NCBI GenBank assembly: GCA_030602715.1
Contig: JAUVZD010000013.1
Coordinates: 1 to 48,565 of the forward strand
Source of the DNA: Candidatus Coatesiibacteriota bacterium
GTDB lineage: Bacteria; RBG-13-66-14; B26-G2; JAUVZD01
Reading direction: 5' to 3'
DNA length: 48,565 bases
How positions within the stretch are numbered: the stretch's first letter is position 1; each line of letters starts with the position of its first letter. The position numbers were made by a program, and so were the translations under genes. Below the pieces are notes generated by a model. That model saw only the letters and a list, made by a program, of their open reading frames with translations. It had not been told where the DNA came from and ran no database searches. This document shows positions 1 to 48,565 of the stretch, in pieces.

Positions 1-50
1 GACAGATAGAGAGCATGCTCACCTCTATGCTCACTCAAGAGGCAAAATAG

Positions 51-668
51 ATGGTAACCAAGAAGACCGCAAGCAAAAAAGATACAAAACTGAAGAAGAG
101 GACGGTTAAAGAAAAGGTAAAGCCGTCCCGCAAGGTGGAGGGACGCAAGCCTTCCCCTGCGAAGGGTAGTAAACCCTCGCCCACTGCCAAAGGGGCGGAA
201 GGCGACGGTTTTATCCCCCGCATCGTAGTATTTGCCTGCAACTGGTGCAGTTATGCCGGGGCGGACACCGCCGGCATCTCCCACATCCAGTATTCCCCCC
301 ACTTCCGGATTATCCGGGTGATGTGTAGCGGTCGGGTAAACCCAGCCTTCGTCCTGCACGCCTTTGAGCTGGGAGCCGACGGCGTTCTGGTCTCCGGCTG
401 CCATTTCGGCGACTGCCACTACATCAACGGCAACGAGCGGGCGGCGGAGCAGTTTGAGAAGACCAAGAAGCTGATACGGCTATTGGGTATGGAGGAGGGG
501 AGGATTCGCCTGGAATGGATATCCGCCGCCGAAGGAGTGCGCTTCGGTCAGGTAATAGATGAGTTCGTAAGCCAGATTACCGCTCTGGGTCCCAGCAAGG
601 TCGCCGATGTCAAGGCAAGGGAGAAACCCCTGCCGGATTCGCTTGAGGAATATGAGCGACAGAGTTAA
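51..668 (+). CDS. mvhD: MvhD-like [2Fe-2S] electron-transfer protein with Lys-rich N-terminal extension
   Basis: This protein is a stand-alone MvhD (F420-non-reducing hydrogenase delta subunit) homologue. In known systems MvhD carries a [2Fe-2S] cluster and passes electrons into HdrA. The core runs from about residue 55 to 185 and has the family cysteine signatures: CNWCSY, MCSGRV and SGCHFGDCHY. The first 50 residues are not part of the family and are rich in Lys, Ser and Pro. The ATG is preceded by AAGAGG at about 38-43. The gene is followed 26 bases later by an HdrD-like gene, so the two probably share a transcript. The core closely resembles the C-terminal domain of the HdrA encoded at 5346-7805. 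The family call is firm; the physiological partner is inferred from context. Confidence 0.9.
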   Translation: MVTKKTASKKDTKLKKRTVKEKVKPSRKVEGRKPSPAKGSKPSPTAKGAEGDGFIPRIVVFACNWCSYAGADTAGISHIQYSPHFRIIRVMCSGRVNPAFVLHAFELGADGVLVSGCHFGDCHYINGNERAAEQFEKTKKLIRLLGMEEGRIRLEWISAAEGVRFGQVIDEFVSQITALGPSKVADVKAREKPLPDSLEEYERQS

Positions 669-694
669 CCCCAGATTCAAGACAAGGGTGATAG

Positions 695-1873
695 GTGTTA
701 AGGGAGCAGATTAAAAAGTCCAAGGCTTTTCTCTGCCTGGAGTGCGGGAAGTGCGCCGCTGTCTGTCCCATCGCCCGACGCAACAGCGGTTACTCCCCCC
801 GTCGCCTCCTCTCCCAAGCCATCGCCACAGATAACCCCGACACCCTGCACGACGAAGCCCTCTCCTCCTGCCTGACCTGCATGGCTTGCGACCCCATCTG
901 CCCCTCCGGTATCAGCATGACCTATGTCATCAAGGATATCCGCCAGGCGGTGGGGTTCAGTAGTAAGGGGACGGTGTGCAGTCATTCGGGGGCAATGCAA
1001 TCGCTTATGCACCTCATGAACTCAGAGAACCTGACCCAGAACCGCCTGGATTGGCTTTCGGAAGAGCCGGAACTTGCGACCTCCAAAAAAGGGGATACGC
1101 TCCTCTTCATAGGCTGTCTGCCTTACTTTGATGTCTTCTTTGCCGAACAGGGAGCCAAAACCCTCCAGATAGCCAAAAGTGCGGTGAGGGTGCTCAACGC
1201 CATCGGTATCAAGCCGGTGATACTTCCCAACGAGCGCTGTTGCGGGCATGACCTGGTCTGGTCGGGGGATGAGGAGGGCTTCCGGCGGCTCGCCGAACAC
1301 AACATAGCCGAGATCACTAAAAGCGGGGTAAAGAGGGTAATCTTCACCTGCCCGGAGTGCCTGCTCGCCTTCCGTCAGGACTATCCCTCCCTGGGAATTG
1401 ATATGCCCTTTGAAACCTTACACATCACCGAGTTGCTGAGGGGGGAGATGCAGGGGCTTGGCGCCGAATATGAGCTGGATAAGGATGAAACCGTGGTCAC
1501 CTTCCAGGACCCCTGTCGGTTGGTGCGCCATCTGGGGATAGAGGAAGACCCTCGCCATGTTTTGGGCTGGATAAAAGGCAAGAGACTCCACGAAATGGAA
1601 CGGCATGGGAAGAGGGCGCTCTGCTGTGCCGGAAACACCTGGCTCAACTGCGACCGTTTCTCCAAGGAGATACAGGTGGAGCGTCTGCGGGAGGCGAAAG
1701 CGACCGGTGCAGAAGTTCTAATCACCGCCTGCCCCAAGTGCCAGATACATTTTTCCTGCGCCATGCAGGACCCCATGCTGGGGGAGGAGATAAAGATAGA
1801 GATGAAGGACATCACCCAGCTTCTGGCGGAGTCGCTGAAAAAGAGGGAGGAGGGGGAGGGGGAGGGGGGATAG
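695..1873 (+). CDS. HdrD-like iron-sulfur protein (two 4Fe-4S motifs plus two CCG domains)
   Basis: This is a cytoplasmic HdrD/GlpC-type protein. Residues 15-75 contain two ferredoxin-type motifs (CLECGKCAAVCP and CLTCMACDPICP). Two CCG domains follow: GCLPYF, RCCGHD and CPEC, then DPCRL, LCCAGN and CPKC. CCG domains bind non-cubane [4Fe-4S] clusters used for disulfide chemistry in heterodisulfide reductases. The start is GTG, with AAGGG at 684-688 six bases upstream. The stop is followed by accessory DNA rather than by hdrA. The last ~100 bases of the gene recur downstream at 2758-2802 and 3550-3661. The C-terminus ends in a short Glu/Gly repeat encoded by a polypurine run. The substrate cannot be told from sequence; GlpC- or lactate-oxidase-type roles remain possible. 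Confidence 0.88.
   Translation: MLREQIKKSKAFLCLECGKCAAVCPIARRNSGYSPRRLLSQAIATDNPDTLHDEALSSCLTCMACDPICPSGISMTYVIKDIRQAVGFSSKGTVCSHSGAMQSLMHLMNSENLTQNRLDWLSEEPELATSKKGDTLLFIGCLPYFDVFFAEQGAKTLQIAKSAVRVLNAIGIKPVILPNERCCGHDLVWSGDEEGFRRLAEHNIAEITKSGVKRVIFTCPECLLAFRQDYPSLGIDMPFETLHITELLRGEMQGLGAEYELDKDETVVTFQDPCRLVRHLGIEEDPRHVLGWIKGKRLHEMERHGKRALCCAGNTWLNCDRFSKEIQVERLREAKATGAEVLITACPKCQIHFSCAMQDPMLGEEIKIEMKDITQLLAESLKKREEGEGEGG
1756..1858 (+). repeat. Direct repeat copy 1: 3' end of the hdrD-like gene
   Basis: This is the segment inside the intact HdrD-like gene that recurs downstream. Bases 1769-1830 are identical to 3563-3624 (62 of 62). Similarity extends outward on both sides with scattered mismatches. 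A shorter third copy lies at 2758-2802. Confidence 0.9.
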
Positions 1874-2005
1874 AGCGTTGAAAGAAATAAAAAATTCACT
1901 AGGAGCTTGATGAGTAGTGATATATCTAATTTTTTACACATAATTTGTGGAAGGGATTATTAAATATCAACAATTTATTGGATTTACCAAATAAGGAGGA
2001 AAAGG

Positions 2006-2287
2006 ATGAATGTTGAAGAGATAAAAGAAAAAATACTTCCAAAACTCAAAGAATATGGTGCTAAAAAAGCTGGACTATTCGGTTCTGTGGTAAGAGGTGA
2101 GTTAGAAGAAGATAGTGATGTGGATATACTTGTTGAACTTCCTGAGGAAGCAAGCCTTCTTGACCTAGTAGGACTTAAAATAGAGCTTGAGGAACTTCTG
2201 GGTAGAGAAGTAGATGTATTAACCTATAATTCTTTGTATCCCCATCTTAGAGAAGTAATACTAAGTGAAGAGGTGGAGATATTGTGA
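2006..2287 (+). CDS. mntA: MntA-type minimal nucleotidyltransferase antitoxin (first pair)
   Basis: This is a 93-residue minimal nucleotidyltransferase. The catalytic signature is GLFGSVVRG at residues 23-31 followed by SDVDI, with the two metal-binding aspartates at 38 and 40. In characterised MntA/HepT (type VII toxin-antitoxin) pairs, the MNT protein AMPylates its HEPN partner and silences it. The ATG follows a strong AAGGAGG. The stop overlaps the next gene's GTG by four bases (GTGA), as is typical of a co-translated pair. The coding DNA is more A+T-rich than the flanking hdr genes, which suggests transfer. Family assignment is confident; activity of this pair is inferred. Confidence 0.88.
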
Positions 2288-2637
2288 AAAAAGACCCCAA
2301 AATAAATATTACATTTATTATAGAATGCATTGAACTTATTGAGAAATATCTGGAGGATATGACAGAAAGTGAATTTATTAAATCTCCCATAAAACAGGAT
2401 GCAGTTATTAGACGAATTGAACTGATTGGTGAGGCGGTTAAGAATATACCTCAGTATATTTTGGATAAACACCCAGAGGTTCAATGGAGGAAGATTGCTG
2501 GGATGAGAGATATACTGATTCATGATTATTTAGGGATTGATTTGAAAATTACATGGACGGTTGCTCAAAATGAGATTCCGAGATTGAAGAAAAAGATGTT
2601 AAAGATTAAAAAGGACTTTGAGAAACAGGATGCATAA
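2284..2637 (+). CDS. hepT: HepT-type HEPN (DUF86) toxin, first pair
   Basis: This is a 117-residue all-helical HEPN/DUF86 protein. It carries the R-x4-H-x-Y ribonuclease motif as RDILIHDY: R75, H80, Y82. The tyrosine of this motif is the residue AMPylated by MntA in studied pairs. A conserved [10 protein letters not shown] segment lies at residues 45-54. The GTG start overlaps the mntA stop. Directly after the stop, the sequence aggatgcataa, which ends the gene, is repeated. Degraded nucleotidyltransferase coding sequence follows, pointing to an older rearrangement at this edge. Confidence 0.88.
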
Positions 2638-2652
2638 ATTAAAGGATGCATA

Positions 2653-2802
2653 AGTAATGATATTGGTAAAGCCATAGAATTTGATGAGGATAATGGAAAG
2701 ACCCCTCTGAGCTTAGTAAGTATAGAAAATTATTTGAGTGAACCGTTCAATAGGAATGCGGAGTCGCTGAAGAATAAGAGGAAAGGTGAGGGGGAGGGAT
2801 AA
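2653..2802 (+). pseudogene. Remnant of an MNT gene joined in frame to a copy of the hdrD-like 3' end
   Basis: From 2653 one frame reads like the middle of the second MntA protein: SNDIGKAIEF here against SDIDIAIEF there. The similarity continues through an FDEDNGK segment and a region matching LVRIEYELSKLFKR. At about 2758 the same frame passes into AESLKNKRKGEGEG and a TAA. That tail is the HdrD-like C-terminus, and its DNA matches 3621-3658 better than 1827-1865. No start codon or N-terminal GS motif is present, so it is a fossil. It also provides the second of three hdrD-like 3' end copies. Confidence 0.7.
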
Positions 2803-2856
2803 GCTAGGCACTAGTTGTAGAAGCACCCTATCCAGATGAAAAACCGGTAAAGGACA

Positions 2857-3183
2857 ATGATTAAAATTAAAAACATTCCCCCTCCGCTACGAAAAAAGGG
2901 GCTAGAGGAAGAACTGCTCAGGATATGTGAGGAAAACGACCTGGTCTTTATGGGTATATTCGGCTCTTTTGTCAGAGGAGAAGATAGCAAGAAAAGCGAC
3001 ATTGATATAGCAATAGAGTTTGATGAGAATAACGGTAAAAGCCTCCTAGATTTAGTCCGTATAGAATATGAGCTGAGCAAATTATTTAAGAGAAAAGTTG
3101 ACCTGGGAATTTTAAGCACCATAAGCCCATACATAGAGGAATACGTAAAGAAGGAGATGTGCGTTATCTATGAAAAAAGATAA
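2857..3183 (+). CDS. mntA: MntA-type minimal nucleotidyltransferase antitoxin (second pair)
   Basis: This is a 108-residue nucleotidyltransferase with GIFGSFVRGE at residues 33-42 and KKSDIDIAIEF following; the catalytic aspartates are D48 and D50. It is clearly divergent from the protein at 2006-2287, so this is a second, separately acquired pair rather than a recent tandem copy. The ATG follows AAAGGA. The 3' end overlaps the next gene by 14 bases. By homology it would neutralise its HEPN partner by AMPylation. Confidence 0.87.
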   Translation: MIKIKNIPPPLRKKGLEEELLRICEENDLVFMGIFGSFVRGEDSKKSDIDIAIEFDENNGKSLLDLVRIEYELSKLFKRKVDLGILSTISPYIEEYVKKEMCVIYEKR

Positions 3184-3517
3184 GGCATATCTTCTGGATA
3201 CACTGGAAGCGATTGTTGATATTGAGAAATTCTTAGAAAATGTAACTTGCGAGGAATTTTGCGAGAATAAAGAGAAGCAGTATGCGGTAATTAGAGCACT
3301 TGAGATAATTGGAGAGGCGACAAAGAATTTAAGCAGAGAGTTCAGGGAAAAGCATCGTGAAATTCCCTGGAGGGACATTGCCGGTATGAGGGATAAGTTG
3401 ATTCATATGTACTTTGGTGTAAAACTTGAATTAGTCTGGGAAACAGTCAAAATTAAACTTCCTGAGCTTAAGGATCAAATAACCGTTATAATGCAAGATG
3501 TAAAAAACACCAGGTAA
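3170..3517 (+). CDS. hepT: HepT-type HEPN (DUF86) toxin, second pair
   Basis: This 115-residue HEPN protein has the R-x4-H-x-Y motif as RDKLIHMY (R74, H79, Y81) and the ALEIIGEATKN segment seen in DUF86 proteins. It starts inside the 3' end of the second mntA gene, so expression is probably coupled. It is related to, but distinct from, the first HepT. Its stop lies 32 bases before the third copy of the hdrD-like 3' end, so the second pair lies exactly between two such copies. Confidence 0.87.
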   Translation: MKKDKAYLLDTLEAIVDIEKFLENVTCEEFCENKEKQYAVIRALEIIGEATKNLSREFREKHREIPWRDIAGMRDKLIHMYFGVKLELVWETVKIKLPELKDQITVIMQDVKNTR

Positions 3518-3549
3518 AACACCGGCAGACCCCAAAGACCCTTTAAACT

Positions 3550-3661
3550 CTGCGCCGTGAAAGACCCCATGCTGGGGGAGGAGATAAAGATAGAGATGAA
3601 GGACATCACCCAGCTTCTGGCGGAATCGCTGACGAATAAGAGGAAGGGGGAGGGGGAGTGA
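3550..3661 (+). repeat. Direct repeat copy 3: displaced 3' end of the hdrD-like gene
   Basis: Bases 3563-3624 are identical to 1769-1830. Flanking bases match with a few changes, and the copy ends in frame at TGA (3659-3661), just as the intact gene ends. It has no start codon. Small differences (gacgaataagaggaa here, gaaaaagagggagg in the intact gene) look like strain-level allelic change rather than random decay. The following ~125 bases to 3787 contain no gene that I recognise. Confidence 0.88.
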
Positions 3662-3787
3662 TGTTAATGAATGATGTTGTAATCTGTTCAAATTTAATAC
3701 ACCTGTTGTTCAATGTTAATCTCCCTATATTGAGTGTATAGTTTGAATTTAATCTAAGTAATGTATCACGAATTGAAAGGTTGTTCT

Positions 3788-4287
3788 ATGGGTAAGGATA
3801 AAAAAGTATCAAAAGAAGATAAAAAGTGTTTCTTCGAGCAATACAAGTTGCTTGTAGAAGTAGTAGTACGAATGAACGACCGAAGAAGTCATGTAAATAG
3901 ATTCTATATAACTATTTTGTCAAGTTTATATGTAATATTAACCGTATTTCATAGTAGAAAAAACAATGATTTTATCAACCCAGACTTTTTATTTTTTATT
4001 GGTATATTAGGTGTCTTGCTGAGCATTATATGGTTTTTGCACATATGGGTTTTCAAAAAAGAAGTGTAGCAAGATATTCTGTCATAAATGAAATGGAAGA
4101 GAAACTTCCATTTGAACCATTTTCCCTTTCATATCAGAAAGAAAGTTATAAGAGTATCGGATTCACATTTGCTGAACGAGCTGTTTCGATAGTTTTTGGC
4201 GTTATTTACACCATACTCATTGCATATTCCATATGTAGTATGCAACCTGAAAGTAGATTATATCAATGGCTATCACAATTGATGTAG
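3788..4287 (+). pseudogene. RipA-family small membrane protein, split by a -1 frameshift at an A run
   Basis: Two overlapping frames together encode one protein. The first (3788-4069) has EQYKLLVEVVVRMNDRRSHVN followed by two hydrophobic helices. The second continues with ARYSVINEMEEKLPFEPFS and another helix. This order matches the RipA-type octameric membrane protein family, where VI-EMEE-LP-PF follows the second helix. The frames join at CAAAAAAG (4054-4061): a -1 shift there gives FKKRSVARYSVIN and bypasses the TAG at 4067. Start 3788 is chosen because GAAAGG lies seven bases upstream; the ATG at 3761 has no ribosome site. It may be a real mutation, a sequencing error in a homopolymer, or slippage. 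Confidence 0.65.
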
Positions 4288-4346
4288 TTTTTATCATAAC
4301 CTCAATCTATGCTAGTAAAGTATAATCTATTTGAAAGGAGTTCAAA

Positions 4347-5285
4347 ATGAAAACCAAACAGTTAATCGAAGGGGCTATTTTTGTTATCTGCATTTCTTTA
4401 GTATTCTTCCTCATGATTATTGGATGTAAAAAACAAACAATACAAACAACAAAAGTTGAAGAGGCTGAATACTTAGCCAGATATGATAGCTTCTTAAAAA
4501 TCACATGCGAAGCCGAACCACAAGAAGATGGGGTGCTATACATCTCAATAATTTATGAAATAGACAGAGAAGAATTTTTTGGACAAAAAGGACTGGACCC
4601 TGTCAAAAATAAAAGTTTGCCAATAACTTTTGAAATAGAAAAAATAATATATCTTTCTGAAGGCAACCTCATACAGACTTTGAATCTTACTGGGGCTGAT
4701 AAGGAAGAAGGGGTAAAGAGGATAATTAATGAATACCCCAAGAATATTAGAGTTAAATATGGTTTGGCTCCCTTAGTATGCAAAGTTGATTTCTATGATA
4801 ATCAAACAGTTGATAATTGGAGTTCTTACCCAATGTTCCCAAATATGTCAAATAAAACTGAGGGAGCCATTGTAGTTTACAACGAACTAGGTCATACAAG
4901 TGGTTCTGTGCAGATATTTGGAAATTGCGGCATGAAAAGCTATTATGACTATAAAGAACCTGGTTCAGAAATTTTCATCCTAAAAGAAAAACCTTTAGAG
5001 AAGCCCTTATTTATTCGCGAGATTGAAGTAGGTGTTGATAGTGTTGTTGAAAATACATCATTTGGGGGAGAAAGTAAGACGAGTGATTGTATTATTGTAA
5101 TCGCCACAAAAGGACTCAACATTAGAAAAGGACCAGGAGATAATTACGATATTATTGGCACAATCACATATCAAGAAAAAGCAACCAAGATAGATGAAAG
5201 CAAGGGTTGGTATAAAATCAAATGTAAAGGCGGAACTGTCGGGTGGATATGTAGTGGGATGGATGGAGAAATTTGGGTGGAATGA
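4347..5285 (+). CDS. Lipoprotein with C-terminal bacterial SH3 (SH3b) domain
   Basis: This is a 312-residue secreted lipoprotein. The N-terminus has a hydrophobic signal and the lipobox IIGC with Cys27 as the lipidation site. Residues 30-240 match nothing I recognise. Residues 247-305 form an SH3b domain (GLNIRKGPGDNYDIIG, then a GWYKIK strand and GWICSG). Such domains usually bind cell-wall peptides or protein ligands. The ATG follows an excellent AAAGGAG. The gene is A+T-rich like its RipA-like neighbour, and both lie between the third hdrD-like repeat and hdrA. They may therefore be part of the same accessory block. Confidence 0.8.
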   Translation: MKTKQLIEGAIFVICISLVFFLMIIGCKKQTIQTTKVEEAEYLARYDSFLKITCEAEPQEDGVLYISIIYEIDREEFFGQKGLDPVKNKSLPITFEIEKIIYLSEGNLIQTLNLTGADKEEGVKRIINEYPKNIRVKYGLAPLVCKVDFYDNQTVDNWSSYPMFPNMSNKTEGAIVVYNELGHTSGSVQIFGNCGMKSYYDYKEPGSEIFILKEKPLEKPLFIREIEVGVDSVVENTSFGGESKTSDCIIVIATKGLNIRKGPGDNYDIIGTITYQEKATKIDESKGWYKIKCKGGTVGWICSGMDGEIWVE

Positions 5286-5345
5286 TTGATATTTGCATAA
5301 AAGCATGACAACAGAGACTTCACACCGAAAGGAGGTGAACAGCAG

Positions 5346-7805
5346 ATGCCTCAAGGGACAACGGGACTCCGCATAGGCGTCTTCGTCTGCGACTGCGGGC
5401 TGAACATCGCCGGCATGGTGGATACCGAGGCGGTAGCCAAGTTTGCCGAAACCCTGCCGGATGTTGCTGCAGTGGTGCGCAACAAATATACCTGCGCCGA
5501 GCCCGGTCAGAACGAGATAAAAAACGCCATCAAGGAACACAAGCTCAACCGGGTGGTGGTCGCCTCCTGCACCCCGCTTATGCATGAGCCCACCTTCCGC
5601 AACTGTTGCGCCGAGGCGGGGCTCAACCCCTACCTCTTTGAGATGGTCAACTTGCGGGAGCACTGCAGTTGGGTGCACTCCACATACATGGAGAAAGCCA
5701 CCAAGAAGGCTAAAGACATGGTGAAGCAGGGCGTGGCTCGTGCCCGCCTGCTCTCCGAGCAGAGGGAGCTTTCCGTTCCGGTTACCAGAAAGGCGATGGT
5801 TATCGGCGGAGGTGTAGCCGGCATCCAGGCTTCTCTGGATTTGGCTGATTCCGGCTATCAAGTCTATCTGGTGGAGAAGGAGCCCTCCATCGGGGGGCTG
5901 ATGGCTCAACTGGACAAGACTTACCCCACCATGGACTGCTCCATATGAATTTTGGGGCCCAAGATGATGGATACGGGTCGGCATCCATTGATAGAACTGA
6001 TGGCTTACAGCGAGGTGGAGGACGTCTCCGGTTATGTGGGGAATTTCAAGGTAAAGGTGCGCAAGAAAGCCCGCTATGTTGACGAGGAGGTCTGCAACAG
6101 CTGTGATGAGTGCGTCAAGGTCTGTCCGGTAAGCGTGCCCGACGAATACCAGATGGGCTTCTCCAGCCGTAAGGCGATATATCTACCTTTCGGTCAGGCG
6201 GTGCCCTCAACCCATCTTATAGATATGGAAGCCTGCCTGGGCATCAACCCCATCGCCTGTGGGAAGTGCGCCGAGGTCTGCGAGCAGAACTGCATAGATT
6301 TTGACATGAAGGACGAGTTCGTGGATGTAGAGGTGGGGGTAATAATCGTAGCCACGGGGATGGATGTCTATGACCCCACGGAGATGGACGAATACTGCTA
6401 CACCGAATACGATAATGTCATCACCTCCATGGAGTTTGAGCGCCTGATCTGCGCCGGAGGACCCACCGAGGGGCACTTCATCCGTCCTTCCGACCACAAG
6501 CGACCCATGCGCATCGGTTTCATCCAGTGCGTGGGCAGTCGCTCGCACAGCGCCATCGGCAACCCCTACTGCTCCAACATCTGCTGTATGAACACGGTAA
6601 AGGACACCCTGCTTCTTGCGGACCACTATCCCGATGTGGAGTGTAAGGTCTTCTATATAGACATCCGTGCCTTCGGCAAGGGCTTTGAGGACCTGTATAT
6701 CCGCTCCAAAGAGGCTGGGGTAAAATATATCCGTGGTCTGCCCGGCGAAATCAGGGAGGATGCAAAGACCAAGAACCTGGTCCTGACCGTGGAGAACACC
6801 ACTACCAGTCAGGTGGAGGAACACGAGCTGGATTTGGTGGTGCTTTCGGTGGGGGTAATCCCCCGCCAGGACGGCGACGGCATCAAGGAACTATTCACCC
6901 TCTCCCGCACCGCCGACGGGTTCTATATGGAATCGCACCCCAAACTGAAGCCGGTGGATACGCCCACAGCGGGGGTCTATCTTGCGGGATGCGCCGAAGG
7001 ACCCAAAGACATCAAAGACAGCGTCACCCAGGCGAGCGCAGCCGCCGCCCGATCCGAGATTCTGCTCAACAAGGGCAGTATCAAAGCAGCAGCAATAACC
7101 AGCGTGGTTGACGACGATTTGTGCACCGGCTGTGGCGTCTGCGGACCGGTCTGCCCCTACGGAGCCATCATCGTTGACCCAAAGACCAAGGCAAAGGCTC
7201 AGGTCATAGAGGCGGCTTGCGCCGGCTGCGGAAACTGCGGCGCCGCCTGCAGATTCGGGGCTATCACCATGAGACACTTCACCGATGCCCAGATATTTGC
7301 CCAGATAGACTCCATCCTGGAAGAGGACAACATGGAGAAGGTGGTGGTATTTGCCTGCAACTGGTGTAGCTACGCCGGAGGGGACTTCGCCGGCATCTCC
7401 CGACTGCAGTATCCGGAAAGCCCCCGTCTGATACGCACCATGTGCTCGGCACGGGTGGACGAGGAGTTCGTCAAATACGCCTTCCGCAAGGGAGCGGCGA
7501 TGGTGCTGGTCTCCGGTTGCCACTACACCGATTGCCACTACATCAGCGCCAATCGCCAGACGGTCAAGCGGGTGCAACGGCTGTGGGATTTCTTGGAGCG
7601 AAACAACATCCGCCCGGAGCGCCTCCAGCTGGAATGGATATCCGCCGCCGAGGCACAGAAGTTCGCCAAAGTGATGCGCAGTATAGAGGAAATGCGCAAG
7701 CAGGTGACCGAAGAAGAGGTTGAGGAGACCATGAAGACGCTAACCGCACTGGAGAAGAAGATGCGGGCAAAGAAAGAGAAGAAGATGGAGAAGGTGGCTA
7801 CCTGA
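5346..7805 (+). CDS. hdrA: HdrA-MvhD fusion, probable selenoprotein (TGA at codon 201)
   Basis: HdrA is the FAD-containing electron-bifurcating subunit of soluble heterodisulfide reductase. The gene reads through one in-frame TGA (5946-5948) to give 819 residues. The FAD motif GGGVAG is at 154-159. The TGA falls in YPTMDCSI-U-ILGPKM, where most HdrA proteins have Cys (CSACIL-PKM); archaeal HdrA selenoproteins use Sec at this kind of position. Two 4Fe-4S motifs follow (CNSCDECVKVCP; CGKCAEVCEQNC). A two-cluster ferredoxin domain lies near residues 585-640 (CTGCGVCGPVCP; CAGCGNCGAAC). Residues 663-790 are an MvhD domain (CNWCSY, CSARV, SGCHYTDCHY). A Lys/Glu-rich tail ends the protein. AAAGGAGGTG precedes the ATG. 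Stop-split annotation as two genes would be wrong. Confidence 0.88.
5946..5990 (+). promoter_or_regulatory. Candidate bacterial SECIS element after the hdrA TGA
   Basis: The TGA at 5946-5948 is followed by a hairpin. Its 5' arm is ATGGAT (5967-5972) and its 3' arm ATCCAT (5983-5988). The apical region is ACGGGTCGGC, which contains GGTC, the loop sequence of the Escherichia coli fdhF element. The loop begins about 24 bases after the TGA, inside the spacing range used by bacterial SelB. The stem is short and no folding was computed, so this is a candidate. Confidence 0.55.
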
Positions 7806-7806
7806 G

Positions 7807-7965
7807 ATGGCTGAAACAGAACAGGTAACCTGCAAGTGCATGGCTTGCGGACACGAATACACCGACACTTGGTCAAAAGATGAGGACAAGGAGCGCACCT
7901 GTCCCATCCCCGAGTGCAGGTCAAACTCCATCCGGGTAATGCGCCAGAAGGGCAAAAAAGAGTGA
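7807..7965 (+). CDS. Small zinc-ribbon-like Cys protein in the hdr operon (52 aa)
   Basis: This short gene lies exactly between hdrA and hdrC: one base after the hdrA stop and four bases before the hdrC start. The product begins MAETEQVTCKCMACGHEY and has cysteines at 9, 11, 14, 32 and 37, with CPIPEC in the second group. That pattern fits a rubredoxin- or zinc-ribbon-like fold. The spacing on both sides and the reading frame filling the gap argue that it is real. I do not recognise a named family. A role as an accessory or electron-carrier subunit of the Hdr complex is inference from position only. Confidence 0.7.
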   Translation: MAETEQVTCKCMACGHEYTDTWSKDEDKERTCPIPECRSNSIRVMRQKGKKE

Positions 7966-7969
7966 GCTT

Positions 7970-8464
7970 ATGGCCATAAAGATAGACTTTGAGTTTCGCA
8001 ACAAGGTGGCCCGCATAATTGACGGCAATCTGGTCAGCTTCTGCTACCAGTGCGGCGCCTGCGTGGGGGACTGCCCCTCCACCCGCTACAACCCCGACTT
8101 CAATCCCCGCCAGATAATGCTGGAGGTGCTTTACGGGATGGAGGAGAAGCTGGTCTGTGAGGACTCAATCATATGGCGATGCACCAACTGCTACACCTGC
8201 TACGAGCGCTGTCCCCAGAGGGTAAAGCCGGTGGAGGTCATCATCGCCCTCAAGAACTTGATGGCTGAGCAAGGGATATACCCCAAAGGGGTTGCGGATA
8301 TAATAGAGACCGTGCGCAAGACCGGACGGAGCATCAAAGTCACCAGCCTCTCCGACCGGGTGCGTAAGGAGCTGGGACTTGAGCCGGTCAAGCCCATAGA
8401 TGTGAGCGACTTTGAGAAGATGTTCGGCGAGAAGAAGAAGGGGGAAAAGAAAAAGAGGAGCTGA
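7970..8464 (+). CDS. hdrC: Heterodisulfide reductase subunit C (HdrC)
   Basis: HdrC is the two-cluster ferredoxin subunit that links HdrA to HdrB. The 164-residue product has CYQCGACVGDCP at residues 25-36 and CTNCYTCYERCP at about 71-82, each able to bind one [4Fe-4S] cluster. A conserved NPR motif (NPDFNPRQIM) lies between them. The C-terminus ends in a Lys-rich tail (GEKKKGEKKKRS) beyond the usual family length. The ATG starts four bases after the small Cys protein, and the stop is two bases before hdrB, so the genes are co-transcribed. Confidence 0.93.
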   Translation: MAIKIDFEFRNKVARIIDGNLVSFCYQCGACVGDCPSTRYNPDFNPRQIMLEVLYGMEEKLVCEDSIIWRCTNCYTCYERCPQRVKPVEVIIALKNLMAEQGIYPKGVADIIETVRKTGRSIKVTSLSDRVRKELGLEPVKPIDVSDFEKMFGEKKKGEKKKRS

Positions 8465-8466
8465 AT

Positions 8467-9510
8467 ATGGCTGAAGATACCCTAAAAATCGCCTTCTTTC
8501 CCGGTTGTCTTATACCGGTAAAATACCCCCAGTTTGAGGTGGCTATCCGTAAGACTCTGCCCAACCTGGGTGTGGAGATAGTAGACCTTGAAGGTCTCAC
8601 CTGTTGCCCCGACCCCATCTACTTCAAGAGCACCAATAAGCTGGACTGGCTGACCATCGCCGCCCGCAACCTGACCATCGCCGAAGAAGCGGAGCTGGAC
8701 TTCTTCACCATCTGCTCCGGCTGCACCGCCACCCTCTCCGAGGCAAAAGACCACCTGCAAAGCGACCCGCAACTTGCGGAGCGCATCAACAAACGCCTGG
8801 CAAAGGTGGGCAGGGAATACAAGGGCACCTCCAAGGTGCGCCACATCGTAACCGTGCTCAGGGACTCAATCGGCATTGAGAGAGTCGCCGAATCGGTCAA
8901 GGAGCCCCTGACCGGCTTGAATGTAGCCATCCACTACGGCTGTCATCTGCTCAAGCCCAGCCACATCATGCATGTGGACGACCCCGACTATCCCCATGTG
9001 TTGGACGATCTGGTCTCCGCCCTGGGGGCTACGCCGGTGGTGCACCGGGAGCGCATCCTCTGCTGTGGCAAAGCCTGCAAGGACGAGACCATGCCCGCCG
9101 ACATGATGTTTGACCTGCTCTCCTCGGTGGAGGAGGTATCGGCGGACTGCATGGGGGTGATATGCCCCTCCTGCTTCAACGAGTTTGACCTGGGGCAAAT
9201 TATGCTCGCCCGGGAGAGGGAGCACACCTTCCAGATACCCATCACCTACTTCTTCCAGCTGCTGGGCTTGGCTCAGGGCTTCACCCCCCGGGAGATGGGT
9301 CTGGACCGGCACAAGATTAGAGCCGACCCCCGCATTTGGCGGGGGGGAGCGAAGGCGGAGGTGCCAGCGAAGCCGAAGAAGGCGTCGGGGAAGAGGGAGG
9401 CGGAGCCGAAGCCGAAGAAGCCCTCAGGGAAGAGGAAGGTAAAGCCGAAGGCGGAAGTGGGGGCGAAGGCGAAGAAAGCGGCAGGGAAAAAGGGGAAGGG
9501 GAAGAAGTAG
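8467..9510 (+). CDS. hdrB: Heterodisulfide reductase subunit B (HdrB) with Lys-rich C-terminal tail
   Basis: HdrB carries the paired non-cubane [4Fe-4S] clusters that reduce disulfides. Two CCG domains are visible: FPGCLIP, TCCPDP and CSGC in the first half; YGCHLL, LCCGKACK and CPSC in the second. The family-like region ends near residue 282 (MGLDRHK). The remaining ~65 residues are a low-complexity Lys/Pro/Gly/Ala tail encoded by purine-rich DNA. A short segment around the LDRHK codons recurs at 9803-9860 beyond the HicB-like gene. An intrinsic terminator follows at 9565. Confidence 0.93.
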   Translation: MAEDTLKIAFFPGCLIPVKYPQFEVAIRKTLPNLGVEIVDLEGLTCCPDPIYFKSTNKLDWLTIAARNLTIAEEAELDFFTICSGCTATLSEAKDHLQSDPQLAERINKRLAKVGREYKGTSKVRHIVTVLRDSIGIERVAESVKEPLTGLNVAIHYGCHLLKPSHIMHVDDPDYPHVLDDLVSALGATPVVHRERILCCGKACKDETMPADMMFDLLSSVEEVSADCMGVICPSCFNEFDLGQIMLAREREHTFQIPITYFFQLLGLAQGFTPREMGLDRHKIRADPRIWRGGAKAEVPAKPKKASGKREAEPKPKKPSGKRKVKPKAEVGAKAKKAAGKKGKGKK

Positions 9511-9564
9511 GGAGATAAAAACTTTTGTGAGATTTATTTTTAGGCTTTTTTAACTCTATAATTG

Positions 9565-9600
9565 ACGCCCCCTATGGTATAATGGGGGGTGTTTTATTTT
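9565..9600 (+). terminator. Rho-independent terminator of the hdr operon
   Basis: ACGCCCCC (9565-9572) pairs with GGGGGTGT (9585-9592) around an 11-12 base loop, then TTTTATTTT follows. It lies 55 bases after the hdrB stop. The loop contains TATAAT by chance. Confidence 0.8.
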
Positions 9601-9640
9601 GCTAAAATAACGGAAATTTGAGAGGGGGAAGGAAAAACAA

Positions 9641-9799
9641 ATGAAAATAAAGGTGATAATTCACGAGGAGGAGGGTGGATATCGGGCGGAGGTGCCGGCT
9701 ATCCCCGGCTGCGCCACCCAGGGGGATACATCTGAGGAGTTATTGGATAATTTGTATAAGGCGGTGGAGGGGTGCATGACGTTAGATGTGGAAAATTAG
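9641..9799 (+). CDS. HicB-like small protein, without a HicA partner
   Basis: This 52-residue ORF reads MKIKVIIHEEEGGYRAEVPA, then IPGCATQGDT and SEELLDNLYKAVEG. This is the compact alpha/beta HicB (UPF0150) fold with its PxxPGCxxxGxTxEEAxxN signature. The start follows GAGGGGGAAGG. HicB proteins are usually antitoxins of HicA mRNA interferases, but no HicA-like gene with its conserved His lies on either side. It could be an orphan, or could work with a partner elsewhere. It sits between hdrB and a degraded copy of an hdrB 3' segment. Confidence 0.72.
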   Translation: MKIKVIIHEEEGGYRAEVPAIPGCATQGDTSEELLDNLYKAVEGCMTLDVEN

Positions 9800-9802
9800 G
9801 TT

Positions 9803-9860
9803 AAGACCGGCACAAGGTGAAGGCGGAGGGACTGGCGAGGGGGTGGGGGGGCAAATGTAA
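9803..9860 (+). repeat. Degenerate copy of an hdrB 3' segment
   Basis: GACCGGCACAAG at 9805-9816 is identical to 9304-9315 in hdrB. In the same frame the next codons read V-K-A-E against I-R-A-D in HdrB, and both run on into Gly/Arg-rich sequence. The match is short, so this is weaker than the hdrD-like and yidC repeats. No gene is seen before 9893. Confidence 0.45.
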
Positions 9861-9892
9861 ACTCAAAAGATGCTTTAATATGGGAGGTAAAC

Positions 9893-11089
9893 ATGGATTT
9901 CGAAGAATTTCCACTAGTAAAAAATGATTTTAGTTTTTCAAATGAAATCAGGATTGATAAGGGTGACAGCATAAGCAATTTAATTGCAACTATTGAAAAA
10001 AACGGAATTATTAAATTGAAATTTCAACAATATAGTTTTGCTGAAATTGGCCAATCATTCAATGTTAATTTTATTGATGAAGATGGCTGGGATACCAGGA
10101 TTGAGGGTTGTAATTTAACTTCTATTAATAGGGGGTGTACCGTAGGTAAAGATATCGAGTCTTGTATATGTGGTAAAGCTCATTCTTTATATAGTAAACA
10201 AGGAATACTAGATAACAATGATGAAGTATCTGTTTTTAAAATTATACGAAATATGCCTTTTAATGGCGATATTTATTCAACCTTTAATAATATAAATATC
10301 CCACGCATAATAGAATTCCGTCCAATTGAAATTAAAAATATAAAACTTATCAATGGCATTAATATTTTTTTGGATAATGCAAACGGATATTTTTACTATC
10401 GTTGCAAATATAGTGAAATAAACAATTTTGATAATTATATAATGCATATGCACAACCTGTTAGATTTAGGTTCCGGAAGATTTGTGGAAATTCCTTTAAC
10501 TTATATAGCACAAAAAGAGAACTATAAAGAAATCCGATATAAAGCAGAGCAGGAAGAATGGTATAGTGGATTTGGAATTATTGAAATGCATCTTCCTGGT
10601 GGGTTATCTCATTATATCAATAAATGCTATGAACCATATAAAAGATATAGAGCATTATTAGGACTGGAGAAGATTTTTACTTACTACGTTTTAATGTATA
10701 ATGCTTCAATCCCCGATATTAAATTCGTTTTAGGTTCAGTGCTGATGGAAGGTTTGAAGTATTTTTTTGCAAAAAATATAAAAAAATATAAGCCAAACCC
10801 ACATGGATACTTTAAGAAAACTAGCAATGAAACTTGGTCCTTTAGAGACCTTCTTAGTCAAATTTATACTGAATTTGGATTAATAAAAGGATATGATGAA
10901 TTCGTTAAATATCGAGATGAAATAATACATACAGGTCATCTAGATTATCCATGGCCTGATAAAATAGAAATGATAAAAAGGCTTCATGATTTTATATCAT
11001 TCTTGTTATTAAAAATTTTAGAATATGATGGTAAATTCTATTCATATGAGAAGCAAATGTATATTAACGTTAGTAGTGTTACATTTTGA
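9893..11089 (+). CDS. Unrecognised 398-aa protein with a C-terminal HEPN-like motif
   Basis: I cannot assign this protein to a named family. Residues 1-220 look like a beta-rich domain with a CICGKAHS segment (a possible metal site). Residues 230-385 appear helical and include YRDEIIHTGHL, an R-x4-H motif (R341, H346) of the kind found in HEPN ribonucleases and in ApeA-like defence proteins. The ATG follows GGGAGG. The DNA is strongly A+T-rich compared with the hdr genes before it, which suggests recent transfer. With the gene at 11258 it may form a defence-type pair, but that rests only on adjacency and composition. Confidence 0.6.
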   Translation: MDFEEFPLVKNDFSFSNEIRIDKGDSISNLIATIEKNGIIKLKFQQYSFAEIGQSFNVNFIDEDGWDTRIEGCNLTSINRGCTVGKDIESCICGKAHSLYSKQGILDNNDEVSVFKIIRNMPFNGDIYSTFNNINIPRIIEFRPIEIKNIKLINGINIFLDNANGYFYYRCKYSEINNFDNYIMHMHNLLDLGSGRFVEIPLTYIAQKENYKEIRYKAEQEEWYSGFGIIEMHLPGGLSHYINKCYEPYKRYRALLGLEKIFTYYVLMYNASIPDIKFVLGSVLMEGLKYFFAKNIKKYKPNPHGYFKKTSNETWSFRDLLSQIYTEFGLIKGYDEFVKYRDEIIHTGHLDYPWPDKIEMIKRLHDFISFLLLKILEYDGKFYSYEKQMYINVSSVTF

Positions 11090-11257
11090 TTTATACAATA
11101 GTTATGTAATGATGGCGTTTTATTACTTTAATAATAAACGGGGCAGTTTTCCCATCATCCCCAATATGGGAAAAATATTATTCTACGCGTGTACAAACGC
11201 TCCCGTTGTTATTTACTTGGCGGTATTTAAAATTATTTGTTTGAAAAAGGAGAATAA

Positions 11258-12109
11258 ATGAAAGAAAAACAAGAAAAACCAATAGTAGAAGGATTATTAG
11301 ATGAAATGATTAAAGAGATGAGTGAAGAGCATAACAGAGGCAGATCATGGTGGTATTGTTATGATTTTTTTCAAAAAAATATTAAAGGAAAAAATGAAAA
11401 TGAAGTAAATCCTAAATTAATGGATTTAGCTTGTCTAAACTTAGCCTTCTATTTAGCTAGTTGGGGCATGTATAGGGGTTCTACCGATTTGTTGCAAAAA
11501 GATTATAAATTCTTTGGACCTACAGTTGATTTTCTATGGAAATCGAGCACCGATGATAACTATAAATTATTATGGCAAGTGGATGATATTATCAATAAGA
11601 AAAGTGAATATCCATATAAGCAATTACAAGAGACTGCACATAAACTAGAGACAAAATTAAAAGAAGAAGGATTAAAACAGGGGCAATTAAATACACTTGT
11701 CACAAAAATTTTTCTAGGCACTTTAGCTTGCATACCAGCGTTTGATACATTCGTCAAAAATGGGTTAAAATACCATAACTGTCAACAATCATTTAATATT
11801 GATAACCCTCAACGTGTAATAGAAGAAATAATCGGTTTTTATATTAAAAACATAAGTTACTTCGAGAGTGTTGAAAATCCTATTAAAATAAGTATAGATG
11901 GCTCAGTAATAGAAATCAAATTTCCTATTATGAAACTAATTGATATGTATTTTTGGAAATTAGGTATAATATACAATGATGTTGAAAATAAAGTTAAAGA
12001 AAGAAAAAAACAAGGGAAAACAGACAATGAAATATATAAAGAAATAGTTAAAGAAACAAAACACACTAAGGCTTTTATAAAAAATATTCTAGATATTCTT
12101 TTAAAGTAG
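11258..12109 (+). CDS. Conserved hypothetical protein (283 aa), A+T-rich accessory gene
   Basis: This soluble, mostly helical protein has no domain I can name with certainty. It contains LNLAFYLASWGMYRGSTDLL at about residues 61-80. I remember a similar SWGMYRGSS segment from uncharacterised bacterial proteins, but cannot check that here. No signal peptide or membrane helix is visible. The ATG is preceded by AAAAGGAG. It shares the low G+C of its upstream neighbour, and the two stop abruptly at G+C-rich DNA after 12110. The 168-base gap to the previous gene shows no clear feature. Confidence 0.65.
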   Translation: MKEKQEKPIVEGLLDEMIKEMSEEHNRGRSWWYCYDFFQKNIKGKNENEVNPKLMDLACLNLAFYLASWGMYRGSTDLLQKDYKFFGPTVDFLWKSSTDDNYKLLWQVDDIINKKSEYPYKQLQETAHKLETKLKEEGLKQGQLNTLVTKIFLGTLACIPAFDTFVKNGLKYHNCQQSFNIDNPQRVIEEIIGFYIKNISYFESVENPIKISIDGSVIEIKFPIMKLIDMYFWKLGIIYNDVENKVKERKKQGKTDNEIYKEIVKETKHTKAFIKNILDILLK

Positions 12110-12150
12110 GGGAGGCTTTCAGCATCCCTTATAAATGGGGGAAAATGAGA

Positions 12151-12205
12151 CTCCCCCCCTACTCCCTCTTCTCCACCCCTCCCCTAGATACTCCCCCACC
12201 TCGCA
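12151..12205 (-). repeat. Probable degenerate copy of the flavin reductase 3' end
   Basis: Read on the minus strand, this DNA contains GGGGAGTATCTAGGGGAGG, matching the flavin reductase 3' end (12974-12996) with one mismatch over ~22 bases. The frame gives VGEYLGEGWRRG here against IGEYLGEGFKVG there. The DNRLRE gene lies between the two. The sequence is purine-rich, so chance similarity is possible. Confidence 0.45.
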
Positions 12206-12237
12206 TAACAACCCCCCCGACTACTGTAAGGGGGGAT
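12205..12237 (-). terminator. Terminator after the DNRLRE gene (minus strand)
   Basis: On the minus strand CCCCCC (12235-12230) pairs with GGGGGG (12217-12212) around TTACAGTAGTC, followed by TTGTTAT. It lies about 30 bases past the stop at 12266. Confidence 0.65.
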
Positions 12238-12265
12238 TATCGTCCTACAGAAGAAGTTGAATTGG

Positions 12266-12880
12266 CTATTTGAAGAGCGATTTGATGCTTCCCAATGAAG
12301 TGGGTTGGACTACAACTTGATGGTAGTTGACGGTCAGTCTGGGGTGGAAGTCAGAGTGAGTATATTCACTGGTGTAAAAGGAATAGGAACCATAGGTTGC
12401 ATCCAATTGCCGTATGTAGAAGCCATAATTGGAGTAAGTCCCCTCAACCCAAGCAGAAACGAAAGAGGTTACATCCAGACTGAGCCATACATCCATCATA
12501 GGTGCATCAAAGTATAAGGAGATGTCCACATTATAACCGGGGTCCGTGTTCCAGGTTATAGTGCTTTCATCCCAGGAATTGTCCACGAGATATAACCAAT
12601 TGTTATCCGGTATGGTCCCATAAGAATAGTCGGGGTATATCTCCAGAGTCGCGTCCTCCACAATCGCGCCCATGATTGACGACAGATTAAAATATACCAG
12701 CGAGTTGATGAAACCATTGTAGTATCCCACAGTAGCCACAACCTCGGAACCGTAATTATCACCGGGGTCGCTCTGTTTTATCATCGCATCGTGGAGTGGC
12801 GTAAATACCGCCTGTTCCGCGGTTACGGGCACAGAGAATGAAACCAAAGCCAATACAAAAAGAGAGATAAATCTATTCAT
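12266..12880 (-). CDS. Secreted DNRLRE-domain protein
   Basis: The product has a signal peptide (FISLFVLALVSFSVPVTAEQ) and a single DNRLRE-type jelly-roll domain, recognisable from HDAMIKQSDPGDNYGSE, then SLVYFNLSSI, WDESTITWNTDPG and LSLDVTSFVSAWVEG. Such domains occur in cell-surface and extracellular proteins. The chosen ATG at 12880 has a near-perfect GGAGGTGAGG upstream; the longer reading from 12910 has none. The protein ends PTSLGSIKSLFK, a short conserved-looking tail that could be a sorting signal (inference). It lies between the flavin reductase and what looks like a copy of that gene's 3' end. Confidence 0.8.
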   Translation of the reverse strand: MNRFISLFVLALVSFSVPVTAEQAVFTPLHDAMIKQSDPGDNYGSEVVATVGYYNGFINSLVYFNLSSIMGAIVEDATLEIYPDYSYGTIPDNNWLYLVDNSWDESTITWNTDPGYNVDISLYFDAPMMDVWLSLDVTSFVSAWVEGTYSNYGFYIRQLDATYGSYSFYTSEYTHSDFHPRLTVNYHQVVVQPTSLGSIKSLFK

Positions 12881-12950
12881 TTTCCTCACCTCCGTATCTC
12901 TTTTTAGCATATATGAATATGTGTTTCAAGCATATTGTGGGGTAGGGGGG

Positions 12951-13524
12951 CTACCCCCTCCTCCCCACCTTAAACCCCTCCCCCAGATACTCCCCTATTC
13001 CGTAATACTTAGTTATGCCGGGGGCGAAGAGTATGGGCTGGACTCTGTCCATCTCCGGCAGTCCCTTCTCGCCCAGCACCTCCTCGTCCGCCTTGAGGTC
13101 CATAATCTCCCCGATGAACTGGGTGTGGAGTCCTATCTCAATGGTGTGGAGCAGTCTGCACTCCAGGACCAGGGGAAACTCCTTAACATAAGGTGCCCCG
13201 CCAAGGGCGGGGCTCGCTCTTTACCGGTGTCAGACCGGTGTCCTCAAACTTATCGGTCTCCCTGCCGGAGGCGATGCCCGCATAATCCGCCTCCTTGAGG
13301 AATCTCTCCGAGGGCACGTTTACGGTGAAGGCTTCCCTCTCCACCATATTGGCGTAGGAATAGGTCGCCTTCCTGAGGGAGACGGCGACGCAGGGGGGCT
13401 TGGAACAGCACATCCCGCCCCAGGCGACGGTCATAATGTTGGGCTTGCCCTTCTTATCGTATGTCCCCACCACCCAGACCGGCGTGGGGAAGACCAGCGA
13501 CCTGGCTCCCAATGACTTCTTCAT
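12951..13524 (-). pseudogene. Flavin reductase family protein, frameshifted
   Basis: The first part (13524 to about 13210) encodes the N-terminal half of an FMN-binding flavin reductase-like split barrel ([42 protein letters not shown]). The frame then runs into a stop near 13183. In the +1 frame the rest of the family continues: [48 protein letters not shown], ending at a TAG (12951-12953). The break coincides with a 19-base palindrome at 13195-13213. AAGGAG precedes the ATG. Both halves are well conserved, so the lesion is recent or an assembly error. Confidence 0.75.
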
Positions 13525-13544
13525 GATGTTCTCCTTCTATCCTT

Positions 13545-13580
13545 TAAAAGAACCCCCCGCCTCAGAAGAAGCGGGGGGCT
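13545..13580 (-). terminator. Terminator between tldD and the flavin reductase gene (minus strand)
   Basis: On the minus strand GCCCCCCGC (13579-13571) pairs with GCGGGGGG (13560-13553) around TTCTTCTGAG, followed by TTCTTTT. It lies 38 bases after the tldD stop and just before the flavin reductase ribosome site. Confidence 0.8.
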
Positions 13581-13617
13581 AATCATCCTAATTTAGACCC
13601 AAACTCAGCCCTCTCCC

Positions 13618-15078
13618 CTATCCACTGAAGACCTTCACCTTGCGGAAGCGGGCCGGGGCGGTGCCGTGTCCGGTGTGGGCGACCTGCATGGGCTCGCCCT
13701 TACCGCAGTTGGGCGTCCCCCACATCCGCCAGTGGCTCTGGTCGCAGATGGCGTCGCAACTGTTCCAGAACCTGGTGGTCATATCGGTGTAGGTGGGGTT
13801 CTTGTAGGGCTCAGTCTTCTTCCCGCCCTTAATGCGCCAGGCGATCTCGGTGGCGAACTGGAAGTTGCGCCGTTTGTCGTCTATTGACCAGGAGCGGTTG
13901 GTGTCAAAGAAGAGCCCCCCGTCGGAGTCGGCGAGCAGGTCGTCCAGCTTCCAGCTACCGGGAAGTAAGCTGACATTGGTCATACGCACCAAGGGTATGC
14001 GGTTCCAGCCGTCGGCGCGCATGGCGCCGTTGGATTGGCGACCTATCCTCGGTGCGGTCTCCCGACTCATCAAGTAGCCCACGAAGAGCCCGTCCTTTAC
14101 CGTATAAGTCTTGTTCGCCTTCACGCCCTCGTCGTCGTAGCCGAAGGTGCCCAGCCCGCCGGGGATGGTGGAGTCCATGGTGATGCTGACGATGTCACTG
14201 CCATACTTCAGCTTGTCCAGATTGTCCGTGGTCAGGAAGCTGGTGCCGGCAAAGGCGGCTTCCATACCAAAGACCCTGTCCAGCTCTATGGGATGACCGC
14301 AGGATTCGTGAATCTGAAGCCCCAACTGGTTGCCGGCGATGATGATGGTGGCTTGGTCCTCCTGGGGACAGGGCTTGGCGGTGAGCAGGAGTGCCGCCTC
14401 GCTTGCGGTCCGCTCGGCATTTTCCACCAGACCCAATCCCTGGAAGAACTCATATCCTCCGGTGGCGAAGTTCCCCCTGAAGGAGTTGGGATGGGAGCGA
14501 ATCTGCATATCGTCCTCGCCGAAGGCGACGCAGGAGATTCCACCCCCGCACTCTATGATGGTCTGGTCTATTAAAGCGCCGGCAAGATTGGCGAAGGTCT
14601 TGCGGGTCTTAAAGCCGGTGAAGAACCCCTCGGCGGTCTTGACCGCTTTCTCCTTCTGCATAAGTGCGATTGCTGAAAGCAGGGGCTTAACCTTCTCCTC
14701 CAAAGGGACGGTGAAGGGGTCAATCTCGTGGGGGGTTACATAAGTATCTTTTGCGGGAGGGGTGTGGTCAAGGACTACATCTTTCTCCTTGGTCATGGCG
14801 CTTGCCTTGGCTATCTTTACCGCTCGCTCGGCAATCCTTGCCGCTTCATCGGCGTCCATCTTGGAGCTTCCCGCAAAGCCCCAACTGCCGTCAACCAGCA
14901 CCCGCACCCCGAAGCCCAGGCTCTCGGTGTATTCCGCTGACTCCACCTTGCCGTTCTTGGCGGTAATGGTCTCCACTTCATAATCCACCACACGAATGTC
15001 GGCAACGCTGGCTCCCAGCCCTTCGGCTCTGCCCAGTGCGGTCTCAATTATCTTCTCCTTAGACACTTCAGATACCAC
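13618..15078 (-). CDS. tldD: TldD/PmbA family metalloprotease
   Basis: TldD-type proteins form metalloprotease complexes that act on small peptides or unfolded substrates in the cytoplasm. The 486-residue product has the N-terminal domain (VETITAKNGKVES, LGFGVRVLVDGSWGFAGSS) and the zinc site HESCGHPIELDR, corresponding to the family HExxxH. The C-terminal domain has GYLMSRETAPRIGRQSNG. No pmbA/tldE partner gene is adjacent. The start is uncertain: GTG at 15078 overlaps its AAGGG, and GTG at 15066 is better spaced. The 69-base gap to the NIF3-family gene holds no recognised promoter. Confidence 0.92.
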   Translation of the reverse strand: MVSEVSKEKIIETALGRAEGLGASVADIRVVDYEVETITAKNGKVESAEYTESLGFGVRVLVDGSWGFAGSSKMDADEAARIAERAVKIAKASAMTKEKDVVLDHTPPAKDTYVTPHEIDPFTVPLEEKVKPLLSAIALMQKEKAVKTAEGFFTGFKTRKTFANLAGALIDQTIIECGGGISCVAFGEDDMQIRSHPNSFRGNFATGGYEFFQGLGLVENAERTASEAALLLTAKPCPQEDQATIIIAGNQLGLQIHESCGHPIELDRVFGMEAAFAGTSFLTTDNLDKLKYGSDIVSITMDSTIPGGLGTFGYDDEGVKANKTYTVKDGLFVGYLMSRETAPRIGRQSNGAMRADGWNRIPLVRMTNVSLLPGSWKLDDLLADSDGGLFFDTNRSWSIDDKRRNFQFATEIAWRIKGGKKTEPYKNPTYTDMTTRFWNSCDAICDQSHWRMWGTPNCGKGEPMQVAHTGHGTAPARFRKVKVFSG

Positions 15079-15147
15079 CCTTCATATGAACATCTGGTAA
15101 AGTTACTCAGTGGGAACCTTTCCCAAACTCCCATCAGAATAAAATGG

Positions 15148-16134
15148 CTACTTCTTTATCCGCGAATAGCGCTTAAACCCGGAGCAGGATATGACCTCCA
15201 GGGGCTCCTTCTTCTCAATCGCATCCAGTAACAGGTTCATGCCCAGGGTGTCGCTTGCCATATGACCGGCAACGACCACATTCATATGATTTTCCTTGGC
15301 GAACTTCAGATGCTCCTCGCCGATATGCATGCCCACTATGGTATCTATGTTGGTGGTCTCGGAGAGCTTCTCAAAGGCTTTGATGGAGCCTCCGGTGCCA
15401 CCGGTCATATCCACAAAGACATTACCGGCTCTAATCTTGCGCTTATCCGGCTCGCTGGCTATGGAACGGGCTAAGACCAGAAGTCCGACCCCGTGCAGTT
15501 TAACATCTTTGTATTCCGGGATAGCTTGAAGCAGGTCAGTTACATCCTGCAGAGTATCCGGTTTCTCCTCATCAAATCGCTTCTGCAGAAAGGTGGTAAC
15601 ATGGTTATCAGCCACGGTATGACAGCACATGTAGGGGATGTCCAGAAGGCGAGCGACATCCACCGGTCGGAAGTAGTTTGTGGGAAGCATCTTTCTGCGA
15701 ACCTCCATTATGCGCTCGTCCAGGATTCCCTCGGCGGTATGCATAGGCACCCCTTTGCTGACCAGGATGTCCGCCTGCATATTCATCACATCATACAGAT
15801 TGGTCAGCCCGACGCCTTCAGGATGATGGGTCATAGCCAGGTCAATTCGGGTGCCCTTCTCCCTCAGGCGGTCAGCCAGAAGAATCTCCGGTCCCTCCAG
15901 GTCTATACCCACCAGCACCGCTTTCACTTCGCTCTTGGGGTCGCCGTAGAGGATGCGGGTGTCCGGATAGGGATTGGTGAGGCGCTGCAGGTCGTAGTCC
16001 TGTTTATCTTTATCGGATAGGGCTTCGTAGCGCCTCTTCTCCCGTGCCAATTGGGCTTTGACCATATCCTTACCGCGGGGGTCCTTTTTGACACCCTCCT
16101 CAACGACAAGCTCATAGAGAGCATTGAGTTCCAT
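15148..16134 (-). CDS. NIF3-family (DUF34) metal-binding protein
   Basis: NIF3/YbgI-like proteins bind a dinuclear metal centre; their cellular role is poorly defined and 'GTP cyclohydrolase I type 2' is a common database label. Here the metal-site motifs are MTHHPEG near residue 103 and VVAGHMASDTLG near 290. An N-terminal ~70-residue stretch rich in charged residues precedes the core and is unusual for the family. ATG 16134 (or 16137) follows GGAGGG. The gene is on the same strand as tldD and may share its transcript. Confidence 0.82.
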   Translation of the reverse strand: MELNALYELVVEEGVKKDPRGKDMVKAQLAREKRRYEALSDKDKQDYDLQRLTNPYPDTRILYGDPKSEVKAVLVGIDLEGPEILLADRLREKGTRIDLAMTHHPEGVGLTNLYDVMNMQADILVSKGVPMHTAEGILDERIMEVRRKMLPTNYFRPVDVARLLDIPYMCCHTVADNHVTTFLQKRFDEEKPDTLQDVTDLLQAIPEYKDVKLHGVGLLVLARSIASEPDKRKIRAGNVFVDMTGGTGGSIKAFEKLSETTNIDTIVGMHIGEEHLKFAKENHMNVVVAGHMASDTLGMNLLLDAIEKKEPLEVISCSGFKRYSRIKK

Positions 16135-16231
16135 CATCCCTCCAAATTAAGATTAAAATGGTTAATTAAGGGTTTAATAATAGCCCAAACGGTGCCCACG
16201 GTCAAGTGAAAAAAATAGCAGATGAGCGTAT

Positions 16232-16268
16232 GATAAAATCTCCCCCCGCCAATTTTGGTGAGGGGAGT
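16232..16268 (-). terminator. Terminator after tRNA-Gln (minus strand)
   Basis: On the minus strand, CTCCCCTCACCAA (16267-16255) can pair with TTGGCGGGGGGAG (16252-16240), with one mismatch and a G-U pair, followed by ATTTTATC. It starts six bases after the tRNA 3' end and so would end the ispE-spoVG-tRNA unit. Confidence 0.75.
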
Positions 16269-16273
16269 TTTCA

Positions 16274-16344
16274 CTGGGGTGGGAGGATTCGAACCCCCGA
16301 TGGCGGATCCAAAGTCCGCTGACTTGCCACTTGTCTACACCCCA
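16274..16344 (-). tRNA. tRNA-Gln (anticodon UUG)
   Basis: The minus strand folds as a full cloverleaf. The acceptor is TGGGGTG/CACCCCA, the D stem GAC/GTC, and the anticodon stem GCGGA/TCCGC around loop CTTTGGA, which gives anticodon TTG. The T arm is GGGGG-TTCGAAT-CCTCC. The discriminator is G and CCA is not encoded. It lies 41 bases after spoVG and before a terminator, so it may be processed from the spoVG transcript. Confidence 0.95.
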
Positions 16345-16385
16345 AATACAATCACTTAACACAGAAAGCGGTAGTGCTAAAAGCG

Positions 16386-16679
16386 TTACTCGGCGGCGGG
16401 GGTTTCTCTGGTGCCCTCAATAGCCTTATCCAGTTGGCCCTCGTATTCCTTCAAGACCACGTTCTGGATATAGTCTCGGGTTTCGTTGTTGATGGGATGG
16501 GCGGTGTCCCTGTGGGTTCCATCAGGGAGTTTACGGCTGGGCATAGCCACAAACAGTCCCTTGTCACCACGAATGACCTTCAAGCCCCGAATCACGAAAC
16601 AGTCGTCAAGCGTTATGGTCGCATAAGCCTTGAGACGATCCTCGTTTCGCAGAGAAATGCGTACCTCGGTTACTTCCAT
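16386..16679 (-). CDS. spoVG: SpoVG family regulator
   Basis: SpoVG is a small nucleic-acid-binding regulator first known from Bacillus but present in many phyla. The 97-residue product has the family core [20 protein letters not shown], then [19 protein letters not shown] and the conserved [11 protein letters not shown] 16679 is preferred because AGGTGG lies eight bases upstream; a longer reading from GTG 16691 would overlap that site. It follows ispE closely, an order also seen near ispE in Bacillus, and precedes the tRNA-Gln gene. The C-terminus ends in a short Glu/Thr/Pro tail. Confidence 0.94.
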
Positions 16680-16714
16680 CTGTCTCACCACCTGAGATTA
16701 GTTTTTCAATCCTG

Positions 16715-17605
16715 CTAGGATAAAGCCATGATGTTTACATGGTTGACGACTTGACAAAGGTTACATTGATATCCCCGGTCAAGTAACTCTTTTTTCAGGT
16801 TTTCTCCTTTCTCTTCGGTGTCCACCAAGGCAAAGACGCTCTCTCCGCTACCACAAAGCAAAGCACACAAAGCCCCCGAAGCGAGCATCAATTCCTTGAG
16901 GGTGGCGATTTCGGGACGCTTCTCCAGCACCACCGTTTCTAATTGGTTGGAGACTACACTGGCTATCTGCTCCCGTTTACCTCCTTGCCAGGCGTTTAGT
17001 ATCTTCCCCCAAAAGAATCTTCTGGCAGGCGTTGTGCCTTTCAGGTGTCTATCATAGCTCTCATAAACCCACCTGGTGGAGACCGGCTCCCCGCTCCAAG
17101 CCACCACCGTCCAGATTCCCCCGGGACCGCTTACCGGGGTTACAATCTCGCCGTATCCCGATGCGAATACCGCCCGCCCCAGCACAAAGAAGGGTACATC
17201 AGCGCCTACTGTGGCTGCCAGGCGAAGCTTTGCATCCAGACTGAGCCCCAATCCATATAGGTCATCAACAGCAGTCAAAGCCGCCGCTGCATTGGATGAA
17301 CCACCGCCCAATCCCCCACCGATGGGTATCCTCTTGTCCACCACCACCCGTATTCCGCCTATCCCTGGATTCAAAGCCTCCAGAGCCCGATAAGCACGCC
17401 AGATGAGGTTGCTCTCGTCAAGGGGGAAGCCGGGATATTCGCTTATGAACTCCACTCCGGAGGATACCCGCTCAAAGGTCAGGCTATCTCCAAAGGTCAA
17501 CGGGCAGAGCAGAGTGCGCACCGGATGGTATCCGCTTCCGTCCGGCGGTCCCACCTCCAGAGCCAGGTTGACCTTTGCCGGGGAGAAGACTTGAAGCGTA
17601 TCCAG
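16715..17605 (-). CDS. ispE: 4-diphosphocytidyl-2-C-methyl-D-erythritol kinase (IspE), CTG start
   Basis: IspE phosphorylates CDP-methylerythritol in the non-mevalonate isoprenoid pathway. GHMP-kinase motifs are present: the glycine-rich ATP loop PIGGGLGGGSSNAAAAL, and the C-terminal CALLCGSGESVFAL. The first in-frame GTG (17554) would remove the conserved N-terminal strand FSPAKVNLALEVG. That strand is restored by starting at CTG 17605, which has a perfect AGGAGG six bases upstream. No ATG, GTG or TTG lies between the ribosome site and the motif. A CTG start is rare, so this deserves attention. A TTGACA/TATCTT promoter lies just upstream. Confidence 0.9.
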   Translation of the reverse strand: MDTLQVFSPAKVNLALEVGPPDGSGYHPVRTLLCPLTFGDSLTFERVSSGVEFISEYPGFPLDESNLIWRAYRALEALNPGIGGIRVVVDKRIPIGGGLGGGSSNAAAALTAVDDLYGLGLSLDAKLRLAATVGADVPFFVLGRAVFASGYGEIVTPVSGPGGIWTVVAWSGEPVSTRWVYESYDRHLKGTTPARRFFWGKILNAWQGGKREQIASVVSNQLETVVLEKRPEIATLKELMLASGALCALLCGSGESVFALVDTEEKGENLKKELLDRGYQCNLCQVVNHVNIMALS

Positions 17606-17636
17606 TCTGTGCCTCCTAAATATGAGAACAGATTAA

Positions 17637-17665
17637 AAGATACACAAAAAACCCATTCCTGTCAA
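17637..17665 (-). promoter_or_regulatory. Sigma70-type promoter of ispE-spoVG-tRNA-Gln
   Basis: On the minus strand: TTGACA (17665-17660), 17-base spacer, TATCTT (17642-17637). The -10 ends about 32 bases before the proposed CTG start. Confidence 0.7.
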
Positions 17666-17719
17666 GCATATTCAAAAAAATGCGGTCTTTACAATTAACA
17701 GCAACTTTGTGGTGGACGA

Positions 17720-17749
17720 TAATAAAGAGGGCGGGGGAAAGCCCCACCT
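17720..17749 (-). terminator. Terminator of gdh (minus strand)
   Basis: On the minus strand AGGTGGGG pairs with CCCCGCCCT around CTTTC, followed by CTTTATTAT. It lies about 60 bases past the gdh stop. Confidence 0.7.
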
Positions 17750-17806
17750 AACGAATGGCAAATTATATATAAATCAAGGGAAGTCAAGTATTCCCCACTA
17801 ACCACA

Positions 17807-19093
17807 TCAAGGGAAGATACCCCGCTCTTGGTAAACCCTCTCCAGCCGCCTTAAAGCGACTACATAAGCGGCAGTGCGCCAGTCCGTGTTTAACTCCAAA
17901 GCAGTCCCCTGCACTTTTCTGTAAGCCTTGATGATTATCTTGTGTAGTTTCCCGTCCACCTCCTCCAGATCCCAAAATTCACTCCGTTTGTTCTGCAGCC
18001 ATTCAAAGTAGCTTACGATGACCCCACCAGAATTGCACAGGATATCGGGGATGACAAATATTCCTTTGCTTTGTAAAATCTCGTCGCCTTCGGGGTCGGT
18101 AGGACCGTTGGCTCCTTCGGCAACCATCTTGACATCCAACCAATGGGCGGTCTCTGCGGTTATCTGGTTCTCTAGAGCGGCGGGAATGAAGATGTCCGCC
18201 TTGGTACGCCAGAATCCCTCGTGATCAATGACTTCGGCTTTGGAGTAGCCCAATATTCCTCCGTGTTCCTGGACATAGGCGGTAAGCTCGTCGGGATCAA
18301 TGCCCTCCTTATTGTAGATTGCGCCGGTATGGTCCTCTACGGCGATGAGTGTTGAACCCAGGGGCTTTAGTAGTCGTCCCGCCCAAGAGCCGACATTGCC
18401 GAAACCCTGCATGGTGTAAGTAGCCCCTTTGAGTTCAAAGTCGTGGTCCTTAGCCCATTCTTGGATGGTAAGGACGACGCCTTGACCGGTAGCCTTGTCC
18501 CGCCCCAAGCTACCGCCAGAAGCTATGGGCTTGCCGGTGACTACATGGATGTTGCGGTTGCGCTCATCGGCAGGCATCGTGGAAAGGTAGGTATCCATAA
18601 TCCAGGCCATTATCTGAGGATTGGTGTTCACATCCGGTGCGGGGATGTCATACTCCGGACCTATGTTCATTCCCAGGGCGAAGGTAAAACGCCGGGTGAT
18701 ATGTTCCAGCTCGGTTAAGCTATACCTAAAGGGGTCTAACTTGATTCCGCCCTTCGCACCGCCGAAGGGGATATTAGCCAGGGAACACTTCCAGGTCATC
18801 CAGGTGGCTAACGCTCTTACATCATCTATATCAACATCAGGATGGTAGCGTAGACCCCCCTTATAGGGACCCAATACATTGTTGTGCTGGACACGGTAGC
18901 CGCAGAACATCTCAATGCGGCCGTCGTCCATCTTCACCGGGAAGTGAACCTGTATCTCGTTGTCAGTGCAGGCGAGGATTTTGCAAATATTGAGGTCAAG
19001 CCCCATTATGTCAGCCGCTTTACTGAACTGCATCTTGACATTTTCGTAAATGCTTCTTTGCGCTTTCTTGCTATCGTTTCTTTCCTCTACCAT
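17807..19093 (-). CDS. gdhA: Glutamate dehydrogenase
   Basis: This enzyme interconverts glutamate with 2-oxoglutarate and ammonia using NAD(P). The ~428-residue length suits the hexameric family. Visible motifs are GPYKGGLRYHP, the active-site region PFGGAKGGIKLDP, the dinucleotide fold GFGNVGSWAG, and the C-terminal CNSGGVIVSYFEW. Start ATG 19093 follows AAGG; an upstream TTG (19105) is possible but lacks a site. It has its own promoter and terminator, so it is separate from the upstream glutamate-synthase-like operon, though the two act on the same metabolite. Coenzyme preference cannot be read with confidence. Confidence 0.96.
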   Translation of the reverse strand: MVEERNDSKKAQRSIYENVKMQFSKAADIMGLDLNICKILACTDNEIQVHFPVKMDDGRIEMFCGYRVQHNNVLGPYKGGLRYHPDVDIDDVRALATWMTWKCSLANIPFGGAKGGIKLDPFRYSLTELEHITRRFTFALGMNIGPEYDIPAPDVNTNPQIMAWIMDTYLSTMPADERNRNIHVVTGKPIASGGSLGRDKATGQGVVLTIQEWAKDHDFELKGATYTMQGFGNVGSWAGRLLKPLGSTLIAVEDHTGAIYNKEGIDPDELTAYVQEHGGILGYSKAEVIDHEGFWRTKADIFIPAALENQITAETAHWLDVKMVAEGANGPTDPEGDEILQSKGIFVIPDILCNSGGVIVSYFEWLQNKRSEFWDLEEVDGKLHKIIIKAYRKVQGTALELNTDWRTAAYVVALRRLERVYQERGIFP

Positions 19094-19144
19094 ACCCACC
19101 TTCAATAGATTTTGTGCTGGAGTAAAAAAGATTAAAGGCTAGCT

Positions 19145-19173
19145 ATTATACATATTGGGGCATTACCAATCAA
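19145..19173 (-). promoter_or_regulatory. Sigma70-type promoter of gdh
   Basis: On the minus strand: TTGATT (19173-19168), 17-base spacer, TATAAT (19150-19145) with TG just upstream of the -10. The -10 lies about 50 bases before the gdh ATG. Confidence 0.75.
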
Positions 19174-19193
19174 GCATTCTTCTACAGTCAGTT

Positions 19194-19227
19194 TAAATAT
19201 AAAGAGGGCGGGGGAAAACCCCGCCCT
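19194..19227 (-). terminator. Terminator of the nuoE-nuoF::gltD-gltB-like operon
   Basis: On the minus strand AGGGCGGGG and CCCCGCCCT form a perfect 9-bp stem around a short T-rich loop, followed by CTTTATATTT. It lies 40 bases after the gltB-like stop and before the gdh promoter. Confidence 0.85.
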
Positions 19228-19267
19228 TCAAATGACATAAGAATTGGTTGCGGGCAAGAATTGCCCC

Positions 19268-20851
19268 TTAGCTGTCTAGGATTTTTTCCGCCTCCTCTTT
19301 ATCAACATCCATCACATACGGGATACCACTGACATCCGCCGACTCCTTGGTCAAGGCGGCTATGTCATCCCTGGTTATATATTCAAGCGCAAATTTGCGG
19401 CTGCCGGCCATTAGCTGGCGCATTCCTTGTGCCAAGCGCTGGTAATAGGTGTATAAACCCAGGGCACCGGTCGGTAACTCATCAAATTCTTTGTCGCCCA
19501 ACTCTTTACGGAGTTCGCTGGCGGTAACGAAAATTTCGTCCTTTGAATTGCCGAAGCGCTCAACATAAACCGGCACCTGGTGTTCGTCTATTGCACGACC
19601 TAAAGTCTTGCCAACCATAGCGGCAGCGATTGGAGAACGAGCCATACCTACGAGCTTAACGAACGGCGCGCCCATTGCGATTGCCTTGAAGATTTGGTCT
19701 TCTAAGATTATTCCACCAGCCGCTGTCAGAGGGGCTACATACTCGCCCCTGTCGGCAAGCCGTTTCGTATATTGATACATAAGCGAATGAATCTCCACAG
19801 TCGGTATGCCCCACTCATTCATCATCCGCCAGGGACTCATACCCGTGCCGCCACCCGCACCATCCACTGTAAGAAGGTCTATCTTATACTTGGAGGCAAA
19901 TTTCACAGCACGGGCTAGATCTGCCGGGCGGTATGCCCCGGTTTTCAGGAATAAATACTTAGCGCTGGCTTTTCGCAGTTCCTCAACTCTTTTTGCGAAA
20001 GATTCTTCGGTAACCATACCGACACGTGAGTGCCGCTCAAATTCTTTGAACGCACCCCTCTCAAAAGCCTTTATTACATCCGGGTCAGTCGGGTTAGGCA
20101 GGACTACATAGCCACGTTCATACAGTAGCTGTGCCTTCTTCAAGTCCCTGACCTTAACCTCTCCGCCGATATCCTTGGCGCCCTGACCCCATTTTAGCTC
20201 AACAATTTCAATGCCCAGTTTCTCTATAACATACTCTTGCACCCCCAGCTTGGTGTCCTCAATGTTAGCCTGAACGATGATGGCGCCGTAGCCGTCCCGT
20301 TGGTTGTCTTTGTACAGTTTTATCCTCCGCTTCATATCAACTGTGTCAACTACCCGACCTCTCTTAATGACACTTTCGGGGTCCATGCCGACGACATTTT
20401 CGCCTATAGTCAGACCTGTACCCGCTAGGGCTGAGCCGATAGCCAGTCCTTCCCAATTATACTTGGCTATGTTTGTTGAGCCGATACCAGGGATAATCCA
20501 CGGATAGCGGAACTTTATCCCCTTATCGTGACCAAAAGTAACTTCAAGGTTTACTGCGGGAAATATAGCTTTATCGCTATCGGCATCTATGCCTTGCGCT
20601 CCAACGGCGGTTCCCATTATGTTGAAGTGAGAGTAATCAACCGGGTATATTTTCTCGGCGGCGGTGGTAATAACCCCGAACGGCTGGGGGTATATTACCT
20701 CGTGACCCCGGTAAGCGGATTTCCCTATCTCGCACATGCCAATGCAACCGTCAACACAGGTTGCGCACATGCCCGAGAGCGGCACTATTGAATCTTCGGT
20801 CCTGTTCTTGGTCAGAGTTGCCGCTGAAGCGTTTATCCTGGAAAGTGACAT
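19268..20851 (-). CDS. FMN-binding glutamate synthase family protein, no amidotransferase domain
   Basis: The product matches the central and FMN (GltB2) part of glutamate synthase. Motifs include PFGVITTAAEK, WGQGAKDIGGEV, the FMN barrel signature LLTVDGAGGGTGMSPWRMMN and TAAGGIILEDQIFKAIAMGA. The glutaminase domain of large GltB is absent, as in archaeal-type enzymes, so ammonia must come from elsewhere. Residues 28-41 form an N-terminal Cys cluster (MCATCVDGCIGMCEIG) that may bind an iron-sulfur cluster. It is the last gene of the operon whose upstream members supply NAD(P)H- and ferredoxin-type redox centres, including a GltD-like domain. Confidence 0.88.
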   Translation of the reverse strand: MSLSRINASAATLTKNRTEDSIVPLSGMCATCVDGCIGMCEIGKSAYRGHEVIYPQPFGVITTAAEKIYPVDYSHFNIMGTAVGAQGIDADSDKAIFPAVNLEVTFGHDKGIKFRYPWIIPGIGSTNIAKYNWEGLAIGSALAGTGLTIGENVVGMDPESVIKRGRVVDTVDMKRRIKLYKDNQRDGYGAIIVQANIEDTKLGVQEYVIEKLGIEIVELKWGQGAKDIGGEVKVRDLKKAQLLYERGYVVLPNPTDPDVIKAFERGAFKEFERHSRVGMVTEESFAKRVEELRKASAKYLFLKTGAYRPADLARAVKFASKYKIDLLTVDGAGGGTGMSPWRMMNEWGIPTVEIHSLMYQYTKRLADRGEYVAPLTAAGGIILEDQIFKAIAMGAPFVKLVGMARSPIAAAMVGKTLGRAIDEHQVPVYVERFGNSKDEIFVTASELRKELGDKEFDELPTGALGLYTYYQRLAQGMRQLMAGSRKFALEYITRDDIAALTKESADVSGIPYVMDVDKEEAEKILDS

Positions 20852-20873
20852 CTCCTACGACTCCTTTCCGTTT

Positions 20874-21551
20874 TCATTCATCCTTTATTTCACAGGCGAC
20901 GCAAGGCTCCATATAGCACATCATATCCTTGAACTCTTCCTTGTCCAGGCAGGGGGGGCTTAGGTTTGCGCACGCGCCGCATATGGCTTTCTCCGGCTCG
21001 TTATAGGTGCACCTCAACTGGCATGCGGGGCAAATATACATACAACCACCGCACAGCCGACACTCGTCAGATTTTATATCAAACGGCGTCCCGATGCTCC
21101 GTCTCTCGCCGCGCCCTCTGAAGCCGATTGCCTTTGCCATCATCTGCTCCTGGCACATCCGCACGCACAGTCCGCAAAGGATGCAATCCTCATACTCCTG
21201 CTTAAAGCGCTGTTGGTGCACATTGTGAGCCGAAGCGAGGTCCTGGATAATCTTTGACTGCGGACACGAAGCCAGAAGGAGCTCTATGACCATCTTGCGA
21301 GCTTTTACGACACGCTCGGATGCGGTGCGCACCTTAAGCCCCTCTTCCGCCGGATAGGTGCAAGACGAGACCAGCTTGGCTTGCGGTCCCTCCCCGATCT
21401 CCACCACACAGAGCCGGCAGGCACCGTAGGGTGATAGACCATCCTTGTGACATAGGGTAGGAATGGGGAACCCGAAAAACTTTGCCGCTTCCAGTAAGGT
21501 AGTTCCCTCTTCAACCTGCACATCCAGACCATTTATCTTCAATGTGATCAT
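20874..21551 (-). CDS. NuoG/HoxU-type ferredoxin subunit ([2Fe-2S] plus 4Fe-4S clusters)
   Basis: This 225-residue protein resembles the N-terminal part of NuoG or HndD and the HoxU diaphorase subunit, without a hydrogenase H-cluster domain. Residues 34-68 hold the plant-type [2Fe-2S] motif (CHKDGLSPYGACRLCVVE, then SSCTYP). A two-cluster ferredoxin region follows (CILCGLCVRMCQ; CRLCGGCMYICPACQ). The last 40 residues contain a further set of Cys (CGACANLSPPC, MCYMEPCVACE) that is not usual for HoxU and may hold another cluster. Its start overlaps the nuoF::gltD stop by four bases. It probably carries electrons from the NuoF flavin to its partner subunits. Confidence 0.87.
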   Translation of the reverse strand: MITLKINGLDVQVEEGTTLLEAAKFFGFPIPTLCHKDGLSPYGACRLCVVEIGEGPQAKLVSSCTYPAEEGLKVRTASERVVKARKMVIELLLASCPQSKIIQDLASAHNVHQQRFKQEYEDCILCGLCVRMCQEQMMAKAIGFRGRGERRSIGTPFDIKSDECRLCGGCMYICPACQLRCTYNEPEKAICGACANLSPPCLDKEEFKDMMCYMEPCVACEIKDE

Positions 21552-24500
21552 GCCAGTTTTTCCTCTGAAGAAATCTGCTCTTCGGACTCTTCTTGTTGTG
21601 TAAACTCAAGGTCACATCTCAGACACCTTCTCGCTTCCCGGGCTGCATCTTCTTCCGACAAAGACATATTAACTTCTACGAAGTTCTTCCTCCGCTCGGC
21701 AACGGGAACGGTTGGCAATTCAGCCCTAACCGCTTCAATAAGTTCTTCTTCTGGCACTTCTACGGGTTCTACAAATATTTGAGGTAATATGACCCTGGGG
21801 AGTTCTCTTAGTTCTACCCCCCTTAGATAACGATCAATGACAAGCGCAGCTTTCTTCCCATCGGCGATTGCTTCAACAACGGTATTAGGACCGCTTACCA
21901 CATCACCGCCAGCGAAAACTCCTTGTTTATTTGTAGCGAGCGTCTCTGTATCAACTTTAATTGTATCCCATTTGGTTGTTTCAATCTCTGTTCCGGATAC
22001 ACTTTCAACTTCAGGTTGTTCGCCTATGGCGACTATCAATGTGTCAATTGGTTCAATAAATTCTGTCCCGGGGACGGGGACAGGCTTACGACGACCACTG
22101 GCATCACGCTCGCCCAATTCGTTCTTTATGAATTTCACACCGGTAAGCCGACCCTCCTTCTGCTTGACTTCAACGGGCGAGACGAGGGTCTCAATCTCTA
22201 CCCCTTCCTCAAGCGCGCCTTCAATCTCTTCCTCATAAGCCGGCATCTCCTGGCGAGACCGTCGGTAAAAAATGGTTACGCTCTCAACATTATCCTGACG
22301 AATCGCTACCCGGGCGGCATCTACCGCCGAATTGCCACCCCCGATTATACCTACACGCCCTTTGGCCAAATTCTCTTCGCGCAAGTTGAATGCCCCCAAG
22401 TATTCCATTGAAGGATAAACGCCATCGGATTCTTCCCCTTCAATGTTTAGCCGTAGGCTTCTAGCCGCGCCCATTGCCAAAAAAACCGCCGCATATTTGT
22501 TATCAAAAAGGCTATCTATAGTTATGTCACGCCCCAGCGCGGTGTTTAACTTCAGGGTTATGTTCTGGTTCAGAAGCGAGTTAATCTCTTTTTGGAGAAC
22601 ATCACGCGGTAGGCGATAGGCCGGAATCCCGCTGACCAGCATCCCACCAACTTTGTCCTCCGCTTCGTATATCGTCACCTTATAGCCGGCAAGAGAGATG
22701 TAGTGGGCGGCGGTAAGTCCCGCAGGACCTGAGCCGACTACCGCCACCTTTTGCGTATCTTTATCAGCTAGAACAACAGGTTGAGTCTTGGAAGTTTCCG
22801 GACTGACGCGTTCGGTAATGAAACGTTTGAGGGACCGTATAGCTACAGCTTCCTTCCCGGTCGTTCCAGCGCGACACTTATCCTCGCACGGGTGATGGCA
22901 AACGCGAGCACATACTGACGGGAAGGGGTTAGTTTCTCTGATAACCTGGTAAGAATCTTCGTATTTCCCTTGCTCAAGAAGTGCTATATAGCGCCAGGCT
23001 TCAGTCCCCAGGGGGCATGTAGTCTGGCAAGGTGCACCTGTCAATTCCTTGCAAACAGCGGCATCGCATCGTTTATCAACTATATGCTGTTCATATTCAT
23101 GGCGGAAATATCTGATAGTGCTCAGGACAGGGTTTGAAGCGGTCTGTCCAAGACCGCACATGGTGGTATCCTTCACCGCAAGCGCTAGTTCCTGGAGAAG
23201 GTCAAGGTCGGCAAGGGTGCCTTCACCTCTTGTAATATCATCAAGTATCTCATACATCCGTTGGGTGCCTTTACGGCAAGTGAAACATTTTCCACAGGAC
23301 TCGTCTTTCAGGAAGTTCATGAAATATTTGGCGACATCCACCATACATGTGTTCTCGTCCATAACTATCATTCCACCGGAGCCCATAATAGAACCAACTT
23401 CAGCCAAACTGTCAAAATCAATGGTCAAATCAAACATAGAAGCTGGTATGCAACCGCCGGACGGTCCACCGGTCTGCACCGCCTTTATCTTGCCCTTACC
23501 GGACGGTCCTCCGCCAATATCGTAAACTATCTCGTTGATAGTGATGCCCATCGGCACTTCCACCAGTCCGGTATTCTTGACTTTTCCCACTAAACTGAAT
23601 ATCTTGGTGCCGGTGCTCTTCTCAGTCCCTATCTTTGCGAACTCTTTCGAGCCACAGCGGAATATTACTGGAATGTTTGCCCAGGTCTCTACATTATTGA
23701 TTGCTGTAGGTTTACCGTCTATTCCTTTCTGAACAGGATATGGAGGTCTCTGGCGAGGCTCGCCAACCTTCCCCTCAATGGACTTTATTAATGCGGTCTC
23801 TTCTCCACATACGAAAGCGCCCGCTCCCCTAACAAGCCTAATATCAAAAGAAAAGCCAGTTCCTAATATATCCTCACCCAGAAGCCCCAGCTCACGCGCT
23901 TGCCTGAGGGCGATAACAAGATGTTTTATGGCCAGGGGATACTCGTTGCGGACATAAACAACTCCTTCTGTAGCCCCAGTTCCTATGGCACCGATGAGCA
24001 TTCCTTCAATGATGCTGTGCGGGTTGCCCTCCAGGAGGCTACGGTCCATATAAGCTCCCGGGTCCCCCTCGTCAGCGTTGCACACAAGAAACTTGCCATT
24101 TCCGTTGGGTTGACCCGCCAGCATTTCCCACTTCAGACCTGTGGGGAACCCTGCTCCGCCACGGCCTCGCAAGCCGGATGTTTTGACCTCATTTACAACC
24201 CACTCAGGTTTTCCTTCCTCAAGCGCTTTAGCAAGCGCCAGGTAACCTTCGTTCTCAATATAGTCGTAGATATGGATGGGATCAACTTTCCCGTTAAGCC
24301 CCAAAAGGGTCCGCTCCTGCTTTTTGAAGAAGGGAATATCAGACTGCTTCTCCAAGCTCTCACCGCTTTGAGGGTCTACGAAGAGCAATTCCTCTATAAT
24401 CTCGCCTTCGGCTACCGCTGAGACGATTCTAGCCATATCCTCTAATCCCAGTTTTGGATAAAAAGTCTCATTGGGCTCAACTAGCACCGATGGCTCTTTT

Positions 24501-24751
24501 TCACAAAAGCCATGACAGCCGGTGATGCGCAAGTTGATTTTTTCCGTCAACCCTTTTTCTAAAAGTTCATATTTTGCTACCCGTATAAGACCATTTGCAC
24601 CGCTTGCCTGCCCGCAGGTCCCCGCATTAATAACAATGGTGGGAATAGCGAATTCCCTGTCGGTGGATAGACGACTCCGGAGTTTTTTTAAGTCTTCAAT
24701 GGATTTTAGAGTGGGCAAAGTCACATCCTGTTCGTTTTCCGCTTGGAGCAA
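21548..24751 (-). CDS. NuoF-GltD fusion: NAD(P)H-dehydrogenase flavoprotein joined to glutamate synthase small-subunit-like domain
   Basis: This 1067-residue protein joins two flavoenzymes. Residues 1-130 are a thioredoxin-like [2Fe-2S] domain (NAGTCGQASGANG, TGCHGFCEKEP). Residues 150-560 are NuoF/HydB: FMN/NADH motif LRGRGGAGFPTG, CNADEGDPGAYMDR, VCGEETALIKSIEG, an SLBB domain and the cluster motif SCGKCFTCRKGT. Residues ~580-1020 are GltD-like: Cys-rich helical domain (CQTTCPLG, CARVCHHPCEDKCR), FAD motif GSGPAGLTAAHY and NAD(P) motif GGGNSAVDAARVA. The C-terminus repeats an EAxRCLRC segment. Fusion of the diaphorase directly to GltD next to a GltB-like gene suggests one large NAD(P)H-linked complex. 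Electron bifurcation is possible but unproven. Confidence 0.92.
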   Translation of the reverse strand: MLQAENEQDVTLPTLKSIEDLKKLRSRLSTDREFAIPTIVINAGTCGQASGANGLIRVAKYELLEKGLTEKINLRITGCHGFCEKEPSVLVEPNETFYPKLGLEDMARIVSAVAEGEIIEELLFVDPQSGESLEKQSDIPFFKKQERTLLGLNGKVDPIHIYDYIENEGYLALAKALEEGKPEWVVNEVKTSGLRGRGGAGFPTGLKWEMLAGQPNGNGKFLVCNADEGDPGAYMDRSLLEGNPHSIIEGMLIGAIGTGATEGVVYVRNEYPLAIKHLVIALRQARELGLLGEDILGTGFSFDIRLVRGAGAFVCGEETALIKSIEGKVGEPRQRPPYPVQKGIDGKPTAINNVETWANIPVIFRCGSKEFAKIGTEKSTGTKIFSLVGKVKNTGLVEVPMGITINEIVYDIGGGPSGKGKIKAVQTGGPSGGCIPASMFDLTIDFDSLAEVGSIMGSGGMIVMDENTCMVDVAKYFMNFLKDESCGKCFTCRKGTQRMYEILDDITRGEGTLADLDLLQELALAVKDTTMCGLGQTASNPVLSTIRYFRHEYEQHIVDKRCDAAVCKELTGAPCQTTCPLGTEAWRYIALLEQGKYEDSYQVIRETNPFPSVCARVCHHPCEDKCRAGTTGKEAVAIRSLKRFITERVSPETSKTQPVVLADKDTQKVAVVGSGPAGLTAAHYISLAGYKVTIYEAEDKVGGMLVSGIPAYRLPRDVLQKEINSLLNQNITLKLNTALGRDITIDSLFDNKYAAVFLAMGAARSLRLNIEGEESDGVYPSMEYLGAFNLREENLAKGRVGIIGGGNSAVDAARVAIRQDNVESVTIFYRRSRQEMPAYEEEIEGALEEGVEIETLVSPVEVKQKEGRLTGVKFIKNELGERDASGRRKPVPVPGTEFIEPIDTLIVAIGEQPEVESVSGTEIETTKWDTIKVDTETLATNKQGVFAGGDVVSGPNTVVEAIADGKKAALVIDRYLRGVELRELPRVILPQIFVEPVEVPEEELIEAVRAELPTVPVAERRKNFVEVNMSLSEEDAAREARRCLRCDLEFTQQEESEEQISSEEKLA

Positions 24752-24763
24752 TCATATACAGCC

Positions 24764-25639
24764 CTATAAACCGCCCGAAACGGATTCTAAATCATCGTTT
24801 CTCAGATCCAGCATATGTCCTTTACAACCTTTTCGTGAGCAGATTTGCACCATACCCCCACCCCTGACGACCATAGGCACCATAGGCGCACCGCATTCGG
24901 GGCAGGGCACCGCACTTCTCAACTCAGCGTGGCAGTGTGGGCAGAAGAAGTTTACCACAGTTTTTTCCGGCACCTCGTATTCAGACTCTACATTATAACT
25001 ACCATAAAGACTGGACAATCTAAGCCAACCGTGCTTACGACCGAAGGACTGGGTTACACGGACTGACGGGCATCCGTCAATTAGATGTTCCGAATCCATC
25101 AGGCTGTGATTGCACCTGGGACAGCTTACCTCAACCGGGAAGATCCGCCGGTCCCCTTCTATCTCAACTTTGTCCAGCCCGGCTTTGGTTCTTTTAATTA
25201 TTTTCTTGACTTTCACTGAACTAACATTTGAAAAATAATGCCCCTCAACAACAACAATTGGTCCCAGGGCACAAGCGCCCAGGCAGTTAACCGTCATTAA
25301 TGTAAACTCCTTATCAGGCGTTGTCTCTCCCGCTCGTATTCCCAATTGCCGCTCAAACTCTTTGGCTATCGCCGGTCCCCCTCTTACGTGGCATGCCGTG
25401 CCCAGGCAGACGGATACCAGATGTTTACCTCGGGGTTTTAGGCTGAACGATTTATAAAATGTGGCAACGCTGTAAACGTCAACCAACGAGTAACCCGTTT
25501 TTTCAGATACTACCCTCAGGGTTTCCGGGGGGAGATAACCATATAATGCCTGAATTTCCTCAAGCATCGCTATTACCGCACCCCGTCTGCGGCCATATTT
25601 TTCTACAATCTCGGAAACTGGGGTGATATCCTGTTGCAT
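24764..25639 (-). CDS. NuoE-like [2Fe-2S] subunit with C-terminal zinc-ribbon domain
   Basis: Residues 1-155 are a NuoE/HydC thioredoxin-like domain. Cluster ligands are in CLGTACHVRGG and VNCLGACALGP, with the helical YGYLPPETLRVVSEKTG before them. Residues ~170-290 are an extra domain with four Cys pairs (SCPRCNHSLMDS, FFCPHCHAEL, PCPECGAPM, ICSRKGCKGH). The same domain forms the whole protein at 26212-26604. ATG 25639 is chosen over TTG 25660 because GGAG lies nine bases upstream. It is the first gene of a four-gene operon ending at 19268; the gap to nuoF::gltD is only 12 bases. The role of the zinc-ribbon domain is unknown. Confidence 0.9.
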   Translation of the reverse strand: MQQDITPVSEIVEKYGRRRGAVIAMLEEIQALYGYLPPETLRVVSEKTGYSLVDVYSVATFYKSFSLKPRGKHLVSVCLGTACHVRGGPAIAKEFERQLGIRAGETTPDKEFTLMTVNCLGACALGPIVVVEGHYFSNVSSVKVKKIIKRTKAGLDKVEIEGDRRIFPVEVSCPRCNHSLMDSEHLIDGCPSVRVTQSFGRKHGWLRLSSLYGSYNVESEYEVPEKTVVNFFCPHCHAELRSAVPCPECGAPMVPMVVRGGGMVQICSRKGCKGHMLDLRNDDLESVSGGL

Positions 25640-26105
25640 CGTAACTTTCTCCAAAGACAATTTTAAATTTTAGAACACTTGCTCGGAAATTATATACAAA
25701 AAAAATACCAGTAAAAGCATATTTCCAGCGAAAATGCGGGGGGAAGGTTATCATATGGCCCTACCACTGTCAAGAGAAAACTATCACAAACTCTGGACGA
25801 TACCCCATTGGGATACACCTAAGGTTTTCAAGAGCACTACTAATACTATTATAAATAGTTTAAATAAACTAGTAGTAGTAATAGTAATACCTGTTGATAT
25901 GTGGAATGATGACCCAATCTGCTTGTATAGCGGTCTTTATGAGCAGGCACACGTGTTGGTAGGTATGTGTATTGCCTGCTCAAACGTGGTGGCTGAAATG
26001 TTGATAATTGTGTTTATAGGAAGTTTGGCGGAAAGGGGATTTTAGTTTTCCAGAGGGTTGTTGATATTATCAACAAGTTGTTCCAGGTTTTCTACAGATC
26101 CAGGG
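25640..26105 (-). promoter_or_regulatory. Regulatory region upstream of the nuoE-like operon, with a 19-bp palindrome and repeated half-sites
   Basis: This interval holds no gene I can support. A perfect 19-base palindrome, TTGTTGATATTATCAACAA, lies at 26058-26076. The half-site TGTTGATA recurs at 25892-25899 and 25999-26006. A TATAAT-like -10 on the minus strand lies at 25694-25689, about 50 bases before the ATG, with a weak -35. A nested A+T-rich inverted-repeat block spans 25836-25886 (TACTATTA/TAATAGTA; TAGTTTA/TAAACTA). A 97-codon ORF (25755-26045, plus) is possible but unsupported. The half-sites look like an operator; the regulator is unknown. Confidence 0.45.
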
Positions 26106-26138
26106 GATAAAAAAGAATTAAGGCACGGGTGTGCCTTT
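26106..26138 (-). terminator. Terminator of the zinc-ribbon gene (minus strand)
   Basis: On the minus strand AAGGCAC pairs with GTGCCTT around a four-base loop (26137-26120), followed by AATTCTTTTTTAT. This separates the gene at 26212 from the nuoE-like operon. Confidence 0.75.
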
Positions 26139-26211
26139 AATGTGTATTGGGGACGGTATGTTTTGGTGACGGAAGAATGGTTCACATCGCATTCTCCGTT
26201 GAGGGGTGTCC

Positions 26212-26604
26212 TTATAAGCCGGTGGACTCGTAGAACATCTGCAGTTCGGTATTCAGGTCCTCAAATTCCAGCAGGTGTTTCTTACAGCCCTTTCGTGAGC
26301 ATATCAGTATCTTTCCTCCGGCAACCACCATCATAGTAACCATGTCTGCTCCGCACAATTCGCATACCCGGGTGCCCTTCAGATTGGTCTCGCAGTGAGG
26401 GCAGAAGAACTCAACCACATCGCCCTCGGGAATGTCAAGTTCGCAGTCTATCTTATAACTGCCATAAAGCGAGCTTAGGTAGAGGGCTCCGCGCTTTCCC
26501 TTGTACTTTATTGAAAACCGCACGCTGGGTTTTTCGTCAAGTTGACGGCTGGAGTCCATGAAGCTCTGTCCACAGTGAGAACAACTGATCTTAAGGCTTA
26601 TCAT
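26212..26604 (-). CDS. Stand-alone zinc-ribbon protein, paralogue of the NuoE-like C-terminal domain
   Basis: The ~130-residue protein aligns along its whole length with residues 170-290 of the NuoE-like protein. Shared features are SC-HC/SCPRC, MDSS, PSVRF/PSVRV, LSSLYGSYK, FFCPHCE, CELCGADM and the very similar ICSRKGCKKHLLEF. The cysteine pairs suggest two zinc sites. Start choice is uncertain: AGGAGG lies 13 bases before ATG 26604 but only one base before GTG 26616. It has its own probable promoter and terminator. I know of no function for this domain; the shared sequence suggests it binds the same partner as the NuoE-like subunit. Confidence 0.75.
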   Translation of the reverse strand: MISLKISCSHCGQSFMDSSRQLDEKPSVRFSIKYKGKRGALYLSSLYGSYKIDCELDIPEGDVVEFFCPHCETNLKGTRVCELCGADMVTMMVVAGGKILICSRKGCKKHLLEFEDLNTELQMFYESTGL

Positions 26605-26645
26605 TGATCCAAGCACACCTCCTCTGTGATTTTTTTTACAGACAT

Positions 26646-26674
26646 ATTAAAACATAAATGTTGTAATTTTTCAA
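26646..26674 (-). promoter_or_regulatory. Candidate promoter of the zinc-ribbon gene
   Basis: On the minus strand: TTGAAA (26674-26669), 17-base spacer, TTTAAT (26651-26646), about 40 bases before the start. The rest of the 26617-26808 gap is A+T-rich with no further feature. Confidence 0.5.
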
Positions 26675-26808
26675 TGTTAAAAACTGGTGTTAATTTAAAA
26701 ATTTCGGTGAACAGAAGGGCTCTGAAAGATTAAAAATATAATTTTTAAGGGGGAAAAAAGAGGGTACTGATGTGCCTCCGGGTAATATATACAATCGGCG
26801 TTATCGGA

Positions 26809-28134
26809 TTAATCGCTCAGCTCGGTTGCCTGCCCGCCTTGGAGAAGACGGGTCAGGTAGTCAATATCCAGGCGCAGGTTTTTATCGCTGTCCAATAGCT
26901 TACTTATCTTTCCTATGGAGTGGATGACTGTGGAGTGGTCCCTTTTCCCGAAGGCATCGCCGATGTCCGAGAGCGAGAGGTTGGTCAGGTTGCGGGTTAG
27001 GAAGGTGGCTACCTGACGGGGGAAGGCGATCGGTGCCGAGCGTGATTTGGAACGGAGGTCGGCGACGCTGACCTTGTAGTGTTTGGCTACCGCCTGCTGA
27101 ACCATCTTTACGGTTATCACCCGGCGGGACTCCTTGAAGAAGTCAGCCAGGAGCGATTCTGCCAGCTCCTCGTCTATATGGGTATTGAGCAGGTGGGAGT
27201 GGGCGGAAAGGCGCACCAGCGCCCCCTCAATTACCCGTATGTTTGTGGTTATGGTGCTGGCGATGAGCATACACACCTCGGGGGAGATGTCCATAGTCAG
27301 GTCTTCGCACTTCTTCTCAATGATGGCTATGCGGGTCTCCAGGTCCGGGGGTTGGATGTCGGCGATCAGCCCCCACTCAAAGCGGGAGACGAGCCTCTCC
27401 TCCAGAGTGGGGATGTTCTTGGGGGCGCGGTCGGAGGTGAGCACGATCTGGCTCTGGGAATCGTAGAGTGAATTGAATGTGTGGAAGAACTCCTCCTGGG
27501 TGCGCTCCTTGTCGGCAAAGAACTGGACATCGTCAATGAGAATCACATCCAATGAGCGGTAGCGGTTACGGAATTGGTTGACCGTATTGAAGCGGATGGA
27601 TTCAATGAGGTCGTTCAAAAAATGTTCCGAGGAGACATAGCGCACGGTGGTTCGTGGGTTTTTTAAGAGCACCCAGTGACCGATGGCTTGGATTAAGTGG
27701 GTTTTCCCCAAGCCGACCCCACCGTAGATGAAGAGTGGGTTGTATGCTTGGGCGGGGGATTCAGCAACCGCCAGGCAGGCGGCGTGGCAGAAGGAGTTGG
27801 ACTTTCCCACCACGAAGTCCTCAAAGGTGAACTTTTTGTGCAGGTTGTTGCCGAAGTCGCCTTTGTCCTGCGCCTCGTAGGATTCCGCTGGACATGTGAA
27901 ATCGATGTATAGGTCGGGCAAGCCCTGTTCGGCAAGCGAGCTCTGGATTTTGTCCATGAAGCGACTGCGCAGGGTATCCCGGAGGGTGATGGTGGGGACC
28001 TCAACGATCAGCCTCTCCTTATCAAGGTAGATACCGCTGGTGGGGGAAAACCAGGTGTGGTAGGAATCGTTGTCCAGGACGGTGCGGATTTTAGATAGGG
28101 TTTTTTCCCAGACATCGGAGGGATTTAGAATCAT
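26809..28134 (-). CDS. dnaA: Chromosomal replication initiator DnaA
   Basis: DnaA binds origin boxes and opens DNA for replication. The 441-residue protein has the N-terminal domain (DVWEKTLSKIRTVLDNDSYHTWF), a short linker, and the AAA+ domain with Walker A GGVGLGKTHL at 138-147 and Walker B VILIDDVQFF. The C-terminal helix-turn-helix has FGKRDHSTVIHSIGKI, the box-binding signature. CCGGAG precedes the ATG by seven bases. It diverges from rpmH, with 426 bases between them. It ends with no obvious terminator before the zinc-ribbon gene. Confidence 0.98.
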   Translation of the reverse strand: MILNPSDVWEKTLSKIRTVLDNDSYHTWFSPTSGIYLDKERLIVEVPTITLRDTLRSRFMDKIQSSLAEQGLPDLYIDFTCPAESYEAQDKGDFGNNLHKKFTFEDFVVGKSNSFCHAACLAVAESPAQAYNPLFIYGGVGLGKTHLIQAIGHWVLLKNPRTTVRYVSSEHFLNDLIESIRFNTVNQFRNRYRSLDVILIDDVQFFADKERTQEEFFHTFNSLYDSQSQIVLTSDRAPKNIPTLEERLVSRFEWGLIADIQPPDLETRIAIIEKKCEDLTMDISPEVCMLIASTITTNIRVIEGALVRLSAHSHLLNTHIDEELAESLLADFFKESRRVITVKMVQQAVAKHYKVSVADLRSKSRSAPIAFPRQVATFLTRNLTNLSLSDIGDAFGKRDHSTVIHSIGKISKLLDSDKNLRLDIDYLTRLLQGGQATELSD

Positions 28135-28140
28135 GGCGCA

Positions 28141-28420
28141 TCTCCGGTTTTATAAAGTATTTATGAGGCGGGTGGATGGAAATTGGAAAGTTACATAAAG
28201 CATTGAAAACAAAAGAGTTAATATAAACCTTACCTGATTTTCAACACCTGTGGAAAACAACATAACCGATTGAAAATAAAAGGTTTAAGGGGCAAAACAC
28301 ACCAAAATATTGCATTGGATTGTGGAAAAGTTATTCCGTAAAGCCAAAACTCAGTATAAGCCTGTTGTGGGGGGATGTCAAGAAAAAAGTTGCAAAAGTA
28401 TCCCCCAAAAGAGAAAAATC
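28141..28420. other. Candidate replication origin segment between dnaA and rpmH
   Basis: This A+T-rich gap separates divergent dnaA and rpmH, a common place for oriC. TGTGGAAAA (reverse complement TTTTCCACA, a one-mismatch DnaA box) occurs at 28249-28257 and 28321-28329. TTTTCAACA lies at 28238-28246, and several TTGAAAA runs lie nearby. Only two good boxes are visible, so support is moderate. No gene is present. Confidence 0.45.
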
Positions 28421-28495
28421 TTTTAAATAATTATGGTGTCAGGTGGATTTGTTATCAAACTGGAGATGCGGACGCAAAAACGGGTAGAAAAAAAC

Positions 28496-28524
28496 TTGAC
28501 TTGGCACTGTGTGGAGCCTATAAT
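28496..28524 (+). promoter_or_regulatory. Sigma70-type promoter of rpmH-rnpA
   Basis: TTGACT (28496-28501), 17-base spacer, TATAAT (28519-28524). The -10 ends 36 bases before the rpmH GTG, which has GGGGAGGAAG just upstream. Confidence 0.85.
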
Positions 28525-28560
28525 AATTGTTTGCAACTTTAAATCTTGGGGAGGAAGACT

Positions 28561-28695
28561 GTGAAACGGACATATCAACCATCCAGAATCAAGAGAAAGC
28601 GGAGCCACGGGTTTCGCCGGCGAATGAGCACTCGCAGCGGAAGGGCGGTGATAAACCGCCGGCGCAGAAAGAACAGGAAACGACTTAGCGCATGA
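28561..28695 (+). CDS. rpmH: 50S ribosomal protein L34
   Basis: This 44-residue, highly basic protein has the usual L34 length and sequence ([20 protein letters not shown], then [16 protein letters not shown]). It starts with GTG after a GGGGAGGA site. Its TGA overlaps the next ATG (ATGA), so rnpA is translationally coupled. The classical rpmH-rnpA order is kept. Confidence 0.97.
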
Positions 28696-29363
28696 TTCCC
28701 GCTGAGGAAAGTGGAGGTGGGGATTTCTCTTTCCCCGCAGAGGAGAGATTGACCGAGCGCAATCAGTTTGTGCGGGTCTTGAGGAACGGTGGGAAAATTG
28801 CCAATGGCAATGTGATTTTATATTACTTGAAGGTTGAAGATGATTCTAAAAAATTGGGTTTGATTGTGGGGCGCAGTGCCGGCAAGGCAGTCGCCAGGAA
28901 TAGGGTCAAGCGCATCTTTCGGGAGGTATATCGGCACAATAAACACCGTCTCCCGAAGGGATATTGGATGATCTTGGGCTACGCTGGAGCCGGGGGCGAA
29001 GGAAAGCTGACCGGTGCACCAAGGAAAGAGGCACTCAGAAGGCTGAGAGCTGAGGCGGAGGGATTGCTTGCCGGGTTGGAGGAGGAGACCGGTAACCGCC
29101 GGGAAGAGGGGGAGAGGGAAGCGAAGATTGACGGCAATCCCCGCTGGAGCGGATGGACCTACGGGCTCTTCACCTCCCCTATCCGCTTGTGGCAGATTGC
29201 CGTCGCCAGGCTGTTTCCTCCCTCGTGCAGATTCTATCCCACCTGCTCCGATTATGCCCTTCAGGCTCTGGCAAAGTATGGTCCTGTGAGGGGAACCGCC
29301 AAAGCGGTCTGGCGGGTTTTGCGCTGTAACCCCTTCTCAGCCGGTGGTTACGACCCACCCTAG
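28692..29363 (+). CDS. rnpA: Ribonuclease P protein fused to YidD membrane-insertion factor
   Basis: One open frame of 223 codons holds two normally separate proteins. Residues ~17-115 are RnpA, the protein cofactor of RNase P ([15 protein letters not shown], and the RNA-binding signature [16 protein letters not shown]). Residues ~160-223 are YidD ([43 protein letters not shown]), which assists YidC. A charged linker ([17 protein letters not shown]) joins them. In most bacteria the two genes are adjacent, so loss of one stop would produce this. Whether the product stays joined is unknown. Confidence 0.92.
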
Positions 29364-29450
29364 ACCTGGATGGCAGGTAAATGGTAGGGTAGTCATCGGG
29401 TCTCTTTAATTGAGCTTATTTCTCACCTTTCCACAAAGAATGGGTGAAGG

Positions 29451-31178
29451 ATGGAAAAGAGATACATCATCGCACTGGTATTAATCTTTGTTATTCTGGT
29501 AGGCTATAGCCTCATAATGGGATATATCCGTGGGGAAGAACCAAAGGTGGAGGAGAAGGAGGAGTTGGCCGAGGAGGAGGTGGTTTTAGAGAAGGAGGAG
29601 GAAGAGGTCGTTGTTGAGGAGAGGGAGCAGGAAGAACCTCTGCAGGTGGAGGTGGAGGAGATAGTCGTTGAGCCGGTGGAGGTAGAGGAGCCCCAGCCTG
29701 TAGCCGAGGAGGAAGTAGAGATTGTTGAGCCGGTGGAGAAGAAGGAGATACCGGTCTCGGTAGTGGTGGGTGAAATTTTAGACCTGACACTGGTGAACGG
29801 CGAGATTGTAGAGTATCATTTCACCAAGTATGAAAAACGGGACCCGGAGGATAAACAACCCCTGATCACCAACGAAGTTAAGGCGCCCCCCTTAACGATT
29901 GAGTTTGAAAGCGTTGTCCTGCAGAGAATAGCCGGTTACGGCTTTGTCCCCGACAAGGAGAGGATAGTTATCGGGGAGGGCAAGGACGAGACCCTTACCC
30001 TGGTGGCGGAGGATCCCAGCGACCCGGAACGGAAGCTGATAGAGCGCATCACCTTCCACGGGCAAAGCTACATGCTGGATGTAGAAGTGGAGACGGTGGG
30101 CTTGGAGGAGGAGCTGGAGAAGGGCTTCCGGGTCTGGGCGGGAAACTTCTACGACCCCGAGGATGAGTGGAATCATAAGAATGTCAAAGTGCTGACCAAA
30201 GTTGGGGATGAAAAGGAGAAGGATGAGCTGGGAAAGGACTCCGGGGAGATCGCCCACGAGGGAGCGATAAACTGGACCGCGTTAAACAGCAAGTATTTCG
30301 CCTCCATCATCGTTCCCCAACCGGGGGACTGCAAAGGGGCATACATCTATCGCAGTAAGAACGAACTTCTGGGGGTGGTGGCACAGCTTGAGGAGGGGAA
30401 GCCCTTTCGGCTCTATTTTGGACCCTTGGAATACGACCGCCTGAAAGGATATGAGCTTTCCCTGGAGTGGAATGTGGACATGGGCTGGTCCTGGATTGCG
30501 CCCATAAGCAGGGTCTTTTTAAAGATGATGGAGTGGAGCAACCGGGTGACCGGAAACTACGGGGTGGATATCGTCATCCTGTCAGTCTTGCTCAAAGTAT
30601 TGCTTCTGCCCTTGACCCAGCGAGCGCTCCGGTCTTCAAAGTCAATGCAGATGCTCCAGCCGAAGATAGCGGAACTAAAGGAGAAACTTAAAGGCGAGCC
30701 GGAGAAGCTCAATAAGGAGACTTTTGCATTATACAAGAAATATAAGATTAATCCCCTGGGTGGATGCCTCCCCCTCCTTCTGCAGATGCCCATCTTCATA
30801 GCCCTCTTCAACGCCCTGCGCAATGCGGTGGAGCTGTATGGAGCAAAGTTCACCCTGTGGATAACCGACCTGTCCCAGGCTGACGCCCTCTTTCGTCTGC
30901 CGTTTACAATACCCCTTCTAAACACCGACAAGTTCAGTCTGTTGCCCATTTTGATGATCGTTGCCATGGTGGTGCAGAATAGACTCACCACTCAGGGAAA
31001 GGGAGGCAAGAAGGGCGATCAACAGAAGATGATGGCTTTTCTGCCCATTATCTTCGGGTTCATCTTCTATACCATGCCCTCGGGTCTGGTGTTGTATTGG
31101 CTTATCAACACCGTCTTGACCATATTGCAACAGCATTACATGGTAAAGCCGGTGGAAGCCCTGAAGGAGGAGAGGTAA
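29451..31178 (+). CDS. yidC: Membrane protein insertase YidC
   Basis: YidC inserts and folds inner-membrane proteins. The 575-residue product has a first transmembrane helix (IIALVLIFVILVGYSLIMG), a long acidic Glu/Val-rich stretch (residues ~25-95), then the periplasmic beta domain (~105-345). The conserved insertase core follows with GVDIVILSVLLKVLLLPLT, INPLGGCLPLLLQMPIFIAL and GLVLYWLINTVLTILQQ. The periplasmic domain indicates the Gram-negative type. The last ~58 bases recur at 31324-31385. RnpA::YidD lies directly upstream, a natural partnership. Confidence 0.96.
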   Translation: MEKRYIIALVLIFVILVGYSLIMGYIRGEEPKVEEKEELAEEEVVLEKEEEEVVVEEREQEEPLQVEVEEIVVEPVEVEEPQPVAEEEVEIVEPVEKKEIPVSVVVGEILDLTLVNGEIVEYHFTKYEKRDPEDKQPLITNEVKAPPLTIEFESVVLQRIAGYGFVPDKERIVIGEGKDETLTLVAEDPSDPERKLIERITFHGQSYMLDVEVETVGLEEELEKGFRVWAGNFYDPEDEWNHKNVKVLTKVGDEKEKDELGKDSGEIAHEGAINWTALNSKYFASIIVPQPGDCKGAYIYRSKNELLGVVAQLEEGKPFRLYFGPLEYDRLKGYELSLEWNVDMGWSWIAPISRVFLKMMEWSNRVTGNYGVDIVILSVLLKVLLLPLTQRALRSSKSMQMLQPKIAELKEKLKGEPEKLNKETFALYKKYKINPLGGCLPLLLQMPIFIALFNALRNAVELYGAKFTLWITDLSQADALFRLPFTIPLLNTDKFSLLPILMIVAMVVQNRLTTQGKGGKKGDQQKMMAFLPIIFGFIFYTMPSGLVLYWLINTVLTILQQHYMVKPVEALKEER

Positions 31179-31184
31179 GGGGGG
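31123..31184 (+). repeat. Direct repeat copy 1: yidC 3' end
   Basis: The last codons of yidC, the stop and a following G run recur 201 bases downstream. Both copies read in frame to a stop (ending KEER here and KEEA there). Confidence 0.85.
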
Positions 31185-31323
31185 AATTTGGGAATTTAGG
31201 TTTGTTTGTAACGCTTATAGCTAATGGATGGTTTAGCGGGAAGCGATAATCCGACGCAAAATCACGAATAAATGGTTACTTTTCGCCCTGTATTCTGAAA
31301 AACGCACCTTTTTTGATTGTTAC

Positions 31324-31385
31324 ATTTGCAACAGCGTTATATGGTAAAGCCGGTGGAAGCCCTGAAGGAGGAGGCGTAAGGGGGG
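31324..31385 (+). repeat. Direct repeat copy 2: displaced yidC 3' end
   Basis: This copy matches 31123-31184 apart from a few substitutions: GCGTTATATGG against GCATTACATGG, and GGCGTAA against GAGGTAA. It keeps the yidC frame and ends in TAA. The ~140 bases between the copies contain no recognised gene. The restriction-modification genes start 57 bases later. Confidence 0.85.
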
Positions 31386-31441
31386 TTTGAAGAGTAAATG
31401 TTGTTTGGAACTTGATTTTAGAAAGAATAGGAGAAGTTTTT

Positions 31442-32317
31442 GTGGAAGTTGAGCATGAAATATATAAAGAGGATTGCCTCGGTTGGTTGAAGAGGTGTTC
31501 TGGAAATGGGTTTCACCTTTCTTTTATTGATCCTCCATTTAGGCAGGGTAAAGATTATAGGTTTTTTGATGACAATCAACCTGAAAAAGAATATTGGGAT
31601 TGGTTGAAGGATGTTGTGTTGGGAATATTTGAAAATACTGTTAAGGGTGGGGCTATATATTTTATGCAGAGAGAGAAGAACACAGAAAATGTATTATGTT
31701 TACTTAGAGAGACCGGGTGGAGTTTTCAGAATTTAATAATTTGGAAGAAGAAAACATCAGCAGTTCCTTGTGAATCAAGATATTCTAAGCAGTATCAAAT
31801 TATTTTATTTGCTACCAAGGGTAAGAAGCCTAGGTTGTTCAACAGACTAAGGATAGATTTGCCTGTTCCTGCCAACTATAAATATGAAAGACCGAATGGC
31901 GTTTATGTTACTGATGTATGGGATGATATCAGAGAGTTAACATCAGGATATTTTGCCGGGGATGAAGCAATAAGGGATGGCAAAGGGAAAAGGGTTCATA
32001 AGCAACAGTCACCCATATCTTTACTTCTTAGAATTGTGCTTACTTCCACTGTTCCTGGTGATACTGTGTTTGACCCTTTTGCGGGAACGGGTACTACATT
32101 GCTTGTCGCAAATCAGCTAAAACGTAATTCAATAGGGATAGAAATAGACCCCGAATACTTTGAGATTATTGAAAATCGTTTAAATTACTTAAGGTCTGCT
32201 GACGACATAACTAAGCACCATAACTATTATCGTTTCACTGAAAATATTAGCGAGATTTGGGTGGGGGAAAAGAGACCAATTGTTCCAGAACAAAGGAGCC
32301 TTTATCAAGATGTATAA
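31442..32317 (+). CDS. Site-specific DNA methyltransferase (beta-class motif order)
   Basis: This is a DNA amino-methyltransferase. The catalytic motif DPPF is at residues 30-33, and the SAM-binding motif FDPFAGTGTTLLVA begins at residue 210, followed by IGIEIDPEYFEI. That order (IV before I) marks the beta class. DPP favours N6-adenine, though N4-cytosine is not excluded. GTG 31442 is chosen for its AGGAG eight bases upstream; TTG 31412 would add ten residues. The stop overlaps the next gene by eight bases. It is A+T-rich compared with yidC and mnmE, which suggests transfer. It should protect host DNA from the adjacent nuclease. Confidence 0.88.
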   Translation: MEVEHEIYKEDCLGWLKRCSGNGFHLSFIDPPFRQGKDYRFFDDNQPEKEYWDWLKDVVLGIFENTVKGGAIYFMQREKNTENVLCLLRETGWSFQNLIIWKKKTSAVPCESRYSKQYQIILFATKGKKPRLFNRLRIDLPVPANYKYERPNGVYVTDVWDDIRELTSGYFAGDEAIRDGKGKRVHKQQSPISLLLRIVLTSTVPGDTVFDPFAGTGTTLLVANQLKRNSIGIEIDPEYFEIIENRLNYLRSADDITKHHNYYRFTENISEIWVGEKRPIVPEQRSLYQDV

Positions 32318-33299
32318 ATATGAAGATGTGGTATCCTTCTATGTAAGGCTGGTAGATATATTAAAATCAGGAAAAGTAAATCCTCATGCTCTATTAGAGG
32401 AGATTAGTTTATCAGCTGGAAAGGACAATTTTGCATATATAGATAATAGAAGGGATGCGAAAGCGAAATATGGTTATGACTTCTGGGATCAAATTAGGGA
32501 TAATTTTGAGGATGAAGAACAATTTATTAATAGTTTAAAAGGCATATTAGAAAATAGACTTTTATATAGCAAATCGGAGCAGTTTCCAGATTTTTTGTTT
32601 AAAGTTAGGAAGCATGCTGGCAAGTTAATTTGTGGCAGTCTTTTAGAATTGAAGAGTTCAAAAAGTGGAACAATAGCATCGTTTAACTCAACACTTCCTA
32701 CAAAATGCAAGAGCCTTGATGAAATAAATTTGATAAATGGTAAAACACTTGTTTCAAGAATAGCTTCAATTATTGACAAAGAGCTTGCATCAGATAAATT
32801 ATATAGTACTTTTGATAGAAGATGTTTTTATCTTATAAGAACACACACAGATAATGATGATAAAGTAAAAATTTCCATTGTGGATGGCAAGTTCTTTGAA
32901 ACAATTCCTAAAGACCATCTGATATATCAAATGTTTCTAAATGTTTTACATAGACATTTAAATGAAAAAAGAATTGAAATCTCTAATAATAAACTCAATG
33001 AGGTTGAAAAAGCTCTTTCTTTTATAACGGATCAGACAATAATTTCCAGCTCACAACTTATAGAAAAAGCATCCATCAGACCAAGATTGAGAATTATGGC
33101 AGAAGTACATCCAGAGGGAAATCCACATAGTATTTTTTATCCCCAAATATCAGCAAAAAGCGTGAATCTAATCATTAGTGCATCCTCAATAGATGAAGAA
33201 TTTCTAAATAAAGTGTCAAGAAGTGTTCCAGATATATCTGTTTTCACGGTTAAACATAAGAGGAATGGAGAACATATTGTATTTCAATATAATTTGTAA
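32310..33299 (+). CDS. Probable type II restriction endonuclease partnered with the methyltransferase
   Basis: I do not recognise the specific family. The ~329-residue protein has a PD-(D/E)XK-like arrangement: P93-D94 in FPDFLFKV, then E113-L-K115 in GSLLELKSS. It directly follows and overlaps a DNA methyltransferase, the usual layout of a restriction-modification pair. Conserved-looking C-terminal text includes RLRIMAEVHPEGNPHSIFYP. AAAGGAG lies 11 bases before ATG 32310; a longer reading from 32280 would lie inside the methyltransferase gene. Recognition sequence is unknown. A+T content matches its partner. Confidence 0.72.
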   Translation: MYKYEDVVSFYVRLVDILKSGKVNPHALLEEISLSAGKDNFAYIDNRRDAKAKYGYDFWDQIRDNFEDEEQFINSLKGILENRLLYSKSEQFPDFLFKVRKHAGKLICGSLLELKSSKSGTIASFNSTLPTKCKSLDEINLINGKTLVSRIASIIDKELASDKLYSTFDRRCFYLIRTHTDNDDKVKISIVDGKFFETIPKDHLIYQMFLNVLHRHLNEKRIEISNNKLNEVEKALSFITDQTIISSSQLIEKASIRPRLRIMAEVHPEGNPHSIFYPQISAKSVNLIISASSIDEEFLNKVSRSVPDISVFTVKHKRNGEHIVFQYNL

Positions 33300-33496
33300 A
33301 GAACCAAATGTAAAATGAATCCTGGAAAATCATAGTAGCTGGTTCCCTATGAACATTATGCAGATTGCTATGCACTCAAAGATTAGCTCCAGAATAGTTG
33401 AAAATGACTTGTGCAGAGGAATCAATAAGATATGAATTTAATGCACAAAAATGACAATGAGAGTTAAGAATCGCATATAAGCATAAAAATCAGTGG

Positions 33497-33521
33497 GGGG
33501 CTGTCCAGCCCCTATTTCTTT
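33497..33521 (+). terminator. Probable terminator between the restriction genes and mnmE
   Basis: GGGGCT and AGCCCC form a stem around GTCC, followed by TATTTCTTT. It sits just before the mnmE start, so it could also act as an mnmE leader hairpin. The 33300-33490 stretch shows nothing recognisable. Confidence 0.5.
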
Positions 33522-33531
33522 ACCAGTTGAG

Positions 33532-34929
33532 ATGAGTTACATCAGTGACACCATTGTGGCAACCGCTACACCACCAGGCAGAGGTGGGCTGGGTGTGGTG
33601 CGCATAAGCGGTCCGCAGGCGCTTTCCGTGGTTCATAAACTCTTCCGACCGCTTTCGGGTGGTGAGTGCCCCTTTGAGCCCCGCAGGCTCTATCTGGGGG
33701 ATATCCTGTCCGGAAAAGGGGGAGAGGTTTTAGACAGGGTGATGGCGGTGTATATGCCCGCTCCGGCAAGTTACACCCGGGAGGATGTGGTGGAGATAAG
33801 CTGTCACGGTGGCGGGGCTGTGGCGAACTTGATTGTGGAAAGGATTATGGAGTTGGGGGTGAGGCACGCCGAGGCTGGGGAGTTCACCCGTCGTGCGTTT
33901 CTTAACGGGGCGATGGATATCACCATGGCTGAGGCGGTCGCCGAGCTATCCAAGGTGGGAAGTCCCCTGGGAGCGAGCATCGCAGCAGCCAACCTGAAGG
34001 GGGAGCTCTCCGGGAAGTTGCGGGAGCTGAAGGATAGTGCGGTCATACTGCGGGCGGAGGTGGAGGCGAGGATTGAGTTTGAGGAGAATGTGGGGAAACT
34101 GGACCGTGAGGGGACATACGGGAAGCTGGATGAGCTGGCGTCTGAGATAGAGGAGTTGTTGGGAAGTTACCGCACCTATCGCCTGCTTAGAAGGGGAGTG
34201 GAGGTGATAATATGCGGAAGGGTGAATGTGGGCAAGACCACCCTGTTCAACCGCCTGCTGGGTAGTGAACGGGGACTGGTGGATAGGACCGCCGGCACCA
34301 CCCGGGATTGGATTGCGGAGGAGATTGAGATAGGCGGTGTGCGGGTGAGGCTGGTGGATACCGCCGGGTTTGGGCTTGCCCTGCGGGGATTGGACGGAAG
34401 GGCTGTAGCCAGAAGCGAGGAGCTCCTTGGGGAGGCGGAAAGAATCGTCTATATGCTGGATGCCACCGGGGGAGTCTGTAAGGAGGATGTTGTGCGAATT
34501 GAGGAAAATATAAATAGAGGGGTTGAACAGATAGTGGTCTTGAACAAGGTGGATATAGCCAAAGATTATCAAAAAGTGTTAGCTGAGTATAGCAATAACA
34601 TAAAGGATGGGGTCAAAATTATCCCCATAAGCGCAAAAAGCGGTCAGGGAATGGAGGAGTTCAATTCAGCCCTTGCGGATATGGTGGGGATATCCACTAA
34701 GGAAGGAGCGGACAGGATATTCGTCAACACCCGGAGACAGTATCGCCTCCTCAGGCAGATTGCGGAAGATGTAACTTCAGCGAAGGGGGAGATAAAGCCG
34801 GTGGAAAGGATAGAGGTGCTGGCATATCTTCTGACCAACATCCAGGAGGGTTTTGAACAACTTCTCGGCGAGCGATATGATGAGGATATGCTGGAGGAGA
34901 TTTTTACAAACTTCTGCATCGGAAAATAG
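33532..34929 (+). CDS. mnmE: tRNA uridine-5-carboxymethylaminomethyl GTPase MnmE
   Basis: MnmE, with MnmG, modifies the wobble uridine of certain tRNAs. The N-terminal folate-binding domain begins [22 protein letters not shown]. The G domain has [12 protein letters not shown] (G1), [10 protein letters not shown] (G2), DTAGF (G3) and NKVD (G4), and the protein ends in the conserved FCIGK. ATG 33532 fits the family N-terminus; the longer GTG reading (33493) runs through a hairpin and adds non-family residues. The ribosome site is weak. mnmG follows 18 bases later. Confidence 0.95.
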
Positions 34930-34947
34930 CAAAAAGATGCTTTAATT

Positions 34948-36774
34948 ATGGAATGCGATGTGCTAGTCATAGGTGGTGGGCATGCCGGCTGTGAAGCTGC
35001 TTTAGCCGGCGTGCGCATGGGCGCTCAGGTGACCCTAGTCAGCATGGCTGACGATAACCTGGGACGAATGTCCTGCAATCCGGCGGTCGGCGGAATCTCC
35101 AAGGGACATCTGGTCTATGAAATTGAAGCCCTGGGTGGGGCGATGCCCTGCATAACCGACCGGGTTGCAATCCAGTATAGAATGCTCAATCGCAGGAAGG
35201 GGAGCGTGGTCTGGGGCTTGAGGGCGCAGGTGGACCGTATGGCTTACGAGCGGGAGATGACCGCTTTCATAAAGCAGACGATGGGACTGGAGGTGGTAGC
35301 CGGTGAGGTGGTGGACATTGAACTTGGCGGTGGGGGGAGAAAGAGAGCGATACTTGATGGCGGTAGTTCTATAGATTGCAGGGCAATAGTGCTGGCAACG
35401 GGCACATTTCTGAATGCTTTGATGTATAGGGGCGACGAGGTGTGGGAGGGAGGTCGGGTCGGCGAGGGGGCATCCCAGCAACTGGTCAATTTTTTAAGCG
35501 AGCAGGGGTTCAGAATAGGGCGGCTGAAGACCGGCACCCCGCCCAGGGTGAAGAGGGATTCGCTTGATTATTCCCGCATGAAGCCCCAACCAGGGGAGAC
35601 CGGTATGCTCACCTTCACCTTTGGGAAGCCGGTGAAGGAACAGATAGATTGCTACCTGGCAAATACCAACGAGCAGGTGCACGAGATAATCAAAGGCAAC
35701 CTGGACCGTTCTCCGCTATATCAGGGTAAGATTGAGGGAGTGGGACCTCGTTACTGCCCCTCAATTGAGGACAAAGTGGTTCGATTTGGTGATAAATCCT
35801 CCCACCAGATATTTGTGGAGCCGGAAGGAAGGGAATCCGACCTGTGTTATCTAAACGGCATCTCCTCCAGCCTCCCTCAGGATGTTCAGGATAGATACCT
35901 GCGGAAGATACCCGGCTTTGAGGAGGCTGAGGTTACCCTTTACGGCTACGCTGTGGAATACGACTTCTGCGACCCGCGACAGCTCCGTTCCACCCTGGAG
36001 AGTATGGTGGTAGAGGGGCTATATTTTGCCGGGCAGATCAACGGCACCTCCGGCTACGAGGAGGCGGGAGCCCAGGGGCTGGTCGCAGGTGCAAACGCCG
36101 CCTCCAATGCCCTTGGGGGGAAGAGAGGAGAGTTGCGCATCGGTCGGGAGGAGGGCTATACCGGAGTGATGATAGACGATTTAGTGGTGAAGGGCACCGA
36201 GGAGCCCTATCGTATGTTTACCTCCCGGGCTGAATACAGGTTAGGACTGAGCCAATACAGCGCCCGCCTGAGGTTGACCGGGAAGGCATACCAAATGGGA
36301 TTGGTGGATGGGGGGAGGATGGATGAGGTGCGCGGGCTTGAGGAGAGGGTTTCGGGGGAGATAAGGCGGTTGAGGGAGACCAGGATTAAGGGGAGCGACG
36401 AAGAGCAGTTGCAGGGATATTCTCTTGAGGAGGTGTTGCGCCGGCCCCAATATAACTACAGCGACCTCAGGGGAGTGATACAAGGAATTAACCTGAGTGA
36501 AGACCCTCTGGTGCAGATATTGGTGGAGGAGGAGGTGAAATATGCCGGCTACAGGAAGCGGATGGAGAGGGAGCTTGATAAACTCAAGGAGATGGAGCGG
36601 GAGAGGATTGACGGGGTGGACTTTTATCAGGTGGAGGGGATATCCACAGAGGGGCGGGAGAAGCTGAAGGGGGTTCAGCCGGAGAACCTGCGCCAGGCTG
36701 CGGAGATACCCGGCATAAGACCCAGCGAGATTATGGCTTTGATGATTCATATGAAACATCGGAGGAACGCTTGA
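34948..36774 (+). CDS. mnmG: tRNA uridine modification FAD enzyme MnmG (GidA)
   Basis: This is the FAD-containing partner of MnmE. The 608-residue protein starts with the dinucleotide motif VIGGGHAGCEAALAGVRMG. It contains SCNPAVGGISKGHLVYE, LKTGTPPR, and the later signature GLYFAGQINGTSGYEEAGAQG followed by the helical tRNA-binding C-terminal domain. No strong ribosome site is seen, which suggests coupling to mnmE. The stop overlaps the TTG start of rsmG. Confidence 0.97.
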   Translation: MECDVLVIGGGHAGCEAALAGVRMGAQVTLVSMADDNLGRMSCNPAVGGISKGHLVYEIEALGGAMPCITDRVAIQYRMLNRRKGSVVWGLRAQVDRMAYEREMTAFIKQTMGLEVVAGEVVDIELGGGGRKRAILDGGSSIDCRAIVLATGTFLNALMYRGDEVWEGGRVGEGASQQLVNFLSEQGFRIGRLKTGTPPRVKRDSLDYSRMKPQPGETGMLTFTFGKPVKEQIDCYLANTNEQVHEIIKGNLDRSPLYQGKIEGVGPRYCPSIEDKVVRFGDKSSHQIFVEPEGRESDLCYLNGISSSLPQDVQDRYLRKIPGFEEAEVTLYGYAVEYDFCDPRQLRSTLESMVVEGLYFAGQINGTSGYEEAGAQGLVAGANAASNALGGKRGELRIGREEGYTGVMIDDLVVKGTEEPYRMFTSRAEYRLGLSQYSARLRLTGKAYQMGLVDGGRMDEVRGLEERVSGEIRRLRETRIKGSDEEQLQGYSLEEVLRRPQYNYSDLRGVIQGINLSEDPLVQILVEEEVKYAGYRKRMERELDKLKEMERERIDGVDFYQVEGISTEGREKLKGVQPENLRQAAEIPGIRPSEIMALMIHMKHRRNA

Positions 36775-37391
36775 GGGGGAGGGTAGAGAGGGCGCTCGCA
36801 CGAGTCGGCGTGGAGATAAAGCCTGAGAATTGGGAGGCTCTGGAGAGGTATTGGAGGGAGCTTGGGGACTGGAAGGAGCGGGTAGCCCTTACCGGTATCA
36901 CCGATGAGGACGGGTTCTGGAAACTGGTGGGGGAGTCTCTCCTTCCACTTGGGGAGATAGATACATTTACTACCTATCTTGATGTGGGTAGCGGAGGTGG
37001 GTTTCCGGCTCTTCCTTTACTAATATGCGGAAGATTTTCCTCAGCGGTCTTGCTTGAGCCCAGTGAGCGGAGGGCGTATGCCCTGCAACGGATGATAAAA
37101 GCTTTGGGTCTGGCGGAGACGGCTCAGGTGCGCACCCAGGACTTGGAGATGTTCGTAAACATGCAGGATGCTGCTAAAATGGGGCTGATAACGGTAAAAG
37201 GGATAAAAGTTCGGAAGAAATTAGTGAAATTGCTGATAAAAATACTTGCAACAGGGGGGAGAATAATATATTATCGTGAAATATTGGAGGGTTGGGAGGA
37301 ATCCTTATATGTTGAGTTGGGGGTGCAGGTTCGGCAGGTCAATCATCCCCGGGGAGAGATCAGGGGTTATTTGCTCATAAAGCGAGAGTAG
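36771..37391 (+). CDS. rsmG: 16S rRNA m7G methyltransferase RsmG (GidB)
   Basis: RsmG methylates 16S rRNA at G527 (E. coli numbering). The SAM site is YLDVGSGGGFPALPLLI near residues 68-84; LLEPSERRAYALQRMIKALGL follows. The start is TTG, overlapping the mnmG TGA (TTGA), with GGAGGAACGC upstream. The C-terminal region reads VKGIKVRKKLVKLLIKIL where many RsmG proteins have an FRAVA segment, so this part is divergent. Confidence 0.88.
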   Translation: MRGRVERALARVGVEIKPENWEALERYWRELGDWKERVALTGITDEDGFWKLVGESLLPLGEIDTFTTYLDVGSGGGFPALPLLICGRFSSAVLLEPSERRAYALQRMIKALGLAETAQVRTQDLEMFVNMQDAAKMGLITVKGIKVRKKLVKLLIKILATGGRIIYYREILEGWEESLYVELGVQVRQVNHPRGEIRGYLLIKRE

Positions 37392-37394
37392 AAG

Positions 37395-38156
37395 TTGAGT
37401 CGGGTAATAGCAGTGGCTAATCAGAAGGGGGGCGTGGGAAAGACCACCACCGCAGTCAACCTGGGGGCGTGTATGGCAATAGCCAACCAGGAGGTACTGC
37501 TGGTGGATATGGACCCCCAAGGAAATGCCACCAGTGGTGTGGGTTTTGATAAGGAGGCGATATTAAAGACCATCTATCCGGTGTTGATGGACGACGCCGA
37601 CATCAAGGATACTATTATCCCCACCAAAGTAAAGGGTTTGTATGTAGTTCCCTCAAATGCAGACCTGACCGGTGCGGAGATAGAATTGGTCAATGAGATG
37701 GCACGGGAGGGTCGTCTGAAGCAGGCTTTGTCCGGGGTGCGGAATGAATACGATTATCTTCTGGTGGATTGTCCCCCCTCTCTGGGCTTGTTAACCTTAA
37801 ACTCGTTGACTGCGGCTGATTCGGTTCTTATCCCCATACAATGTGAGTATTTCGCCCTGGAGGGGCTTAGCCGATTGATGAGCACCATCGGAAAAGTGCG
37901 CCGGAGCTTGAACCCCGATCTGCAGGTGGAAGGGATACTATTGACCATGTATGATAGCCGAACCAATCTATCCCAGCAGGTGGTGGATGAGATTCGGCGT
38001 TTCTTCGGCGACAAAGTATATAGGACCATCGTTCCCCGGAATGTTCGCCTTTCGGAGGCTCCCAGCTTTGGAAAGTCAATAATTGAGTATGATATTATAT
38101 CAACGGGAGCGGAAGCTTACCTGAGGCTTGCGGAGGAAGTGATCGCTGGTGGTTAA
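37395..38156 (+). CDS. parA: Chromosome-partitioning ATPase ParA (Soj)
   Basis: ParA binds DNA nonspecifically in an ATP-dependent way and works with ParB to separate origins. The deviant Walker A KGGVGKTTTAVNLGA starts at about residue 11. Walker B-type YDYLLVDCPPSLG and the C-terminal RNVRLSEAPSFGKS signature are present. The start is TTG, three bases after rsmG, and the stop overlaps parB by eight bases. The 253-residue length is normal for chromosomal ParA. Confidence 0.96.
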   Translation: MSRVIAVANQKGGVGKTTTAVNLGACMAIANQEVLLVDMDPQGNATSGVGFDKEAILKTIYPVLMDDADIKDTIIPTKVKGLYVVPSNADLTGAEIELVNEMAREGRLKQALSGVRNEYDYLLVDCPPSLGLLTLNSLTAADSVLIPIQCEYFALEGLSRLMSTIGKVRRSLNPDLQVEGILLTMYDSRTNLSQQVVDEIRRFFGDKVYRTIVPRNVRLSEAPSFGKSIIEYDIISTGAEAYLRLAEEVIAGG

Positions 38157-39060
38157 AAGAAAAGTTCTCGGCAGAGGATTGGATGCGCTGATACCGAGTG
38201 GAATCGGAGAAGAGGAGCAAATCCTGCAACTGTCCTTACAGACCATCATCCCCAACCCATACCAACCTCGTGAGGGTTTTGATGAGCAGGGACTGATAAA
38301 GCTGGCTGACTCACTTGCCAAGCAGGGGTTACAGCAACCGTTGGTGGTGCGCAAGACGGGCGAGGGCTACCAGTTGGTGATGGGGGAACGGCGCCTACGG
38401 GCGGCACGCATACTGGGCTGGAAGAGGATACCTGCGGTGGTGCGGGATGTGGACGATAAGCAGGTCTTGCAGTTTGCGTTGGTAGAAAACCTCCAGCGGG
38501 AGGATTTGAATGCCATTGAGGAAGCCAAGGCTTTCAGCCAGTTGGTGGAGAAGTTTGATATGACCCACGAGGGGATTGGGAAGCTGGTGGGAAAGAGCAG
38601 GACGGCGGTTACCAACACTATCCGCCTCTTGCAGCTCCCGCAGGAGGTTCAGGACATGGTTTCACATGAAACCCTCCACCCGGGGGCTGCCAGGGCTCTG
38701 CTCTCACTACCCGATGTGCGATTGCAGATGGAGGTTGCCCGACAGATTGTCGCTTCCGGGAGTACGGTGCGGGAGGTGGAGGAGATGGTGCGGGAGATAG
38801 TGGATGAGGGGGTGGAACCCAAAGAGAGGCGGAAGAGGGGTCGCAGAATGAAGGGGAGAGATGTTGATCCCCAGATTCGTGCCATAGAAGAGGATTTACA
38901 GCGCAGACTTCAGACCAGGATTAGAATCTCATATCGGGGGGGGAAAGGTCGTATCGCTGTAGAGTTTTATAGCGACGAGGAGCTGGAGAGATTGGTGGAA
39001 GTTCTTAAGGGGGCACCGGTTCAGAAAAAGGGAGAAAAGAGGACGAAAGATGGCCGGTAA
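38149..39060 (+). CDS. parB: Chromosome-partitioning protein ParB (Spo0J)
   Basis: ParB loads at parS sites and spreads as a CTP-dependent clamp. The product starts with the common KRKVLGRGLDALIP, followed by NPYQPRE and the CTP-binding box GERRLRAARI. The HTH region has LVGKSRTAVTNTIRLLQLP and LHPGAARALLSL. The C-terminal dimer domain ends IRISYRGGKGRIAVEFYSD. The GTG start overlaps parA. A parS-like site lies inside the gene at 38658-38673. The stop overlaps the following M23 gene by 11 bases. Confidence 0.96.
   Translation: MVKRKVLGRGLDALIPSGIGEEEQILQLSLQTIIPNPYQPREGFDEQGLIKLADSLAKQGLQQPLVVRKTGEGYQLVMGERRLRAARILGWKRIPAVVRDVDDKQVLQFALVENLQREDLNAIEEAKAFSQLVEKFDMTHEGIGKLVGKSRTAVTNTIRLLQLPQEVQDMVSHETLHPGAARALLSLPDVRLQMEVARQIVASGSTVREVEEMVREIVDEGVEPKERRKRGRRMKGRDVDPQIRAIEEDLQRRLQTRIRISYRGGKGRIAVEFYSDEELERLVEVLKGAPVQKKGEKRTKDGR
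38658..38673. promoter_or_regulatory. parS-like ParB-binding site inside parB
   Basis: GGTTTCACATGAAACC matches the bacterial parS consensus TGTTTCACGTGAAACA at 13 of 16 positions, and the differences are at the ends and the centre. Bacillus subtilis also has a parS inside its parB (spo0J) gene. Confidence 0.7.
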
Positions 39061-39895
39061 ACGATATATAAACTTCATGGTCATGCCTGAGGACAACTCA
39101 TCTATGTTTACAATGCGCATCTCCATCAAACGGCTGTATATAATCGCCGGGGTACTTTCCCTGGTGGTAGTGGGTCTCGGAGCTCTGGTGGTTAACTCGG
39201 CTATGGACGAGATAAAGCTTGCCCAATTGGAGTATCTCACCCGTCAGAACGCCGAGTTCAAGGAGAAATTGGCTACAGTTGGCGAGCTGGAACAGACCCT
39301 GGCGCGGTTGGAGGATGTGGAAGCCGACATTCGTCAGCTGGTGGGCGAAAGGGTCCCGGAGGATGAGATTCGGGCGCTGGGCATCGTGGAGGAAGAGGAG
39401 GAGAAAGCACCGTTGATATTTGAGGAGGTGGGGGTGGATAAGGTAGAACCTGAGGAGGAGGTGCTGGCGGAGTTCGCCGAATATGTGAGCCGTCACAGGG
39501 TGCTGGCTATGTTAGCCCCCACGTTCTCGCCGGTAGAAGGTGGGTGGATAAGCCGTGGCTTCGGCAAAGTGCTGGATACCGAAACTTTCCATCCCGGCGT
39601 GGATTTCGCCTGTCCCGAAGGGCGCCCGGTGGTCGCTACCGCCGATGGTTTGGTGGTATTTGCCGGCTGGGATGATACATATGGTAATATGGTGGTGATA
39701 GACCACGGGGTGAGTGGGTTCACTACAATATACGGTCATAACAGCATGCTGGAGGTATCCGCAGGCGAACATGTGGAGCGGGGTGAACTGGTGGCAACTA
39801 CCGGGAATACCGGGGTGAGCACCGGTCCTCATCTGCACTATGAAATAAGGTATAACGGGGTTCCAGTCAATCCTTTGGAATACATAGAGAGATAG
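39050..39895 (+). CDS. Membrane-anchored M23 family (LytM-type) peptidase
   Basis: This is a cell-envelope zinc peptidase or LytM-domain regulator. Residues 29-50 form a transmembrane helix (LYIIAGVLSLVVVGLGALVV). A coiled coil rich in Leu/Glu follows (residues 55-110). The C-terminal ~120 residues are the M23 domain with HPGVDFACPEGRPVVA, YGHNSMLEVSAGEHVERGE and HLHYEIR, so the zinc-binding His/Asp set is intact. ATG 39050 lies inside the parB 3' end. It is next to a bactofilin gene, an arrangement seen for cell-shape proteins in other bacteria. Confidence 0.92.
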   Translation: MAGKRYINFMVMPEDNSSMFTMRISIKRLYIIAGVLSLVVVGLGALVVNSAMDEIKLAQLEYLTRQNAEFKEKLATVGELEQTLARLEDVEADIRQLVGERVPEDEIRALGIVEEEEEKAPLIFEEVGVDKVEPEEEVLAEFAEYVSRHRVLAMLAPTFSPVEGGWISRGFGKVLDTETFHPGVDFACPEGRPVVATADGLVVFAGWDDTYGNMVVIDHGVSGFTTIYGHNSMLEVSAGEHVERGELVATTGNTGVSTGPHLHYEIRYNGVPVNPLEYIER

Positions 39896-39927
39896 AGCAA
39901 ACTTCCCATATAGGAGGTCAAAGATTA

Positions 39928-40350
39928 ATGGCCAGCAGAGAGAACAAGGTAGATGGCAAGCTGAATTCCATTTTGGGTAAGGACTCAGATTTCACCGGTG
40001 ATTTCAATGTGTCCGGCGGGTTGCGAATTGACGGGAAGATCAAGGGCAATATCAAAGCCGATGTCCTCTTCGTCGGTCGGGATGCAGAGTTAATCGGTGA
40101 TGTTGAGGTCTCCAGAGCGGTAATCGGCGGAAAGATATACGGGAATATCGTAGCCCGGGAGTCATTGGAACTGCAGAGCAAGGCGGAGTTGATAGGTGAT
40201 GTAGCCACCAAGAATTTGGTCATCGCCGAGGGGGTTGTCTTTGATGGAAGTGTGGATATGGGTATGTCGGGTAAGACCGCTAGGAACTCGCGAAGCGCTT
40301 CAAATAATTCCGCAAGGAACTCGCAAAGGGCTTCAAAGAACAGGAAGTAG
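39928..40350 (+). CDS. Bactofilin family cytoskeletal protein
   Basis: Bactofilins form nucleotide-free beta-helical filaments linked to cell shape and polarity. The 140-residue protein shows the repeated short beta-turn pattern with GDFNVSGGLRIDGKIKGNIK, then ELIGDVEVSRAVIGGKIYGN and GDVATKNLVIAEG. Its N- and C-terminal tails are polar and low-complexity (SRSASNNSARNSQRASKNRK). AGGAGG precedes the ATG. It lies 32 bases after the M23 peptidase, so a joint role in envelope shaping is likely. A strong terminator follows. Confidence 0.93.
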   Translation: MASRENKVDGKLNSILGKDSDFTGDFNVSGGLRIDGKIKGNIKADVLFVGRDAELIGDVEVSRAVIGGKIYGNIVARESLELQSKAELIGDVATKNLVIAEGVVFDGSVDMGMSGKTARNSRSASNNSARNSQRASKNRK

Positions 40351-40363
40351 GGCTACCGGTTGG

Positions 40364-40399
40364 TTGCTAGTTGCTATAATATAGTATAGCAAGTAGCAA
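40364..40399. repeat. Near-perfect 36-base inverted repeat
   Basis: TTGCTAGTTGCTATA (40364-40378) and TATAGCAAGTAGCAA (40385-40399) match as inverted arms at 14 of 15 positions around ATATAG. It abuts the next hairpin (terminator) without a gap. No T run follows it, so it is not itself a standard terminator. Confidence 0.65.
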
Positions 40400-40440
40400 A
40401 AGGAGGTAGATGCCCGGGCATTTACCTCCTTCTCTTTTTA
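40400..40440 (+). terminator. Terminator of the parAB-M23-bactofilin unit
   Basis: AAGGAGGTAGATGCCC pairs with GGGCATTTACCTCCTT (40400-40431), with only one wobble in the stem, followed by CTCTTTTTAT. This is an unusually long stem. Confidence 0.85.
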
Positions 40441-40485
40441 TCTCCTTTTACAGACTTTGAAAACAAAAAACTTCCTTAGCTGGAA

Positions 40486-40520
40486 GAAAAAAATCCCCCC
40501 GGCAGGGGACCCGGGGGGAT
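40486..40520 (-). terminator. Terminator of the lipoprotein gene at 40541 (minus strand)
   Basis: On the minus strand ATCCCCCCGG pairs with CCGGGGGGAT around an eight-base loop, followed by seven T. It ends 20 bases past the stop. Confidence 0.85.
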
Positions 40521-40540
40521 GGTCTTTGTTGACCTAATGG

Positions 40541-41164
40541 TTACTGCGTCTCGGCGTATTTCCTCTTCAGGTCGTCCCCATACTCCTTGAACTTCAGCTT
40601 CATCTTGTCCAGCTCATCTTTGGTGTAGAAGTCGCTGAGCTTCTTATCCTTCTTGACTGTGGTTGTGGTAACCGGGGTAAGGAGACTGCTCAAGAAGCTC
40701 TTGTGTTTCTTCAGGGATGCCTGCCAGGTGGGAGCATTAACCAGGGAACCCATCTGCAGGACATTGATCAAGCTGAGCATGTCGGCTGAGGCGCTGTCAA
40801 ACTTGGCAGCGCTTGTGGGGTAGCTGGGAGAAACGGCGTCAATTAAGGTCAGGGTCTTGGTGCACAGTAGGACTATCAGGTTCTCATCGCCGGTACTGGA
40901 CAGCAGGTTGATGGAAGCGTCCAGACAAGAGACCGCCTGCTTGATGGCGACATTGGTGGTGATGGTTTGAACTATGGTCTCCACCGAAGCTACATACTTA
41001 ATGGGATCATCCATTGGTGGTGGAGGTGGTGGAGTGACGGCTGTAGGTTCGGCGCCCTCGGTGGTGGTAGCCACCTGCTCGGCTTCCTTCTTGCAAGCCA
41101 AGAAAGCCACCATGGTGGTGCATAAGCCGAGCACCAGGGCAAGGACTAGAATTTTCCTAAACAT
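40541..41164 (-). CDS. Lipoprotein, first of two paralogues
   Basis: This 207-residue protein has a lipoprotein signal with lipobox FLAC (Cys24), then a Thr/Pro-rich spacer with six prolines. A helical domain follows, with DENLIVLLCTKTLTLIDAVS and FDSASADMLSLINVLQ. The C-terminus carries KKLSDFYTKDELDKMKLKFK. The neighbouring gene at 41366-41971 encodes a clear paralogue with the same order of segments. I know no named family. The charged C-terminal helix (EYGDDLKRKYAE) could be a coiled coil. Export and lipid anchoring are read from sequence; function is unknown. Confidence 0.75.
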   Translation of the reverse strand: MFRKILVLALVLGLCTTMVAFLACKKEAEQVATTTEGAEPTAVTPPPPPPMDDPIKYVASVETIVQTITTNVAIKQAVSCLDASINLLSSTGDENLIVLLCTKTLTLIDAVSPSYPTSAAKFDSASADMLSLINVLQMGSLVNAPTWQASLKKHKSFLSSLLTPVTTTTVKKDKKLSDFYTKDELDKMKLKFKEYGDDLKRKYAETQ

Positions 41165-41365
41165 TATTGCACCTTCCTTTCATGAACCGCTTGTTAGAAT
41201 TGGAGCCCTTGGGCGTCAAATTCCCCTGTGTATCCAAGACGGACCAATTCTAAACCGCTTTAATGGTTATTGTCTGCAAAACGACAGCTTTTAATTCCTC
41301 AGATGTAGCTCAAATACACCTCTAATCGCTGTTATTATACCACAAATACAGCGTTTTGCAAGAGG

Positions 41366-41971
41366 TTATTTTTCCTCCATCATCTCTGCGTATTTTTTCT
41401 TCAGTTCGTCGCCGTATTCTTTCCACTTCAGTTTCATTGCCTCCAGTTCCTCTTTGGTGTAAAAATCGCTCAGCTTCTTTTCTGCTGTCTCGGGAGGCGC
41501 TGGAGCGGCAAGCAGTCCGTTCAGGAACTTCACATGTGCGGTAAGCTTCCCCTTCCACTCGGCAGGATTATCAATTGCGCCCTCCTGGATGGTGTTTATC
41601 AGGGCTACCAGATCTGAGGAGGCGGAGTCAAACTTGTCGGCATCCTTGGGGTAGCTGGGGGCGACGGCACTTATGATGGAGATGCTCTTGGCGCTGAGTA
41701 AGACCACCAGGTTCTCATCACCGGGGGCGGGAAGCAGGCTGACCACCGCCTGCATGCAATCTGCAGCCTGATGGACGGCGGTCTGGGCGGTAATTACCTC
41801 AACCACCTTATCAATCGGAGCTACATAGTCGGAGGGAGCTTCAACTATGGTGGGTGCTTCCGTCGGTTCGGTTACTTCGGCTTCCTCCTCTTTCTTTTTA
41901 CAGCCCACGGCGACTACCAGCGCCATACTGACGCCAAGCGCCAGCATGATGAACAGGGACCTCTTAATCAT
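41366..41971 (-). CDS. Lipoprotein, second of two paralogues
   Basis: This 201-residue lipoprotein has lipobox AVGC (Cys24), an acidic Glu/Thr/Pro linker, and the same helical domain as the gene at 40541: DENLVVLLSAKSISIISAVA, FDSASSDLVALINTIQ and KKLSDFYTKEELEAMKLKWK. The shared C-terminal segment is the best conserved part, so it probably makes the key contact. The genes are tandem but separated by ~200 bases, so each may have its own promoter. An AAAGGAG-like site precedes the ATG. Function unknown. Confidence 0.75.
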   Translation of the reverse strand: MIKRSLFIMLALGVSMALVVAVGCKKKEEEAEVTEPTEAPTIVEAPSDYVAPIDKVVEVITAQTAVHQAADCMQAVVSLLPAPGDENLVVLLSAKSISIISAVAPSYPKDADKFDSASSDLVALINTIQEGAIDNPAEWKGKLTAHVKFLNGLLAAPAPPETAEKKLSDFYTKEELEAMKLKWKEYGDELKKKYAEMMEEK

Positions 41972-42108
41972 GATGACTCCTTTCTGTTTACACTTTGTCC
42001 AACTTGTTATTTAAGCCCTTAACCTCTTGTGTTGAAGAGGGGGGGCGAAATTCCAAAAGAAATGGAAGAACGGAAGCATATATAGCCAATTGATACACTA
42101 AAGTAACA

Positions 42109-42444
42109 CTAAGTGCCCTCTGTGAGCTTTTCCCCCTTCAAGCCGTGCAGTAGCCAGACCGCTACCGGCTTGGTCTTGCCCTTAGCCCGTGTCGGGGGAA
42201 GTGATGTCGCTATCACGCTGTTCGCCGCCGCATTTTAGGTGGACTGGCTGATCAATATCTGCCCTCTATCGGTCTGCATATTGATGCGTTGAGCCAGGTT
42301 CACATTGTCTCCGATTACGGTATATTCCATTCTCTGGGTGATCTCTCGGCGGGCTTTCTCCCTTTGGGGATTGCTTACCTCCCATATATAGCTTGTTTCG
42401 TTCGCAAGTATCCTAATCAAGGTCGCTTGAAAAGTCAAGCCCAA
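42109..42444 (-). pseudogene. Remnant of an adenylate/guanylate cyclase (class III) domain
   Basis: The minus strand keeps the tail of a class III cyclase: RMEYTVIGDNVNLAQRI, then GQILISQST. A TAA follows where homologues have Tyr (STY). The same frame continues NAAANSVIATSLPPTRAKGK, then TKPVAVWLLHGL, the usual end of the domain, and stops at 42109. The catalytic N-terminal part is missing. It is therefore a decayed fragment. The sequence between it and the gene at 42695 (42445-42694) holds only a promoter. Confidence 0.75.
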
Positions 42445-42608
42445 TTTTAGATTGCTTAGTGAGTATACTCCTTAAACATCTGCTTACGGAAAATTAGACA
42501 TTTAAGATTAGTTATTGGATTAAGAAAAAGCAAGGTATTGACGTTGCCTGGAATATAAAAACTACATAAAAAATGTCTATGCTAACCCTTAAAAATGTGT
42601 GATTCTAC

Positions 42609-42636
42609 TTTACAAAATGGCTTTTTTTTGTACAAT
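42609..42636 (+). promoter_or_regulatory. Candidate promoter of the small-channel-like gene
   Basis: TTTACA (42609-42614), 16-base spacer, TACAAT (42631-42636). It lies about 60 bases before the GTG start at 42695. Confidence 0.55.
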
Positions 42637-42694
42637 AGAATTAGCTTTATTAAATTCGCCTTTAGTTAATTCAGATTGAAAGGAGGTGAAAATT

Positions 42695-43369
42695 GTGGGT
42701 TTGCTGGAGATGTTCTTAAACGCCTTAAATGAAGCGTTACTGAGCATAGGCAAATTCTTGCCGAAATTGATTGCAGCCATAATCATCTTGATTGCAGGCT
42801 GGCTTATCGCTCATTTGCTGAAGTTCCTGTGCGTCAGACTACTCCGTTTGGTTCGTTTAGACAAGGTTACCGAGAAGGTTGGAGTGGATGAGTTTCTTAA
42901 GAAGGGGGGAAGCAAGAAGACGGGAGTAGAGATAATCGGGATTATGGTATACTGGCTGGTGATGATCATCGTCTTGGTAGCGGTGTTGGATACCTTTGGG
43001 CTTACCGTTGCTTCCGAATTGCTCAACAATTTGATTCTTTATATTCCCAATGTGATAGTTGCTTTGGTTGTATTGCTCATTGGGTTATTCATTGCCAGCT
43101 TGCTTGGTGGGGCGGTTCGCACCGCATGTTTGAATGTAGGTATCTCCAAGGAAGATATTCTAAGTGGTCTGGTGAGATGGGCGATAATAATCTTTGCCGG
43201 TGTTATTGCTCTTGGGCAATTAGGTGTGGGAGAACGAGTTGTAGAAACTGCAGTTCTCATTATCCTGGGTGCGGCAGGTTTGGCTATTGCTCTGGCGTTA
43301 GGACTAGGTGGTAAGGATGCAGCCAAAGAACTAATTGATAGCATCAGGAAGAGAAAAGAGGATAAGTAG
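42695..43369 (+). CDS. Multi-helix membrane protein with conserved TM-helix repeat (mechanosensitive-channel-like)
   Basis: The ~224-residue protein has about five hydrophobic helices (KLIAAIIILIAGWLIAHLLK, MVYWLVMIIVLVAVLDTFGL, IPNVIVALVVLLIGLFIASL, WAIIIFAGVIALGQLGV, TAVLIILGAAGLAIALALG). The GLGGKDAAKELID ending resembles the CmpX/'conserved TM helix' family and the pore helix of MscS-type channels. GTG 42695 has AAAGGAGG eight bases upstream; the GTG at 42686 is part of that ribosome site. A channel role is likely but gating and substrate are unknown. It is flanked by a promoter and a strong terminator, so it is monocistronic. Confidence 0.8.
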   Translation: MGLLEMFLNALNEALLSIGKFLPKLIAAIIILIAGWLIAHLLKFLCVRLLRLVRLDKVTEKVGVDEFLKKGGSKKTGVEIIGIMVYWLVMIIVLVAVLDTFGLTVASELLNNLILYIPNVIVALVVLLIGLFIASLLGGAVRTACLNVGISKEDILSGLVRWAIIIFAGVIALGQLGVGERVVETAVLIILGAAGLAIALALGLGGKDAAKELIDSIRKRKEDK

Positions 43370-43393
43370 CCAATCAATCAGCTGGATTGATAG

Positions 43394-43428
43394 ATAAGCC
43401 CCCTCTTCTGCCGGGGGCTTATTTTTTA
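43394..43428. terminator. Strong hairpin terminator, possibly bidirectional
   Basis: ATAAGCCCCC pairs with GGGGGCTTAT around a short loop, followed on the plus strand by TTTTTATA. It ends the gene at 42695 and lies between convergent genes; A-rich DNA on the other side is short. Confidence 0.85.
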
Positions 43429-43442
43429 TAATCTCATTTTTC

Positions 43443-43970
43443 TTATTCCTTGCGAGTTTCTACCGGCAACTGCACCTCCACCGTCGGGGGGGTCTCCGCT
43501 CCCGGCGGGGCGAGCAATATCTCCCGGAAGTCGCCGGTAATCTGATAGTCCCCCTCCCAAGCCTGGTCCCGAAGGGCGTCGTAAGCCTCCATTATGTCGC
43601 TGTATTCGCCGTGGTATTCTATGTACAGCAGGGAGGTTTGGGGCAGGGTAATCTCCCGAAACTCTGCGTCAATGCCCACCCTCTGCTCGCCGATGGGGTA
43701 GCAGACCTCGGCGGAGAAGCCCCCCCCCTCTTTGAAAGAAGCGGGGTAGTTGTGGATGATGACCAGGCAGTGACCCTCGGGCTTCACCCCCTCCTCCGCC
43801 ATCATGGTGAGCAGTTCCTCACGAGTGTCGGTGAACTTGTGGAAGGGACCGGAATATTCCAGGTAGGCCAGGCGGATTTCGTCCATATCCTTGACGAAAA
43901 TATCCTCCGCGGCGGAAGGGACGACCAGAACGACGATTATGAATATTGCGAATACAATTATGCGATACAT
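43443..43970 (-). CDS. Exported GyrI-like (effector-binding) domain protein
   Basis: The 175-residue product has an N-terminal signal peptide (IIVFAIFIIVVLVVPSAAED) followed by a single GyrI-like/SOUL-type domain: MDEIRLAYLEYSGPFHKF, GHCLVIIHNYP, EVCYPIGEQRVG and LLYIEYHGEYSDIMEAYDAL. This domain normally binds small hydrophobic ligands in the cytoplasm, often attached to a transcription regulator. Here it is alone and exported, which is less common. The C-terminus is Pro/Glu-rich. It runs toward the terminator at 43394. Confidence 0.78.
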   Translation of the reverse strand: MYRIIVFAIFIIVVLVVPSAAEDIFVKDMDEIRLAYLEYSGPFHKFTDTREELLTMMAEEGVKPEGHCLVIIHNYPASFKEGGGFSAEVCYPIGEQRVGIDAEFREITLPQTSLLYIEYHGEYSDIMEAYDALRDQAWEGDYQITGDFREILLAPPGAETPPTVEVQLPVETRKE

Positions 43971-44040
43971 CTTTCTCCTTAATTTTTTTTTGATTGGAAA
44001 GCGGGGATGCAGGTTCTGCCCGCAACCGCTCGCCGGCAGA

Positions 44041-45495
44041 TTACCCCTTCATCACCCCCATAGGCACCATGCGCGCCACCTTTCTGCTGATACCCGCGCC
44101 GTCCACCACCGCGACGACCTCGTCCACATCCTTGTATGCCTCCGGCATCTCCTCGGCAAGGGTGCCCCGCCCGAAGGCGTGCACATATATCCCCCGGTCG
44201 GCTAGCTCTTTGTCTATCCGCCGCCCCTTCGCCGCCCTCATTGCTCCTTTCCGGCTCATCTTTCGCCCCGCGCCGTGGCAGGTGGAGCCGAATGTCTCCG
44301 CCATCGCCGTCTCCGTGCCCAACAAGAGATAGCTGGCGGTGCCCATGTCCCCGGGCACGATGACCGGCTGACCGAGCTTTTTGAAGTCGGGGGGAAGCTC
44401 CTCATGCCCGGGACCGAAAGCCCTCGTCGCCCCCTTGCGGTGCACCAGCAGTTTGCGCAACTTGCCGTCAACTTCGTGCTCCTCAAACTTGGCGATGTTG
44501 TGGGCGACATCGTATATCAACTCCCCGCCGAAGTCCCGGGGGGAGAGCCCCAGAACCCGCATGACCGTCTCCCGGGTCCAGTGCATTATCACCTGTCGGT
44601 TGCACCAGGCGTAGTTGGCGGCGCAAGCCATTGCGGAAAGATAGTCCTTTCCCTCTCCGCTCTGGATGGGTGCGGCGGCAAGCTGGCGGTCGGGCAGATC
44701 CAGCTTGTATTTCTCCTGGATGCGCCCCATCACCACCAGATAGTCGTCGCAGACCTGGTAGCCCAATCCCCGGGAGCCGGAGTGTATCATCACCAGCACC
44801 TGACCCTTGAATATTCCCAGAGCTTTTGCCGAATCCTCATCGTAGATGGCATCCACCTCCTGAATTTCCAGGAAGTGGTTTCCCGACCCCAAGCTGCCCA
44901 GTTGGGGGAGTCCTCGTTTCTTTGCCCGCTCACCGACCAGCGAGGGGTCCGCATCGGGGATGGCTCCCTCTGCCTCGGTGTGGAGCAGGTCCTCCTTCTC
45001 CCCGAAACCATTCTTCACCGCCCAGCCGCTCCCCTCGGTAAGCACCCTGTCCAGGTCATCGTAACTCACCCGCAGTCGTCCCCCCTTGCCCACCCCGCAG
45101 GGGATCTGGCTGAAGAGTGCGTCTATAAGCTCGGGGACTTTGGGGCGGATGTCGTCCGCTTTCAGGTTGCTACGCAGGGCGCGCACCCCGCAGTTAATGT
45201 CGTAGCCCACACCGCCGGGGGAGACCACGCCGGATTTAACGTCCATAGCCGCCACCCCGCCGATGGGGAAGCCGTAGCCCCAGTGGATATCGGGCATGGC
45301 CAGCGAGTGGTTCACGATGCCGGGCAGGAAGGCGACGTTGGCCACCTGCTCCAGGGCCTGCTCCCCCCGGATTTGCTTCATCATATCGGCGTCGGCGTAG
45401 ATGATGCCGGGCACGCGCATGCCCTGCTTGTAGCTTTTCGGTATTCGCCAGCGATAGTCATCGATTTTTTCCAGCGGTCCATTCCATGTCGCCAT
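44041..45495 (-). CDS. rtcB: RNA-splicing/repair ligase RtcB
   Basis: RtcB joins 2',3'-cyclic phosphate and 5'-OH RNA ends using GTP and Mn2+. The 484-residue protein has the metal-site segments GVGYDINCGVRALRS, GSLGSGNHFLEIQEV and MIHSGSRGLGYQV. It also has HNIAKFEEHEVDG, HRKGATRAFGPGHEELPP and the C-terminal GRGTLAEEMPEAYKDVDEV. It follows archease by 11 bases on the same strand, so the pair is an operon. A GGAGGTGACAGG site precedes the ATG. It could repair RNA cut by ribonuclease toxins, though no link to the HEPN genes in this window is shown. Confidence 0.96.
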   Translation of the reverse strand: MATWNGPLEKIDDYRWRIPKSYKQGMRVPGIIYADADMMKQIRGEQALEQVANVAFLPGIVNHSLAMPDIHWGYGFPIGGVAAMDVKSGVVSPGGVGYDINCGVRALRSNLKADDIRPKVPELIDALFSQIPCGVGKGGRLRVSYDDLDRVLTEGSGWAVKNGFGEKEDLLHTEAEGAIPDADPSLVGERAKKRGLPQLGSLGSGNHFLEIQEVDAIYDEDSAKALGIFKGQVLVMIHSGSRGLGYQVCDDYLVVMGRIQEKYKLDLPDRQLAAAPIQSGEGKDYLSAMACAANYAWCNRQVIMHWTRETVMRVLGLSPRDFGGELIYDVAHNIAKFEEHEVDGKLRKLLVHRKGATRAFGPGHEELPPDFKKLGQPVIVPGDMGTASYLLLGTETAMAETFGSTCHGAGRKMSRKGAMRAAKGRRIDKELADRGIYVHAFGRGTLAEEMPEAYKDVDEVVAVVDGAGISRKVARMVPMGVMKG

Positions 45496-45506
45496 CCTGT
45501 CACCTC

Positions 45507-45917
45507 CTACACATCAAGGATAACCTGTACCCGGTTGTTCTCCCGGTCGACCTTCATCATGTGATAGGTCGCTGATTTCACCCCCGTCTTCAATCGATGG
45601 CGGGAAGGGTCATACTTTTCGCCGTAGCAGACGGCCTTCAAACCGGAACCATCAAACCGTTCCATATCAAATCGCTTCAGCAGCAGCATCTCAACGTCAA
45701 AGACGTAGAGCAGATAGTTGAGCCACTCGAAGAGCAGAGCCTCCGTGTCATCTTCTTTCAGTTCTATCTGGCGGGACTCTTTCTCCTGTACCCTGCCGAG
45801 GTCAGCCATAATTGAGAAGAGGCCGTAGGCGGCATTGGCAAACGCCTCGGCCAGATCATGCCCGTAGGCGACCAGTCCCATATCAGCCGTATGCTCGATA
45901 AGCTCAAATCGTTTCAT
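45507..45917 (-). CDS. Archease, activator of RtcB
   Basis: Archease helps RtcB through multiple turnovers. The 136-residue product begins MKRFELIEHTADMGLVAYG, the family signature, and has FEWLNYLLYVFDVEMLLLKR and AVCYGEKYDPSRHRLKTGVK. The start at 45917 is preferred: a TATAAT-like -10 on the minus strand at 45944-45939 would place transcription start only about 15 bases upstream, so the longer reading from 46010 would not be transcribed. The pair with rtcB is widely conserved. Confidence 0.92.
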   Translation of the reverse strand: MKRFELIEHTADMGLVAYGHDLAEAFANAAYGLFSIMADLGRVQEKESRQIELKEDDTEALLFEWLNYLLYVFDVEMLLLKRFDMERFDGSGLKAVCYGEKYDPSRHRLKTGVKSATYHMMKVDRENNRVQVILDV

Positions 45918-45981
45918 TTTTACACCGTACTCGTTTACATTATAGCGCATAGTGATGGTAGCTATAAATGGGGATATATTC

Positions 45982-46010
45982 TTGAATAAAAGCCGAATCC
46001 CCTGTATCAT
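45982..46010 (+). promoter_or_regulatory. Candidate promoter of ahcY-metK
   Basis: TTGAAT (45982-45987), 17-base spacer, TATCAT (46005-46010), 35 bases before the ahcY ATG. A minus-strand TATAAT for archease lies at 45944-45939, so this gap carries divergent promoters. No SAM riboswitch fold is apparent in this short space. Confidence 0.5.
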
Positions 46011-46033
46011 TAATTAACGTGGCATTTTTTTGA

Positions 46034-47308
<1,275 letters not shown>

Positions 47309-47340
47309 GTTGAATTTCATTTATAAGCATGGAGGAAGAA

Positions 47341-48549
47341 ATGCCCAGTAGTTTTGCGAGTTCACCCAAATACCTGCTGACATCGGAATCGGTTACCGAA
47401 GGACATCCGGACAAAATTTGCGACCAGATATCGGACGCCGTTCTGGACTCAATAATGCGGCAGGACCCGTACGGTCGGGTGGCGTGTGAGACAGCGGTGA
47501 CCAATGGTCTGGTCTTTGTCCTGGGAGAGATTACTACCGACTGCTACGTGGAAGTTCCGCAGATAGTACGGCAGGTGGTTCGTGATATCGGCTACGTTCG
47601 CCCCGAATACGGATTTGAGTACCAGTCCTGTGGTGTGATGGTCTCGATCAATGAGCAGTCGCCGGACATTGCCGGTGGTGTGGGCAAATCGCTGGAAACC
47701 AAAAAAGGTTCTACCGACGAACTGGACCAGGTTGGGGCGGGTGATCAGGGAATGATGGTTGGTTTTGCCTGCACTGAGACTCCGGAACTGATGCCAATGC
47801 CGATTTCACTGTCGCATAAACTGTGCCGGCGACTGGCCGAAATAAGAAGAAACGGCACGCTGCCCTACCTGAGGCCTGATGGTAAATCGCAGGTTACCGT
47901 GGAGTACAATAACGGCAAGCCAGTTCGGTTAACCAATGTGGTTATTGGTGCTCAGCACAATCCTGAGCCATCCCAGGAACAGATTCGTCAGGATATCATC
48001 GAGCATGTGATTAAGAAAGTGGTGCCGCCATCACTACTGGACAGGGAAACCGAGTACTATGTTAATGCCACCGGCCGGTTTGAAATCGGCGGGCCGGTAT
48101 CTGACACTGGCTTCACCGGTCGGAAGATACTGGTCGATACCTATGGTGGCATTGCCCGGCACGGCGGCGGCGCCTTTTCCGGGAAGGACCCGACCAAGGT
48201 TGACCGTTCGGCGGCATATGCCGCGCGCTATGTGGCCAAGAATCTGGTGGCGGCGGGGCTAGCGGAACGACTGGAGATTCAAGTCTCTTATGTCATCGGC
48301 GTTGCCCACCCGCTTTCCATTTCCATTGAGACCTTCGGCACGGGCAAGGTCAGCAATGAGGTGCTCCTCGGGCTGATAAACAAACATTTTGACCTGCGGC
48401 CAGGCGCCATCATTCGATATTTAGACCTGCGCCGTCCTATTTACCGCCCGACCGCCTGCTACGGGCACTTCGGTCGGGATGACCTTGACCTCTCCTGGGA
48501 AAAGACGGATAAGGCGGAAATACTGAGAAAAGAGGCGCTGGGGAAGTAA
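47341..48549 (+). CDS. metK: S-adenosylmethionine synthetase
   Basis: MetK makes S-adenosylmethionine from methionine and ATP. Motifs include [20 protein letters not shown], the P-loop-like [12 protein letters not shown], and [20 protein letters not shown], then [16 protein letters not shown]. The ATG at 47341 is preferred over 47329 because GGAGG lies five bases upstream of it, inside the longer reading. The 402-residue length is normal for bacterial MetK. It ends 16 bases before the window edge. Confidence 0.97.
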
Positions 48550-48565
48550 CAGGGTGTCCAAGAGG

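Follow-up and report, generated by a model that had tools for sequence, protein, structure and literature searches.

A yidC-end copy beside a putative restriction-modification pair, and recurring gene-end copies, in a Candidatus Coatesiibacteriota genome

Comparisons of related genomes suggest that restriction-modification (R-M) genes of all types can insert in a way that generates long target duplications of variable length, according to PMC3031569. Insertion with long target duplication in Helicobacter pylori is credited to Nobusato et al. 2000, Gene 259:99, in PMC1643837, and a case is also named in PMC4978471. Homology-facilitated illegitimate recombination and, separately, single crossing-over of circularised DNA are described in connection with E. 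coli conjugation experiments (PMC3240628). Such events are already known; the unusual part of what we report here is their density and stacking, and we do not claim that stacking is unpublished.

We analysed the region between yidC and mnmE in one window, i.e., a whole stretch of 48,565 nt. As in insertion with long target duplication, a long stretch of target (60 nt, 56 of them identical) occurs twice in direct orientation next to R-M genes and is single-copy in relatives (13/13 loci). The two R-M genes are not enclosed by the copies, however; both follow copy 2, and only 141 nt separate the copies. We therefore do not file the pair as a member of this group. The echA/accC boundary discussed below differs from these descriptions too, since it stacks several fillings and some of its repeats fuse the ends of both neighbours. 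There, the related genome G004 does have an insert between direct target copies, with the empty site found in G005.

With regard to homology-facilitated illegitimate recombination as described in PMC3240628, the likeness is in the expected product, which is homologous on one side and illegitimate on the other; the evidence there is experimental and from E. coli, while ours is read from sequence. Where that product would join by long homology and by short or no homology, we find short overlaps at 3 joints and no source at 10/13. No integrase accompanies the element among the proteins scanned, as it would in an integrase-type genomic island.

The repeated yidC end and the island behind it

The features of the locus, and of a parallel case in the same window, are listed in Table 1.

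Table 1. Features of the yidC-mnmE region and of the parallel case at the start of the window
Feature	Position	Strand	Basis
yidC, intact, 575 aa	29451..31178	+	PF02096 + PF14849
Repeat copy 1 = yidC 3' end, stop + 6 nt	31125..31184	+	self-comparison
Spacer, 141 nt, AT-rich, without gene; leftover of resident sequence or lost insert	31185..31325		ORF, GC, genome and Rfam searches
Repeat copy 2 = yidC 3' end fragment with own TAA	31326..31385	+	56/60 identical to copy 1
AT-rich island in the slot of order/class relatives' jag	31386..33531		GC profile; jag between yidC and mnmE in G001-G006
DNA methyltransferase (N6_N4_Mtase), GTG start behind AGGAGAAG	31442..32317	+	PF01555, E 1e-44
Putative restriction endonuclease, 329 aa, no family match	32310..33299	+	homologous pair in G183
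mnmE, native downstream neighbour	33532..34929	+	PF10396, PF12631
Parallel case: 3' end of gene 695-1873	1756..1864	+	90% over 109 nt to 3550-3658
Partial third copy of the end of gene 695-1873, between two MntA/HepT-like pairs	2758..2800	+	repeat search
Second copy of the end of gene 695-1873, own stop	3550..3658	+	repeat search

The repeat unit comprises the last 54 nt of yidC including the stop plus 6 nt. Both copies are direct, 93% identical and 201 nt apart from start to start (E 9e-21 in a 5.6-kb self-comparison). The initial annotation, made from the letters, had put the repeat at about 58 bases including the stop and the gene-free stretch between the copies at 140 bases, which is correct to a few bases; the 141 nt hold no internal ORF of at least 60 aa. 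Three codons differ between the copies. Beside the two changes already noticed there, i.e., CAT/CGT (H/R) and AGG/GCG (R/A), we find a synonymous TAC/TAT difference, such that one synonymous stands against two non-synonymous changes. Frame and TAA are kept in both copies.

The spacer has a GC content of 36.9%. The genome holds no other full copy of it (besides itself, 3 matches of 14-19 nt, E 2 to 4), and no similarity was found to the region before mnmE, to the mnmE start or to the sequence before yidC; similarity to the sequence behind copy 2 is weak. It has no Rfam match and folds no better than its shuffles (z 0.73). The spacer may be sequence that was already behind the resident yidC; it is also possible that it is the scar of a lost cassette, as had been proposed initially. 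We also considered whether the repeat is an RNA element or a terminator. The former is unsupported (no Rfam match, no unusual fold), and for the latter a terminator scan returned one site, located before mnmE, and none in the repeat.

Behind copy 2, the GC content drops from 0.52 in yidC to 0.37 in the methyltransferase gene and 0.30 in the putative endonuclease gene, and is 0.55 in mnmE. The best solved match of the methyltransferase is the MboIIA methyltransferase (E 1.3e-19), and PADLOC type II methyltransferase models match as well. The locus thus resembles type II R-M systems with an N6_N4 (MboIIA-like) methyltransferase in the methyltransferase family and the adjacent partner gene. It differs in the partner, which has no match in Pfam, NCBIfam or PADLOC and no relative in plasmid, phage or viral collections. 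Among 290 genomes one relative besides itself was found, and a single-sequence structure model was unusable (mean pLDDT 37). We call the partner an endonuclease given its position, the homologous pair in the distant genome G183 and a PD...ELK stretch seen by eye. That is, the methyltransferase half of the R-M pair named in the initial annotation is confirmed, whereas the endonuclease is putative only. In G183, the homologous two-gene pair lies between argG and a hydrolase gene (flanks named by eye), and the end scan described below found no gene-end copy alongside. The pair thus looks like a moving cassette.

In six order or class relatives (G001-G006), the place between yidC and mnmE is taken by jag, which starts 0-2 nt past the yidC stop or overlaps it. 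An R3H-family search of 14 genomes recovered jag in those six, and a profile of five Jag proteins matched the same six. Both searches came back empty for the window's genome (G000) and for all seven f5-family phylum relatives (G007-G013). Because the six relatives keep jag at this position and none was found in G000, we conclude that the R-M island occupies jag's place.

According to the initial annotation, its interpretation would be refuted by relatives that have the same duplication but no accessory genes nearby. No such case was seen: the duplication is present at 0/13 yidC loci from relatives at order, class and phylum level, which are distant with yidC identities of 38-47%, and 16 further, more distant yidC loci gave one 14-nt match of chance size. 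The yidC end of an order relative (ELEERR*) is closer to copy 1 (KEER*) than to copy 2 (KEEA*) by one residue only, which does not tell the native copy. Neither the location of the island in jag's place nor the recurrence of gene-end copies across the genome, to which we now turn, was part of the initial annotation.

Gene-end copies across the genome

For the end scan, we took the 45 codons at each end of 748 genes and searched for them in the surrounding DNA, up to 6 kb on either side, covering 886 kb or 38% of G000. Matches had to reach E <=1e-5 and an identity of >=65% while covering less than half of the protein; weaker matches with E from 1e-3 to 1e-5, of which G006 has many, were set aside. 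In a first repeat scan, a script had removed tandem pairs, paralogues and repeats within one ORF. Copies of the 3' end were found for 13/748 genes and copies of the 5' start for 2/748, and 15/15 are direct. The 3' excess may partly stem from uncertain start codons. Ten of the 13 derive from 680 genes on three contigs that were run at length and had been noticed for their methyltransferase genes; of the remaining three, two are in the window and one is at a purposely picked methyltransferase locus (L114).

As controls, we scanned relatives in the same way. No copy was found among 321 genes in G001, 165 genes in G005 and 88 genes at other relatives' yidC loci, while G002 yielded 1/177 and G006 1/176. 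The G006 match falls on an antisense ORF that is itself doubtful, and we scored it as evidence against our claim. Excluding the 88 yidC-locus genes, Fisher's test gives p 0.008 for 10/680 vs 2/839 and p 0.003 for 13/748 vs 2/839, where G001 and G002 were sampled in pieces of at most 20 kb, many of them shorter, which lowers the chance of a match.

The copies recur beside accessory genes. Host genes include HSP70 (dnaK), enoyl-CoA hydratase (echA), radical-SAM, Memo-like, DEAD helicase and DUF454 genes. Nearby we find an Mrr-type endonuclease, a GmrSD-type protein, N6_N4 and D12 methyltransferases, a MntA/HepT-like pair and an HNH protein as well as a transglutaminase, a beta-propeller (PQQ) protein and a pentapeptide protein. 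Among the genes discussed below, accA and gene 695-1873 were named or recognised by reading only.

The layout of the yidC locus, i.e., gene, short spacer, gene-end copy and methyltransferase genes, is repeated on contig C10. There, 87 nt separate the DUF454 gene end (32150-32213) from its copy (32301-32363, 81%), behind which lie N6_N4 and D12 methyltransferase genes. In the window at 695-3662, two MntA/HepT-like pairs, of which the first has Pfam support, lie between copies of the end of gene 695-1873, and every copy is in frame with its own stop.

Stacking is seen at the echA/accC boundary (C4:68956-73504, locus L141), which we compared with the loci L206, L208 and L209 of relatives. In order of transcription, L141 reads echA, X1, accC-start|echA-end, X2, accC-start|echA-end, X3 (Mrr), accC. 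One fusion has an overlap of 7 nt (TGCCGGG, with an eighth base shared by accC alone) and the other one of 8 nt (ATAGCCAA), and X1, X2 and X3 show no mutual similarity (blastn). This is the arrangement expected if several alternative fillings have been joined one behind the other in a single slot. An order of the form 'echA - X - accC-start|echA-end - Y - accC' can also result from circularisation and a single crossing-over, which PMC3240628 also mentions. A third fused joint, with an imperfect 15-nt overlap, is found at C4:234987-235210 between radical-SAM and SDF transporter genes. The other neighbour's start is visible at these three of the 13 joints tested and at no other; for the remaining 10/13 no source was found.

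Among the class relatives, the slot is empty in G005, where echA and accC are 42 nt apart. In G004, a pair of MntA/HepT-like genes (assigned by reading) comes after the echA stop, and 61 nt of the echA end are then repeated directly ahead of accC. Between its echA and accC, G002 carries a similar pair and two further genes together with one copy of the echA end and two of the accC start. Thus, the slot is empty in one relative, once filled in another and repeatedly filled in G002 and G000, which indicates repeated reuse; it also follows that gene-end copies are not confined to one assembly. The echA-end copy runs directly into the next start, with TAAATG in G002 (first accC-start copy) and TGAATG in G004 (accC), much as yidC abuts jag in the relatives. 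The copy hence preserves the upstream signals of the next gene, which may be a reason for its retention. We further observed that truncated accC starts in G002 (L206 5600-5707 and 4893-5084) make up small leader ORFs, each of which terminates at, or runs into, the start of the inserted gene behind it, which resembles translational coupling.

Codon differences between copies and genes vary among loci. Given a neutral expectation of 0.19-0.28 synonymous, the ratios of synonymous to non-synonymous changes are 14:2 and 10:0 for echA copies and 9:2 for accA. Near-neutral ratios are seen for methyltransferase (2:6), Memo (1:3), gene 695-1873 (1:7), helicase (2:3), yidC (1:2) and the G002 echA (0:2), and other comparisons are intermediate or too small. 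The mainly synonymous differences of echA and accA suggest that some copies had already diverged, as functional genes of other lineages, by the time they arrived. The idea of the initial annotation that the yidC copies are two alleles of the same gene end fits this wider pattern, in which several copies keep frame and stop, while the yidC counts by themselves decide nothing.

Some further repeats and features were noticed. At L112, a 523-nt accA-like gene end is repeated (2457-2978 / 4825-5347, 96%) with a transglutaminase/TPR gene between the copies and a methyltransferase gene adjoining. G002 has, at L229 3357-8523, two copies of the 3' end of a 415-aa gene that looks by eye like an aminotransferase; ORFs in the vicinity have the C-terminal motif PTSLGRVK in common, which resembles the end of the gene at C4:258642 in G000. 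An apparent 23S rRNA 3' end, named by eye, is repeated directly at C3:436829-437001 / 438257-438427 (173 nt, 84%) with two low-GC ORFs in between; it stands outside the end-copy count. Repeats at C3:45435 and C3:164545 were left out of the count as tRNA-like by eye. The window itself contains two adjoining self-complementary stretches of 36 and 32 nt at 40364-40431 (self-comparison). An ORF at L114 4783-5295 reads like a LigD phosphoesterase domain (by eye), despite no Ku gene being found in the 14 genomes searched.

Origin of the yidC arrangement

The copy of the yidC end probably marks the point at which foreign DNA was spliced in. The reading that we favour, at a little short of an even chance, is that a donor fragment, which began in its own yidC end and brought the R-M pair with it, became attached behind the resident yidC. 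The donor would be a relative in which the R-M pair was already located behind yidC. Incoming DNA would start within the last ~54 nt of the donor yidC, such that copy 2 is its leading edge, and the join would be made after 141 nt of resident or leftover sequence, with homology on the mnmE side probably anchoring the incoming piece. The resident yidC would stay whole, while the new genes are added at jag's usual place and jag is lost. From the arrangement of the sequences we infer the donor, the order of events, which is not proven, and a mechanism with homologous joining at one side and illegitimate joining at the other.

Several of the above observations support this joining: the second locus on C10, the accC-start|echA-end fusions, the synonymous-rich echA and accA copies, the frequency of 3'-end copies together with their uniformly direct orientation, and the low GC of an R-M pair that has a homologous pair in a distant genome. 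On the other hand, the differences between the yidC copies are not synonymous-rich and six other comparisons look neutral. We found no donor genome, what precedes copy 2 shows no similarity to the mnmE side, a neighbour's start is visible at only 3/13 joints, and the G183 pair has no adjoining gene-end copy. Nor was a Ku gene found in the 14 genomes searched, though the mechanism does not require Ku.

The main rival, close to the cassette-loss idea of the initial annotation, is that a cassette inserted behind yidC with long target duplication, leaving the copied end in front of jag; reduction of the cassette to the 141 nt would have come later, and the R-M pair would have replaced jag separately. 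G004 shows the clean form of such an insertion at echA, with the site being empty in G005, and a copied yidC end would retain the upstream signals of a jag that starts at the yidC stop. No cassette gene remains between the yidC ends, however, and two events are needed, yet the C10 locus has the same order of short spacer, copy and methyltransferase. We regard this course as somewhat unlikely. Both it and the joining of a donor fragment are forms of one process, i.e., the end of a neighbour is copied or carried as accessory DNA enters a gene boundary.

Slippage could instead have duplicated about 201 nt (yidC end plus spacer) in tandem; the copies would then have diverged, and R-M genes would have inserted in an unrelated event, either within the second spacer or after it. 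This would explain the spacing and the direct orientation, and the dnaK end copies, which accompany 88%-identical neighbouring genes, do look like plain tandem duplication. It predicts a second spacer behind copy 2. Here, a mononucleotide-shuffle test was weakly positive (22/2000), but with dinucleotide shuffles the similarity is at chance level (26/300 and 62/300 do as well). As the echA fillings between end copies are also unrelated to each other, a local duplication seems improbable to us.

That two strain versions of the yidC-mnmE region were placed in series during assembly is very improbable. A faulty join could yield serial alleles with short overlaps, which we judge from the assembly alone. 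But the copies differ from their genes by a few to ~19%, unlike one strain mixture, the assemblies of G002 and G004 carry gene-end copies at the same echA/accC site, and the G000 assembly has 18 contigs and a contamination of 0.78. Finally, gene 3' ends are common attachment sites and many of the repeats are 50-80 nt long, yet we consider an integrase-type element attached at the yidC 3' end the least likely source of all, given that 0/30 proteins at copy loci and 0/5 at the yidC locus match integrase or transposase families (part of the ORFs scanned) and that a 361-nt query over the yidC repeat matches only itself in the genome, such that the loci share no site.

How defence genes that have no integrase or transposase of their own enter chromosomes is an unsettled question. 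Our tentative answer, for which we see a real if minor chance, is that this bacterial class has a standing, integrase-free entry route for small accessory cassettes into core-gene boundaries, with R-M, MntA/HepT-like, Mrr, GmrSD and other genes as cargo. Entries would mostly bring or copy 45-125 nt of the neighbour's end, and the boundary would stay reusable, such that stacked copies record arrivals. If this holds, both neighbours and their translation signals would survive each entry. With one boundary that is empty, once filled and repeatedly filled across related genomes, and with many joints at hand, the entry mechanism would become readable and could be tested in the laboratory.
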